DNA of 50,604 nucleotides from an uncultured Acidimicrobiia bacterium (GTDB lineage Bacteria; Actinomycetota; Acidimicrobiia; Acidimicrobiales; CAIXPF01), in contig CAIXPF010000074.1 of NCBI GenBank assembly GCA_903921205.1, forward strand, positions 1 to 50,604. The letters run 5' to 3'. Within the stretch, counting starts at the first letter, position 1; each line of letters begins with the position of its first letter. The translations under genes and the position numbers were made by a program. Below, piece after piece: positions 1 through 50,604 of this stretch. The notes under the pieces are model-generated. The model was not told the DNA's origin. It made no database searches and worked only from the letters and a program-made list of their open reading frames with translations.

Positions 1-190
1 GACCGATCAGCCGCCCGAAGTCGTTGGGAGCGGCGAACACCGAGATGCGAACCTTCCGATCGCGGACCGCAGCGACCTCGACCTTGACGGCGTCGGCATC
101 CTCGACGACCGCACGGGCCAGGTACTCCATGACCGCCACGGCGGTCGGGGCGAGGGCTTCGTTCGCGGTATCAGCGGCCTCGTCGGTCAC
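1..190 (-). CDS. khpA: KhpA-like KH-domain RNA-binding protein, partial (C-terminal end outside window)
   Basis: About 63 codons are visible before the gene leaves the window. The GTG start at 190 overlaps the rpsP stop codon (GTGA), so translation is probably coupled. The peptide begins [10 protein letters not shown], contains [20 protein letters not shown], and reaches NDFGRLIG, the start of the GxxG loop that grips single-stranded RNA in KH domains. KhpA is a small KH protein that binds RNA, usually with KhpB, and is classically encoded after rpsP in the rpsP-khpA-rimM-trmD operon, which matches this position. The domain call rests on the helix before the GxxG loop, the loop start and the context; the C-terminal half cannot be checked. 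Confidence 0.8.
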
Positions 191-456
191 TTCGCCGCCC
201 CGGCCTTGAACTCGTCCCAGGCGCCGCAGATCTTCAGCAGCTTCTCGACGGTTTCGGTCGGCTGGGCGCCATTACGCAACCAGCGCACCGCCTTCTCGTT
301 GTCGATCCGGATCGCGGACGGCTCCTGGCGGGGGTCGTAGCTCCCGACGATCTCGATGAACCGACCGTCACGGGGCGAACGGCCATCGGCCGCGACCACG
401 CGATAGGTCGGCTGCTTCTTCTTTCCCATCCGCATCAGCCGAAGCTTGACAGCCAT
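187..456 (-). CDS. rpsP: 30S ribosomal protein bS16
   Basis: The 89-residue protein starts [19 protein letters not shown], the typical bS16 N-terminus, and continues with the conserved [16 protein letters not shown] and IVGSYDP stretches. bS16 binds 16S rRNA and is needed for 30S assembly. A longer reading upstream is possible, but the ATG at 456 is chosen because an AAGGA Shine-Dalgarno sequence lies just upstream of it and the family always begins here. It overlaps khpA by 4 bp downstream. ffh lies about 260 bp upstream on the same strand, a common bacterial arrangement. Confidence 0.97.
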
Positions 457-713
457 CTTGTCCTTCTCTCTCCTTCGCCCGGAACCGCGGCCCCGGACTT
501 GCCGTTCCCGGGGCCCCGAGAACGGTTGTGATTGGTGTCGGGACCGGCGCGGTGCCGACCCGTGACGTGTTGTCCTGCTGTCAGGCCACCGGTGTACCCA
601 CACCGGCGTGCCGCATGTTCCGGTGGTGGCACTCGCAGGCCAAACCCACGCTCCACCACCGTCGACGATCGAAGACCCCGGAATGGGGACTGACCATCAT
701 CGACGCTGCAGCC
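457..713 (-). other. Intergenic region between ffh and rpsP
   Basis: This 257-bp stretch lies after the ffh stop and before rpsP on the minus strand. It contains a GC-rich 24-bp near-palindrome (502-525) and, further from rpsP, ACACCGGTG-type inverted repeats. I see no convincing coding frame: the overlapping ORFs lack family features. It is likely the ffh 3' end plus the rpsP promoter and leader. Confidence 0.5.
502..525 (-). terminator. Hairpin in the ffh-rpsP gap (terminator or rpsP leader structure)
   Basis: On the minus strand the sequence reads CCGTTCTCGG-ggcc-CCGGGAACGG, a 10-bp stem (one G-T/G-U pair) with a 4-nt loop. No T-tract follows. It lies 45-70 nt before the rpsP start, so it may end ffh transcription, or it may sit in the rpsP leader as an autoregulatory structure; the sequence alone does not decide. 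Confidence 0.4.
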
Positions 714-2216
714 TCACAAGTTCAAACCAGGCAGCTTCAACCCCCCGCCGGGGCGTTTGGCCTTCTCCTTCTCGGCGAGCTCCTCGAGGTTGATGGTGGG
801 CACCGCCACCGGCCCCTTGGTCGTCACCCGACCACCGCCGCGAGCTGCACCCTTGCCCTTCTTCTTGTCGTTCTTGCGGTCCTTGCGCGAACCCTTCGAG
901 CGCTTCGAACCGAACCCGCCGAACCGCTTCATGAGGCGTTGGACCTCGTTGAACTGGCTGACTAGCGCCTGCACTTCCTGCGGGTTGGTACCAGAGCCCT
1001 TGGCGATACGGCCCCGACGAGACGCGTCGATCACCGTCGGATCAGCCCGCTCGGCGGTGGTCATCGACCGGATGATCGCCTCGACCCGGGCCAGGTGACC
1101 GTCGTCGATCTGGGCGTCACGCACCTCTTTCGGGACACCGGGCATCATGCCCAGGATTCCCGACAGCGGCCCCATCTTCTTGAGCTGCTGCATCTGCTGG
1201 AGAAAGTCCTCCAGCGTGAAACGGCCCTCGAGCAGGGCCTCGGCGGCGGCCTCGGCCTCGGACTGCTCGTAGACCTGCTCGGCCTTCTCGATCAGGGTGA
1301 GCACGTCGCCCATGCCGAGGATCCGGCCGGCCAGGCGATCGGGATGGAACAGATCGAAGTCGGCGAGCTTCTCGCCGGTCGAGGCGAAGGCGATGGGTTT
1401 GCCCACCACCTCCTTGACCGACAGGGCGGCACCACCGCGGGCATCGCCGTCGAGCTTGGTCAGGATCACGCCGTCGAGGCTGAGCGTGGCATGGAAGGCC
1501 TCGGCCACGTTGACCGCGTCCTGGCCGGTCATCGCGTCGACGACGAGGAAGGTGTAGTGGGGCTGGGTCGCCTCGGAGATCTGCCGGACCTGCTCCATCA
1601 ACTCGGCGTCGATGGCCAGACGGCCCGCCGTGTCGATGATGACGACATCGCGTCCGAGGCGCGTGGCCTCGGCCAGGCACTGCCGAGCGACCTCGACCGG
1701 ATCGCCCGTGCCCGAGCGCACGATCTCGTCGGAGGCGGAGAACACCGGAACGTCGACCTGACGGGCCAGCGTGCGCAGCTGCTCGACGGCCGCCGGACGC
1801 TGCAGGTCCGCTGCGACGAGCAGGGGGTTGCGTCCCTGGCTCTTGAACCACCGGGCGAGCTTGCCGGACGTGGTGGTCTTGCCGGAGCCCTGCAGACCCG
1901 CCATCAGCACCACCGTCGGGGGGCGAGGTGCGAACGTGATCCGCATGGTCTCGCCACCGAGGGTGTTCACCAGCTCCTGGTGAACCGCCTTGATGACCTG
2001 TTGAGCAGGGTTCAGGGCCCGCGAGAGCTCCTCACCGACGAGCGCCTCGCGCACGCGGGTCTGGAACGAGCGGACGACCCGAAGGTTGACGTCGGCCTCG
2101 AGGAGGGCAACGCGGATCTCTCGGAGGACCTCGTCGATGTCCTCCTCGGAGAGGCGGCCCCGATTCCGGAGCCGACCGAAGATGCCCTCGAACCGGTCTG
2201 ACAGCGCTTCGAACAT
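714..2216 (-). CDS. ffh: Signal recognition particle protein Ffh (SRP54)
   Basis: Ffh binds signal peptides and the SRP RNA and delivers ribosomes to FtsY at the membrane. The 500-residue protein starts MFEALSDRFEGIFGRLRNRG, the usual N-domain opening. The GTPase P-loop GLQGSGKT is at residues 107-114, followed by DTAGR and TKLDGDARGG motifs. A methionine-rich M domain (QQMQQLKKMGPL, LGMMPG) binds the signal sequence. The C-terminus has a lysine/arginine-rich tail and a final GGGLKLPGLNL segment, common in actinobacterial Ffh. Its receptor gene ftsY is 68 bp upstream on the same strand. A TAGGCT hexamer 12 nt before the ATG suggests a very short mRNA leader. Confidence 0.98.
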   Translation of the reverse strand: MFEALSDRFEGIFGRLRNRGRLSEEDIDEVLREIRVALLEADVNLRVVRSFQTRVREALVGEELSRALNPAQQVIKAVHQELVNTLGGETMRITFAPRPPTVVLMAGLQGSGKTTTSGKLARWFKSQGRNPLLVAADLQRPAAVEQLRTLARQVDVPVFSASDEIVRSGTGDPVEVARQCLAEATRLGRDVVIIDTAGRLAIDAELMEQVRQISEATQPHYTFLVVDAMTGQDAVNVAEAFHATLSLDGVILTKLDGDARGGAALSVKEVVGKPIAFASTGEKLADFDLFHPDRLAGRILGMGDVLTLIEKAEQVYEQSEAEAAAEALLEGRFTLEDFLQQMQQLKKMGPLSGILGMMPGVPKEVRDAQIDDGHLARVEAIIRSMTTAERADPTVIDASRRGRIAKGSGTNPQEVQALVSQFNEVQRLMKRFGGFGSKRSKGSRKDRKNDKKKGKGAARGGGRVTTKGPVAVPTINLEELAEKEKAKRPGGGLKLPGLNL

Positions 2217-2228
2217 ATGCGGGTGCAG

Positions 2229-2234
2229 AGCCTA
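2229..2234 (-). promoter_or_regulatory. Candidate -10 element of ffh
   Basis: TAGGCT on the minus strand ends 12 nt before the ffh ATG, which would give a leader of only a few nucleotides. No good -35 box is visible. Confidence 0.35.
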
Positions 2235-2284
2235 CCGCTCACCGGCCCGCTGCACGGTCACCCGATCGCGGGTGTGATGACGGG

Positions 2285-3454
2285 TTACTCGAAGAGCGCG
2301 TCGACGAACTCGTCGGGATCGAACTCGACCAGGTCCCCGATGCCCTCGCCCAGACCCACCAGCTTCACCGGGATGCCGAGGCGGGCCTCGATCGCCAGCA
2401 CGATGCCACCCTTGGCCGACCCGTCGAGCTTGGTGAGCACCACCCCGGTGAGCTCGGTGGCCTCGGTGAACTGCTGGGCCTGGACCAGGCCGTTCTGGCC
2501 GGTCACCGCGTCGAGGACCAGCAGCACCTCGGTCAACCGGCCCGGTTCCCTCGCGGCCACCCGACGGACCTTGGCCAGCTCGTCCATCAGGTTCGACTTG
2601 GTGTGCAACCGACCGGCGGTGTCGGCCAGAACCACGTCGACCCCCCGGGCTGCGGCCCGCTGGACGCCGTCGAAGACCACCGAGGACGGGTCGCCTCCCT
2701 CGGCACCTCGCACGAAGTCGGCGCCTGCCCGTTCCGCCCAGGTCTCGAGCTGCTCGGCGGCCGCGGCGCGGAAGGTGTCACCGGCGGCCATCAGCACCGA
2801 GCGCCCCTGCTGCACCTGCTGGTGCCCGACCTTGCCGATGGTCGTCGTCTTGCCGACCCCGTTGACGCCCACGAACAGCCAGACATTCGGGGTGCCGGCC
2901 TCGAGGTGCAGCGAACGGTCAGCGCCGACGAGACGTTCCTTGAGCTGTGCCTTGAGCGCGTCGAGCAGCTGATCCGGTTCGGTGATGTTCTCGTCCTTGG
3001 CCCGAAGGCGCAGCGCGTCGAGCAACTCCATGGTCAACTCGACGCCGACGTCGGCCTTGATCAGCGCTTCCTCGAGCTCGTCCCAGGTGTCGGCGTCGAT
3101 CGAGGTCCGCGCCAGGATCGACCGGAACGAACCGGCGATGGCGTCGCGTGCCTTCGACAACCGGTCACGGAAACTCGGCCGCGCTGCCAGCACGACCTCG
3201 ACGGGTTCGGCAGGCTCCTCGAGGGCTGCCGGCGCCGCAGGTTCGAGTACCGCTGCCTCGGCCTGCCGCTCAGGCGCCACCTGCGCCGGCGTGTCGGGTC
3301 GGGTGACGACGGGCGCAGCCGGCGTGGGCCCGGCGGGAACCCGACGCGGCGGCGGGGTGGCGACCAGCTTGCTGCGGTGGCGCACGACGACGACCCCGGC
3401 AGCCACCAGGCCGAGCACGAGGAGGGCGACGAGCGCGATCACGGCGAGTTGCAT
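2285..3454 (-). CDS. ftsY: SRP receptor GTPase FtsY
   Basis: FtsY is the membrane receptor for the Ffh-ribosome complex. From the ATG at 3454 the protein has 389 residues: a hydrophobic segment at about 2-24 (a membrane anchor seen in actinobacterial FtsY), a Pro/Ala/Glu-rich linker to about residue 90, then the N and G domains. Visible motifs are GVNGVGKT (196-203), VLADTAGR and TKLDGSAKGG. A GTG eight codons upstream is possible, but the ATG is preferred because TAGGTT sits exactly 7 nt before it, the spacing of a leaderless start. ffh lies directly downstream, so both SRP GTPases are encoded side by side. Confidence 0.97.
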   Translation of the reverse strand: MQLAVIALVALLVLGLVAAGVVVVRHRSKLVATPPPRRVPAGPTPAAPVVTRPDTPAQVAPERQAEAAVLEPAAPAALEEPAEPVEVVLAARPSFRDRLSKARDAIAGSFRSILARTSIDADTWDELEEALIKADVGVELTMELLDALRLRAKDENITEPDQLLDALKAQLKERLVGADRSLHLEAGTPNVWLFVGVNGVGKTTTIGKVGHQQVQQGRSVLMAAGDTFRAAAAEQLETWAERAGADFVRGAEGGDPSSVVFDGVQRAAARGVDVVLADTAGRLHTKSNLMDELAKVRRVAAREPGRLTEVLLVLDAVTGQNGLVQAQQFTEATELTGVVLTKLDGSAKGGIVLAIEARLGIPVKLVGLGEGIGDLVEFDPDEFVDALFE

Positions 3455-3461
3455 GCGGGCA

Positions 3462-3467
3462 AACCTA
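3462..3467 (-). promoter_or_regulatory. Candidate -10 element of ftsY (leaderless)
   Basis: TAGGTT on the minus strand lies 7 nt before the ftsY ATG, matching the TANNNT-N6-9-start pattern repeated through this window. Confidence 0.5.
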
Positions 3468-3591
3468 CCCCTGTCCACCGGAGCGGACGCGACCCGGCCG
3501 CCACCGTTGGGCGGTGACGGCCGGGACGGGACGCCGGGGGAAGCGACCGCGGGTCAGAGGAGGAACCACCGGGAGCAGGGTGTCCCGCAAG

Positions 3592-3623
3592 CCGGTCTGC
3601 CCACGTCCGTGGGCGGGGACCGG
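3592..3623 (-). terminator. Candidate terminator after the HtrA-type protease gene
   Basis: A two-part stem, with GCCCAC-gtcc-GTGGGC at its tip and CCGGTC/GACCGG at its base separated by an unpaired bulge, begins 7 bp beyond the protease stop codon on the minus strand. No T-tract follows, so the call is moderate. Confidence 0.45.
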
Positions 3624-3630
3624 CGAGGAC

Positions 3631-5055
3631 TCAGCGGGTGGTGGCCTCGCCGACCACGACGGTCAGCTTGACGGTGGCGCCGCTACGGACGACCACCAGC
3701 TCCAGCTTGTCGCCGGGCTTGGTCGCCCGGATGATCGACGCCAACTGCTCGAAACTGCGAATGACGTCACCGTCGGCCGTCGTGACCAGGTCACCGACCT
3801 GCAGTCCGCCTTTCTCGGCCGGACTTCCCGCCTCGACCTGCGCCACCATGGCCCCGGTTCGGCCGGACGCCGGATCCTGGCCACGCATGCCGAGGTAGCC
3901 CAGCTTGACCGGCTTGCCCGCAACCAGCGACTGCGCCACGTCATAGGCCAGGTCGATGGGAACGGCGAACCCGATGCCGGCGTTGTCGCCCGAATCGGTG
4001 CGAATCTGGGTGTTAATCCCGATCACCTTGCCCTGGCGGTTGACCAGCGGGCCACCGGAGTTGCCCGAGTTGATGGCTGCGTCGGTCTGGATCATGTTGA
4101 CCAGGTTGTTGTTGGGGCTCGGCACCGGCCGGTTGGTCGCGCTGATGATGCCCTGAGTGACGGTCTGGTCGAGCCCGAACGGGCTACCGATGGCGATGGC
4201 GGTGGTTCCGACCTCGATCTTCTCGCCCAGGGCCAGGGCCACCACGGGCATGTTCTTGACGGGATCGATCTTGACCACGGCGACGTCGTTGTTCAGGTCC
4301 GAACCGAGCACCGTACCGGGGACCTTCGCCCCGTCGGCGAGTTGCACCGTCACGTCCTTGTCGAAGCCGGACCCGAACGTGCCCTGGCCGTTCGAGGTCG
4401 CGACGACGTGCGCTGCGGTGAGGATGTAGCCCTGACCGTCATAGATGAACCCCGTGCCGAGACCGGACGAGGTCTCGATCTGGACCACCGCCGGCGACAC
4501 CGCCCTGTTCACCGCTGCGGCCGGCTCGCTGGCCATCAGGCCGGGGTCGAGGGTCGGGGCCTTGGTGATCGGGCCGTCCTGGCCCGGCAGCGAGGAAGCC
4601 GTGGCTGCCGGATCGGCCTTCGAGGGACTGAGCGGGGCCGAGATCGTTCGGGACGGGGGGTTTGCGTTGTCGTCGCCGGCGAACTGGCTGCCGACGCCGT
4701 ACCCCGCACCGGCCACCAGCAAACCGGCGATCACCGACGCCAACACCAGCATCGCTCGACGGCCGGAACGGCCCCGGCTCCGGCCCGAACGGGGACCTGC
4801 GGCATCGCCCGTGCGGAACTCGTCGATCGGCGGGTACAGCGGCGGCGGCGGGGTCTGGAAGGATCCCTGCAGCGGCGGACCGGCTGGCGGCGGAGCGAGC
4901 GGACGCTGCAACGGCAGCGATGCGGTCGGCGGGTACGTGGGAGGTGCGGTCGGGGGCGCGCTCGGCGGCACCGGCGCGCCCTGGCCGAACCACGGATCGG
5001 CGTCGCCACCGGCCGAGGGAGGGAAGTTGCCGGGATCAGAGGTCCACGGGGTCAT
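3631..5055 (-). CDS. Membrane-anchored HtrA/DegP-type serine protease with PDZ domain
   Basis: An envelope-stress protease that would degrade or chaperone misfolded exported proteins. Numbering from the upstream TTG reading (495 residues): a Pro/Gly-rich cytoplasmic region of about 120 residues, one membrane segment (about 122-143), a linker, and a trypsin-like domain with His237 (TAAHVV), Asp278 (NNDVAVV) and Ser354 (GNSGGP). One C-terminal PDZ domain follows (about 405-490). I choose the ATG at 5055 (474 residues), because GGAG lies 8 nt before it, over the TTG at 5118, which has no good ribosome site and lies just beside a 9-bp inverted repeat. The domain order matches actinobacterial PepD/HtrA proteins; which paralog cannot be said. 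Confidence 0.93.
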   Translation of the reverse strand: MTPWTSDPGNFPPSAGGDADPWFGQGAPVPPSAPPTAPPTYPPTASLPLQRPLAPPPAGPPLQGSFQTPPPPLYPPIDEFRTGDAAGPRSGRSRGRSGRRAMLVLASVIAGLLVAGAGYGVGSQFAGDDNANPPSRTISAPLSPSKADPAATASSLPGQDGPITKAPTLDPGLMASEPAAAVNRAVSPAVVQIETSSGLGTGFIYDGQGYILTAAHVVATSNGQGTFGSGFDKDVTVQLADGAKVPGTVLGSDLNNDVAVVKIDPVKNMPVVALALGEKIEVGTTAIAIGSPFGLDQTVTQGIISATNRPVPSPNNNLVNMIQTDAAINSGNSGGPLVNRQGKVIGINTQIRTDSGDNAGIGFAVPIDLAYDVAQSLVAGKPVKLGYLGMRGQDPASGRTGAMVAQVEAGSPAEKGGLQVGDLVTTADGDVIRSFEQLASIIRATKPGDKLELVVVRSGATVKLTVVVGEATTR

Positions 5056-5122
5056 GGGGGGAGCTCCACTCGCTTGGTCCGAGACCCGTCTGGTCGGGTC
5101 GTCCTCGATGTTGGACAACTTC

Positions 5123-5149
5123 TACGCCGACACCATGAAAGTCGGCGTA
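5123..5149. promoter_or_regulatory. Perfect 9-bp inverted repeat between divergent protease and rhodanese genes
   Basis: TACGCCGAC, a 9-nt spacer, then GTCGGCGTA. It sits about 70 bp before the protease ATG and 12 bp before the rhodanese GTG, and its right arm abuts the AAGG ribosome site of the rhodanese gene. It could be an operator shared by the two divergent genes, or an RNA hairpin masking the rhodanese start. Confidence 0.45.
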
Positions 5150-5160
5150 AGGTGGCCGCC

Positions 5161-5586
5161 GTGAGCAGCGTGAAAAAAGCCTGGGACATGGTCGACGAAG
5201 CGAAGCGGGAGATCGAGAACCTCTCCGCCGAGCAGGTGAAGGCGGAACTCGATGCCGGTACCGCCACGGTGGTCGACATCCGCGACTTCCGGGAGCTGTA
5301 CCTCAAGGGCAAGGTGCCGGGTGCGTTCCACTGTGACCGGGGCATGCTCGAGTTCTGGATCGACCCGGCCAGCGAGTACTACCGGGACGTCTTCAAGCCC
5401 GAGCAGCGCTACATCCTCTACTGCGCCGGTGGCGGCCGTTCGGCGCTGTCGGCCAAGACCATGAAGGACATGGGCTACACGAACGTCGCGCACCTCGAGT
5501 CCGGTTTCGGTGGCTGGGCGGCGGCCGACCTGCCGATCGAGGAGCAGAAGACCGGCTCGAAGTGGGTGCTGCGCTCCGACATCTGA
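5161..5586 (+). CDS. Rhodanese-like sulfurtransferase
   Basis: A single-domain rhodanese of 141 residues. The active-site loop is CAGGGRSA with the persulfide-carrying Cys at residue 88, preceded by YILY and followed by the TMKDMGYTNVAHLESGFGGW block typical of the fold. The reading frame is open far upstream, but codons there are the shadow of the protease gene. The GTG at 5161 is preceded by AAGG about 8 nt upstream; GTG at 5170 is a second choice. A helical N-terminal extension of about 20 residues precedes the fold. Rhodaneses of this kind move sulfur or act as redox and detoxification proteins; the substrate is unknown. It is divergent from the protease, with an inverted repeat between them. 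Confidence 0.9.
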   Translation: MSSVKKAWDMVDEAKREIENLSAEQVKAELDAGTATVVDIRDFRELYLKGKVPGAFHCDRGMLEFWIDPASEYYRDVFKPEQRYILYCAGGGRSALSAKTMKDMGYTNVAHLESGFGGWAAADLPIEEQKTGSKWVLRSDI

Positions 5587-5627
5587 GCCGCACGCCCGGC
5601 GTCCCGAAGCGCCGGTGTCGACCGATC

Positions 5628-5662
5628 GGACGGGGGTGGTGCCAGCGGCGCCACCCCCGTCC
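5628..5662. terminator. Bidirectional terminator hairpin
   Basis: A 16-bp stem with one G-U pair and a 3-nt loop (arms 5628-5643 and 5647-5662; the core GGACGGGGGTGG pairs with CCACCCCCGTCC). It lies between the convergent rhodanese and peroxidase genes, where a shared terminator is expected. It has no T-tract, as is usual in high-GC actinobacteria. Confidence 0.75.
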
Positions 5663-5683
5663 GCGTCCGGCGACTCGGACCGG

Positions 5684-6265
5684 TCAGCGGCCCATGGCGT
5701 AGAACTCGGCATTGGGGCGCATGCCAGTGACGTTCGCCATGCGGTTCGACAGGGCGAAGAACGCCGCGATCGCACCGATGTCCCAGATGTCCTCGTCGCT
5801 GAAGCCGTGGCTGCGCAACTCGGCGAAATCGGCATCGTTCACCTCGGCGGAGCGCTCCGCCACCTTGACCGCGAAGGCCAGCATCGCCTGCTGCCGTGCG
5901 CTCAGGTCGGACTTGCGATAGTTGATCGCCACCTGGTCGGCGACGAGCGGGTTCTTCATCCGGATCCGGGCGATCGCGCCGTGGGCCACCACGCAGTACT
6001 GGCAGCTGTTGCGGGCCGACGTCGCCACCACGATGAGCTCCCGTTCACCCTTGGACAGGCCGCTCTCCTTCTCCATCAGGGTGTCGTGATAGGCCATGAA
6101 CGCCCGGAACTCCTCGGGCCGATGGGCCAGCACCAGGAACACATTGGGTACGAAACCCGACTTGGCCGACACCGCCTCGATCCGGGTGCGGATGTCGTCG
6201 GGCAGCTCGGCGAGCTCCGGGACGGGAAAACGGCTGATGGGCAGATCGTTGCTCTGGTCGCTCAC
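5684..6265 (-). CDS. AhpD-like alkylhydroperoxidase (peroxidase-related, carboxymuconolactone decarboxylase fold)
   Basis: The 193-residue protein carries the AhpD signature C-x2-C-x3-H as NSCQYCVVAHG (Cys88, Cys91, His95), which in AhpD reduces peroxides using the two cysteines and a proton relay. FVPNVFLVLAHRPEEFRAF and LSNRMANVTG are typical of the peroxidase-related subfamily. A longer frame exists upstream, but it overlaps the histidine kinase end. The GTG at 6265 is chosen because TAACGT lies 7 nt before it and the family starts near here. It is separated from the kinase stop by 10 bp on the same strand, yet appears to have its own promoter. The electron donor and substrate are unknown. 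Confidence 0.9.
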   Translation of the reverse strand: MSDQSNDLPISRFPVPELAELPDDIRTRIEAVSAKSGFVPNVFLVLAHRPEEFRAFMAYHDTLMEKESGLSKGERELIVVATSARNSCQYCVVAHGAIARIRMKNPLVADQVAINYRKSDLSARQQAMLAFAVKVAERSAEVNDADFAELRSHGFSDEDIWDIGAIAAFFALSNRMANVTGMRPNAEFYAMGR

Positions 6266-6272
6266 GTCCCGA

Positions 6273-6278
6273 ACGTTA
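6273..6278 (-). promoter_or_regulatory. Candidate -10 element of the AhpD-like gene (leaderless)
   Basis: TAACGT on the minus strand lies 7 nt before the GTG start and overlaps the end of the histidine kinase gene. Confidence 0.5.
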
Positions 6279-7682
6279 CCCGGCAGTCGGACCCGGCCCT
6301 CCCGACGCAACGTCGGGAACGAAATGCACGGTTCCCGGTTGCGGCTCGCCGCCCGTGATCGCCGTGTCCGTCGCCACCGCACCGTCCTCGATCGGGGCGA
6401 CGGCACCCCCCGCCGACTCACTCAGGGCAGGCAGCCAGACGGAGAAGGTCGAACCGGCCCCGAGGGCCGAGCGCAGGCCGACCGACCCGCCGTGCCCCTT
6501 GGCGATCTGGCGGACGATGGTCAGGCCGAGCCCCGAGTGTCCCTCGGACCGAGCCCGCGCCGGGTCACCCCGGTAGAACCGCTCGAAGACCCTGGCATGG
6601 TCCTCCGGTGCGATGCCCGGGCCCTGATCCTGCACCGCCATCCACACCCAGGATCCCTCCTGCCCCGCCGCAACCTGGATGAGCGTCGACGGCGGAGCGA
6701 GCCGCACCGCGTTGGCCAGCAGGTTGGCGAGCGCCTGTTTGAGGGCCACCGGGTCGCCGTGGACCAGCAGCCCGGCCGAGCTGTGCGCGGTCAGCCGCAG
6801 GCCCCGGGCCTCGGCCGGCGCCGCGAACTCGCCGGCGGACTCGGCCACGACGGCTGCGATGTCCACCACCGTTTCGCGCTCCGCGGGTGCCTCACGCCGC
6901 GCGTACATCAGCAGGTCGTCGACGAGTACCGCGAGACGCGCCGCTGCACGATCGACCACGGTCAGCGTGTCGCGCAGCTCCTCCGCCGGGGCGTCGACGT
7001 CGGCAAGCGCCACTTCGACGTTGGTCCGGATCACGGCGATCGGGTTGCGCAACTCGTGCGACGCCTCGTGGATGAAGCGACGTTGGCTCTCGAACGCCTC
7101 GTCGATCCGGTCGAGCATCTCGTCGAAGGTGTCGGCCATCGCCTTCAGCTCATCGTCGGGCCCTCCGAGCCGGATACGCCGGGACAGGTCGGTGGCACCG
7201 ATCTCACGGGCGACGTTGGTCAACCGGCCCACCGGTCGCAGTACCTGGCCCGACAGCACCCAGCCGATCATCATCGACAGCAGGAAGAGTCCACCGAGAC
7301 CGACATAGGAATAGAGGCGGAAGCGCTCGAGCGCGCGCTGGTTCACCAGCCGCTCGAACACCTTGACCTCGCTCACCACCTCGACCTCCTGCACCGAGCT
7401 GGTGCTCTCACAGAGCAGCAGGCCCCGCATCTGGTAGCAGGTCGGATCACCCGGCACGGTCTGCAACTCGGTCTCGGTGACCGGCTGATTGGCCAGCGAT
7501 TCCGACATCCCGATGTACACCAGGGCCACCACGACGGCACCGAGACCGAAAACCACGGCGGAATACAGCAACGACAGTCGGACCCGGACCGAGGTCCACC
7601 CCAGCGAGCGCGACCGCGGACCCGACGACGTGGCCGGGCCCGATGCACCTCGGCGACCGGCCGGCGACACTCGCCCGTTCAT
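6276..7682 (-). CDS. Two-component sensor histidine kinase (HAMP, HisKA, HATPase)
   Basis: A 468-residue membrane kinase. A basic N-terminus is followed by membrane segment 1 (about 35-58), a short outer loop of about 60 residues with two cysteines (82 and 91) that might form a disulfide, and membrane segment 2 (about 123-145). Then come a HAMP linker, the phosphorylated His209 in the H-box SHELRNP, the N-box NLLANAV, and the ATP-lid motifs DQGPGI and GLGLTIV. It starts inside the response regulator stop codon (4-bp ATGA overlap), so the pair is co-translated. The small sensor loop suggests a simple envelope signal; the ligand is unknown. Confidence 0.95.
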   Translation of the reverse strand: MNGRVSPAGRRGASGPATSSGPRSRSLGWTSVRVRLSLLYSAVVFGLGAVVVALVYIGMSESLANQPVTETELQTVPGDPTCYQMRGLLLCESTSSVQEVEVVSEVKVFERLVNQRALERFRLYSYVGLGGLFLLSMMIGWVLSGQVLRPVGRLTNVAREIGATDLSRRIRLGGPDDELKAMADTFDEMLDRIDEAFESQRRFIHEASHELRNPIAVIRTNVEVALADVDAPAEELRDTLTVVDRAAARLAVLVDDLLMYARREAPAERETVVDIAAVVAESAGEFAAPAEARGLRLTAHSSAGLLVHGDPVALKQALANLLANAVRLAPPSTLIQVAAGQEGSWVWMAVQDQGPGIAPEDHARVFERFYRGDPARARSEGHSGLGLTIVRQIAKGHGGSVGLRSALGAGSTFSVWLPALSESAGGAVAPIEDGAVATDTAITGGEPQPGTVHFVPDVASGGPGPTAG

Positions 7683-8365
7683 GTCGGCGACGCTTCGACG
7701 AGCAGCCGGTACCCGCTTCCGATGAGGGTCTCGATCAGCGGGACCTCTCCCTCGAGGCTGACCTTGCGCCGCAGGGTTCCCACCGTGACCCGAACGGTGT
7801 TCGTGAACGGGTCGGCATTGGTGTCCCAGACGTGTTCGAGCAACCGCTCCTGGGACAGCACCTCGCCGGGGTAGGTCATGAAGTAGCGCAGCAGGGCGAA
7901 CTCCTTGGCCGTGAGCTCCAGCGGACGACCGTTCCGTCGGGCCTCGTGGCGGGCCGCATCGAGCTGCAAGGGACCGACCTGGAGCAGCGAGCTGGTGTGG
8001 GAGCTGTCGCGGCGCAACAAGGTCCGCACCCGGGCCGACAGCTCAGCGAAGGCAAAGGGCTTGACGAGGTAATCGTCGGCACCAACGTCGAGGCCCGAGA
8101 CCCGATCGCCGATGGAGTCACGGGCGGTCAGCATCAATACCCGGGGCTGTACCCGTTCCATCAGGCGGATCTCCCGGCACACGTCGAGGCCGTCGATGCC
8201 CGGCATGGTCAGATCGAGACACACCAGGTCGTAGTCGGTGATCGCCACGGCGTCGAGGGCTTCCTGCCCCGATGCCACCACGTCCACCGCGTACCCCTCG
8301 CGGCGCAACCCCTTGGCCACGGCCTGGGCCAGATCGTTCTCGTCGTCGACAACCAGCAAACGCAT
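7679..8365 (-). CDS. OmpR/PhoB-family response regulator
   Basis: A 228-residue DNA-binding regulator, partner of the overlapping kinase. The receiver domain starts MRLLVVDDEN with the acidic pocket DD, the phosphorylated Asp51 (VCLDLTMPG), the Thr in LTARD and the Lys in VKPF. A winged-helix domain follows (LTAKEFALLRYF, VSLEGE, IGSGYRL). The ATG at 8365 is chosen over a start 15 codons upstream because the family begins MRLLVVDDE; AGG lies about 9 nt before it. It is the first gene of the pair and is divergent from the moxR operon, which it might regulate (inference from position only). Confidence 0.95.
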   Translation of the reverse strand: MRLLVVDDENDLAQAVAKGLRREGYAVDVVASGQEALDAVAITDYDLVCLDLTMPGIDGLDVCREIRLMERVQPRVLMLTARDSIGDRVSGLDVGADDYLVKPFAFAELSARVRTLLRRDSSHTSSLLQVGPLQLDAARHEARRNGRPLELTAKEFALLRYFMTYPGEVLSQERLLEHVWDTNADPFTNTVRVTVGTLRRKVSLEGEVPLIETLIGSGYRLLVEASPT

Positions 8366-8665
8366 GTGGCTACCTGTCTTCCCTCTCCCGGGGCGGGCCT
8401 GACGGCCCATCGGACCGAGGCCCGGTCACAGCCCTATCGTGAACGTCATAGTCGGTGCTGGGCTGCGCCGTGATGACCCTCATCGGCAGCACCTGCTTCG
8501 GCATCGGGCGAACCGGACCTTTACACCCGTCTTCGCCGAGCAGTGATTGGGTACCGAACGACAGCGAAAAGGGTTCGAAAGCAACCGGCAGGGCACCACG
8601 GTGACGACCCCGCCGGCGACGACGACCCGCCCACCGGTCCCGTCGGGGGCCTCCAGAGCAAGGAC
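8366..8665. other. Divergent regulatory region between the response regulator and moxR
   Basis: This 300-bp region separates two divergent operons. I see no credible gene in it. It contains a small inverted repeat GATGA-ccc-TCATC near 8472-8484, TATGAC- and GATAGGG-like stretches on the minus strand, and a relatively AT-rich patch around 8560-8590. These are possible promoter or operator parts, but none is strong enough to call. Confidence 0.4.
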
Positions 8666-10039
8666 ATGACGTTGACCGTGCCGTACTCCCCCACTGCCGC
8701 TGCGGCGATGACCCCCGAGGCCAAGCAACTCGAGACCGCCCTGTTCGAGGTCAAACGGGTGATCGTGGGCCAGGAGCGGGCCATCGAACGGCTGTTCATC
8801 TGTCTGCTCGCCCAGGGACACTGCCTGCTCGAGGGCGTGCCCGGTCTGGCGAAGACACTGGCGATGGAAACCTTGGCCACGGTGTCGGGCGGATCCTTCA
8901 CCCGGATCCAGTTCACCCCGGACCTGATGCCCGCCGACATCGTCGGTACCCGGATCTACCGGACCCAGACCGAGCAGTTCGATGTCGAGCTCGGACCGGT
9001 CTTCGCCAACTTCGTCCTCGCCGACGAGGTGAACCGGGCTCCGGCCAAGGTCCAGTCGGCGTTGTTGGAGGTGATGGCCGAGCACCAGGTCTCCATCGGC
9101 GGCCGCACCTTCGAGGTGCCGCAGCCCTTCCTGGTACTCGCCACCCAGAACCCGGTCGAGCAGGAAGGCGTCTACCCCCTCCCCGAGGCTCAGCGGGATC
9201 GTTTCCTGATGAAGGTCACCGTCGGCTACCCCAGCCCGGCGGAAGAGGTCGAGATCGTCAACCGTATGGGGGTGCAACCGCCCGTGCCCCGTCGGGTGCT
9301 CGACCCCGACCTGATCAAGGCGCTGCAGGACACCGCCCGGAGCGTCTACGTCGACCGCGGGGTGGTCGACTACGCCGTGAACCTCGTGCTGGCCACCCGC
9401 GATCCGCAGCAGTACGGCCTGCCGGAACTGACCGAGCTCATCGAGTTCGGGGCCAGCCCCCGCGCCAGCCTCGGCCTGGTGGCCGCCGGTCGTGCCCTGG
9501 CCTTGATGCGGGGACGGCGCTACGCCCTGCCGCAGGACGTGTTCGACGTGGCCCCGGAGATCCTCCGTCACCGGCTGGTGCTGAGCTACGAGGCCGTCGC
9601 CCAGGGGCTGCACGTCGATCAGATCACCGCCCGGATCCTGTCCACCATTCCCGCCCCGCGGGTGGCGCCGAGCCAGGACCCCTACCAGGTGGCCGGGTAC
9701 GCCCCGGCCCAGCCCACCGGCTGGCCTGCAGCGGACGACCCGTACCGAGCCCCGGCCACGATCACCGCGCCGACACCTGCCACGCCGACCTACACCGACC
9801 AGTACGGTCCCCGGGCCGATGCGGTCGTGCCCCCGCCGCCGCCCGCACCGATCCCGGTCACCGAGCCGGCTGCGGCACCCGGTGCAACGGCCAACCCGTT
9901 GCCGGCTCCTCCGCCGCCGCCGGCCCCCAACGATGACACGGCCGTGGTGCCTGACCCCACCGACATCATCGGCCGGTCGACGCTCCCCTGCGCCGGCGAC
10001 GGCGAGGCACCGACGGACCGGCTGGCGACCGGCTCATGA
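8666..10039 (+). CDS. MoxR-family AAA+ ATPase with proline-rich tail
   Basis: From the ATG at 8666 (AAGGA just upstream) the protein has 457 residues. Residues 15-330 form the MoxR AAA+ core: Walker A GVPGLAKT (57-64), Walker B VLADEVNR (117-124), sensor region ATQNPVEQEGVYPLPEAQRDRF, and the lid domain. MoxR ATPases act as chaperone-like motors together with VWA-domain partners, often in envelope or metal-centre assembly. The last 110 or so residues are a low-complexity Pro/Ala tail not found in standard MoxR proteins; it may tether partners. It overlaps the next gene by 4 bp (ATGA), forming a moxR-DUF58-VWA operon. Frame-open codons before 8666 are not counted. Confidence 0.94.
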   Translation: MTLTVPYSPTAAAAMTPEAKQLETALFEVKRVIVGQERAIERLFICLLAQGHCLLEGVPGLAKTLAMETLATVSGGSFTRIQFTPDLMPADIVGTRIYRTQTEQFDVELGPVFANFVLADEVNRAPAKVQSALLEVMAEHQVSIGGRTFEVPQPFLVLATQNPVEQEGVYPLPEAQRDRFLMKVTVGYPSPAEEVEIVNRMGVQPPVPRRVLDPDLIKALQDTARSVYVDRGVVDYAVNLVLATRDPQQYGLPELTELIEFGASPRASLGLVAAGRALALMRGRRYALPQDVFDVAPEILRHRLVLSYEAVAQGLHVDQITARILSTIPAPRVAPSQDPYQVAGYAPAQPTGWPAADDPYRAPATITAPTPATPTYTDQYGPRADAVVPPPPPAPIPVTEPAAAPGATANPLPAPPPPPAPNDDTAVVPDPTDIIGRSTLPCAGDGEAPTDRLATGS

Positions 10040-11022
10040 GCGCCGCCACCGATGTCACCCCACGGATCGACCCCTACGGCCTGGCGTTCGGCCAGGGTCG
10101 ATCAGCGGAGGTCCTGCGACGGCTCGACCTGCTGGTGAACCGTCGCCTCGACGGTGTGCTGCAGGGTGACTACCGGGGGTTGGTGCCCGGACACGGGAGC
10201 GAACCGGGCGAGGCCCGGCGCTACCAGCCCGGCGACGACGTCCGGCGCATCGACTGGAACGTGACGGCCCGCAGTCTGGACACCCACGTCCGCGAGACCA
10301 TCGCCGACCGGGAACTCGAGACCTGGGTCCTGCTCGACCAGTCACCCAGCCTCGACTTCGGTACCGCGCGGTATCTCAAGCAGGAACTGGCCCTCATCGC
10401 CGTAGCCGGCGTGGGTTTCCTCACCGCCCGCACCGGGAACCGCTTCGGAGCCGTCTTCGCCGGCACCGACCCCCGGCCCGAGGTCGTACCGGCCCGAAGC
10501 GGTCGGACCCACCTCCTCGGTCTGTTGCACCGGGCCGCCAACGCCCCGGCCGGTGACGTCGCCGCCTCGACCCCGGGCCGTTCCGTCGGTCCGACCGAAC
10601 TCGGCGCGGCCATCGAACGGATGACTGCGCTGCACCGCCGGCGTGGTCTGGCCGTGGTCGTCTCCGACTTCCTCGCCGCCGACGACTGGTCCCGGCCGTT
10701 GGCACGTCTGGGCGCACGCCACGAGACCCTGGCGATCGAGATCGTCGATCCCCGGGAGCTCGAGCTGCCTGCCGTCGGCGTGCTCACCCTCGTCGACCCC
10801 GAGACGGGCCGGCGTCGCGAGGTGCAGACCTCTTCGGCGAAGCTCCGAGCCCGTTACGCCGAGGCGGCCGCGGCCCAGCGGGCCGCGATCGCCACCGCCA
10901 TCCGGTCCGCCGGTGCCGACCACCTGGTCCTGCGCACCGACCGCGACTGGCTCACCGACCTGATCCGATTCGTCTCCCTGCGCCGCGAGCGCGCAGCCCG
11001 CCTCCCCCGGAGCAAGCCATGA
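10036..11022 (+). CDS. DUF58 domain protein (MoxR partner)
   Basis: A 328-residue protein with the DUF58 hallmark YQPGDDVRRIDWNVTAR near residue 70 and a degenerate VWA-like fold (LLDQSPSLDFGT, VVVSDFLA). DUF58 proteins nearly always sit beside MoxR and VWA genes and are thought to be client or adaptor proteins; the biochemical role is not established. Unlike many relatives, no membrane segment is evident. It overlaps moxR upstream and the VWA gene downstream by 4 bp each, so the three are translationally coupled. Confidence 0.92.
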   Translation: MSAATDVTPRIDPYGLAFGQGRSAEVLRRLDLLVNRRLDGVLQGDYRGLVPGHGSEPGEARRYQPGDDVRRIDWNVTARSLDTHVRETIADRELETWVLLDQSPSLDFGTARYLKQELALIAVAGVGFLTARTGNRFGAVFAGTDPRPEVVPARSGRTHLLGLLHRAANAPAGDVAASTPGRSVGPTELGAAIERMTALHRRRGLAVVVSDFLAADDWSRPLARLGARHETLAIEIVDPRELELPAVGVLTLVDPETGRRREVQTSSAKLRARYAEAAAAQRAAIATAIRSAGADHLVLRTDRDWLTDLIRFVSLRRERAARLPRSKP

Positions 11023-11972
11023 CCCTGATCGCCCCCCAGTGGCTGCTGCTGTTGGCTGCGGTGGCCGTCCTCGCGGTGGTCTACCTCGTCGCCCAGCGTC
11101 GCCGCGGCGACTACGCCGTCCGCTTCACCAACCTCGACCTGCTCGACAAGGTCGCCCCCAAACGACCGGGCTGGCGACGCCATGCTCCCGCTGCTGCGCT
11201 GCTGCTGGCGTTGAGCAGCCTGGTCATCGCCCTGGCCCGGCCGGCGACCATCCAGAACGTGCCGCGGGAACGGGCCACGATCGTGGTGGCCATCGACACC
11301 TCGCTGTCCATGATGGCGGAGGACGTCAGCCCCAACCGGTTCGACGCAGCCAAGGACGCCGCCTCGTCGTTCGTGGACCTGCTGCCGGACAAGATCAACG
11401 TCGGCCTGGTGTCGTTCAACCGCACCGCCAGCGTCCTGGTGTCGCCCACCGATGACCACGATTCGGTCAAGCAGGCCATCAGCGGGCTGCGTCTCGACCA
11501 GGGCACCGCCATCGGCGAGGCCATCTTCGCCTCCATGCAGGCCATCGACAGTGTTCCCGCCGGCAACGGCGACGAGCCGGCGCCAGGCCGCATCGTGCTG
11601 ATGTCCGACGGCGAGACCACCGCCGGCCGGCCCGACGATGCCGCAGCCACGGTCGCCCTCGAACGGGACATCCCCGTCTCCACCATCGCCTTCGGGACCG
11701 CCACCGGCACCATCGTGGTGCCGGGCGAGGACCGCCGGATCAACGTGCCGGTGAACGAGGACGCTTTGCGGGTCATTGCCGAGAAGACCAACGGCACGTT
11801 CTTCACTGCAGCCACGGCCGAACAACTCAAGAACGTCTACGCCGACATCGGCTCGTCGATCGGCTACGAGCAGGCCGAGCGGGAGATCGGCGGCTGGTTC
11901 GTCGCCGGGGCGGTCGGAGCGCTGTTCGTCGCAGCGATCTTCTCGCTGCTGTGGTTCAGCCGCCTGCCCTGA
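11019..11972 (+). CDS. Membrane-anchored VWA-domain protein (BatA-like)
   Basis: The 317-residue protein has two N-terminal membrane segments (about 5-24 and 56-75), a von Willebrand A domain with the metal-site motif DTSLS and later VLMSDGETT, and a final membrane segment (about 292-313). This is the BatA layout, placing the VWA domain outside the cytoplasm. It would bind a divalent cation and protein partners and be worked on by the MoxR ATPase. It closes the three-gene operon; no BatB, BatD or TPR gene follows, so the module is minimal. Confidence 0.93.
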   Translation: MTLIAPQWLLLLAAVAVLAVVYLVAQRRRGDYAVRFTNLDLLDKVAPKRPGWRRHAPAAALLLALSSLVIALARPATIQNVPRERATIVVAIDTSLSMMAEDVSPNRFDAAKDAASSFVDLLPDKINVGLVSFNRTASVLVSPTDDHDSVKQAISGLRLDQGTAIGEAIFASMQAIDSVPAGNGDEPAPGRIVLMSDGETTAGRPDDAAATVALERDIPVSTIAFGTATGTIVVPGEDRRINVPVNEDALRVIAEKTNGTFFTAATAEQLKNVYADIGSSIGYEQAEREIGGWFVAGAVGALFVAAIFSLLWFSRLP

Positions 11973-11985
11973 TCACCGGGGTGAC

Positions 11986-12020
11986 CGACGATGGCCGGGA
12001 CCCGTTCCCGGCCATCGTCG
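11986..12020. terminator. Strong bidirectional terminator hairpin
   Basis: A perfect 15-bp stem (CGACGATGGCCGGGA pairing with its complement at 12006-12020) with a 5-nt loop, between the convergent VWA and smc genes. It has no T-tract. Confidence 0.8.
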
Positions 12021-12078
12021 CGTCCCGCATCGGGTGATACCGGCGGGTCGGGTCCTGGTGGAACGGGCTGAGCGACGG

Positions 12079-15000
12079 TCAGGTCGCCGAACGCAAGCGC
12101 TCGCTGACCACCTTCGAACTCTCACCGGGCTTCATGGAGACCCCGTAGAGACAGTCGGCGATCTCCATGGTGCGCTTCTGGTGGCTGACCACGAGCAGCT
12201 GCGCCTCGCCACGGAACTCCTCGAGCAGACCCAGGAAGCGCCGCAGGTTGACCTCGTCGAGCGCGGCCTCGACCTCGTCCATCACGTAGAAGGGCGAGGG
12301 ACGGCTCCGGAAGATGGCGAAGAGCAGACCCAGAGCAGTGAGGGACCGCTCGCCGCCCGACAACAACGACAGCTTCCGGACGTTCTTGCCCGAAGGCTTG
12401 GCCTCGACCTCGATGCCGGTGTTGAGCAGGTCGTCGGGCGTGGTCAAGCGCAGCGCGCCGGTACCGCCCGGGAACAAGGTCGCGAACAGGCTCTCGAAGT
12501 GGCCGGCCACGTCGGCGAACGCCGCAGCGAAGGTGTTCGTGATCTCCTCGTCGATGGCCCGGATGACCTTCTGGAGCTCCCGTGCCGACGCCTTCACGTC
12601 GGCGACCTGACTCTCGATGAGGGCGTTTCGTTCCTCCAGTGCCCGATACTCCTCCACGGCAAGTGGGTTGATCGGCCCCAGCGCTGCCAGCTCCCGTTCC
12701 AGCTCGGCGACCCGAGCGGCTGCCGTGGTTCCCTCAGGCAGCTCGGGACAGGTGAGGGTCAGCAGCTGATCGGCCTCGACCGCCAACTCGCGGGCAATGC
12801 GTTCGAGCAGCGACTCCAGCCGGACCGACACCTCGGCCTGCTCCAGCTCGGCTCGCGATGCCACTTCGCGCTGCTCGTTCATGGCCCGCTCCGCAGCGGC
12901 ACGCTGCAGGCGGAGCGCCTCGAGCTGCCGGCCGACTTCGCGCGCCGCCTCGGAGAGCCGGCGCCGCTCGGCCTGCAGCACCTCGGCGCCGGCGGCGATC
13001 CGATCCGCCCAGGACTGCACGACGGTCGCCAACCGTTCGAGCACGACCAGACGCTGCTCGGCCCGTTCGCGTTCCTGTTCGGCGTCCTGCCGGGAGCGCC
13101 GGGTGACTTCCAGACGCCGCACCAGGTCACGACGTCGATCGGTGAGGCCGGCGATCCGCTGGGACACCTGGGCGACCTGGACCTCGAGCTCCATCCGTCG
13201 CCTGCCCGCCTCGAGCCGGCGGCGATCGAGGTCGGCCTCCGCGGCGGCGCGGGCCTCGGCCCTCGCAGCCTCGTCGCGTTCGGCCGCCTCGAGGCTCGGC
13301 AGCAGCTCCTCGAGCTCGCCGAGCCGCCGGCGATCACGCTCGTTGCGTTCGTCGATCGAGCCCAGCTGGCTGCGCACCGTCGCCAGATCACGTTGCAGGT
13401 CGGCCACGGTCTTGTCGGCGCGTTGCAGGGCCGCGACCGAGGCGCGCCGCCGGCCGGCGTGGTCGTCGGAGGCCCGCACCGCCTGCTCGTGAGCGGCCCG
13501 GGAGGACCGCGCCTCCTGCCGAGCGACCTCGAGTGTGTGCCGAGCCGGTTCCACCGCGGCCGAGGACGTCTCCGCCAGGGAGCGGGCTTCCTCCAACATC
13601 GCCCCGGTGACGCCGGTGCTGGAGTTGCCCACGCGCCAGCCCTGCGGACCGAATCGGTCACCGCGGTCGGTGACCACGACCAGGTCGGGGTTCTCCTCGG
13701 CGACGGTCAGGGCCGCGCCCCAGTCCCCCGACACCCGGACGGCTCCGGCCAGCAGCACATCGAGCAACGCGTCGACCTCTGCCTGCCGCCCGCGCACATG
13801 GGGGCGGATGGGCTCGACCCCGACCCTGACGGCAGCCGACGCAGCCCGGGTGGTGCCCCGGCCGTGGCCGGCCGCAAGAACCGCACCGCCCTGGGAGGAA
13901 CCCGACAGCAACTCGAGCGCCGCCCGGGCGACCGCGACGTCGTTGACGACGACCGCGGTCAACGCCTCACCGGCAGCCGCCTCGAACGCGGCTTCCCAAC
14001 CTGCATCGATGTCGATGGCGTCGAGCAGGGTACCGACCACCCCGTCGAGCCGGCTGAGCCGGGCCGCACCGGCCCGGGCACGTGCGGCGTCAAGGGCATT
14101 GGCCAGCACCTCGACCCGGGCCTGGTTGCCCCGGGCGACGGCCTGGGCCTCGCGCAGGGCCTCCTCGGCTCGCGTCAGCTCGTCCTCGGCGCCCTGGCGA
14201 ATAGCCTTGGCCCGTTCGACGGTGCGCGCCAACTCGTCCTCGACGGTGTCGGCGTCGGACTCACCGGCCTGATGGCGGGCGCGTTCTGCTTCGGCCTCAC
14301 CGAATCGGGCCGTGAGCGCGGTCTCACGATCACGGAGCCGGCCCACCTCGCCACCGGAACGGTCGAGGCCCGAGCGCAGGGCCGACACCTCCCTGCGAAC
14401 CTCGGCGGCGCGGGCCACGACGGGGTCGACCCCGCCATCGAACGGCGCCAGCAAGGCCTCGCGTTCGGCCAGCACCGTCGCCTCGGTCTCGACCGCCTCG
14501 TCGCGCAACGGCTCGAGACCGTCGAGCGCATCCGTGGCGTCCTCGAGGGCCTGGGCCACCTCGTCGAGCTCATCGCCGAGCGCCGCCACGGGATCGTCGT
14601 CGAAGCGCAGCGAGGCCAGCCGCTGGGCGCTGCGCCGGCGTTCGGTCAGCACGGCGTCGAGGCCACGGACCCGTTCACGGGTGGTGTCGAACCGTGCCAG
14701 GAGCTCGGTGACCTCGCGGGCGCCGTGACGGCGCAGCTCGGCCTCGGTCCGGGCGATCTGACTGTCGAGCCGGACCAGCTGGCTCGATTGTCCGGCGCCG
14801 AGCTCGGTGGCCTGGGCCCGGCGGGCGCTGACCGCCTCGAGCCGGTTGCGCAGCGCCGTCAGCTCCTCGCCGGCCAGAAACGACCGCAGAGCGCTGAGCT
14901 CACCGGCGAGCGTCTCGTGGCGTTGCGCAGCGCGGGCCTGCTTCTCGAGCGGGCGCAGCTGGCGGCGCAACTCGCGTTGCAGGTCGTTCACCCGGGCCAG

Positions 15001-15561
15001 ATCACCCTCGGTCGCAGCGAGGCGACGTTCGGCCCGTTCCTTGCGCCGGCGGTACTTGAGGATGCCGGCCGCCTCCTCGATGATCGAGCGACGCTCCTCG
15101 GGCCGGGCATTGAGAATCGCGTCGATCTGACCCTGGGACACGATGACGTGCTGGTTGCGTCCCACCCCGGCGTCGGAGAGCAGTTCCTGGATGTCGAGCA
15201 GGCGACAGGAGACGCCGTTGATGGCGTAGTCACTGTCCCCGCTGCGGAACAGGGTCCGGGTGATGGTGACCTCGGCGAACTCCACGGGCAGCAGGCCCGC
15301 CGAGTTGTCGATCGTCAGGGACACCTCGGCCCGGCCCAGCGCCGCCCGCCGAGCGGTACCGGCGAAGATCACGTCGTCCATCTTCTGAGACCGGACCGAG
15401 GTCGGCGCCTGGGCACCGAGGACCCAGGCAATCGCGTCGACCACGTTCGACTTGCCCGAACCGTTCGGGCCGACGACGACGGTGATACCCGGCTCGAGGT
15501 CCAACAGCGCCTTGTCGGCGAAGGACTTGAAGCCGCGGATTTGGAGAGACTTCAGGAACAT
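12079..15561 (-). CDS. smc: Chromosome segregation ATPase SMC
   Basis: SMC is the core of bacterial condensin and loops and organises the chromosome. The 1160-residue protein starts MFLKSLQIRGFKSFADKALL with Walker A GPNGSGKS (31-38). Two long coiled coils flank a hinge (around residues 500-660, including DGVVGTLLDAIDIDAGWE). The C-terminal head has the ABC signature LSGGERSLTALGLLF and Walker B FYVMDEVEAALD (the usual DEVDAALD with Asp to Glu). A longer frame continues upstream, but the family always starts at MFLK or MYLK. No scpA or scpB gene is nearby. The cluster rnc/fpg-smc-ftsY is a classical gene order; here moxR and other genes separate smc from ftsY. Confidence 0.97.
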   Translation of the reverse strand: MFLKSLQIRGFKSFADKALLDLEPGITVVVGPNGSGKSNVVDAIAWVLGAQAPTSVRSQKMDDVIFAGTARRAALGRAEVSLTIDNSAGLLPVEFAEVTITRTLFRSGDSDYAINGVSCRLLDIQELLSDAGVGRNQHVIVSQGQIDAILNARPEERRSIIEEAAGILKYRRRKERAERRLAATEGDLARVNDLQRELRRQLRPLEKQARAAQRHETLAGELSALRSFLAGEELTALRNRLEAVSARRAQATELGAGQSSQLVRLDSQIARTEAELRRHGAREVTELLARFDTTRERVRGLDAVLTERRRSAQRLASLRFDDDPVAALGDELDEVAQALEDATDALDGLEPLRDEAVETEATVLAEREALLAPFDGGVDPVVARAAEVRREVSALRSGLDRSGGEVGRLRDRETALTARFGEAEAERARHQAGESDADTVEDELARTVERAKAIRQGAEDELTRAEEALREAQAVARGNQARVEVLANALDAARARAGAARLSRLDGVVGTLLDAIDIDAGWEAAFEAAAGEALTAVVVNDVAVARAALELLSGSSQGGAVLAAGHGRGTTRAASAAVRVGVEPIRPHVRGRQAEVDALLDVLLAGAVRVSGDWGAALTVAEENPDLVVVTDRGDRFGPQGWRVGNSSTGVTGAMLEEARSLAETSSAAVEPARHTLEVARQEARSSRAAHEQAVRASDDHAGRRRASVAALQRADKTVADLQRDLATVRSQLGSIDERNERDRRRLGELEELLPSLEAAERDEAARAEARAAAEADLDRRRLEAGRRRMELEVQVAQVSQRIAGLTDRRRDLVRRLEVTRRSRQDAEQERERAEQRLVVLERLATVVQSWADRIAAGAEVLQAERRRLSEAAREVGRQLEALRLQRAAAERAMNEQREVASRAELEQAEVSVRLESLLERIARELAVEADQLLTLTCPELPEGTTAAARVAELERELAALGPINPLAVEEYRALEERNALIESQVADVKASARELQKVIRAIDEEITNTFAAAFADVAGHFESLFATLFPGGTGALRLTTPDDLLNTGIEVEAKPSGKNVRKLSLLSGGERSLTALGLLFAIFRSRPSPFYVMDEVEAALDEVNLRRFLGLLEEFRGEAQLLVVSHQKRTMEIADCLYGVSMKPGESSKVVSERLRSAT

Positions 15562-15757
15562 GCTCGGTCTCGACACTCCCAGAACCGGCGGCCCGCCACG
15601 GTGGCGGCTCGGCGCTGCGCCCACATGGCCGCCGCAGAACCTAGCCGCTCTCCCGCCCGGGCCGTTCGATCGACCAGGCGGGTCCGGCACGCTTCGGCCT
15701 TGCTGCACCGGTGGCCTACTGGGCGGGAACGGGCCATGGCGTGCATGCTGGTCGGCA

Positions 15758-16477
15758 ATGAGCTCGACCCCCGCGGAGACACCGAGACCACCCACCCCGT
15801 TGGATCGGGCGTTCCTGACCAATATCGGTGAGGTGACCGAGTTGATCCTGGTCCGCCATGGCCAGCAGGTCTGGCCCGATCCGGTCACCTCCACGGTGTC
15901 GGAGTGGGTGGACCCGCCGCTGTCGGACCTGGGCCGCCGCCAGGCCGAGGCCGTCGGGCTGGCCCTGGCCGACCGGCGCATCGACGCGGTCTACAGCTCG
16001 CGACTGGCCCGGGCGCACGACACCGGCCGGGCCATCGCCGCCCACCACGGCCTCGAGGTGGAGATCGTGGACGATCTGCGCGAGATCGAGACCTTCCGCG
16101 ATCTTCCCCAGGACGCCCACCCCGCCGATGTGCTCGGGGAACTCGTGCTGCGTGGTGCCCGCGAACGGTTCGTCCGGCATCGGACCTGGGACGTGTACCC
16201 GGGCAGCGAACGCAACGAGGAGTTCCGCCACCGGGTGGTGAACATCATCGAGGGCATCGTGACCGGCCACCCCGCCAGGCGGATCGTGGTGGCCTGCCAC
16301 GGAGGCGTGATCAATGCCTACCTCGGTGAGATCCTCGGACTGTCGACGGCGATGTTCTTCCGCCCGGCTCACGCCTCCACCCACCGGGTACGCGCCCTCG
16401 GCGACGTCCGGGCCGTGCAGTCCATCAACGAGGTCCACCACCTCGTGGCGGACAGCGACCCGCTCGAGAGCTACTGA
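15758..16477 (+). CDS. Histidine phosphatase superfamily protein (phosphoglycerate mutase-like)
   Basis: The phosphohistidine motif LVRHGQ lies near residue 33, and the second catalytic His is in VACHGGVINAY. PLSDLGRRQAEAVG and VYSSRLARAHDTGRAI are further family signatures, giving 239 residues from the ATG at 15758. The start is uncertain: GTG at 15833 would remove the N-terminal 25 residues, and the leading segment (STPAETPRPPTPLD) looks like linker. The protein probably hydrolyses a small phosphoester; the substrate is unknown. It is transcribed against its neighbours, splitting smc from the fpg-like gene. Confidence 0.88.
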   Translation: MSSTPAETPRPPTPLDRAFLTNIGEVTELILVRHGQQVWPDPVTSTVSEWVDPPLSDLGRRQAEAVGLALADRRIDAVYSSRLARAHDTGRAIAAHHGLEVEIVDDLREIETFRDLPQDAHPADVLGELVLRGARERFVRHRTWDVYPGSERNEEFRHRVVNIIEGIVTGHPARRIVVACHGGVINAYLGEILGLSTAMFFRPAHASTHRVRALGDVRAVQSINEVHHLVADSDPLESY

Positions 16478-16493
16478 GCCGACAACCGGCCGG

Positions 16494-17306
16494 TCAGACC
16501 TGGCAATCGCCGCAGCGATAGCACGGCTTGCCCTCGTACTTCTCCACCACGACCGTGCCACGGCAGCGGCGACAGGGCTGGCCGTCGCGACCCCACACCT
16601 CGAGGTTGTCCTGGTACCCGCCCGCCTTGCCGGCGAGGTCGGTGAACCCGTTGGCAGCCGTGGTGGTCCCGCCTGCCTTCAACGCGTCGTGCAGAACCTC
16701 GGCCACCGCCCGGTACAGGCGACGCAGTTCCTGCGAGCCGAGCTTGTCGGCCCGACGGTCCGGGCGAAGCCCGGCCTGCCACAGGATCTCGTCGGCGTAC
16801 AGACCACCGATGCTCTCGACCATCGCCGGCGAGGTGAGCAGCGTCCGCAGCGGGCCACCGTTGCCCACGAAGGCTCGGGCGAACACGACCCACGACACCG
16901 CCTGCTCGGCGAGATCGATGGCCCCGGTCGGGGGCAGCTTGGCGTCGAGTTCCGCCACGGTGAGCAGGTCGAGCTTGGGATCGCCGACCCCTGCAAGGAC
17001 CCGCAGCGGGGTGCCCTGGGTGAAGGCGAACTCCATCCAGGTCGCCTCGTCGCCCTTGGCCCGCCGGATGGCGATGCCGTGGGACACCTCGAGCACCAGA
17101 CGGTCACCGCTGTCGAGGTTCCACACCAGGTTGCCCCGTCGGCGCTTCACCGCGCTGACCTTGGCGCCATCGACTCGACCGAGGTCGGCGGCAGCGGCGC
17201 CCGCCATCAGGCGGTCGTCCTGGATGGTTATGGCCTTGAGCTTGCGGCCGCCAACCTCTCGTTCGGTCTCGCGGCGCAGGGTCTCGATCTCAGGTAGCTC
17301 GAGCAT
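16494..17306 (-). CDS. Fpg/Nei-family DNA-binding protein lacking the catalytic N-terminal proline
   Basis: The 270-residue protein has the whole Fpg/Nei scaffold: an N-terminal MLELPEIETLRRE strand, the helix-two-turn-helix region (GGLYADEILWQAGLRPDR), and a C-terminal zinc finger (PCRRC...CYRCGDCQ). In active Fpg the mature N-terminus is Pro-Glu, the Pro forming the Schiff base; here residue 2 is Leu. The lysine after the RR pair (E. coli Lys57) is also absent, and the HLGMSG loop reads EVSHGI. Glu3 is retained. It overlaps the rnc end by 17 bp, the normal mutM position. It may be a damage-binding or differently acting protein; similar M-[ILF]-E-[LI]-P-E proteins exist in other bacteria, with unsettled function. 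Confidence 0.88.
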   Translation of the reverse strand: MLELPEIETLRRETEREVGGRKLKAITIQDDRLMAGAAAADLGRVDGAKVSAVKRRRGNLVWNLDSGDRLVLEVSHGIAIRRAKGDEATWMEFAFTQGTPLRVLAGVGDPKLDLLTVAELDAKLPPTGAIDLAEQAVSWVVFARAFVGNGGPLRTLLTSPAMVESIGGLYADEILWQAGLRPDRRADKLGSQELRRLYRAVAEVLHDALKAGGTTTAANGFTDLAGKAGGYQDNLEVWGRDGQPCRRCRGTVVVEKYEGKPCYRCGDCQV

Positions 17307-18039
17307 CGACGTCCGTTCTCTCTCCGCGATCGCGGACAAGCTGCGCCCAGGCATGCCGGGCGGCGGCCTGCTGCGCTTGTTTCTTCGATTTGCCGGTACC
17401 GGTACCCATGACGTCCTCACCGACGAGGACCTCGGCGACGAAGTCCTTGTCGTGGTCCGGACCACCATCGGTCATCACGTACCGCAGCGTGCTGCCGGAA
17501 GTTCGCGCCACCAGCTCCTGCAGCCGGGTCTTGTAGTCGTGGACATCACGGCCTTCGGCCGCCCGCACGATGCGGTCCTCGACCAGGCGCAGCACCACCG
17601 CCCGCGCCGCGTCCCAACCGGCATCCACGTACACCGCACCGATCACTGCTTCGACGGCATCCGCAAGGATCGACGGTTTGGCCCGGCCTCCGGTGCCCTC
17701 CTCGCCGCGTCCGAGCAGCAGGCAGGAGCCGAGGTTCAACTCAGCGGCGATCACGGCGAGACTCGCTGAGCTGACGACTGCGGCGCGCATCTTGGCCAGC
17801 GCGCCTTCGGGCAGATCCGGGTAGTGGCGGTAGGCGAAGTCGGTGACCGCAAGGCCGAGCACGGAGTCGCCGAGGAACTCCAGTCGCTCGTTGGACGGCC
17901 CGCTGTGCTCCGCACACCACGATCGGTGCCGGAATGCCTGCTCGAGGATCGACCGGTCGCCGAACCGGTGACCCAACCGGTCACCGAGAGCCTCGAGGTC
18001 CGTCGACGCAACCGCGCTCTCAGCCGATGCGTCCGACAA
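17290..18039 (-). CDS. rnc: Ribonuclease III
   Basis: RNase III cuts double-stranded RNA in rRNA processing and mRNA decay. The catalytic signature NERLEFLGDSVLGL is present with the second acidic cluster in ADAVEAVIGAVYVD. A double-stranded-RNA-binding domain follows (DYKTRLQELVARTSG, GKSKKQAQQAAARHAW). The start is unclear: no ATG is available near the family N-terminus, so TTG at 18039 is chosen (249 residues). It overlaps the acpP stop by 20 bp and has no evident ribosome site, suggesting coupling to acpP. The neighbours acpP upstream and an fpg-like gene downstream match the common actinobacterial order. Confidence 0.93.
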   Translation of the reverse strand: MSDASAESAVASTDLEALGDRLGHRFGDRSILEQAFRHRSWCAEHSGPSNERLEFLGDSVLGLAVTDFAYRHYPDLPEGALAKMRAAVVSSASLAVIAAELNLGSCLLLGRGEEGTGGRAKPSILADAVEAVIGAVYVDAGWDAARAVVLRLVEDRIVRAAEGRDVHDYKTRLQELVARTSGSTLRYVMTDGGPDHDKDFVAEVLVGEDVMGTGTGKSKKQAQQAAARHAWAQLVRDRGERTDVDARAT

Positions 18040-18277
18040 CGTAGTCGACAGCGTCGCGCACGGTCTTGAGGTCCTCGAGGTCGTCGTCCTCGATCCGGAA
18101 CCCCACGGTGCGCTCCGACAGCTCTTCTTCGATGGCCTCGACCAGCTCGATGAGCGCCAACGAATCGGCGTCGAGGTCGTCACGGAAGGACGCGCCCTCC
18201 TCGATGGCATCGGGTTCGATCTCCAGGATGTCGGCCAGGCGGTCGCGGATGATGGCGAACACCTCCGCCCGTGACAC
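18020..18277 (-). CDS. acpP: Acyl carrier protein
   Basis: A short acidic protein of 85 residues with the phosphopantetheine attachment motif DLDADSLALIELV, the Ser carrying the prosthetic group that holds growing acyl chains in fatty-acid synthesis. The GTG at 18277 is chosen because AAGGA lies 4-5 nt upstream; another GTG at 18310, with GGAG upstream, would add 11 residues. It lies between plsX and rnc, as in many bacteria, linking lipid and RNA functions in one operon. Confidence 0.94.
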   Translation of the reverse strand: MSRAEVFAIIRDRLADILEIEPDAIEEGASFRDDLDADSLALIELVEAIEEELSERTVGFRIEDDDLEDLKTVRDAVDYVVGRIG

Positions 18278-18403
18278 GGGTCCTTGGGTCAAGTGGGTCT
18301 CGGCAGGCACACACAGCTCCGTTTCTGGTCCGCTCGGCGACGCCGGACCGGATGGCCGCACGGGCCGACCGGAACGGCGCTGCTCGATCAGAGCCGGCTG
18401 ATA

Positions 18404-19477
18404 CTAATCGTCATCGCCCGCATCGCCGGGGCTCGCCCCGGCGGAGGACGCCATGTTCGTGAGGGCTCCGACCGCGTCGGCGAGGACCATCTCCTGCGCC
18501 AAGGTGACGGCATTGCACAGGGCTTGGGCCGAGGACGAACCGTGACTGATGATGCACACCCCTCGGACCCCGAGCAGCATTCCGCCCCCGGCGTTCTCGG
18601 GGTCGAGCTCGGCGTGGAGCCGACGGGCGGCCGCCAGCACCAGCTCATCGCCGTCGGCCAGCAGTTCCATGGTCTTCACCATGCCGATCAGCGCACCCTC
18701 GAGCGACTTGAGCGCCACGTTGCCGGTGAAGCCGTCGGCCACCGCCACGTCGACATCGGTCGACATCAGGTCGCGGCCCTCGACATTGCCGATGAACCGG
18801 GCCCCCGGCGCCGACAGCCATGCGTCGTCGGCGGTCATCAGCCGCTGGGTCTCCTTCACGAGCTGGTTACCCTTCGCCGATTCCTCGCCGATGGACAACA
18901 GCCCGATGCGGGGCACGGCGGTGCCGAAGCGCAGCCGGGAGTACACCGCACCCATCTGGCCGAACTGCACCAGCCAGTCGGGCTGGCAGTCGGCATTGGC
19001 ACCGGCGTCGAGCAACACCGTCGGCACACCACCGGGGGTGGCGATCGGGATGGCGATCGCCGGCCGGGAGACCCCCCGGATACGACCCATCCGGAGCAAC
19101 GCCGCGGCCATGGCGGCGCCGGTGTTGCCCGCGCTGACCATTGCCGAGGCCCTGCCGTCGCGCACCGCCTCGGCGCAGCGGACCATGGAGGAGTCCTTCA
19201 GGCGCCGCACGGACGAACCTGGGTCGGCGTCCATGGCGATGACCTCACTGGCGGCCACCACCGGGACGTCGCCGGTGTCCCCGAGTTCGTCGGGCCGGCC
19301 GACCAGGACCACCGGTACGCCTTCGGCGAGCGCCAGGCGAGCGCCGGCCACGATGGCTCCGGGCGCGTCGTCACCCCCCATCGCATCGATGGCGATGGGG
19401 AGATGCCCGACACGCGCCGACAGCTCCGCTATCGCGGGGCTGAGCTCGGCGAAGGTCTGGACGGTGCCGGTGCTCAC
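18404..19477 (-). CDS. plsX: Phosphate acyltransferase PlsX
   Basis: PlsX converts acyl-ACP and phosphate to acyl-phosphate, the first committed step of phospholipid synthesis through PlsY. Family motifs are IAIDAMGGDDAPGAIVAGA at the N-terminus, MVSAGNTGAAMAAAL, and VADGFTGNVALK. The GTG at 19477 gives 357 residues, with about 28 extra residues before the core; no strong ribosome site is visible, and the frame is open further upstream through rpmF. The next gene encodes its substrate carrier AcpP, and rpmF precedes it by 34 bp. Confidence 0.94.
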   Translation of the reverse strand: MSTGTVQTFAELSPAIAELSARVGHLPIAIDAMGGDDAPGAIVAGARLALAEGVPVVLVGRPDELGDTGDVPVVAASEVIAMDADPGSSVRRLKDSSMVRCAEAVRDGRASAMVSAGNTGAAMAAALLRMGRIRGVSRPAIAIPIATPGGVPTVLLDAGANADCQPDWLVQFGQMGAVYSRLRFGTAVPRIGLLSIGEESAKGNQLVKETQRLMTADDAWLSAPGARFIGNVEGRDLMSTDVDVAVADGFTGNVALKSLEGALIGMVKTMELLADGDELVLAAARRLHAELDPENAGGGMLLGVRGVCIISHGSSSAQALCNAVTLAQEMVLADAVGALTNMASSAGASPGDAGDDD

Positions 19478-19511
19478 CGGTTCGGGCCGCAGCTGGTCAG
19501 CGGATCGACGA

Positions 19512-19691
19512 TCAGCTGATCTCGATGGCCTGACGGCCGCCGTACCAGCCACAGGCGCGACACACGACGTGCGGCGTCTTGGCGGATCCACAGCGCGGGC
19601 ACACGCTGCGGGCCGGCAGGCCGAGCTTCCACGCCGCAGCGCGACGGCTGCGGGTCTTGGCCTTGGAGGTTTTTCTCTTTGGGACGGGCAT
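19512..19691 (-). CDS. rpmF: 50S ribosomal protein bL32 (zinc-binding form)
   Basis: A 59-residue basic protein starting MPVPKRKTSKAKTRSRR, the unmistakable bL32 N-terminus. Two zinc-binding pairs, CPRC and CRAC, are intact, so this is the Zn-containing form. The ATG at 19691 has AGGA about 9 nt upstream. It lies between the DUF177 gene and plsX, a strongly conserved order. A TATGAT hexamer about 55 nt upstream probably drives it together with plsX-acpP-rnc. Confidence 0.97.
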   Translation of the reverse strand: MPVPKRKTSKAKTRSRRAAAWKLGLPARSVCPRCGSAKTPHVVCRACGWYGGRQAIEIS

Positions 19692-19746
19692 GACGTCGAT
19701 CCTCGTACGCGGTCAGCGGGCCCGATCGGGCGGGCACGAGCGCTCG

Positions 19747-19752
19747 ATCATA
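19747..19752 (-). promoter_or_regulatory. Candidate -10 element of rpmF
   Basis: TATGAT on the minus strand is one mismatch from the TATAAT consensus. It lies in the 94-bp gap between the DUF177 gene and rpmF and would give a leader of about 48 nt. The -35 region is poor. Confidence 0.5.
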
Positions 19753-19785
19753 GCCCGGTCGGGACGCCGTGGCGATCTCGAATCG

Positions 19786-20349
19786 TCAGCGGTCGAGTTG
19801 GAGTTGGTCGAGAGCCGCCCAGCGGGGGTCGCGCGGCGGCTCGTTCCGGTCGGGTTGCGCCTCGGTCTCGCGGCCGACCTCGGGGTCGGCCGCCTCGCCT
19901 TCGGGCACCTCGGCCATGGCCGGGAACCGCTCCGGGGCGGGGCCCGGGCAATCGGCGCGGCACAACGGTGCCAGGGGCAACGACAGCAGCACGGCGTCGC
20001 GCACGAGCGGCACGACATCGATGTGCTCGGAGACCAGCGGATAAGTCTCACCCTCGGTCGGGCGGGGCTCGAAGATCTCCCGGATGGTTGCCTCGACCGG
20101 CTGATCGAACGGCTCGAGGCAGCGCCGACAGTTGCACGACGCCACAGCTCGGACCGTGCCGGTGGCGACCACGGCGGTGCCTGTGGCCTCGAGCACGAGG
20201 TCGATCACGATCTCGGAGTCGGCCGGCACCGCCGCATCACCGACCCGCAACTCGTCGAGCCATGCCGAACGTTGCAGCGGGTGCTGCACCCCGGCCCGGC
20301 GCAGGACCTGCGCCACGCTGATGAGAATGGACTCTCGCTGCCCGGTCAC
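19786..20349 (-). CDS. DUF177 / YceD family protein
   Basis: A 187-residue member of the YceD family, encoded immediately before rpmF as almost everywhere in bacteria. Members are linked to 23S rRNA accumulation and L32 metabolism. The core motif VRAVASCNCRRCLEPFDQPV is present with its cysteines, and an acidic C-terminal tail follows (ERFPAMAEVPEGEAADPEV). The GTG at 20349 is chosen for the GGAG 9 nt upstream. The open frame further upstream overlaps the SepIVA-like gene and lacks family similarity. Confidence 0.9.
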   Translation of the reverse strand: MTGQRESILISVAQVLRRAGVQHPLQRSAWLDELRVGDAAVPADSEIVIDLVLEATGTAVVATGTVRAVASCNCRRCLEPFDQPVEATIREIFEPRPTEGETYPLVSEHIDVVPLVRDAVLLSLPLAPLCRADCPGPAPERFPAMAEVPEGEAADPEVGRETEAQPDRNEPPRDPRWAALDQLQLDR

Positions 20350-20416
20350 GATGACGGCTCCGTGGAGGTAGGGCGACGCCGGATGGTCGACCGCGTCGCG
20401 CCGGCGAGGACGACGA

Positions 20417-21028
20417 TCAGGCCTGGTCCTGGTCGAAGAACCCGGCGGGCTCGTCGCCCAGGGCGTTCTTGCGTGGGTCGTCGCCGTCATCGGCGAACGG
20501 GTCGGTGGCCCGGCTCGAGCTGAGCTGCAGCTTCTCCCGGCCCTGGGCCACCAGCTTCATGGTGCGCTCGAGCACGATCTCGAAGCTCCCGAGCTTCTTG
20601 TCGCAGTAGTCCTCGCACTCGAGGCGCATCCGCCGGGCGTCGCCCTCTGCTGCGTCGATCAGGGCGCGGGCACGCGACTCGGCAGCACGTACGACCTCGG
20701 TGCGCTGCACCATCTGCTCGGCACGCGCCCGGGCCCGGGCGACCAGTTCCTCGCCATCGGCGCGGGCCTTGGCGAGGAACTCGGTGCGTTCCTTCAGCAA
20801 CCAGCGCGACTCGCGCAGCTCATCGGGGAAATGGTCGAGGGCCTGGTCGAGCAGGAGCAGGATCTCCTCCCGGTTGATCATCGCCGAGGTGGACAGCGGA
20901 ACCGGGCGGGCGGCCTCGATGAGATCGCGAACCCGATGCAACAACTGCTCGGTCTCGGTCCGCGGCGGCTCGCCGATGTCGCCGAGCGGGTCCTCGTCGC
21001 GGTAGTGCTCGAAGTCGTTGTCGGTCAC
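20417..21028 (-). CDS. SepIVA-like / DivIVA-type coiled coil protein
   Basis: A 203-residue acidic protein dominated by an alpha-helical coiled coil (about 45-170: REEILLLLDQALDHFPDEL, then long Ala/Glu/Arg runs), with no membrane segment. In mycobacteria the equivalent gene between coaD and the DUF177-rnc genes encodes SepIVA, a DivIVA-like septation factor, so position and architecture support the same role. It overlaps coaD by 4 bp and is the third gene of an rsmD-coaD-sepIVA unit. An F-type ATP synthase b-like annotation is common for such helices but not supported by context. Confidence 0.75.
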   Translation of the reverse strand: MTDNDFEHYRDEDPLGDIGEPPRTETEQLLHRVRDLIEAARPVPLSTSAMINREEILLLLDQALDHFPDELRESRWLLKERTEFLAKARADGEELVARARARAEQMVQRTEVVRAAESRARALIDAAEGDARRMRLECEDYCDKKLGSFEIVLERTMKLVAQGREKLQLSSSRATDPFADDGDDPRKNALGDEPAGFFDQDQA

Positions 21029-21540
21029 GTCGATCCACGTCCAGGGTCAGCCGGCGTTCCGAACGCCTCCGCCAAGGCTTGGGCCACCGGCAGCGGCACC
21101 ATCGAGGCCACACTACCCCCGAGGCGGGCGATCTCCCGGATGAGGCTGGACGCCAGATGACCATGCTCGGGAGCGGTCGGGACGAACAGGGTGGGGATGT
21201 TGGCCATGGCCTGGTTCATGTGGGCCATCTGGACCTCGGACTCGAAGTCCACCAAGCCGCGCAGGCCCTTGACGATGGCATCCGCACCGACCGCAGAGGC
21301 CAGTTCCACGACCAGACCCGATCCGACTGCCGTCTCGACGTTGGGCAGATGCGACACCGACTGCTCGATCAACCGGCGGCGTTGTTCGAGGCTGAAGGGG
21401 TCGGGCGCCTTGTTCGGGTTGCCCACGGCGGCGACGACCACGCGGTCGAAGGTGGCAGCCACGATCTCGATGATGCGGACATGGCCGTGATGAATGGGGT
21501 TGAAACTGCCCGGGACCAAAGCGGTCGCCACGGTGCTCAC
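21025..21540 (-). CDS. coaD: Phosphopantetheine adenylyltransferase
   Basis: CoaD transfers AMP to 4'-phosphopantetheine in coenzyme A synthesis. The 171-residue protein has the nucleotidyltransferase motif VPGSFNPIHHGH (HxGH at 17-20), KGLRGLVDFESEVQMAHMN and the SSLIREI motif (ISSTxIR in relatives). The opening GSFNPIHHGH looks partly NadD-like, but KGLRxxxDFExExQMAxxN is characteristic of CoaD. It overlaps rsmD upstream and the SepIVA-like gene downstream by 4 bp, so the three are coupled. Confidence 0.94.
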   Translation of the reverse strand: MSTVATALVPGSFNPIHHGHVRIIEIVAATFDRVVVAAVGNPNKAPDPFSLEQRRRLIEQSVSHLPNVETAVGSGLVVELASAVGADAIVKGLRGLVDFESEVQMAHMNQAMANIPTLFVPTAPEHGHLASSLIREIARLGGSVASMVPLPVAQALAEAFGTPADPGRGST

Positions 21541-22085
21541 TCCTGTTCGGCGGAAACGGCTGCGGCAGGACCTCCCCGCCGAGCGAGGACGACCACCGTA
21601 GACCCGTACCGCTTGCTGCGGACGATTTCCCAGCCGTCGGGCAGGGCCACCTCACGGTCGCTCTCGAGCACGGCCCAGTCCGCCGGCAGCCCGACGAGCA
21701 GGTCGTGCCAGCCGTCGAACCGGTACGGCGGATCGCAGAAGGCCACGTCGAAGCGGTCCTCGCCCGACCACGGAGCCGTCGCATCGCCACCCCGCACGGT
21801 GGCCCGACCCTGGAAGCCGGTGGCCCGCAGGTTCTCGGCGATCACCCGTCGGGACGCTGCGTCGTGGTCGACGAAGACAGCCTCGGCAGCCCCGCGTGAC
21901 AACGCCTCCACCCCCAACGCCCCCGAGCCGGCGAACAGGTCGACCACCCGTGCCCCGTGCAGGTCGAACTGGCTGCCGAGCGCGTTGAAGATCGCCTCAC
22001 GGACGCGGTCGGTCGTGGGACGGGTTGCCGAACCCTTGGGGGCACGTAACGGCCGACCACGGGCCTCGCCGGCGATGACACGCAT
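21537..22085 (-). CDS. rsmD: 16S rRNA (guanine966-N2)-methyltransferase RsmD
   Basis: RsmD methylates G966 of 16S rRNA. The 182-residue protein starts MRVIAGEARGRPLRAPKG, with TRPTTDRVREAIFN, the SAM-binding motif VVDLFAGSGALGVEALSRG, and the catalytic DPPY in FCDPPYRFDGW. The ATG at 22085 matches the family N-terminus, and TACCGT lies 7 nt before it, indicating a leaderless start. coaD follows with a 4-bp overlap, as in many bacteria. Confidence 0.95.
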   Translation of the reverse strand: MRVIAGEARGRPLRAPKGSATRPTTDRVREAIFNALGSQFDLHGARVVDLFAGSGALGVEALSRGAAEAVFVDHDAASRRVIAENLRATGFQGRATVRGGDATAPWSGEDRFDVAFCDPPYRFDGWHDLLVGLPADWAVLESDREVALPDGWEIVRSKRYGSTVVVLARRGGPAAAVSAEQE

Positions 22086-22092
22086 TGCCGGA

Positions 22093-22098
22093 ACGGTA
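22093..22098 (-). promoter_or_regulatory. Candidate -10 element of rsmD-coaD-sepIVA operon (leaderless)
   Basis: TACCGT on the minus strand lies 7 nt before the rsmD ATG. It is divergent from the TAGCGT of the zinc-ribbon gene 55 bp away. Confidence 0.5.
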
Positions 22099-22134
22099 CA
22101 GGCCGATCGGGGACCTCGGTTCGACTGCGGCAGG

Positions 22135-22169
22135 AGCGTCCCGGCGTGGCAGTAGCGTCCCGGCGTGGC
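22135..22169 (+). repeat. Tandem 19-bp duplication covering a translation start
   Basis: AGCGTCCCGGCGTGGC occurs at 22135-22150 and again at 22154-22169. Each copy carries a GTG (22146 and 22165), but only the second is preceded by TA, making TAGCGT, and only the second opens the zinc-ribbon frame. Confidence 0.8.
22153..22158 (+). promoter_or_regulatory. Candidate -10 element of the zinc-ribbon gene (leaderless)
   Basis: TAGCGT lies 6 nt before the GTG at 22165. The copy upstream in the duplication reads GAGCGT and would not serve. Confidence 0.45.
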
Positions 22170-22329
22170 CATTCCGAGCGTCATCACCTGTATCGACTGC
22201 GGTGGACCGTGCACCCTGCTGTCCCTCGAGCCGGAATCGGGGTGGCACGCCGGCGACAACCTGGTCTACCGGTGTCGCGACTGTCACGACCGCTGGGACA
22301 TCGAGGTCCACGAGGACGACCTGGCCTGA
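22165..22329 (+). CDS. Small zinc-ribbon protein (54 aa)
   Basis: A 54-residue frame, too short for most ORF filters, reading MAIPSVITCIDCGG and ending in an acidic tail. It has two Cys pairs, C9-x2-C12 and C37-x2-C40 (YRCRDCHDRW), a complete treble of zinc-ribbon knuckles. There is no ribosome site; TAGCGT sits 6 nt upstream, pointing to a leaderless mRNA. Codon third positions are strongly GC, like neighbouring genes. It is transcribed towards recG and away from rsmD. Function is unknown; small zinc ribbons often bind nucleic acid or partner proteins. Confidence 0.7.
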   Translation: MAIPSVITCIDCGGPCTLLSLEPESGWHAGDNLVYRCRDCHDRWDIEVHEDDLA

Positions 22330-22389
22330 CCACGACGGGCAGCGGCGGGCAGCGGCGGGGCCCGAGCAACCCGCCACCGGGTCGGTGCG

Positions 22390-24570
22390 TCAGCTCTTGA
22401 GCAGGAAATCGGTGTCGGCCTCGCCGAGCACCGTGCGGACCTCGTCGTCGAGCAACGGGTGGGCCTGCAGCGTTCCCCGGTCGTCGACCAGCTCGAGGGC
22501 CACCTGACGAGCCACGGCGACCAGCTCGCGGTCCCGGCGCAGCGAAGCCAGCTTCAGGTCGTTGCGGCCCTTCTGGCGTTCGCCCATCAGCGTGCCCTCG
22601 CCACGAAGGTCGAGATCGACCTCGGCGAGCTCGAACCCGTCGGTGCTTCGCACCAGAGCGGTCAGACGCTCCCCCGCTACCGCCTGGGCCCCCTCGGGGT
22701 CCTCGAGGTGGGCCACCAGGAAGCAGGTGCTGCGATGGCGTCCACGCCCGACCCGACCCCGCAGCTGGTGCAACTGGGCGATCCCGAAGCGATCTGCGTC
22801 GAGGATCACCATCACCGTGGCGTTGGGGACGTCGACCCCGACCTCGATGACCGTGGTGGCCACCAACACATCGAGCTCACCCCGCCGGAACGCTTCCATG
22901 ACCGCGTCCTTCTCGGAGGAAGCGAGCCGGCCGTGCAGCAACCCGAGCCGCAACCCTGCCAGCTCCTCCTCGCCGAGACGGGCGAAGGTGGCCTCGGCAG
23001 AGGAAACCTCGAGCTTGTCGCTGTCCTCGACCAGCGGGGTCACCACATAGGCCTGGCGCCCCTCGGCGACCTGGTCGCGCACGGTGGCCCACGCCTCGGC
23101 CTCCTCGACGACGTCACGCGCCCAGACGGTGTCGATCGGGGTCCGGCCCGGGGGCAGCTCGTCGAGGACCGAGACATCGAGATCGCCGTACACCGTCATG
23201 GCCGCAGTCCGCGGGATCGGCGTCGCCGTCATGACCAACACGTCGGGTACGACCCCGTCCCGGTTGCGGTCCCGCAGCGCTGCGCGTTGCTCGACGCCGA
23301 AGCGATGCTGCTCGTCGATGACCACCGCCCCGAGGCGGGCGAACTCAACGCCCTCCTGGATGAGCGCGTGGGTCCCCACCAGCAGATCGACCCCACCTTC
23401 GGCCAACGCCCCCAGGATCCGACGCCGCTCGGCGCTACCGGTGCGATGGGTCAACAGCTCCACCCTCAGCGGTCGTTCGCCGAGCAGCGAGGCCGGATCG
23501 GGCACCGTCAGCTCGGCCACCAGCCGCCGCACGCCCACACCGTGCTGCTCGGCAAGAACCTCGGTCGGAGCCATCAAGGCACCCTGGTGACCGCCCTGCA
23601 CCGCCATGACCAGGGTTGCGACGGCGACCAGGGTCTTTCCTGCCCCGACGTCGCCCTGCAGCAGACGGTGCATCGGCAACGGCCGGGCCAGGTCGACCGC
23701 GATCTCCTCGATGACCCGCTGTTGCGCCCCGGTGAGCGGGAACGGCAGGCCGCCCAGGAAGGCCTCGAGCAGCGGCCCGCTGGTCTGGTGGGCGATGCCC
23801 TGGGCGGCATGCTCGAGCTGGCGTTTCCGCTGGACCAGCGCGAGTTGGACCCGCAGCAGCTCGTCGAAGGCAAGTCGCCGACGGGCCAACTGCATCGCCG
23901 CCATGGATTCGGGGGCGTGGATCGCCCGCAACGCCTCGCCACGTCCGGCGAGCTCGAGGCGCTGGCGTATCTGTGCCGGCAACGGGTCTGCGAAGCCGCG
24001 CCGACTTTCCGCCCGGCGTAGAGCCTCCTCGACGAGGTCCCCGATCTCCCACGTCGACAGCCCCGCCTTGTCCGACTGCGGGTAGATGGGGACGATGCGG
24101 CCGGTGCGGTCACCGATCAGATCGACGATCGGCGAGGTCATCTGCCGGGCGCCGCGGAACACGTCGAGTTTGCCGTAGACCACCACCAGCGAACCCGGGG
24201 GTAGTTGGCGCTCGCGCCACGCCTGGCCGAAGAAGGTCACACCGAGCGAGGTACCCCGCCCGTCGACACAGCGCACCGTGGTCATCGCCTGACCGCGCTT
24301 GGTACGACGCGTGGTGACCTGTTCGACCTTGACCACCACGGTGGCCTGCTCCCCCGGCTGCAACTCCGAGACCAGCGCTTCCCGGGTCCGGTCGACGTAA
24401 CGGCGGGGGTAATGGGTGATGAGGTCGAGGACCGATTCGATACCGAGCTGCGCCAAGGCATCGGTCTTCTTCGGGCCGACACCCCGCAGCACGCCGGCGG
24501 GCATCGCCGCGAAGTCACGCAGCGTGAGAGGCTCTTGGTCCCTGCCCGCGGTGTCGGGCGCCGACGTCAT
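22390..24570 (-). CDS. recG: ATP-dependent DNA helicase RecG
   Basis: RecG remodels stalled replication forks and Holliday junctions. The 726-residue protein has an N-terminal wedge domain with an OB fold (GEQATVVVKVEQVTTRRTK, DGRGTSLGVTFFGQAW), Walker A GDVGAGKT, the DExH-box IDEQHRFGVEQR, MTATPIPRTAAM, and the C-terminal helicase motif QLRGRVGRGRHRS. Length is standard. A TAATCT hexamer 8 nt before the ATG indicates a near-leaderless mRNA. It is divergent from the cold-shock-like gene. Confidence 0.97.
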   Translation of the reverse strand: MTSAPDTAGRDQEPLTLRDFAAMPAGVLRGVGPKKTDALAQLGIESVLDLITHYPRRYVDRTREALVSELQPGEQATVVVKVEQVTTRRTKRGQAMTTVRCVDGRGTSLGVTFFGQAWRERQLPPGSLVVVYGKLDVFRGARQMTSPIVDLIGDRTGRIVPIYPQSDKAGLSTWEIGDLVEEALRRAESRRGFADPLPAQIRQRLELAGRGEALRAIHAPESMAAMQLARRRLAFDELLRVQLALVQRKRQLEHAAQGIAHQTSGPLLEAFLGGLPFPLTGAQQRVIEEIAVDLARPLPMHRLLQGDVGAGKTLVAVATLVMAVQGGHQGALMAPTEVLAEQHGVGVRRLVAELTVPDPASLLGERPLRVELLTHRTGSAERRRILGALAEGGVDLLVGTHALIQEGVEFARLGAVVIDEQHRFGVEQRAALRDRNRDGVVPDVLVMTATPIPRTAAMTVYGDLDVSVLDELPPGRTPIDTVWARDVVEEAEAWATVRDQVAEGRQAYVVTPLVEDSDKLEVSSAEATFARLGEEELAGLRLGLLHGRLASSEKDAVMEAFRRGELDVLVATTVIEVGVDVPNATVMVILDADRFGIAQLHQLRGRVGRGRHRSTCFLVAHLEDPEGAQAVAGERLTALVRSTDGFELAEVDLDLRGEGTLMGERQKGRNDLKLASLRRDRELVAVARQVALELVDDRGTLQAHPLLDDEVRTVLGEADTDFLLKS

Positions 24571-24578
24571 CGGGACGG

Positions 24579-24584
24579 AGATTA
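24579..24584 (-). promoter_or_regulatory. Candidate -10 element of recG (leaderless)
   Basis: TAATCT on the minus strand lies 8 nt before the recG ATG, only 23 bp from the divergent TAGCCT of the next gene, so the two promoters overlap back to back. Confidence 0.5.
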
Positions 24585-24607
24585 GCGGGCGGCGCCGAGC
24601 GGGGGGG

Positions 24608-24613
24608 TAGCCT
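24608..24613 (+). promoter_or_regulatory. Candidate -10 element of the cold-shock-like gene (leaderless)
   Basis: TAGCCT lies 7 nt before the GTG at 24621. Confidence 0.5.
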
Positions 24614-24620
24614 GCCGAGC

Positions 24621-24860
24621 GTGCAAGGGGTGATCAAGTCCTACGACCCGGGAACGAAGACCGGCAGCTTGCTGCGCGACACCGATCTCGCAGAGATCGA
24701 ACTCGGCGCAGAGGCACTCACCGGCTCGATCCTGCGGATGGTGCGCCAGGGCCAACGGGTCGTGTTCGACCTCGACGAGCACGGCCGCGCCGTGCGGCTG
24801 CGACTGGGGTCCGAGGTCGACATGCAGACCCCGGGGCCGGTCGAGCGGCTCACGGACTGA
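24621..24860 (+). CDS. Cold-shock-domain-like OB-fold protein
   Basis: A 79-residue protein starting MQGVIKSYDPGTKTGSLLRD, which resembles the cold-shock domain opening GxVKxFxxxxGxGxI, and with RQGQRVVFDLDEHGRAVRL at the C-terminal strands. The aromatic RNP motifs of classical CspA (GFGFI, VFVH) are largely missing, so single-stranded nucleic-acid binding is likely weak or altered. Related actinobacterial proteins are annotated as cold-shock proteins of uncertain function. The GTG start is leaderless in appearance. It is monocistronic, divergent from recG. Confidence 0.75.
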   Translation: MQGVIKSYDPGTKTGSLLRDTDLAEIELGAEALTGSILRMVRQGQRVVFDLDEHGRAVRLRLGSEVDMQTPGPVERLTD

Positions 24861-25133
24861 CCGCACCCGACCACGCACAGGATGCGGGCGGACGTCGTCC
24901 CGTGGACGGGAAGAATGGCTCCTGGCGGAACCTGCGGCCTTGATGAGAAGGTCGCACACGGGCCGGAGATCCGGCTCGGTTCGGCCCCCTGCCATCTGGG
25001 GGGCTGATGCTAGATTGCCTCAATATCTACGGAGTCGAACCCTGACGCCGTGGAGGGGTACGCGGCTCGCTCGCTTGCCGCGGCACCCGGGAACGAAGAC
25101 TCGAGTCACGACAACGACGTCGGAAGAGGGGTT
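24861..25133 (+). other. Intergenic region and leader of pckG
   Basis: No gene is recognisable. A TAGATT hexamer at 25011-25016 in a locally AT-rich patch is the best promoter candidate for pckG and would give a leader of about 110 nt. Nothing resembling a known riboswitch is evident. Confidence 0.4.
25011..25016 (+). promoter_or_regulatory. Candidate -10 element of pckG
   Basis: TAGATT, within the AT-rich stretch GATGCTAGATTGCCTCAAT. No clear -35 box. Confidence 0.35.
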
Positions 25134-26927
25134 ATGCCGCCCACCAAGAACGCCAAGCTCATCGAGTGGGTCGACCACTGGGCCGGGATCCTGCAGCCCG
25201 CTGCCATCGAGTGGTGCGACGGATCCGACGCGGAGTACGACCGGCTGACGCAGCTCCTGGTCGACGGCGGCACCTTCGAGCGGCTCTCCGACGCCCGCCG
25301 TCCGAACAGCTACCTGGCCCTCTCCGACCCGAGCGACGTCGCCCGGGTCGAGGATCGCACGTTCATCTGCTCCGAGCGAGAGATCGACGCCGGCCCCACC
25401 AACAACTGGCGCGAGCCCGCAGAGATGCGTGCCGAGATGACCCGGCTGTTCACCGGCTCGATGAAGGGCCGCACCATGTACGTGGTCCCCTTCTCGATGG
25501 GTCCCCTCGGCTCGCCGATCGCGCACATCGGTGTGCAGTTGTCGGACTCCGCCTATGTGGCGGTGAACATGCGCATCATGACCCGCATGGGCCAGGGCGC
25601 CCTCGACGTGCTCGGCTCCGACGGCGAGTTCGTGCCCTGCGTCCACTCCGTGGGCATGCCACTCGCCGAAGGCCAGGCCGACGTGCCGTGGCCCTGCGAC
25701 GCCGACACGAAGTACATCACCCACTTCCCGGAGACCCGCGAGATCTGGAGCTACGGCTCCGGGTACGGCGGCAACGCCCTGCTCGGCAAGAAGTGCTTCG
25801 CCCTGCGCATCGCCTCGACCATGGCGCGTGACAACGGCTGGCTCGCCGAGCACATGCTGATCCTGGGCATCACGCCTCCGGGCGGCGAGAAGCGCTACGT
25901 CGCTGCGGCGTTCCCGTCGGCCTGCGGCAAGACCAACATGGCCATGATGATCCCCACCCTGCCGGGCTGGAAGGTCGAGACCATCGGCGACGACATCGCC
26001 TGGATGAAGTTCGGCCCCGACGGACGCCTCTACGCCATCAACCCCGAAGCCGGGTTCTTCGGCGTGGCCCCGGGCACCTCGCTCGACACCAACCCGAACG
26101 CCATGGTCGCCGTGGGCAAGAACACCATCTTCACCAATGTCGCCCGCACCGACGACGGCGACATCTGGTGGGAAGGCATGGGCGTCGCCGCCCCCGATCA
26201 CCTCAAGGACTGGCGGGGTCAGGACTGGTCGCCGGCCTCGGAGGCCCCGGCCGCCCACCCGAACGCCCGGTTCACCGCACCCGCCGCCCAGAACCCGTCC
26301 TGCGCCCCGGAATGGGAGGACCCTGCCGGCGTGCCGATCTCGGCCATCCTCTTCGGCGGCCGCCGGGCCAGCAACGTCCCGCTGGTCACCGAGGCCCGCG
26401 ACTGGCGCCACGGAGTATTCCTGGGCTCGATCATGTCCTCGGAGAAGACCGCCGCAGCGTTCGGGAAGGTCGGCGAGGTCCGTTTCGACCCCTTCGCCAT
26501 GTTGCCGTTCTGCGGGTACAACATGGGCGACTACTTCGAGCACTGGCTCGAGGTCGGCGCCGGGGCCGACCAGGCCAAGCTGCCACGGATGTACTGGGTG
26601 AACTGGTTCCGCAAGGATGCCGACGGTCATTTCATGTGGCCGGGCTACGGCGACAACAGCCGGGTGCTCAAGTGGATCCTCGGCCGCCTCGACAGCACCG
26701 CTGCTGCGCAGGAGACCCCGATCGGCAATGTGCCGACCCCCGAGTCGCTCGACGTGAGCGGCCTGCAGTTGTCCGCCGATGCCCTGGCCGAGCTCACCAC
26801 CGTCGACAGCGAGGCGTGGCGGGAGGAGCTGCCGCTCTACGAGCAGCACTACGCCTTCATCGGCGCCCAGCTCCCCGAGTCGCTGCGCGAGGAACTGCGG
26901 CAGCTCGAGAAGCGTCTCGCGGGCTGA
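25134..26927 (+). CDS. pckG: Phosphoenolpyruvate carboxykinase (GTP)
   Basis: PckG interconverts oxaloacetate and PEP using GTP, the entry to gluconeogenesis. The 597-residue protein contains the PEPCK-specific kinase loop [12 protein letters not shown] (260-271), the substrate-binding RPNSY and NNWREPAEM region, and [14 protein letters not shown]. The ATG at 25134 follows GGAAGAGGGG and matches the usual N-terminus; an earlier in-frame start at 25050 would add 28 unrelated residues. A T-tract terminator follows. GTP-type PEPCK is usual in actinobacteria. Confidence 0.97.
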
Positions 26928-26957
26928 TCCCTGCTTCGCGTCGATCGATCCGACTGC

Positions 26958-26996
26958 GGCCCGTCTCCCTCCGGGGAGGCGGGCCGGTCCCGTTTT
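26958..26996 (+). terminator. Intrinsic terminator of pckG
   Basis: An 11-bp stem (GGCCCGTCTCC with GGAGGCGGGCC, one G-U pair) and a 6-nt loop, followed within 11 nt by a TTTT tract. Confidence 0.75.
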
Positions 26997-27057
26997 CGGC
27001 TCGGTCCACCGGCGCCGCCACCCGGGAATACCCACACCTTCACACCACGTTAGAAAA

Positions 27058-27078
27058 CTTGAGTGTCAAACACTCATT
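27058..27078 (+). promoter_or_regulatory. HAIR-like operator (HspR-type inverted repeat) upstream of hsp20
   Basis: CTTGAGT-N7-ACTCATT matches the HAIR consensus CTTGAGT-N7-ACTCAAG at 12 of 14 positions with exact spacing. Inside it TGAGTGT-CAA-ACACTCA (27060-27076) is a perfect palindrome. HAIR sites bind the repressor HspR in actinobacteria. It lies 37 bp before the hsp20 start, where a bound repressor could block transcription; the left arm could also serve as a TTGAGT -35 box. Confidence 0.7.
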
Positions 27079-27114
27079 TTATCTTACTCATCCAAGACAC
27101 AGGAGACCTTGTCC

Positions 27115-27582
27115 ATGCTGCGCTTCGATCCCTTTCGTGAGTTCGACCGCATCGTGAGCGGCGCTTTCGACGCCGGCTCCATGAGCGTGCCGCTCGACGT
27201 GGTGCGTTCGGCCGATGCGGTGCAGGTCCACGTCGATCTCCCCGGGGTCGACCCCGACTCCATCGACCTCTCCGTGGTGCGCAACCAACTGACCCTCAAG
27301 GCCACGCGGCGCACCGACCTTGCCGAGGGCGAACGGCTGGTCGTGCGCGAACGCCCCTCGGGCGACTTCACCCGCACCCTGGTGCTCTCCGAAGGGCTCG
27401 ACGGCAGCCGGATCAACGCCCGTTACGAGCACGGTGTGCTCACCGTGACCATCCCCGTCGCCGAGATCGCCCAGTCCCGACGGATCCAAATCGGCGTCGC
27501 AGGCCCCGGCATCGAGCGTCCGACCGACCGCGACTCCGCTGACCGGTCCGACGCGGCGGCCGAACCGGTCGGCGCCGTCTGA
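27115..27582 (+). CDS. Small heat-shock protein, Hsp20 / alpha-crystallin family
   Basis: A 155-residue ATP-independent chaperone that holds unfolding proteins. The alpha-crystallin domain spans about 24-118, with VDLPGVDPDSIDLSV and the terminal A-x-x-x-x-G-V-L-x-V motif (ARYEHGVLTVTIP). An acidic, Ala/Asp-rich tail follows. The ATG at 27115 has AGGAGA 8 nt upstream. A HAIR-like element just upstream suggests repression by HspR and induction by heat. No dnaK or hspR gene is in the window. Strong hairpins follow the stop codon. Confidence 0.95.
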   Translation: MLRFDPFREFDRIVSGAFDAGSMSVPLDVVRSADAVQVHVDLPGVDPDSIDLSVVRNQLTLKATRRTDLAEGERLVVRERPSGDFTRTLVLSEGLDGSRINARYEHGVLTVTIPVAEIAQSRRIQIGVAGPGIERPTDRDSADRSDAAAEPVGAV

Positions 27583-27600
27583 ACCGGGCGGATCCGACCG

Positions 27601-27628
27601 GAGCCGTCCCAACCGAGCCGTCCCAACC
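27601..27628 (+). repeat. Tandem 14-bp repeat after hsp20
   Basis: GAGCCGTCCCAACC occurs twice in tandem (27601-27614 and 27615-27628), followed by a partial third copy. The second copy provides the left arm of the next hairpin. Confidence 0.7.
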
Positions 27629-27654
27629 GAGCCCGGACGACCGGGACGGCTCGG
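27613..27654 (+). terminator. First terminator hairpin after hsp20
   Basis: A perfect 12-bp stem (CCGAGCCGTCCC at 27613-27624 with GGGACGGCTCGG at 27643-27654) and an 18-nt loop; no T-tract. Confidence 0.55.
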
Positions 27655-27690
27655 GCGACGGCACCAGGTCAACCCGTCCGACCACGGGAC

Positions 27691-27720
27691 GGGCCGGGAC
27701 CCCTTCGGGGGTCCGGGCTC
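27691..27720 (+). terminator. Second terminator hairpin after hsp20, TTCG loop
   Basis: A 13-bp stem with one mismatch closed by a C(TTCG)G tetraloop, which is unusually stable in RNA. It isolates hsp20 from the downstream guaB-like gene. Confidence 0.7.
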
Positions 27721-27768
27721 GTTGCCGTTGCCTGAACCATCCCCGCGCGTGCGTCACCTACTCGGCGT

Positions 27769-27774
27769 TAGAGT
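27769..27774 (+). promoter_or_regulatory. Candidate -10 element of the guaB-like gene
   Basis: TAGAGT, giving a leader of about 43 nt that holds an AAGGAG ribosome site; this gene is therefore a leadered contrast to the leaderless ones. Confidence 0.45.
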
Positions 27775-27823
27775 GGATCGGAACTCGGGTCCTCCCTCAC
27801 CGGGTTCCGGTAAGGAGCCACCC

Positions 27824-28873
27824 GTGTCTCTCGACAACCTCCGCGTCGGCCTGGCCTTCGACGACGTGCTGCTGGTGCCCCGGCGCAGTCAGATCCGCAG
27901 CCGACAGGACGTCTCCATGCAGACGAAACTGTCCCGCCGTGTCACCCTCGATCTGCCGATCGTGGCCGCCAACATGGACACGGTCTGCGAGGTCGACATG
28001 GCCATCGCCGTCGCCCGCGTCGGCGGTATCGGCATGATCCACCGGTTCCTGCCGATCAGCAGCCAGGCTGCGATGGTGGCCCAGGTCAAGGGACTGGGCC
28101 TCCAGGTCGGTGCCGCGGTCGGGACCAACGAGGACTCCATCGACCGGGCCCGGGCCCTGGTCGAGGCCGGTGTCGACGCCTTGGTCCTCGACATCGCCCA
28201 CGGCCATGCCGAGCACGCGCTCGAGGAGACCCGCGAGCTCGCTCGCACCTTCGGCCGCGACGTCGACATCATCGCCGGCAACGTGGCAACCCGACGCGGC
28301 GCCGAGGATCTCATCGAGGCAGGCGCCGACGCGGTCAAGGTCGGGGTCGGCCCTGGCGGCGTGTGCACCACCCGCCTGGTGGCCGGGGTCGGCGTCCCCC
28401 AGCTCACCGCCATCAACGACTGTGCCGGCCTGGGGATCCCGATCATCGCCGACGGTGGTATCCGCCGTTCGGGTGACATCGCCAAGGCCCTCGCAGCCGG
28501 CGCCTCCACCGTCATGATCGGCTCGATGTTCGCCGGTACCGACGAGAGCCCTGGCGAACTCGAGCAGTCTGATCGCGGGCTGGTCAAGACCATCCGGGGC
28601 ATGGCCAGCTTCGAGGCTGTGCAGGCCCGGGCGGAGCGGGCCGGGGAGTCGATCGACGCCGAGTACTTCGAGCAGCGGGCCCCTGAAGGGGTGTCCGGCT
28701 CGGTGCCCTACCGCGGCAAGGTCGGCAAGCTGATCGGAACACTCATGGGTGGTGTGCGCTCGGCGATGAGCTACTGCGACGCCGGGACCGTCGAGGAGCT
28801 GTGGACCAAGGCCGAGTTCATCCGGGTGACCTCGGCCGGCCTGCACGAGAGCCATCCCCACGCAACGCTGTGA
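27824..28873 (+). CDS. IMP dehydrogenase/GMP reductase family enzyme without CBS domains (probable GMP reductase)
   Basis: A 349-residue TIM barrel. The GTG at 27824 has AAGGAG 7 nt upstream. Conserved parts are [25 protein letters not shown], the catalytic loop [11 protein letters not shown] (Cys181), [17 protein letters not shown], and the terminal [12 protein letters not shown]. The two CBS domains usually inserted after [12 protein letters not shown] are absent, explaining the length. In the mobile flap IMP dehydrogenase needs an Arg-Tyr pair; here it reads Glu280-Tyr281 (AEYFEQ), resembling GMP reductase, which does not dehydrogenate IMP. So GMP-to-IMP conversion is the better guess, but IMPDH activity cannot be excluded. 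Confidence 0.85.
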
Positions 28874-28902
28874 CCGCCTCGCGCTGAGCCCCCAGGGCCC
28901 GC

Positions 28903-29265
28903 TCAGTGCGCGAGCACCATGGCCCGGATGCCCAAACCCATGAGGAACAGACCGCCGAAGCCGTACAGCAGGTACCGGTAGGGCTCGAGCTGCGCCCGGT
29001 AGGCATAGAGAATCGCCACCGTCATCAGGGCCACGAACCCGTAGAAGATGTGCATCGACGGGGCCTGGACCCCCTGCACGCCGACCATCGTCGCCCCGAG
29101 GGTGACCTGGACCGAGATGGCCAACTCGACGGTGATCACGAACCACCACAGGGCCCGGACCCGCAACGCCGGCACCCAGTTGGCTGCCAGCGCCCACGCT
29201 CCTGCCAGGCCGTTTCCGACCACGACGACCCAGGCCCAGGCTGCATGCACGTCGAGGAGGGTCAC
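28903..29265 (-). CDS. Small hypothetical membrane protein (four predicted membrane segments)
   Basis: A 120-residue hydrophobic protein of unrecognised family. Segments are seen at about 7-28 (WAWVVVVGNGLAGAWALA), 38-58, 69-90 (HIFYGFVALMTVAILYAY) and 97-116 (LLYGFGGLFLMGLGIRAM). Short Arg-containing loops alternate, consistent with a real integral membrane protein. The GTG at 29265 is chosen because TACCAT lies 9 nt before it, and the upstream codons look non-coding. It is convergent with the guaB-like gene. Confidence 0.7.
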   Translation of the reverse strand: MTLLDVHAAWAWVVVVGNGLAGAWALAANWVPALRVRALWWFVITVELAISVQVTLGATMVGVQGVQAPSMHIFYGFVALMTVAILYAYRAQLEPYRYLLYGFGGLFLMGLGIRAMVLAH

Positions 29266-29274
29266 CGCCGCCCG

Positions 29275-29280
29275 ATGGTA
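29275..29280 (-). promoter_or_regulatory. Candidate -10 element of the small membrane protein gene
   Basis: TACCAT on the minus strand lies 9 nt before the GTG at 29265. Confidence 0.4.
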
Positions 29281-29363
29281 GCGGCGGGGACCCTGCGCAG
29301 CGACGACCGGTGCCGGCGCGGCGTGACCTCGTCGTGAATGCCGAGGCCTGTCATGATCGGGAA

Positions 29364-30086
29364 GTGGCAACCAACCACGCCATCGTGGCCTTGTTCGATC
29401 TCGACGGCACCCTCATCAGGGTCGGTGACCCTGTTCACCATGCGGCGTTCGAGCACGCCACCCAGGTGGTCTTCGGCGCCGAGATCGCCATCACCAGCCT
29501 CGATCTCGCCGGCGCCGTCGACCGTCACCTCTACGACCAGGTCGCAGCCCGTCTCGGTACCCCAGCGGCCGCGGCCGACGCCCGATTCCCCGAATGGTCG
29601 GCGATCGTGGGCCGGTACTACGAGCTCCGGGTCGCGCCGCAGGACCGGGCCGACTGGCTGCTGCCCGGCGCCACCGAGGTGCTGCGCCGCCTGCAGGCCG
29701 CCGGGGTCGCTCTGGCTATCGCCACCGGCTCGATCCGCTCCGTGGCCGAACGCAAGCTGCTCGGCGCCGGGTTGCACCAGTACTTCCCCGCCGGCGCGTT
29801 CGGCGACGAGGTCCCCGACCGGGCCGGTCTGGTCCAACGGGCCCTCGCCGAAGCCGCCGCCCGTTACGGTCGACGGTTCCTGGCCGCCGATGCGGTGGTG
29901 ATCGGCGACACCCCGGCCGACATCCGCGCCGCCCGCCACAGCGGCACCCGGGTGGTCACGGTGGCCACCGGCCGCTTCGGCACCGATGAACTCGACGACC
30001 ACGGCCCCGACGCCGCATTCGAGGACCTCACCAACACCGACGCCGTGGTGCGCGCCATCCGAGGCGTCACCGGCCGCCCGGACTGA
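29364..30086 (+). CDS. HAD superfamily hydrolase, phosphoglycolate phosphatase-like
   Basis: A 240-residue phosphatase. Motif I is FDLDGTL near residue 10, with the nucleophile and general-acid Asp. Motif II is IATGS, motif III is the Lys in RKLLGAG, and motif IV is VIGDTPADIRAA. The helical cap between motifs I and II fits the phosphoglycolate phosphatase / beta-phosphoglucomutase group. The GTG at 29364 is chosen as the family starts a few residues before FDLDGT. It is divergent from the membrane protein gene. The substrate is unknown. Confidence 0.9.
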   Translation: MATNHAIVALFDLDGTLIRVGDPVHHAAFEHATQVVFGAEIAITSLDLAGAVDRHLYDQVAARLGTPAAAADARFPEWSAIVGRYYELRVAPQDRADWLLPGATEVLRRLQAAGVALAIATGSIRSVAERKLLGAGLHQYFPAGAFGDEVPDRAGLVQRALAEAAARYGRRFLAADAVVIGDTPADIRAARHSGTRVVTVATGRFGTDELDDHGPDAAFEDLTNTDAVVRAIRGVTGRPD

Positions 30087-30104
30087 GCGCCGGCAGCGGC
30101 CCGC

Positions 30105-31181
30105 TCAGCCCGCCGATTCGAGCAGCGACACGACATCCGCTTCGCCGATCGGGCGGGGGTTCGAGCGGAACGACGGATGCTGCTGCACCAGACGCGCCAC
30201 CGCCGCAAGGTCCTCCGGCTGCGCGCCGAGCGCCGTCAGGCTGGTGGGCAGCCCACAGCGGTCGCGTAGTTCGTCGACGGCCTCGGCGAGGTCCGATCGG
30301 CCGAGCAGCGATGCCGCCTGCTCGCCGCGTTCACCGAGCACGTCCTGGTTGAACCGCAGCACCGGGCCACGCACCAACGCCTCCGCCACGCCGTGGTCGA
30401 TCCCGCAGCGACCCCCGAGCAGCAACGCCAGCGCCGATGTCAGGTCGGAACGGCTGTTGGCCGCACCCCGCGCCGCCAATACCGCGGCCTCGAGCGCCGA
30501 GGGCAGAGCGCCGGGTTCCTCGACCAGGATGCTCAGGGCGCCGTAGAGGCGCCCCAACGCCGACAGGCCGAGTGCCGCCGCTTCCGGTCCACCCGGCGCG
30601 AGCACGGCCGACAGCGCATGACCGAGAGCGGTCATCCCCGACGCCACCAGGGCTGCGGGCGGGGTGAGGGCGACGAGGTTGGTGTCGTAGATCGCCCAGC
30701 GCGGCACCAGGGTCGGGCTGGTGGCCTCCTGCTTGTGCCGTGACGCCGGATCGGTCATGGCAAACACCGGCCTCGCCTCCGCCCCGGCCAGGGTGGTGGG
30801 CACGACGATGTGGGTCAGCAGCGGGCGGTCGGCGAAGGTCATCCCCGGCGTACCGGCCTCCTGCTCGAGGAAGAACAGCACGGCCTTGCCCAGATCGATC
30901 ACCGATCCCCCACCGATGGAGACGACGGTGTCGACGTTCTCGGCGCGGGCCAGCTGCACGGCGGCGCGCACCGTCGGTACCGGCACGTGTGGCCGGGCGT
31001 CACGGAACACGGCGACCACCGAGCGGCCGAGCCCGGCGATGATGCGATCGGCGGGAACCGACGGCGAGGTCAGCACCAGCGTGCGGCGGCTACCGGCGTC
31101 CTTGAGCACCGGACGCAGCCGGTCGGACGTCCCGGCCCCGAAACGCAGCTGCTGCGGATACGCGGTATGGGTCCAGTTCAC
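30105..31181 (-). CDS. Iron-containing alcohol dehydrogenase family, maleylacetate reductase-like
   Basis: A 358-residue NAD(P)-dependent reductase. The nucleotide-binding signature VVSIGGGSVIDLGKA is present. The metal-ligand region SGMTALGHALSAV has Thr where alcohol dehydrogenases have Asp, as in maleylacetate reductases (GxNALAHA), and GIDHGVAEAL supplies a further His. Maleylacetate reductase works in chloro-aromatic or resorcinol breakdown, but no ring-cleavage genes are nearby, so the substrate is open. It starts 10 bp after the racemase gene and is probably co-transcribed with it. Confidence 0.85.
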   Translation of the reverse strand: MNWTHTAYPQQLRFGAGTSDRLRPVLKDAGSRRTLVLTSPSVPADRIIAGLGRSVVAVFRDARPHVPVPTVRAAVQLARAENVDTVVSIGGGSVIDLGKAVLFFLEQEAGTPGMTFADRPLLTHIVVPTTLAGAEARPVFAMTDPASRHKQEATSPTLVPRWAIYDTNLVALTPPAALVASGMTALGHALSAVLAPGGPEAAALGLSALGRLYGALSILVEEPGALPSALEAAVLAARGAANSRSDLTSALALLLGGRCGIDHGVAEALVRGPVLRFNQDVLGERGEQAASLLGRSDLAEAVDELRDRCGLPTSLTALGAQPEDLAAVARLVQQHPSFRSNPRPIGEADVVSLLESAG

Positions 31182-31191
31182 CGCTCGGAGC

Positions 31192-32337
31192 TCATTTCAC
31201 CGCTCCGCCGGCCCGACGGGCGGCGATGTCAGCCTCGCTGAAGCCGAACGCCGCGAGCACCTCGTCGGTGTGCTGTCCCGGCCAGGCGGGCGGACCCTGG
31301 ACCGCCGGCGCGGTACGGGAGAACCGCGGGGCCGGCGCCGGCTGGGTGATACCGGCCACGTCGATGTAGGTCGAGCGGTGCACGTTGTGGGGATGGGAGG
31401 CCGCTTCCTGCATGGTCAGCACCGGCGCGAAGCACACATCGGACCCTTCCATGATCGCGCACCACTCGGCCCGGGTCTTCGAGCGCATGACCGCAGCCAC
31501 CCGCTCCTTCATCGCCGGCCACTGGGCCTGGTCGAGCTGCGCCGGCAGATCGGCCTGCTCGCCGAGGCCCGACAGCTGCAACAGCTCGGCGTAGAACTGC
31601 GGCTCGATCGAGCCGAGGCTCACGTACTCGCCGTCGGCCGTCTCGTACACGTCGTAGAAGTGCGAGCCGGTGTCGAGCAGGTTCTCTCCCCGGCGCTGGG
31701 TGAACGCCCCGGAGCTGAACATGCCCGCGAACATCGACATGAGGATGGCGGACCCGTCGACCATGGCTGCGTCGACCACCTGACCCCGACCGGACAGCTT
31801 GGCCTCGACCAGCCCGCAGGCGATGCCGAAGGCCAGCAGCATGCCGCCGCCACCGAAGTCGCCCACCAGGTTCAACGGGGGCACCGGGGCCTCACCGGCC
31901 CGACCGATGTGGGCCAGGGCGCCGGCGAGCGCGATGTAGTTGATGTCGTGCCCGGCCATCTGGGCGTACGGCCCTTCCTGACCCCAGCCGGTCATCCGGC
32001 CGTACACCAGGCGAGGGTTGCGGCCGAGACAGACCTCGGGGCCGAGGCCCAACCGCTCCATCACACCGGGCCGGAACCCCTCGATGAGCGCATCGGCACC
32101 CTCGATCAGGCGCAGCACCGTCTCCACCCCGTCGGGATGTTTGAGATCGACGGCGATCGACTGACGCCCTCGGGCCAGGATGTCCAACGAAGGCGAGTCC
32201 GGAGCCGCCGCCGGAACGTTCGCCGCTCGGTCGACCCGGATCACGGTGGCGCCCATATCGGCCAGCATCATCCCGCAGAACGGCCCCGGGCCGATTCCCT
32301 GCAACTCCACGACCTTGATACCGCTCAACGGGCCCAT
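31192..32337 (-). CDS. Alpha-methylacyl-CoA racemase (CoA-transferase family III)
   Basis: A 381-residue protein starting MGPLSGIKVVELQGIGPGPF. The racemase catalytic residues align to the mycobacterial enzyme: His130 in GHDINYIAL, Asp160 in LVGDFGGGG, and Glu245 in SIEPQFY. This points to epimerising 2-methyl-branched acyl-CoA esters before beta-oxidation, rather than to CoA transfer. The ATG at 32337 is preferred because AAGGG lies about 10 nt upstream and the family begins here; GTG at 32358 is an alternative. It heads a two-gene unit with the iron-ADH gene. Confidence 0.93.
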   Translation of the reverse strand: MGPLSGIKVVELQGIGPGPFCGMMLADMGATVIRVDRAANVPAAAPDSPSLDILARGRQSIAVDLKHPDGVETVLRLIEGADALIEGFRPGVMERLGLGPEVCLGRNPRLVYGRMTGWGQEGPYAQMAGHDINYIALAGALAHIGRAGEAPVPPLNLVGDFGGGGMLLAFGIACGLVEAKLSGRGQVVDAAMVDGSAILMSMFAGMFSSGAFTQRRGENLLDTGSHFYDVYETADGEYVSLGSIEPQFYAELLQLSGLGEQADLPAQLDQAQWPAMKERVAAVMRSKTRAEWCAIMEGSDVCFAPVLTMQEAASHPHNVHRSTYIDVAGITQPAPAPRFSRTAPAVQGPPAWPGQHTDEVLAAFGFSEADIAARRAGGAVK

Positions 32338-32424
32338 GGCGTCCATCCCTTCCAGCACGAAGCGTTTGCCGACCGAACGCTAGCCCGCACGGCCGCGACG
32401 GCCCCCGCCCGGCGAAACGAAGCC

Positions 32425-33303
32425 TCAGCTGCGGGCTGCGAGCGCGGTGACCTGTTCGATGAGCGGCGCCCAGAAGAACCGGGGCAGGTCGTGGCCCATC
32501 CCCTCGAGCTCGAGCAGCTGCGCTCCCGGTACCAGCTCCGCCGTGCGACGACCGCCCTCGGGCCGGATCAGCCGGTCGGCCGTGCCGTGCACGACCAGCG
32601 TCGGCACCTCGAGCGCCGACAGACCCGCCTCCCGGCTCGGCGAGGCCACCAAGGCCACCAACTGGCGCAGCGTGCCGTCGCGGCGGGGAGAGCGTTCGAA
32701 CGCCCGGCGCGTCATCTCGACGATGAGCTCGTCGTCGAGATGATCGGGGCTACCCACCGCGCCAGCCCAACGACGGGCGGACGCGAGCGCGTCGTCGAGC
32801 GAGGGTCCGACCGGCTCGAGCAGCAACGCCAGCACGTCAGCCTCGGGCAGCAGGAGGTCACGCTCGCCGGTGGTGGACATCAGCGAGGTCAACGACTGGA
32901 CCCGCGAGGGGTGTTCGATGGCGATGGTCTGGGCGATCATCCCGCCCAACGACGAGCCGAGCACATGAGCCCGGTCGATATCCAGCGCATCGAGCAGGCC
33001 GACGGCATCGGTTGCGAGGTCGGTCAGGCGATAGGGGGCCTCGACCGCCGCTCCCCCGAGGAACGCCGCAGCAGCGGCATGCAGATCGACCGGGTCGTCG
33101 AGGAACTGCGACAGCCCGGCGTCACGGTTGTCGAAACGGATGACCAGGAACCCCCGATCGGCCAGTCCCCAGCAGAACTCCTCGTGCCAGTTGATGGCCT
33201 GGCCCCCCAGGCCCGCCACCAGCAGCAGCGGCGCACCGTCGTCGTCGCCCACCGTGTCGAACCACAGCTTCATTCCGTTCGCGTCGACCGTGCCCGAAGC
33301 CAT
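32425..33303 (-). CDS. Alpha/beta hydrolase
   Basis: A 292-residue hydrolase with the oxyanion and strand motif LLLVAGLGGQAINWHEEF, RFDNRDAGLS, the nucleophile elbow GSSLGGMIAQ, the acid in VVHGTADRLI and the catalytic His in EGMGHDLP. RFDNRDxGxS is characteristic of the RdmC-like esterase group. The ester substrate cannot be inferred. The ATG start has TATCCT 8 nt upstream, suggesting a near-leaderless mRNA. Confidence 0.92.
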   Translation of the reverse strand: MASGTVDANGMKLWFDTVGDDDGAPLLLVAGLGGQAINWHEEFCWGLADRGFLVIRFDNRDAGLSQFLDDPVDLHAAAAAFLGGAAVEAPYRLTDLATDAVGLLDALDIDRAHVLGSSLGGMIAQTIAIEHPSRVQSLTSLMSTTGERDLLLPEADVLALLLEPVGPSLDDALASARRWAGAVGSPDHLDDELIVEMTRRAFERSPRRDGTLRQLVALVASPSREAGLSALEVPTLVVHGTADRLIRPEGGRRTAELVPGAQLLELEGMGHDLPRFFWAPLIEQVTALAARS

Positions 33304-33311
33304 GGGCGCGC

Positions 33312-33317
33312 AGGATA
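33312..33317 (-). promoter_or_regulatory. Candidate -10 element of the alpha/beta hydrolase gene
   Basis: TATCCT on the minus strand lies 8 nt before the ATG at 33303. Confidence 0.45.
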
Positions 33318-33383
33318 GCCGTCTGCGGTCGCGGTCCCCCGGCGGGGCGACACCCTCCAGGCACGGCGAACCGCGAGACTGGC

Positions 33384-33920
33384 GTGGTGGACCACGTCAC
33401 CGCCGCATCCCCACCGCCAGCCGTGCACCAGGCGGCCTGGGAGGAACTCGAACCCCGGGTCGCCTACCGCCTGGCGGCGCTACGGTCCGCAGTGTTCGTG
33501 GTCGAACAGCAGTGCTGGTACCTCGACCTCGACGGCCGCGACCTCGAGCCCGGGGCGCGCCAGCTGTGGATAGAAGCGCCGGGCCCATCGCGCTCGAGTG
33601 CATCCGCCCACGACCGGGAGCATGCCGGCCCCACCGACAGCCCGGGCAGTGCCGACGAGCCCGACGGCACGGTCATCGCCGCCCTGCGATTGTTGCCCGA
33701 GCTGGAGGGGTGGCGCATCGGCCGCGTCGTGACCGACCCGACCCGACGTGGCGAGGGACTCGCCACGCTGCTGCTCCAGACTGCGCTCGCTCGGCCCGGA
33801 CCCTTCGTGCTCGACGCCCAGTCGCACCTCACCGGTTGGTACGAGGGTTTCGGGTTCCGGGTGGACGGCCCCGAGTTCATCGAGGACGGTATCCCCCACA
33901 CGCCGATGCGCCGAACGTAG
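33384..33920 (+). CDS. GNAT family N-acetyltransferase, ElaA-like
   Basis: A 178-residue protein resembling ElaA: AALRSAVFVVEQQCWYLDLDGRD at the N-terminal strand-helix, the acetyl-CoA-binding RIGRVVTDPTRRGEGLATLLL (the V-x-x-x-R-G-x-G/A motif) and WYEGFGFRVDGPEFIEDGIPH. A Ser/Ala/Gly-rich insert of about 30 residues near residue 70 interrupts the usual fold. The acceptor is unknown. The GTG start has no clear ribosome site; GTG at 33387 is adjacent. Confidence 0.85.
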   Translation: MVDHVTAASPPPAVHQAAWEELEPRVAYRLAALRSAVFVVEQQCWYLDLDGRDLEPGARQLWIEAPGPSRSSASAHDREHAGPTDSPGSADEPDGTVIAALRLLPELEGWRIGRVVTDPTRRGEGLATLLLQTALARPGPFVLDAQSHLTGWYEGFGFRVDGPEFIEDGIPHTPMRRT

Positions 33921-33923
33921 AGT
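33918..33923 (+). promoter_or_regulatory. Candidate -10 element of the MBOAT-SGNH unit
   Basis: TAGAGT overlaps the GNAT stop codon and would give a leader of about 56 nt before the MBOAT ATG. Confidence 0.35.
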
Positions 33924-33985
33924 TCGGGCAGGTCAGCCGTCCCGGACGCGGGGTGGCACAGGGCCCCGACCGAAGCCGGACGGTC

Positions 33986-35530
33986 ATGCTCTTCCCTACC
34001 TTCACCTTCGCCGTGTTCTTCGCCGTGGTACTCACGGTCGGCTGGGCGCTGCACCGCAACCGGGCGGCGTGGAAGCTGTTCATGCTGGCCGCCAGCTACT
34101 TCTTCTACGGCTTCTGGGACTGGCGGTTCATCGGCCTCATCGTGCTGTCCACGGTCGTGAACCAGGGCTTCGCCACCGTCATCGACCGCAGCGAACGCGA
34201 TCGTGCCCGCTCGGCGCTGCTGGTCGCGGGGGTGAGCTTCAACCTCGGCCTGCTGGGGTTCTTCAAGTACTACGGCTTCTTCGCCGAGTCGATGCGCGCC
34301 ACCATGGGCCGCGTCGGCCTGCCCGCGCCCCCGATGCTGCAGATCGTCCTGCCCATCGCCATCTCGTTCTTCACCTTCCAGGCGCTGTCCTACATCATCG
34401 ACGTGAAGCGGCGGGAGCTCACCCCGGCGCCGTTGATCGACTTCGCGCTGTACCTGTGCTTTTTCCCGCACCTCGTGGCCGGGCCCATCGTGCGGGCGTC
34501 GGAGTTCCTGCCGCAGCTGCAGGTTCGCCTCGACCCGCGCCGTATCGACCTGACCGGCGCGGCCACGCTCATCGGAGCCGGACTGTTCAAGAAGGTCGTG
34601 ATCTCGAGTTACCTGGCGAACGCCGTCGTCGACCCGGTCTTCAACAACCCGGGCCGCCACAGCAGCCTCGAGCTGCTCGCCGGGGTCTACGGCTACGCCA
34701 TCCAGATCTACGCCGACTTCTCGGGCTACACCGACATCGCCATCGGGATCGCTCTCCTGGTCGGTATCCGCTTCCCCCAGAACTTCAACCGGCCTTACAG
34801 CGCGGCCTCGATCCAGGACTTCTGGCGCCGCTGGCACATGACGCTGTCGAACTGGTTGCGCGACTACCTCTACATCCCGCTCGGCGGCAGCCGAGGTGGC
34901 CGGAACCGCCGCGACCGCAACCTCTTCCTCACCATGTTGCTCGGCGGCCTGTGGCACGGCGCGGCATGGACCTTCGTGATCTGGGGCGCCTACCAGGGTG
35001 CCGGGCTCGTCGTGGAACGACGGCTGGCCGAGAAGGCCTCGGGAGTCCAGGTGGCCCGACGGCGACGGCGGATCGCCGTGGTACCCGGCAGAAGGCCGGC
35101 GGACCCCGATGCCGCAGCCGCCGAGGTCGAGTACCCCTACGGCCTGCTCGACGAGCTGGACGCACCGGCGCCGGCGCGGTCGCGTTTCACCGAGCGCCAA
35201 CAGCGTTGGATCGGCCGTTTCATCACGTTCAACTTCATCTGCGTCGGCTGGGTGTTCTTCCGGGCCGACTCGGTCGGCGACGCCCTGCACATCCTGTGGC
35301 GCATTCCCTTCGCCTGGGGCGCCGCACCCCTGGTGACCCCGCTGCTGGCCGCCACCATCGCCGCCTGCCTGGCGGTGCAGTTCATCCCCCGGGCCCTCAC
35401 CCGCAACGTACTGGCCGGTCTGTCGCAGCTACCTGCCTGGGTCCACGGCGTGGCCTTCGGCGCCTTCCTGGTCCTCGTGGACCTCCTCGGCCCGACCGGC
35501 ATCGCCCCGTTCATCTACTTCAGGTTCTGA
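33986..35530 (+). CDS. MBOAT family membrane O-acyltransferase (AlgI/DltB-like)
   Basis: A 514-residue polytopic membrane protein. The start MLFPTFTFAVFFAVVLTVGW is hydrophobic from the first residues, as in AlgI. Hallmarks are the FFPHLVAGPIVRASEFLPQ stretch, FWRRWHMTLSNWLRDYLYIPLGG, and the catalytic His in LGGLWHGAAWTF. AlgI-type MBOATs move acyl, usually acetyl, groups across the membrane to exported polysaccharides or peptidoglycan. An Arg-rich cytoplasmic insert of about 60 residues follows the catalytic His. An SGNH protein gene starts 6 bp downstream, completing the pair. The upstream GTG at 33953 is less likely. Confidence 0.93.
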   Translation: MLFPTFTFAVFFAVVLTVGWALHRNRAAWKLFMLAASYFFYGFWDWRFIGLIVLSTVVNQGFATVIDRSERDRARSALLVAGVSFNLGLLGFFKYYGFFAESMRATMGRVGLPAPPMLQIVLPIAISFFTFQALSYIIDVKRRELTPAPLIDFALYLCFFPHLVAGPIVRASEFLPQLQVRLDPRRIDLTGAATLIGAGLFKKVVISSYLANAVVDPVFNNPGRHSSLELLAGVYGYAIQIYADFSGYTDIAIGIALLVGIRFPQNFNRPYSAASIQDFWRRWHMTLSNWLRDYLYIPLGGSRGGRNRRDRNLFLTMLLGGLWHGAAWTFVIWGAYQGAGLVVERRLAEKASGVQVARRRRRIAVVPGRRPADPDAAAAEVEYPYGLLDELDAPAPARSRFTERQQRWIGRFITFNFICVGWVFFRADSVGDALHILWRIPFAWGAAPLVTPLLAATIAACLAVQFIPRALTRNVLAGLSQLPAWVHGVAFGAFLVLVDLLGPTGIAPFIYFRF

Positions 35531-35536
35531 GGGATC

Positions 35537-36643
35537 GTGGCCGAACCCCAGCCGCACGACCGCCGGCCAGGCCGTGACCGGCCCCACGCTGCCCGCTCCT
35601 CCCGCACGAGCCCGCGGGCGCGCACCCGCGAGGGGTTCCGCAAGCGTCGGCCCTTCCGCAGCGACCAAACCGTCGGCGCAGCTCTGCTGGCCCTGCTCGT
35701 CGCCTGTCTGCTCGGTTCGCAGTCGCTGGTCAACCTGGCGGCCCACCAGCCCTTCGGGGCCCAGCGCAGCGTGGCCCTGGCGCTGGCGAACGCGCTCGAC
35801 CGGGTCGCCGACGGCCTGTCACTCGACCGCCCTGCGAAGTTCGTGGAACAGCTCACCGGGCGCGTGCCCGAGGACCGCGTCGATGTCGAGGCCCTGCTGC
35901 AGCAACAGGCCCTCGGCGTCACCGACGACACGACCGATCCGCTCGACATCAACCCGGCCACCGGGCTGCGCTACCTCAGTACCGCCGAGCCGTTGCGGGT
36001 GCTGCTCGCCGGCGACTCGATGATGAACGACCTCGGTCCGTCCCTCACCGAGCTGGCCCCGGTGACGTTGACCTCGATCGAGCTCGACTACCGGGTCTCG
36101 AGCGGCCTGTCACGGCCCGACTTCTTCGACTGGCCGTCGCATCTGGCCCAGGTCCTCGACGCCGAGCAGCCCGAAGCGGTGGTGCTGGTGTTCGGTCCGA
36201 ACGACTTCCAGAACCTCGAGGTCGACGGCAAGATCCTCGAGGCCGGCAGCGCGCCGTGGCTGACCGAGTACCGCCGACGGGTGGGCGTGGTCATGGATCT
36301 GCTGCACCGGCCCGGCGTCACCGTGACCTGGGCGGCGCTGCCCGCCATGCGCGACCCCGAGTTCTCGGCCTCGATGGCCACGGTGTCCGGGGTCTACCGC
36401 AACGAGGCCGCCAGCCGGCCGTGGGTGCGCGTCGTCGAGTTGGGCAGCGCGCTCAACGGACCCGACGGCGGTTATGCGGCGACCTTGCCCGGCTCTGACG
36501 GGACGCCGGCAGCGCTTCGACAGGGCGACGGCATCCACCTGTCCCGGGCCGGCGCCGACCGGGCCGCGGTCGTCCTGTGGGACGACGTGTCCGAACGCTG
36601 GGCTGTTGCAGACGCAGCCGCCGAAGCCGCTGCCAACGGCTGA
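35537..36643 (+). CDS. Membrane-anchored SGNH-fold protein, DUF459-like (MBOAT partner)
   Basis: A 368-residue protein: a basic cytoplasmic region (1-43), a membrane anchor (about 46-62), then an extracellular SGNH hydrolase domain. The nucleophile Ser161 is in LLAGDSMM, with block III FGPNDFQN, and the Asp-His pair in GDGIHLSRAGA. In AlgI/AlgJ/AlgX and related pairs the SGNH protein accepts an acyl group from the MBOAT and passes it to a polymer. GAGGGA lies just before the GTG at 35537. The polymer substrate is unknown. Confidence 0.9.
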   Translation: MAEPQPHDRRPGRDRPHAARSSRTSPRARTREGFRKRRPFRSDQTVGAALLALLVACLLGSQSLVNLAAHQPFGAQRSVALALANALDRVADGLSLDRPAKFVEQLTGRVPEDRVDVEALLQQQALGVTDDTTDPLDINPATGLRYLSTAEPLRVLLAGDSMMNDLGPSLTELAPVTLTSIELDYRVSSGLSRPDFFDWPSHLAQVLDAEQPEAVVLVFGPNDFQNLEVDGKILEAGSAPWLTEYRRRVGVVMDLLHRPGVTVTWAALPAMRDPEFSASMATVSGVYRNEAASRPWVRVVELGSALNGPDGGYAATLPGSDGTPAALRQGDGIHLSRAGADRAAVVLWDDVSERWAVADAAAEAAANG

Positions 36644-36646
36644 CGC

Positions 36647-37357
36647 TCAGGCCAGTGCGACGGCCAGGCGCGCCACGGCCTGTGGGGTGCGGGTACCCCA
36701 CCAGAACAGGTCCTGCCCGTCGAGCACCACCGACGGGGCGATCGACGCCAGCTCCCGGCCATGGCGAGCCTTGAAGGGGTAGGGCTCGGTGGGTAGCAGG
36801 ATCAGGTCGGGCCGGGCCTCGGCCACCTCCTCGAGGGTGACCTCGGGGTAGCGGGCCGCACGGTCGGCGAAAAGTGGTTCGAACCCGATGTGGCGAAGCA
36901 CCGAAGCGCCGTAGGTCCTCGCCGACAGCGTCATCCAGGGACGCCGCCAGATCGGCACGAACACCCGGCGCCGTACCGGACGGTCTGTAGGAGCCGGAAG
37001 GTCGCCGAGCGCGGTGGATGCGGCGTCGAGGCCCAGCGCCGCGGTCACCCCGGCGAGGGCAGGGGCGACGTCGTGCACGGTGTCGATCCGCACGCTGTGA
37101 CAGCGCAGGCCGCGGGCAAGCAGCGCCTCGTAGTCCTCGAGTCGGTTCTCCTCCTCGCACACCAGCACCACGTCGGGTGCCAACTCGGCGATGGCGTCGA
37201 GGTCGGGATCCTTGGTCCCGCCGACGTGACGCAGCGCCGGTTGCTCGCAGAACCGGGTGCACGCCACCGGCGTCACCCCCCAGTGCAACACCGACTCGGT
37301 GAGCGACGGGACCAGCGATACCACGCGCACCGCGTCGGCCGCGGCACGACCGGGCAT
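36647..37357 (-). CDS. BtuF-like substrate-binding fold protein without signal peptide
   Basis: A 236-residue protein of the helical-backbone metal-receptor fold, as in vitamin B12 or siderophore binding proteins: VVSLVPSLTESVLHWGV, the DLDAIAELAPDVVLV motif, and PEVTLEEVAEARPDLILLP. Unlike typical transport receptors, it has no signal peptide or lipobox, so it looks cytoplasmic; such stand-alone forms exist and their role is unsettled. GGAGG lies 5 nt before the ATG at 37357. No ABC transporter genes are near. It is convergent with the SGNH gene, 3 bp apart. Confidence 0.85.
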   Translation of the reverse strand: MPGRAAADAVRVVSLVPSLTESVLHWGVTPVACTRFCEQPALRHVGGTKDPDLDAIAELAPDVVLVCEEENRLEDYEALLARGLRCHSVRIDTVHDVAPALAGVTAALGLDAASTALGDLPAPTDRPVRRRVFVPIWRRPWMTLSARTYGASVLRHIGFEPLFADRAARYPEVTLEEVAEARPDLILLPTEPYPFKARHGRELASIAPSVVLDGQDLFWWGTRTPQAVARLAVALA

Positions 37358-37370
37358 GCTCACCTCCGGC

Positions 37371-37973
37371 TCACATCCGGCCGAGGAGGTCGTTCTTCTT
37401 GGTCTCGAACTCCTCGTCGGAGATCAGGCCCCGGTCGCGCAGGTCGGCGAGCTGCGCGATCTGCTCGGGCACCGTGGCCGGACGACCACCGCCCTGGCCG
37501 AGCTTCTCGTGGCGGTCCATCTGCTCCTGGATGGTCTGCTGCACGTCCATCGGGCGGCGGACATCGTTGAAGGTGGTCACCCCGCGCTCGGAACCGGACT
37601 CGATGACCAGGTCGCCCGCACCGATCAACCGCTCGAAGACCGATTGCTGGAAGTCGACGGTGTTGATCTTCTCGAGCGGCATCTGCGTACCACGACGCGA
37701 CACCATGCCCTGCTGGAAGATCACCCGCTCGCTGGTGACGATGAAGTCGGTGCGCACCCAACGCAGGTAGCGCTGCGCGAACAACGCCAGCGCCAGGACC
37801 AGAACCGCCAACGCCACCCACTGCAGCACCCCGATGCCGAGCACCAGTGACCCCACGCCGAGAGCTACCGCGATCAGCAGCGAACCGATGCCGTCCATGA
37901 GTGCCCACCAGTGCGGGTGCAACTCGAGGATGATCTGCTCGCCGGGATGCAACATCTTCTCGGGGAATGCCAC
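37371..37973 (-). CDS. PH-domain membrane protein with C-terminal SHOCT motif
   Basis: A 200-residue protein: a short N-terminus, two membrane segments (about 23-45 and 48-66), then a bacterial PH-like (bPH2) domain (VTSERVIFQQGMVSRRG, MPLEKINTVDFQQS, ERLIGAGDLVI). A SHOCT helix pair closes the protein (AQLADLRDRGLISDEEFETKK). Such proteins are widespread in actinobacteria and of unknown function, probably membrane-peripheral oligomers. The BtuF-like gene follows within 14 bp. TACGCT 11 nt upstream is a possible -10. Confidence 0.88.
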   Translation of the reverse strand: MAFPEKMLHPGEQIILELHPHWWALMDGIGSLLIAVALGVGSLVLGIGVLQWVALAVLVLALALFAQRYLRWVRTDFIVTSERVIFQQGMVSRRGTQMPLEKINTVDFQQSVFERLIGAGDLVIESGSERGVTTFNDVRRPMDVQQTIQEQMDRHEKLGQGGGRPATVPEQIAQLADLRDRGLISDEEFETKKNDLLGRM

Positions 37974-38052
37974 CGCGCCAGCGTAGGCGACCCGGCGGTG
38001 CCATGGGTCGACGCAGGACGGCGGACACGATCGGCCCCGCCCGAGGCCGCGA

Positions 38053-38400
38053 TCAGTCCCAGCCGAGCTGTTCGAGGCGGTCGTCCTCGATGCCGAAGTG
38101 ATGGGCGATCTCGTGCACGACGGTGACCGCCACCTCCTCGATCAGCTCGTCGGTGTCGGCGCAGAAGTCGCAGCAGGCCAGCCGGTAGATCGTGATGCGG
38201 TCCGGCAGGACCAGGGCCCCGTAATCGTGGCGGTCGGTCAGCGGAATGCCCTCGTACAGGCCCAGCAGGTCGGGCTCGTCGGGATGACGGTCCTCGACGG
38301 TGACCACCACGTTGTCGATGAGCTCCGCCAGCTCGTCGGGCAACAGGTCGAGCGCCTCGCCCACCAGCCGTTCGAAGCGGGCCCGGGGAAGCGGGTCCAT
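38053..38400 (-). CDS. Minimal zinc metallopeptidase (DUF1025-type zincin)
   Basis: A 115-residue protein with the zincin motif HEIAH (96-100) followed by HFGIED, and upstream LPDELAELIDNVVVTVEDR and IYRLAC, the signature of the minimal actinobacterial metallopeptidase family. A small Cys cluster (76, 77, 80) lies in the middle. The family has been solved structurally as a stripped-down zincin, but the peptide substrate is unknown. TAGCGT lies 6 nt before the ATG, so the mRNA is probably leaderless. Confidence 0.9.
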   Translation of the reverse strand: MDPLPRARFERLVGEALDLLPDELAELIDNVVVTVEDRHPDEPDLLGLYEGIPLTDRHDYGALVLPDRITIYRLACCDFCADTDELIEEVAVTVVHEIAHHFGIEDDRLEQLGWD

Positions 38401-38406
38401 GCCGAC

Positions 38407-38412
38407 ACGCTA
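38407..38412 (-). promoter_or_regulatory. Candidate -10 element of the metallopeptidase gene (leaderless)
   Basis: TAGCGT on the minus strand lies 6 nt before the ATG at 38400. Confidence 0.5.
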
Positions 38413-38504
38413 ACGGCGAAGGGGCCCGACCCCACCCGCACCGCCGGCCGTTGCTCGGCGGGCGACATCGGCTCTGCCCACCCGTCGGGCCCGAGCCCGC
38501 TCCG

Positions 38505-38510
38505 TAGACT
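38505..38510 (+). promoter_or_regulatory. Candidate -10 element of the UvrD2-like gene (leaderless)
   Basis: TAGACT lies 7 nt before the GTG at 38518; no ribosome site is present. Confidence 0.5.
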
Positions 38511-38517
38511 CGGGCCC

Positions 38518-40464
38518 GTGGTACCCACCCAGCTGCTCGCCGGCCTCGACCCTCAGCAGCTGCACGCCGTCACCACCGCCTCCCAACCGTTGGTGATCCG
38601 CGCCGGCGCCGGGTCGGGCAAGACCCGGGTACTCACCCGACGAGTCGCCTACCGGGCGGCCATCGACGACCTCGATCCCCGCCGGGCCCTGTGCGTCACC
38701 TTCACCCGCGAGGCCGCCGCCGAGCTGCGCAGCAGGCTACGACGCCTGGGGCTGCGTGACCTGCCGGCCGCCGGCACGTTCCACGCCATCGCGCTCGGCC
38801 AGCTCCGCACCCGCTGGCACGATCAGCGCCAGGCCGAGCCCACGTTGCTGACCGACCGGACCGCCCTGTTGCGCCGTATCGCCGGCCACCGCCTCGACCC
38901 GGCCACGCTCAGCCGGGTCGCCGCCGAGATCGACTGGGCCCGCACCCGTTCGATCCGGCCGGACCGCTACGGCGACGCCCGCCAACGACAACGCCGGCAG
39001 CCGGGCGTGGACGCCGAGCTGGTGGCGTCGCTCTTCACCGAGCTCGAGACGGCCAAGCGCAAGGCCAAGCTCATCGACTTCGACGACCTCCTCGAACGCT
39101 GCGCCGAGGCGTTCCGCACCGATCAAGGATTCGCCGACGCCCAGCGATGGCGGTTCCGTCACCTGTTCGTCGACGAGTTCCAGGACGTGAACCCGCTGCA
39201 GTTCCGGCTGTTGCAGGCCTGGCTGGGCGACGGCCGCGACCTGTGCGCCGTCGGCGATGCCAACCAGGCCATCTACGGCTGGAACGGCGCCGACCCGACC
39301 CTGTTCGGCAGGCTGACCGACCTGCTCGACGGCGGCGAGGTGGTGGATCTGACCACCAACCACCGCTCCAGTCCCGCGGTCGTCGCAGTGGCCGGGGCCG
39401 CGCTGGCTCCCGGCGCGGCGCCCCGACCGTCGCTGGCGCGGCCCGAGGCGCCAGCGCCCCGCATCCTGGCCTGCCGCGACGAGGACCACGAGCTCGCCAC
39501 GATCGCCGGGCAGCTGCGGCGCTGGAACGACCGCGGCGTGCCGTGGCGCGAACAGGCCGTGCTGGTTCGGACCAATGCCCAGGTTCGGACCCTGGTCGAG
39601 GGCCTCGCACGCCACGCCATCCCCGCCGCCCGGGCCGGTAGCGCCGACCGGGCCCTGCTGCGGGCCCTCCCCCAGCCGACGGCCGGCACGACCTTCGAGC
39701 AGTTCCTCGAGGAGGTGAGCGACCCTGCGCTGGTCACCCTGGCCCAGGAGTACGCCGCTCTCGACCTGCGTCCGACGCCGGGCGGGTTCATCAGCTGGGC
39801 CGCCACGGCGAACGCCGACGAGGCCGTGTCCACCGATGCCGTGCGGGTCGGTACGTTCCACCGGGCCAAGGGGCGCGAGTGGCGAGCGGTGGTCGTCGCC
39901 GGCGTGGAGGACGGTTACGTACCGGCCTCCACCGTGCGCGCCGACGAGGAACGCCGGCTGTTCTACGTGGCGCTGAGCCGCGCCACCGAACTGCTCGTGT
40001 GCACCTGGGCAGCCGAACGGGTGGTGCGTGGCGCTGCAGGCGAGCGACGCCCGTCGCCGTACCTCGACGCCGTGGCCCGCGCCTGTACCGAGGCCCAGGC
40101 CGCCGACGAGGCCCGGCCGATGCCGCCGGACTTCGCCCGCAGCGCCGGCCTGAGCCGCACCGTTGCGGCCGCCGGTGAGAACTCCGTCCGAGCGACCGGG
40201 CCGGCGGGGCCCCGCGTGGCCACGACGTTGCTCGAGCGGCTCGGACGCGGGATCGAGCAACGCAACGCTGCGCTCCGGCGCTGGCGCGACGCCCAGGCCC
40301 GCCTCGCCGGCGTCCCGCCGCACCTCGTGCTCGGCGACGCAGCGCTTGCGGTGCTGGCCGAGGACCCGCCGGCAGACCTCGACGACCTCGCGGGACGCGC
40401 CGGCGTCGGCGCGTTGCGAGCCCGGCGGTTCGGGCCTGACCTGCTCCGGATACTGGGCAGTTGA
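38518..40464 (+). CDS. UvrD2-like superfamily 1 DNA helicase with HRDC domain
   Basis: A 648-residue helicase. Motifs: Q-motif region LDPQQLHAV, Walker A GAGSGKT, motif II VDEFQDVNPLQ, motif III GDANQAIYGWNGADP, TNHRSSP, GTFHRAKGREWRAVVVAGVEDG and RLFYVALSRATELL. The C-terminus (about 555-648) is an HRDC-type helical domain, as in mycobacterial UvrD2. The four-cysteine motif that joins the core to HRDC in UvrD2 is missing: that stretch (ACTEAQAADEARPMP onward) has no Cys cluster. The GTG at 38518 is chosen from the TAGACT-N7 spacing; the open frame upstream overlaps the metallopeptidase gene. Confidence 0.9.
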   Translation: MVPTQLLAGLDPQQLHAVTTASQPLVIRAGAGSGKTRVLTRRVAYRAAIDDLDPRRALCVTFTREAAAELRSRLRRLGLRDLPAAGTFHAIALGQLRTRWHDQRQAEPTLLTDRTALLRRIAGHRLDPATLSRVAAEIDWARTRSIRPDRYGDARQRQRRQPGVDAELVASLFTELETAKRKAKLIDFDDLLERCAEAFRTDQGFADAQRWRFRHLFVDEFQDVNPLQFRLLQAWLGDGRDLCAVGDANQAIYGWNGADPTLFGRLTDLLDGGEVVDLTTNHRSSPAVVAVAGAALAPGAAPRPSLARPEAPAPRILACRDEDHELATIAGQLRRWNDRGVPWREQAVLVRTNAQVRTLVEGLARHAIPAARAGSADRALLRALPQPTAGTTFEQFLEEVSDPALVTLAQEYAALDLRPTPGGFISWAATANADEAVSTDAVRVGTFHRAKGREWRAVVVAGVEDGYVPASTVRADEERRLFYVALSRATELLVCTWAAERVVRGAAGERRPSPYLDAVARACTEAQAADEARPMPPDFARSAGLSRTVAAAGENSVRATGPAGPRVATTLLERLGRGIEQRNAALRRWRDAQARLAGVPPHLVLGDAALAVLAEDPPADLDDLAGRAGVGALRARRFGPDLLRILGS

Positions 40465-40549
40465 GCCTCGGCCCGACGCCCGGCCCGGCGACGGTCCGAT
40501 CAGCGACGGCGCAGGCTGCCGGGCGGCACCCGGCGCAGCGACCAGCAGA

Positions 40550-41323
40550 TCAGAGGTCGAACTCGGCCATCAGCACCGTGTGGTCCGACGGCTTGGTCCC
40601 CTTGCGGGCGTTGCGGTCGATGAAGACGAAGCCGAGCCGGTCGGCGAGCACCCGGCTGGCCAGGATGTGGTCGATCCGCATGCCCATCCGCTTGTGGAAC
40701 GAACCGGCCCGGTAGTCCCAGTAGGTGTAGAGGCCGTCGTCGGGGTGCCGGGCACGCAACACGTCGATCATGCCCCAGCCGAGCAACGCCTCGAAGGCGT
40801 CGCGTTCGGGACGGGAGACGTGGGTGGAGTCGTTGAACTGGCCCATGTCCCACACGTCGTCGTTGCCGGGGGCGATGTTGTAATCCCCGCAGAGCACGAG
40901 CGGCTGGTCGGGGGAACACTGCGCCTCGAGCACGCGGTGCAGTCGGGCGAGCCAGCCCAGCTTGTACTGGTAGTGCTCGTCGTCGAGCGAGCGCCCGTTC
41001 GGCACGTACATGCTGGCGACGCGCAGGCCACCGCACGTGGCCCACAGCAGACGGGCGTCACGGTCGGGCTCGGCACCGTCGGGGAAGCCGTTGACCACGT
41101 CGTCGATACCGACCCGGGACAGGATGGCTACGCCGTTCCACTGGCTGTAGCCGTGATGCACGCTCTCGTAGCCCAGCGCCGCGAAGGTGAGGGCCGGGAA
41201 GGCCTCGTCGGAGAGCTTGGTCTCCTGCAGGCAGAGCACGTCGGGCTGCATCTCCGTCAGCCATTCCTCGACCCGGGGCAGCCGGGCGTTCAACGAGTTG
41301 ACGTTCCACGTGGCGACCCGCAT
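40550..41323 (-). CDS. xth: Exodeoxyribonuclease III
   Basis: A 257-residue AP endonuclease/exonuclease of base-excision repair. It starts MRVATWNVNSLNARLPRVEEWL, with CLQETKLSDEAFP (metal-binding Glu), YVPNGRSLDDEHYQYKL, GDYNIAPGNDDVWD (Asp and Asn of the active site), MRIDHILASR and the final SDHTVL with the catalytic His. Length and motif order are canonical for the XthA group. TAGGGT 9 nt before the ATG suggests a near-leaderless mRNA. It is convergent with the UvrD2-like gene and divergent from kgd. Confidence 0.96.
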   Translation of the reverse strand: MRVATWNVNSLNARLPRVEEWLTEMQPDVLCLQETKLSDEAFPALTFAALGYESVHHGYSQWNGVAILSRVGIDDVVNGFPDGAEPDRDARLLWATCGGLRVASMYVPNGRSLDDEHYQYKLGWLARLHRVLEAQCSPDQPLVLCGDYNIAPGNDDVWDMGQFNDSTHVSRPERDAFEALLGWGMIDVLRARHPDDGLYTYWDYRAGSFHKRMGMRIDHILASRVLADRLGFVFIDRNARKGTKPSDHTVLMAEFDL

Positions 41324-41332
41324 AGGCCGCCG

Positions 41333-41338
41333 ACCCTA
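41333..41338 (-). promoter_or_regulatory. Candidate -10 element of xth
   Basis: TAGGGT on the minus strand lies 9 nt before the xth ATG. Confidence 0.4.
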
Positions 41339-41410
41339 CCCGCGACGCCAACCCGTTCGGTGGCGTCGGGCGCGGCGGAGGTCCACGACGCCGAGCTGCG
41401 GACCCGCCGG

Positions 41411-41416
41411 TAGCCT
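41411..41416 (+). promoter_or_regulatory. Candidate -10 element of kgd (leaderless)
   Basis: TAGCCT lies 7 nt before the GTG at 41424, the same hexamer and spacing as the cold-shock-like gene at 24621. Confidence 0.5.
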
Positions 41417-41423
41417 CGCCGCC

Positions 41424-44400
41424 GTGGCTGACATGCGACCGGATTCCTCGATGGTGGGCCCCAACGCCTGGTTGATCGACGAGATGTACGAGCAGTACCT
41501 CCGCGATCCGCTCTCGGTGAACGAGTCGTGGCGGGACTTCTTCACCGATTACCGGGCCGAGGCCCCCCACCTCGCCCAGCCGGCGCAGCCGCACACCGAG
41601 GGGCCGACACCAGCACCGGCCGCAGGTGCCGCGGTGCCGGTGCCCGACGGCGCGCCGGCGTCGCTCGCCCCACCCGCAGCTGCGCCCGTCACCGCCGCAT
41701 CCGCATCCGGCCCAGCCGCAGCTGCGCCGTCACCGGCAGCGGCCACCGAGGCCCGGCCGTTGCGCGGAGCTGCGGCGCGCATCGTGGCGAACATGACGGC
41801 CTCGCTCGAGGTCCCCACCGCCACCAGCTTCCGGGAGATCCCGGCCAAGCTGCTCGAGGTCAACCGCAGCATCATCAACGGTTACCTGGGCCGTACCAGG
41901 GGGGGCAAGGTCAGCTTCACCCACCTGATCGGCTACGCCGTGGTGCGGGCCATCGCCGATGCCGTGCCGGTGATGAACGCCACGTTCTCCGACGACGACG
42001 GGCCCCGTGTGCAACGCCACGACGGGGTGAACCTCGGCATCGCCGTCGACCTCGAGAACCCTGACGGCACGCGTTCGCTCATGGTCCCGGTCATCCGCCA
42101 TGCCGACCAGCTCGACTTCCGGGAGTTCGTCGGCGCCTACGAGGACCTGATCCGCCGGGTCCGCTCCAAGAAGCTGACGGCCGACGATCTCGCCGGGGCC
42201 ACCGTCAGCCTCACCAACCCCGGCACCCTCGGCACCGTCCAGTCGGTGCCCCGGCTGATGAAGGGCCAGGGCGTCATCGTCGGGGTCGGCCGCATCGACT
42301 ACCCGGCCGCGTTCGAGGGTGCCGACCCCGAGGCGCTGGCCGAGCTGGGCATCTCCAAGGTCGTCACGGTCACCTCGACCTACGACCACCGCATCATCCA
42401 GGGCGCCGAGTCGGGGCTGTTCCTGCGCGAGGTGCACGACCGCCTGCTCGGCCTGCACGGCTTCTACCGCCTGTGCTTCGAGGCCGTCGGCGTCCCCTAC
42501 CAGGCGGTCGACTGGCGACGTGACGTCAACCCGACCGAGCGCATGGAGGCCGCCGTCGAGAAGCAGACCAAGGTCGATGCGCTCATCAACATGTACCGGG
42601 TCCGCGGCCACCTGATCGCCGACCTCGACCCGCTGCGCCTCGACGAGATCAGGGTCCACACCGAGCTCGACCCGGAGAGCCACGGGCTGACGATCTGGGA
42701 TCTCGACCGGCATTTCCTGTGCAGCGGGCTGGCGGGCCGACGTTCGATGACCCTGCGGGACATCCTCGGGGTGTTGCGCGACGCCTACTGCCGTCGCATC
42801 GGCATCGAGTACATGCACATCCAGGATCCGCAGGAGAAGCGGTGGATCCAGGAACAGGTCGAGGGCGCAGCGCTCGAGGCCGACCTCGACGAGCAGAAGC
42901 ACATCCTGTCCCGGCTCAACGCGGCGGAGGCGCTCGAGAAGTTCCTGGCCACCAAGTACCTCGGCCAGAAGCGCTTCGGCATCGAGGGTGCCGAGTCGGC
43001 GATCCCCCTGCTCGACGCCGTCCTCGGTGACGCCGCCGACGCCGGCCTCGACAGCGTGATGCTGGGTATGGCCCACCGGGGCCGACTGAACGTGCTGGTG
43101 AACATCGTCGGCAAGAGCTACGGCCAGCTCTTCAGCGAGTTCGAGGACCACATCGCCCCCGACGCGGTGCAGGGATCGGGCGACGTGAAGTACCACCTGG
43201 GCCAGAGCGGCACCTTCGTGTCCCGACGGGGCAACCGCATCGAGGTACAGCTCGCCGCCAACCCCTCGCACCTCGAGACGGTGGACCCGGTCGTGGTGGG
43301 CATGGCACGCGCCCGGATGGACCAGATCGCCCCGCCGGCGGACGGTGGCGGCCGGCGGTTCCCGGTCCTGCCGGTGCTGGTGCACGGCGATGCCGCCTTC
43401 GCCGGCCAGGGCGTGGTCGCCGAGACCCTCAACCTGTCGAACATCCGCGGCTACCGGGTGGGCGGCACCGTGCACCTGGTGGTGAACAACCAGCTCGGCT
43501 TCACCACCAACCCCGAGGCGGCGCGCAGCTCCTACTACTGCACCGATGTGGCCAAGATGGTGCAGTCGCCGATCTTGCACGTCAACGGCGACGACCCCGA
43601 GGCCTGTGCCCGGGTGGCTCACCTGGCCTTCGCCTACCGCCAGCAGTTCAACAAGGACGTCGTGATCGACATGGTGTGCTACCGCCGCCACGGTCACAAC
43701 GAGGGCGACGACCCCAGCTACACCCAGCCCGCCATGTACCGGCGCATCAACGAGCTGCGATCGGTCCGCAAGCTGTACACCGAGGCCCTCATCAAGCGCG
43801 GCGACCTCTCCCTCGACGAGGCCGAGGCGGCGTTGGAGGACTTCCAACGGCGGCTGCAGACCGCGCTCGACGAGACCCGCCAGAGCGCGCCGCCCAGCAC
43901 CCGAGCGTTGGCCCCGAAGGTGATCGGGGTCCTGCCGCCGGTGCGCACCGGCGTCGAGCGCGGGGTGCTCGACCGGGTGTACCGAGCGCTGTCGAGCCTG
44001 CCCGACGGGTTCACCCTGCACCCCAAGCTGCAGACCCAATTCGCCGCCCGGGACAAGCTGTGGGAGGCGGGCGAGGTCGACTGGGCACTGGGTGAGGCGT
44101 TCGCCTTCGGGACGCTGCTCGCCGAGGGCACCTCGGTGCGGCTGGCCGGACAGGACTCCCGGCGTGGCACCTTCTCCCACCGCCACGCTGCGCTCATCGA
44201 CTACCGCACCGACCACGATCACGTACCGCTCGGTACGGTCGCCGCCGAGTCCGGTTCGTCGCTGTGGCTGTACGACTCGCTGCTGTCGGAGTACGCAGCG
44301 CTGGGCTTCGAGTACGGCTACTCGGTGCTCAACAAGGACGTGCTCGTGGCCTGGGAGGCACAGTTCGGCGACTTCATGAACGGCGCCCAGATCGTGATCG

Positions 44401-45116
44401 ACCAGTTCATGGTGGCCGCCGAGGACAAATGGGGTCAGACCTCCGGGCTGGTCATGCTGCTGCCACACGGCTACGAGGGCCAGGGCCCCGAGCACTCCTC
44501 GGCCCGCATCGAGCGGTTCATGACCCTCGCCGCCGAGGACAACATCCAGATCGCCAACTGCACCACCGCTGCCCAGTACTTCCATCTGCTGCGCCGCCAG
44601 ATGGTCCGCGACATCCGCAAGCCGCTGATCGTGTTCACGCCCAAGTCGCTGCTGCGTGACCGCTTCTCCCGTTCCCCGGTGTCGGCCTTCGTCGAGGGGT
44701 CCTTCCAGGAGGTGCTCGACGACCCGGTTGCCGCCGGGACCCCCGAGGCGGTGCGCCGAGTGGTGCTCTGCAGCGGCAAGGTCGCCGCCGACGCCTTCAA
44801 GGAACGGGAACGCCGAGGTGGCCTGCCGGCGGTGGCCGTCGTGCGGGTCGAGCAGCTCTATCCGTGGCCTGCAGCCCAGGTCGCGGCCACCCTCGCCCGG
44901 TACGGCAACGCCCGGCAGCTGGTCTGGCTGCAGGAGGAGCCCGAGAACATGGGCCCCTGGAACGGCGTCAAGGGTCACCTGTTCCGTGCTCACGAAGCCA
45001 GCCACACCATCTCGCGGGTGTCGCGCGTCGAATCAGGCAGCCCCGCCAGCGGCAGCCACCAGATCCACGAGCAGGAACGCGAGCAGCTCTTCGAGGAGTG
45101 CTTCGCCGGGTTGTGA
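41424..45116 (+). CDS. kgd: Multifunctional 2-oxoglutarate dehydrogenase E1 with succinyltransferase domain (OdhA/Kgd)
   Basis: A 1230-residue fusion typical of actinobacteria. An N-terminal segment (GPNAWLIDEMYEQYLRDPLSV) is followed by an Ala/Pro linker, an E2-like acyltransferase domain (about 110-345, with the catalytic STYDHRIIQGAESG, His322) and the thiamine-diphosphate E1 domain (VDALINMYRVRGHLIADLDPL, MLGMAHRGRLNVLVN, HGDAAFAGQGVVAETLNLS, VNNQLGFTTNP). No lipoyl domain is present, so it must work with E2/E3 proteins encoded elsewhere. It carries the 2-oxoglutarate step of the TCA cycle and is usually inhibited by the FHA protein OdhI/GarA. The GTG start has TAGCCT 7 nt upstream and no ribosome site. 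Confidence 0.97.
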   Translation: MADMRPDSSMVGPNAWLIDEMYEQYLRDPLSVNESWRDFFTDYRAEAPHLAQPAQPHTEGPTPAPAAGAAVPVPDGAPASLAPPAAAPVTAASASGPAAAAPSPAAATEARPLRGAAARIVANMTASLEVPTATSFREIPAKLLEVNRSIINGYLGRTRGGKVSFTHLIGYAVVRAIADAVPVMNATFSDDDGPRVQRHDGVNLGIAVDLENPDGTRSLMVPVIRHADQLDFREFVGAYEDLIRRVRSKKLTADDLAGATVSLTNPGTLGTVQSVPRLMKGQGVIVGVGRIDYPAAFEGADPEALAELGISKVVTVTSTYDHRIIQGAESGLFLREVHDRLLGLHGFYRLCFEAVGVPYQAVDWRRDVNPTERMEAAVEKQTKVDALINMYRVRGHLIADLDPLRLDEIRVHTELDPESHGLTIWDLDRHFLCSGLAGRRSMTLRDILGVLRDAYCRRIGIEYMHIQDPQEKRWIQEQVEGAALEADLDEQKHILSRLNAAEALEKFLATKYLGQKRFGIEGAESAIPLLDAVLGDAADAGLDSVMLGMAHRGRLNVLVNIVGKSYGQLFSEFEDHIAPDAVQGSGDVKYHLGQSGTFVSRRGNRIEVQLAANPSHLETVDPVVVGMARARMDQIAPPADGGGRRFPVLPVLVHGDAAFAGQGVVAETLNLSNIRGYRVGGTVHLVVNNQLGFTTNPEAARSSYYCTDVAKMVQSPILHVNGDDPEACARVAHLAFAYRQQFNKDVVIDMVCYRRHGHNEGDDPSYTQPAMYRRINELRSVRKLYTEALIKRGDLSLDEAEAALEDFQRRLQTALDETRQSAPPSTRALAPKVIGVLPPVRTGVERGVLDRVYRALSSLPDGFTLHPKLQTQFAARDKLWEAGEVDWALGEAFAFGTLLAEGTSVRLAGQDSRRGTFSHRHAALIDYRTDHDHVPLGTVAAESGSSLWLYDSLLSEYAALGFEYGYSVLNKDVLVAWEAQFGDFMNGAQIVIDQFMVAAEDKWGQTSGLVMLLPHGYEGQGPEHSSARIERFMTLAAEDNIQIANCTTAAQYFHLLRRQMVRDIRKPLIVFTPKSLLRDRFSRSPVSAFVEGSFQEVLDDPVAAGTPEAVRRVVLCSGKVAADAFKERERRGGLPAVAVVRVEQLYPWPAAQVAATLARYGNARQLVWLQEEPENMGPWNGVKGHLFRAHEASHTISRVSRVESGSPASGSHQIHEQEREQLFEECFAGL

Positions 45117-45144
45117 GCCGCAGGGCGATCGCCGGCGGTTCCGC

Positions 45145-45777
45145 TCAGCTCAGCGGGAAGCTGACCACCGACTGCAGCGCCGCAAGGGCCTCCGTGGGGT
45201 CGATGACCTTGATGGTGGTCATCCCCATGGCGGCGGCGGGCTTGAGGTTGATCCCGAGATCGTCGAGGTAGACGACCTCCTCGGGCGCCACGCCCATCGT
45301 CTCGCACGCCAACTGGTAGATGCGGGGGTCGGGCTTGCGCAGACCCACCTTCGACGACTCGATGATGTGGTCGAAATGGGCGTGGACGGCCTGGATCTCC
45401 GACTCGCGCTCGGGGTCGGCCATGAGCCCGCCGCCGGCGAAGTTGTTGGTCAGGCAGGCACAGACCAGGTTCTCCGAGCAACGCTGCACGGCCAGCGCCA
45501 TGGCCGGCCGTACCCGGCCCATGAGACAGCCCAGCACCGCAGCGCCACTCACGGTGTGGCCCAGCGCCGCGGCCTCGGCCTCGAACAGCGGGGCGAACCC
45601 CTCGGGGTCCACGTCGTTGCGCTCGAGCTTGGCCCAGGCGTTGTCGAGGTGGTTGGTGGCGTTGATGGTGCGGATGAGGTCCTTGGGCAACCCGTTGGCC
45701 GCCTCGTAGGCGTTGAACGCCTCGAAGGGGCTGGAGGTCACGACACCACCGAAGTCGAACAGCGCGGCACGGATCAC
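45145..45777 (-). CDS. HAD-IA family hydrolase
   Basis: A 210-residue hydrolase: motif I FDFGGVVTSSPFEAF, motif II CLTNNF, motif III with Lys in VGLRKPDPRIYQ, and motif IV VVYLDDLGINLKPAAAMG. FGGV in place of FDGT is typical of the epoxide-hydrolase N-terminal and acyl-CoA-dehydrogenase-associated HAD group. The second Asp of motif I is replaced by Gly (DFGG), so classical phosphatase activity is uncertain. TAGGAT lies 8 nt before the GTG start. It is convergent with kgd. Confidence 0.9.
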   Translation of the reverse strand: MIRAALFDFGGVVTSSPFEAFNAYEAANGLPKDLIRTINATNHLDNAWAKLERNDVDPEGFAPLFEAEAAALGHTVSGAAVLGCLMGRVRPAMALAVQRCSENLVCACLTNNFAGGGLMADPERESEIQAVHAHFDHIIESSKVGLRKPDPRIYQLACETMGVAPEEVVYLDDLGINLKPAAAMGMTTIKVIDPTEALAALQSVVSFPLS

Positions 45778-45785
45778 GGTCTGCC

Positions 45786-45791
45786 ATCCTA
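45786..45791 (-). promoter_or_regulatory. Candidate -10 element of the HAD-IA gene
   Basis: TAGGAT on the minus strand lies 8 nt before the GTG at 45777. Confidence 0.45.
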
Positions 45792-45917
45792 CGCCTGAGA
45801 GAGGCCCGCCCCGGCCCGCCCCGGGCCGGCGCTGACAGGCATCACCGGCTCGAGGCCCCGTTCGCCCGAACCATCCGGTCCTCTGCCCGAATCACCCGTT
45901 CCGGGTGACGTGGCGGG

Positions 45918-46100
45918 ATGAGGAACCGTGTTCTGCTCGTCGACGTCGTCCGATCGAGGAGAGGTGGCAGTGTTCGGGCCGACCCGTCGGCGGTCAGTGG
46001 TCCCATGCCCCAGGTGACCACGACGATCAAAGAGGCCCCGGCATCGGTGCAGACCATGCCGCCGGTGACCACCAGCACCACCCTGCTGCAGAAGAAGTGA
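45918..46100 (+). CDS. Doubtful small ORF, Thr/Pro-rich C-terminus (60 aa)
   Basis: A 60-residue frame with no recognised family. Its second half (VTTTIKEAPASVQTMPPVTT) is rich in Thr, Pro and Val and uses mostly G or C at third positions like real genes here; the first half does not. A shorter start at ATG 46005 would keep only the biased part, 32 residues. No signal peptide, good ribosome site or TANNNT element supports it. It may be chance. Confidence 0.25.
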   Translation: MRNRVLLVDVVRSRRGGSVRADPSAVSGPMPQVTTTIKEAPASVQTMPPVTTSTTLLQKK

Positions 46101-46190
46101 CCGCCCTCGCGTGGACGGTCGGGTCTGGCCCGTCCGGCCACGCCGAGCCCGGCCGAGGGGCTGCCACCGGGCCTCGATGGCCGGTGCCGC

Positions 46191-46196
46191 TAGGCT
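46191..46196 (+). promoter_or_regulatory. Candidate -10 element of ettA
   Basis: TAGGCT lies 9 nt before the GTG at 46206; no ribosome site is seen. Confidence 0.45.
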
Positions 46197-46205
46197 CGCC
46201 CGCCT

Positions 46206-47888
<1,683 letters not shown>

Positions 47889-47902
47889 CCGGCGGGCCGG
47901 CA

Positions 47903-47927
47903 CCGTGCTGCGGGACCCGCAGCACGG
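47903..47927 (+). terminator. Terminator hairpin of ettA
   Basis: CCGTGCTGCGGG-a-CCCGCAGCACGG, a perfect 12-bp inverted repeat with a 1-nt centre (a 10-bp stem with a 5-nt loop in practice), 15 bp after the ettA stop; no T-tract. Confidence 0.75.
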
Positions 47928-48031
47928 CCCGGTCCGATCGGGGCGGATCTCCTCGAAAGCGATGGTCCGTAGCGCCCCTATCGGGGTGATTTCCCTCACT
48001 CGCCCCACCGCACCGTGCCGATGTAGGGACC

Positions 48032-48304
48032 ATGGCCGATGTCCACGGGCGCTCAGACCTCCTTCCGAACACCGCTTCGACCCCGGCTGCCGCGACGAAG
48101 GTCAGCCGGGCCGCGCTCCGTCCCATCGAGGCGGGCAGCTACGTCGACTGCGCCCGCTGCCGGGAACGCGTCAAGTTCCAGGCCAAGATCCGCCTGATGC
48201 AGGTGATCTGCAACGTGTACGCCGACGGCCGCTGGGTCAAGGTCGAGCACTACCACGAGGCCTGCTACCTGGCGACGGACATGCCCTACGGACCGCCGTC
48301 CTGA
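48032..48304 (+). CDS. Small Cys/His-containing protein, possible zinc site (90 aa)
   Basis: The 90-residue protein has a disordered N-terminus (1-30) followed by a compact domain: EAGSYVDCARCRERVKFQAK, then ICNVYADGRWVKVEHYHEAC. Cys40-x2-Cys43 and His75-x2-Cys78 (with Cys60 and His73) could bind one zinc. I do not recognise a named family, though the domain looks like conserved actinobacterial small proteins. The ATG at 48032 has AGGGA very close upstream. Function is unknown. Confidence 0.7.
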   Translation: MADVHGRSDLLPNTASTPAAATKVSRAALRPIEAGSYVDCARCRERVKFQAKIRLMQVICNVYADGRWVKVEHYHEACYLATDMPYGPPS

Positions 48305-48358
48305 GCCGGACCCGACCGACCGGGCACCCGTCCCGGACCGCCACCACCACCACCTCGA

Positions 48359-48364
48359 TAGGGT
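48359..48364 (+). promoter_or_regulatory. Candidate -10 element of the first CysQ-like gene (leaderless)
   Basis: TAGGGT lies 6 nt before the ATG at 48371. Confidence 0.5.
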
Positions 48365-48370
48365 GCCACC

Positions 48371-49120
48371 ATGGATGATCACGCCGTCGCCACCCGCCTC
48401 GCCGCTGCGGCGATGCAGCTGCTGCTCGAGCTACGCGGCCGTTTCGCCGCCGAGGGCAAGGACCCCGGCGAGTGGGGAAAGCCCGCCGATGCCGAGGCCA
48501 ACCGGTTGCTCATGCGGGAGATCGCCGTGCTGCGCCCGCAGGACGGCGTGCTGTCCGAGGAGTCGCCCGACACCGAGGCCCGGCTGAGCCGGTCGCGGGT
48601 GTGGATCATCGACCCGCTCGACGGCACCCGCGAGTTCGGCGAACCCGGCCGCACCGACTGGGCCGTGCACGTGGCGCTCAGCGTCGACGGGCTGCCCGTG
48701 GTCGGCGCCGTGGCGCTGCCCGACGGCCAGGTCCTGAACACCGCGCAGCCACCACGTCCCACCCCGGCCGCTGCGCCGACCTGGCGGATGCTGGTGAGTC
48801 GCAGCCGACCGCCTGCGCTGGCCACCGAGGTCGCCGAACGACTCGGCCTGGAAACGGTGCCATGCGGTTCGGCCGGGGCAAAGGTCGCCACCATCCTGCG
48901 CGGCGACGCCGAGCTGTACCTGCACGCCGGCGGGATGCGTCAGTGGGATTCGGCCGCACCGGTCGCCGTCGCCCTTGCCGGGGGCTTCCACGCCAGCCGG
49001 ATCGACGGCAGCCCGCTGATCTACAACGGCCCCGAGGTCAACCTGCCGGACCTGCTGGTCTGCCGGCCGGAGATCGCCGCCGACGTCCTCGCCGCGATCG
49101 CGGCCAGCACCGGGTCCTGA
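48371..49120 (+). CDS. Inositol monophosphatase family protein, CysQ-like (first of two)
   Basis: A 249-residue lithium-sensitive-phosphatase-fold enzyme. Metal-binding motifs are VLSEESPD, WIIDPLDGTREFGE (the Asp-Pro-Leu-Asp-Gly-Thr signature) and the C-terminal RQWDSAAPVAVA. REFG rather than NEF, and the context, fit 3'(2'),5'-bisphosphate nucleotidase (CysQ), which recycles PAP in sulfate assimilation; inositol or fructose phosphates remain possible. The start has TAGGGT 6 nt upstream. A paralog follows 130 bp downstream. Confidence 0.9.
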   Translation: MDDHAVATRLAAAAMQLLLELRGRFAAEGKDPGEWGKPADAEANRLLMREIAVLRPQDGVLSEESPDTEARLSRSRVWIIDPLDGTREFGEPGRTDWAVHVALSVDGLPVVGAVALPDGQVLNTAQPPRPTPAAAPTWRMLVSRSRPPALATEVAERLGLETVPCGSAGAKVATILRGDAELYLHAGGMRQWDSAAPVAVALAGGFHASRIDGSPLIYNGPEVNLPDLLVCRPEIAADVLAAIAASTGS

Positions 49121-49174
49121 CCACTCCCCCCGGCGGCCCCGCCGCGGCCGCCGACGCACCGGCGGGTGGCCGGG

Positions 49175-49180
49175 TAGGCT
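49175..49180 (+). promoter_or_regulatory. Candidate -10 element of the leader ORF and second CysQ-like gene
   Basis: TAGGCT lies 8 nt before the ATG at 49189. It is the only such element in front of the second CysQ-like gene, whose own GTG is 70 nt downstream. Confidence 0.45.
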
Positions 49181-49188
49181 CGTCGGCA

Positions 49189-49254
49189 ATGAAGCCCCGG
49201 GCAGTACCCCACCGCGTTCGGCCTCGTCGCCACGACACGGTGCGCGCCCGGTGA
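49189..49254 (+). CDS. Candidate 21-residue arginine-rich leader peptide
   Basis: An ATG preceded by TAGGCT at 8 nt, the window's leaderless pattern, opens 21 codons (starting MKPRAVPHRV, ending TVRAR) with seven arginines, three prolines and two histidines. Its TGA overlaps the GTG of the next gene (GTGA), so ribosomes finishing it could restart on the CysQ-like gene. It would be the first translated element of this mRNA. It may be a regulatory leader or simply a coupling device. No family is known to me. Confidence 0.5.
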   Translation: MKPRAVPHRVRPRRHDTVRAR

Positions 49255-50042
49255 AGGACGCCTCCGACCATTCCGTCGCCCGGCACATCGCCGATGAGGC
49301 CGGCACCGCCCTGCTCGAGCTGCGCGAACAGCTACAGCGCAGCGGTACCTCCAGGTGGGACCTCGAGGCCCAGGGCGACAGCCTTGGTCACCACCTCATC
49401 GTCGACCTGCTCCGGCAGATCCGCCCCGACGACCACGTCCTGTCCGAGGAGGGTGCCGACGACCGGCGACGTCTCGATGCCGAGCGGGTGTGGATCGTCG
49501 ATCCACTCGACGGGACCAACGAGTTCGGCACCCCGCCACGCCCGGACTGGGCGGTACACGTCGCCCTGGTCGAGAACAACGTGGCCGTCGCCGGGGCCGT
49601 GGCACTGCCGGCCATGGGTATCACCCTCGCCACCGACGACCCGCCGTCGTTGCCCGAGCGCGAAGCCGGCCCCATCCGGGTGATGGCCTCGCGGTGGCAC
49701 CCGTCCGCCGCCGCCCAGGTGGTGGCCCGTGAGACCGGAGGCCAGCTGCTCGGCCTGGGCTCCGCAGGGGCCAAGGCCATGGCCGTGGTGCTCGGACACG
49801 GCGACGTCTACGCCCATTCGGGCGGCCAGTACGAGTGGGACAACTGCGCCCCGATCGCAGTGGCCGAGGCCGCCGGCTTCCACGTGTCGCGCATCGACGG
49901 CTCGCCGCTGCGCTACAACAACGCCTCGGTCTACCTGCCCGACTTCCTCATCTGCCGTCCCGAGCTGGCCGATCGCTGCCTCGATGCGCTGAGCCGGGCG
50001 ATGACCCGCAGCCGTCTGTGGACGCCCGACGACGACTACTGA
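49251..50042 (+). CDS. Inositol monophosphatase family protein, CysQ-like (second of two)
   Basis: A 263-residue paralog of the preceding phosphatase. Motifs: HVLSEEGADD, WIVDPLDGTNEFGTPP, GSAGAKAMAVVLGHGDVY, YEWDNCAPIAVAEAAGFHVSRIDGSPLRYNN. The catalytic residues are intact. The N-terminus (KDASDHSVARHIADEAGTALLELREQ) aligns with the first copy, so tandem duplication followed by divergence is likely. GTG at 49251 overlaps the stop of a 21-codon leader ORF. NEF here versus REF in the first copy suggests different substrate preference. Confidence 0.9.
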   Translation: MKDASDHSVARHIADEAGTALLELREQLQRSGTSRWDLEAQGDSLGHHLIVDLLRQIRPDDHVLSEEGADDRRRLDAERVWIVDPLDGTNEFGTPPRPDWAVHVALVENNVAVAGAVALPAMGITLATDDPPSLPEREAGPIRVMASRWHPSAAAQVVARETGGQLLGLGSAGAKAMAVVLGHGDVYAHSGGQYEWDNCAPIAVAEAAGFHVSRIDGSPLRYNNASVYLPDFLICRPELADRCLDALSRAMTRSRLWTPDDDY

Positions 50043-50133
50043 TCGTCCGCTCGGCCGTGGCGGCCCGTGCCCGGCGACGATCGGGACGGGCCACGGGTGT
50101 TCGCAGCGCACCGGGGCGGACCACACTGGGGTG

Positions 50134-50604
50134 ATGCCCGCCTCCGCCACCCCTGAGATGGATCCGCTGTCGCGACCGGCCGACCTCGACCTGGGGACCT
50201 TCAGCGACACCCCACCGTGGCTGGTGGAGCCCGACGCGATGGCGTGGCGGCGCCGGGTGCCGGTGCTGCGGGCCATGACCCGTCGCTCGGTTCCCGAGCT
50301 GACCAGCCCGCCGACCATCCCGCCGGTGCGGCGGATGGTGCGGACCGTGTACGAACTCGGCTCGGCCGTCGGGTTGTGGGCGGTGCGCGAACGCCGAGAC
50401 GGCGGTGCCGAGTCACGGGCCGCCATCTCGCGCCGGGTTCGCAAGGCGGCCGAGCACCTCGGACCGACCTACATCAAGCTGGGCCAGATCATCTCCTCCG
50501 GGGAAGGCCTCTTTCCCGCCGAACTGGTCGCCGAGTTCAAGCTGCTGCGCGACCAGGTGCCCGCCGAACCGTTCGCCACGGTCCGTCGGGTGGTGGAGGA
50601 GGAC
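50134..50604 (+). CDS. ABC1/UbiB-family atypical kinase, partial (C-terminal end outside window)
   Basis: 157 codons are visible from the ATG at 50134 to the window edge, with no stop. After a polar N-terminus, the stretch AAEHLGPTYIKLGQIISSGEGLFPAELVAEFKLLRDQVPAEPF carries the KxGQ motif that defines the ABC1/UbiB (AarF/COQ8) family, which supports quinone or lipid metabolism through an atypical kinase fold. The nucleotide-binding parts lie outside. The start has no strong ribosome site. It is a separate unit from the CysQ-like gene, 91 bp upstream. Confidence 0.88.
   Translation, partial: MPASATPEMDPLSRPADLDLGTFSDTPPWLVEPDAMAWRRRVPVLRAMTRRSVPELTSPPTIPPVRRMVRTVYELGSAVGLWAVRERRDGGAESRAAISRRVRKAAEHLGPTYIKLGQIISSGEGLFPAELVAEFKLLRDQVPAEPFATVRRVVEED

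Follow-up and report, generated by a model that had tools for sequence, protein, structure and literature searches.

A mutM-locus protein with replaced catalytic residues and a co-occurring second MutM in an Acidimicrobiia bacterium and its relatives

The MutM (Fpg) protein encoded at the rnc-smc locus of the window, by which we mean the whole 50,604-nucleotide stretch of Acidimicrobiia DNA analysed here, has had its catalytic residues replaced, and its classical chemistry has, judging from these residues, very probably been lost. Taken as a whole, the reading we favour, with moderate confidence, is that repair was handed to a second MutM and that the locus protein has been kept as a pseudoenzyme that no longer catalyses, possibly because of a basic surface. 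The features of the locus are collected in Table 1, and we refer to this protein and its counterparts in other genomes as degenerate MutMs.

The translated gene (N-terminus MLELPEIETLRR) scored above the cut-offs of the Pfam domains Fapy_DNA_glyco (36.4 bits) and H2TH (49.3 bits), and below those of the NCBIfam fpg equivalog model TIGR00577 (132.6 bits against 203.3) and of the NCBIfam Nei models (endonuclease VIII, 50 against 252 bits; Nei2, 34.4 against 400 bits). An AlphaFold2 model (pLDDT 88, pTM 0.85) matched the DNA-bound MutM structure 1r2y over its full length (Z = 29.4, rmsd 3.2, 266 residues), and Foldseek ranked 1r2y at the top as well. Together with the four zinc-finger cysteines, whose columns are also all cysteine in L013-L016, the Pfam domains and the modelled fold bear out an earlier note on this DNA, which had described the scaffold as intact, including the helix-two-turn-helix (H2TH) domain and the zinc finger. 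The same note had called the protein Fpg/Nei-like with its catalytic residues replaced, and alignment with canonical MutMs from the same rnc-smc locus agreed, with Leu at residue 2, Gly in the lysine column and EVSHGI in the loop; the canonical RGKYL segment reads RRGNL here. The roles of the replaced residues (the intercalating Met, Arg and Phe, and the others given here without a cited paper) are those generally assigned to them, and the active-site lysine column is presumably the equivalent of Lys51 in mycobacterial Nei2. In the passages covered from a study of that enzyme, AP lyase activity required Pro2 and Lys51; for the glycosylase acting on single-stranded 5-hydroxyuracil DNA, Glu3 and Lys51 were needed and Pro2 was not (PMC11323726). 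Since proline and lysine are both gone from the degenerate MutM, both its glycosylase and its AP lyase activity would be expected to be absent.

Table 1. Positions of the degenerate MutM gene, its altered and retained segments, and neighbouring open reading frames in the window
Feature	Position	Strand	Basis or remark
Gene of the degenerate MutM (Fpg), putative pseudoenzyme, 270 aa	16494..17306	-	Pfam, NCBIfam, AlphaFold2, structure match
N-terminus MLELPE: Leu2 replaces the Schiff-base proline, Glu3 kept	17289..17306	-	
Codon 58 (Gly), active-site lysine column	17133..17135	-	ungapped; KRRRGNLV vs ERRGKYLV
Residues 73-78, EVSHGI, degenerate HLGMSG loop	17073..17090	-	
Residues 105-111, AGVGDPK where canonical MutMs have DPRTFGE; Arg and Phe missing	16974..16994	-	
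Codon 168 (Gly), replaces the GNIY asparagine	16803..16805	-	GGLY
H2TH domain, residues 148-217, retained	16656..16865	-	Pfam
Four-cysteine zinc finger, C245-C268, retained	16503..16574	-	CCCC
ORF with rnc (RNase III)	17290..18210	-	3' end overlaps the MutM gene start
ORF with histidine phosphatase	15452..16477	+	between the MutM gene and smc
ORF with smc	12079..15981	-	SMC match begins at about residue 142 of the ORF

The gene lies downstream of acpP and plsX and upstream of smc. The note had placed it beside rnc and smc, which is right for rnc, with which it overlaps, and not for smc, from which the plus-strand histidine phosphatase gene separates it. Conserved counterparts occur in three further species of its genus (94, 88 and 72% identity) and in a genus sister to it (57%), so the gene is neither a chance product nor a sequencing error. 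The note had named, as an observation that would count against its reading, an upstream start that brings back an N-terminal proline. Such a start does exist as an in-frame ATG-CCT (Met-Pro-Gly) 16 codons 5' of the annotated one, found in four of the five family members checked and absent in L016. That it restores an enzyme is unlikely in our judgement, because the proline would sit 16 residues from the fold and inside the rnc ORF; we rejected this start as a by-product of rnc codons.

Fpg homologs were extracted from 142 loci of the order (rnc and/or smc in the fetched flanks of 137 of the 142), a chosen sample composed of relatives from the genus and sister genus, top-listed matches picked by family and 30 further handles; 11 of 397 genomes in one search, and G095, G143 and G241 in another, gave no match and were left unclassified. 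After exclusion of four partial loci (L031, L160, L109, L180), four duplicates (L073, L078, L083, L086) and seven further rows (the C94 protein, described below, and L179, L181, L182, L183, L123 and L124), 128 rnc-smc locus orthologs were compared, of which 53 had lost the catalytic core and 75 had kept it. The loss was joint and bimodal, Lys, Met, Arg, Phe and Asn having mostly disappeared together, and it spanned many families. Among the 53 degenerate rows, a count that includes the intermediate genome G010 and excludes G017, residue 2 was Leu in 13, Pro in 12, Ile in 9, Ala in 8, Arg in 3, Phe in 3, Val in 2, and Asn, Thr and Met (L175) in one each; Glu3 was kept in 44, and the first zinc cysteine was Cys in 28 and Ser in 25. 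None of the lost positions had gained a well-conserved replacement among these 53 proteins, the maxima being Leu in 26 (lysine column) and Pro in 25 (asparagine column), and a new shared catalytic residue was therefore rejected. Columns that rose in the degenerate set (to 0.75-0.91) were M1, R16, P136, H206, L235 and Y263.

Several members of the sample deserve separate mention. L123 and L124 are two degenerate copies within one genome. A zincless finger, with Ser at the first zinc cysteine and other cysteines also lost, was seen in L025, L026, L038, L099, L101 and others. L019 (G010) is intermediate, retaining Pro2 and Lys and lacking Met, Phe and Asn, and scores 241.7 bits in the fpg model, above the cut-off. 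L175 (G078) is degenerate and a canonical MutM persists in both congeners examined (G169, G292), so that its degeneration is possibly a separate and recent loss. In family f58 (L125, L219, L220; MAELPE), Ala2 is combined with loss of the active-site Lys, a score of 212-221 bits (above the fpg cut-off) and no C94-type copy; these proteins are possibly intermediates or enzymes using another amine.

Six Fpg/Nei ORFs were found in the genome, including the rnc-smc locus gene. One of them, on contig C94, is the canonical MPELPE protein that the note had proposed to search for: it carries MPELPE, RGKYL, HLGMTG and GNIY, and scores 241.5 bits in the NCBIfam fpg model, above the cut-off. It shares the Fpg family with the locus protein and differs from it in its kept catalytic residues, its separate clade and an identity of 30%. 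The remaining four ORFs begin VPELPDVVV, MPELLEVEYYRR, MPEGHTIHR (with a GTG start) and VPEGDTIWR, and a MutY-like match reached 206.4 bits, below its cut-off of 286.5. An organism devoid of MutM function is ruled out by the canonical MutM among the six, and the note's suggestion that repair had moved elsewhere is well supported by the C94 protein and the four further ORFs.

Presence of the C94 type was then scored by searching with the C94 protein at E < 1e-50. Of 53 genomes carrying a degenerate locus gene (here including G017, whose partial locus was degenerate by eye, and excluding G010), 49 had a second MutM of this type, versus 0 of 75 with the canonical gene. In the latter, 67 genomes gave a match at 1e-30 or better (1e-31 to 1e-46), in every case the locus gene itself, with a weak extra match in G073 and G322, and eight gave none; in the intermediate G010, the search found only its own locus gene. 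Thirty of the 49 second copies were made into loci, and all 30 keep P2, E3, K57, M74, F111, N169 and the four cysteines, with R109 kept in 28. The C94 type was not found at this threshold in the degenerate genomes G022, G058, G062 and G078; among congeners of these exceptions, it is present in G272 (congener of G022) and absent in G130 (of G058) and in G102 and G133 (of G062). In each of G022, G058, G062, G078 and G130 there is an Fpg-like ORF that belongs to a different type and has Pro, Lys and Asn (L240, L238, L232, L225 and L235, respectively). This PELLEVE/PEILEIE type (also L005) has Pro, Lys and Asn in place and an altered zinc site, the aligned columns in its relatives being Cys, Asp/Glu, Cys and His.

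Beyond the order, 27 loci of the class were scored as 20 canonical and 7 degenerate, with L261 (no clear N-terminus) and L259 (altered zinc site) both counted as canonical; rnc was adjacent in all 27 and smc in 23. The C94 type was present in 4 of 4 degenerate versus 0 of 2 canonical genomes examined in family f71, and in none of the 20 canonical genomes outside the order. In family f64, all three degenerate genomes carry a MutM of a different type on another contig (L282, L293, L294), which keeps Pro, Glu, Lys, Met, Arg, Phe, Asn and the four cysteines and has Val, Thr or Ser in the zinc-finger Arg column. The replication of the co-occurrence in f64 is rather weak, its second copies being of a non-C94 type that was scored in the degenerate genomes. 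The co-occurrence makes it probable, and we hold this with good confidence, that repair was handed to a second MutM.

An Fpg tree of 82 rows, selected for length and number, provided the phylogenetic check that the note had proposed. Thirty-six degenerate proteins fell on one side of a branch (SH-aLRT 93) and nested among canonical MutMs of the rnc-smc locus, and the C94 type formed a separate clade (SH-aLRT 99). A wholly separate paralog family was rejected on the grounds of this nesting and of the shared locus; the degenerate gene is orthologous to the canonical rnc-smc MutM. On a tree of rnc and smc (112 rows, likewise selected, as were those of the extended tree), the degenerate label needs six changes, at least two of them forced by strong branches, and with other orders added (124 rows) it needs ten, at least three of them forced. 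A phylogenetic test of the association between degenerate gene and second MutM was not significant (of three supported independent contrasts, two pointed in the expected direction in most pairings, none in the opposite one, and one was neutral); the association, clear-cut as its counts are, rests on few events, as the degenerate rows of the order are mostly one clade.

We next compared kept and lost columns, using our own split of the canonical rows into near (55) and far (17), with L040, L106 and L172 left out for cut N-termini here and in the comparisons of charge and of identity, and with site classes and thresholds set after inspecting the data. Seventy-six columns are conserved in both the near and the far canonical MutMs; the degenerate set keeps 43 of them at 0.9 or above and 22 fall below 0.7, the losses falling mostly on active-site and loop positions (K58, H73, M76, R107, F109, N168), with three zinc cysteines lost as well. 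A further 29 columns are conserved in the near canonical MutMs alone, and of these 21 are kept and four are listed as lost. Basic columns were kept at 0.9 or above in 10 of 10 lineage-specific versus 4 of 10 universal cases (Fisher P = 0.011, the sites not being independent), with five of the six other universal basic columns at 0.17-0.55 and one at 0.87; over all residue types, the contrast was not significant (P = 0.18). The lineage-specific basic residues (R21, K22, K24, R102, R181, R195, R196, R199, K210, K256) were retained rather than newly gained, since the 55 near canonical MutMs already possess them. Lost positions often turn to Asp or Glu, and mean net charge falls from +6.9 in canonical (n = 72) to -0.1 in degenerate MutMs (n = 53). 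The drop in charge counts against DNA binding, and the acidified active site speaks against recognition of damage in the ordinary way. The retained basic set favours a role in which the old active site is not used. That this role is exercised through the putative basic surface we propose only tentatively.

Selective constraint on the degenerate gene was assessed from pairwise dN/dS estimates, on the basis of which we hold with high confidence that it is constrained. Against its two closest congeners, dN/dS was 0.098 and 0.097, and dN was 0.033 and 0.077 for the degenerate gene compared to 0.057 and 0.127 for the second MutM; against a third congener, its dN/dS (0.315) exceeded that of the second MutM (0.244). 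Ten pairs among five family members ranged from 0.097 to 0.513, and the median over the order was 0.20 for the degenerate gene (17 of 19 pairs, those with defined dS) and 0.14 for the canonical gene (15 pairs). No internal stops occurred among the degenerate-gene matches listed, and 37 columns are at least 95% identical among the 53 divergent degenerate proteins, with a mean identity of 0.46 within the degenerate and 0.58 within the canonical set. In G005, a draft genome of the same family with 6% contamination, the MutM gene is absent from the locus (L241, 700-860), rnc and the histidine phosphatase gene being 11 bp apart, and the degenerate gene is thus apparently dispensable there; the genome holds a partial C94-type match (59% identity).

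Three other explanations were weighed against these data. The protein may be a damage sensor that still locates oxidised or abasic DNA and calls in repair rather than cutting, much as alkyltransferase-like proteins do, and the intact fold, H2TH domain and zinc finger of the window's protein, together with the frequent retention of Glu3, would suit such a role. We nevertheless regard it as unlikely, as most of the universal columns given up lie in the active site or its loops, often in exchange for acidic residues, and the first zinc cysteine is Ser in nearly half of the set. The note's option of a protein that binds damaged DNA without cutting it keeps some probability, but because these residues are lost across the relatives and often replaced by acidic ones, binding in the usual MutM manner is unlikely. 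That the gene is a dying relic, held in place solely by operon coupling with rnc, would account for its absence from the locus in G005, for catalytic columns that vary freely among degenerate MutMs and for an overall dN/dS above that of canonical MutM; it sits poorly with the lack of internal stops among the matches listed, with a dN/dS of about 0.1 against the two closest congeners, where dN lies below that of the second copy, and with the 37 nearly invariant columns, and we consider it quite improbable.

An active enzyme with another nucleophile, for example a non-proline N-terminal amine as in NEIL3, appears very improbable. Removal of Met1 would free such an amine at Ala2 or Val2, which occur in eight and two of the 53 proteins, and the MAELPE proteins of f58 score above the fpg cut-off with no C94-type copy; the protein of the window, however, has Leu2, which should keep Met1 in place. 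Moreover, the lost positions have no well-conserved replacement, for which reason the different chemistry that the note had offered as an option gained no positive evidence, and the presumed counterpart of the lysine that, in the passages covered, Nei2 needs for both activities (PMC11323726) is gone.

Among known systems, MutM/Fpg (TIGR00577, PF01149 and PF06831; for example 1r2y) shares with the degenerate protein the full-length fold, H2TH domain, zinc finger, Glu3 and rnc-adjacent locus, and differs from it in having Pro2, the active-site Lys, the HLGMSG loop, the GNIY Asn and a score above the fpg cut-off. NEIL3 likewise lacks the proline, carrying Val2, and is active after Met1 removal, according to the passages covered (PMC11323726); unlike it, the degenerate MutM has Leu2 and no Lys. 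Rv0944 (Fpg2) of Mycobacterium tuberculosis is, in the parts covered of its description, likewise an Fpg relative without N-terminal catalytic residues, but it is N-terminally truncated (PMC2734929), whereas the degenerate MutM is full length and at the rnc locus. Our search for inactive or proline-less bacterial Fpg proteins, which included passages of PMC5422863 and PMC8307549, found, in the part of the open-access literature that it covered, no account of a full-length MutM conserved as a pseudoenzyme at its own locus. Altered Fpg/Nei members are thus already known (NEIL3 with Val2, the truncated Rv0944), and within the passages and literature covered, a full-length MutM pseudoenzyme at the mutM locus might be new.

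On the reading we favour, repair handed over and the locus protein retained, the MutM passed down vertically at the rnc-smc locus would have become a pseudoenzyme. A second canonical MutM of separate lineage would have taken over 8-oxoguanine repair, as the co-occurrence suggests, and the locus protein would have lost glycosylase and AP-lyase chemistry, as its residues suggest, while keeping under constraint its fold, H2TH domain and lineage-specific basic residues. The MutM of this lineage may already have had a second, non-catalytic role, and only that role would have been kept, most likely a contact with DNA or with a nucleoprotein partner through the basic residues and without base flipping. 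It is conceivable, though we put it forward with some doubt, that the second job was gained first, and that when the other MutM arrived the old one shed its chemistry, leaving a broad pseudo-glycosylase family; the arriving MutM would be of the C94 type in two orders or more, and perhaps of another type in f64. The retention of a core repair enzyme whose chemistry is gone suggests that MutM has a further role, so far overlooked, and the same locus with and without catalysis, and with and without a replacement, offers a natural contrast that makes this role testable. A gene at the mutM locus also calls for caution against inferring 8-oxoG repair from its presence alone.
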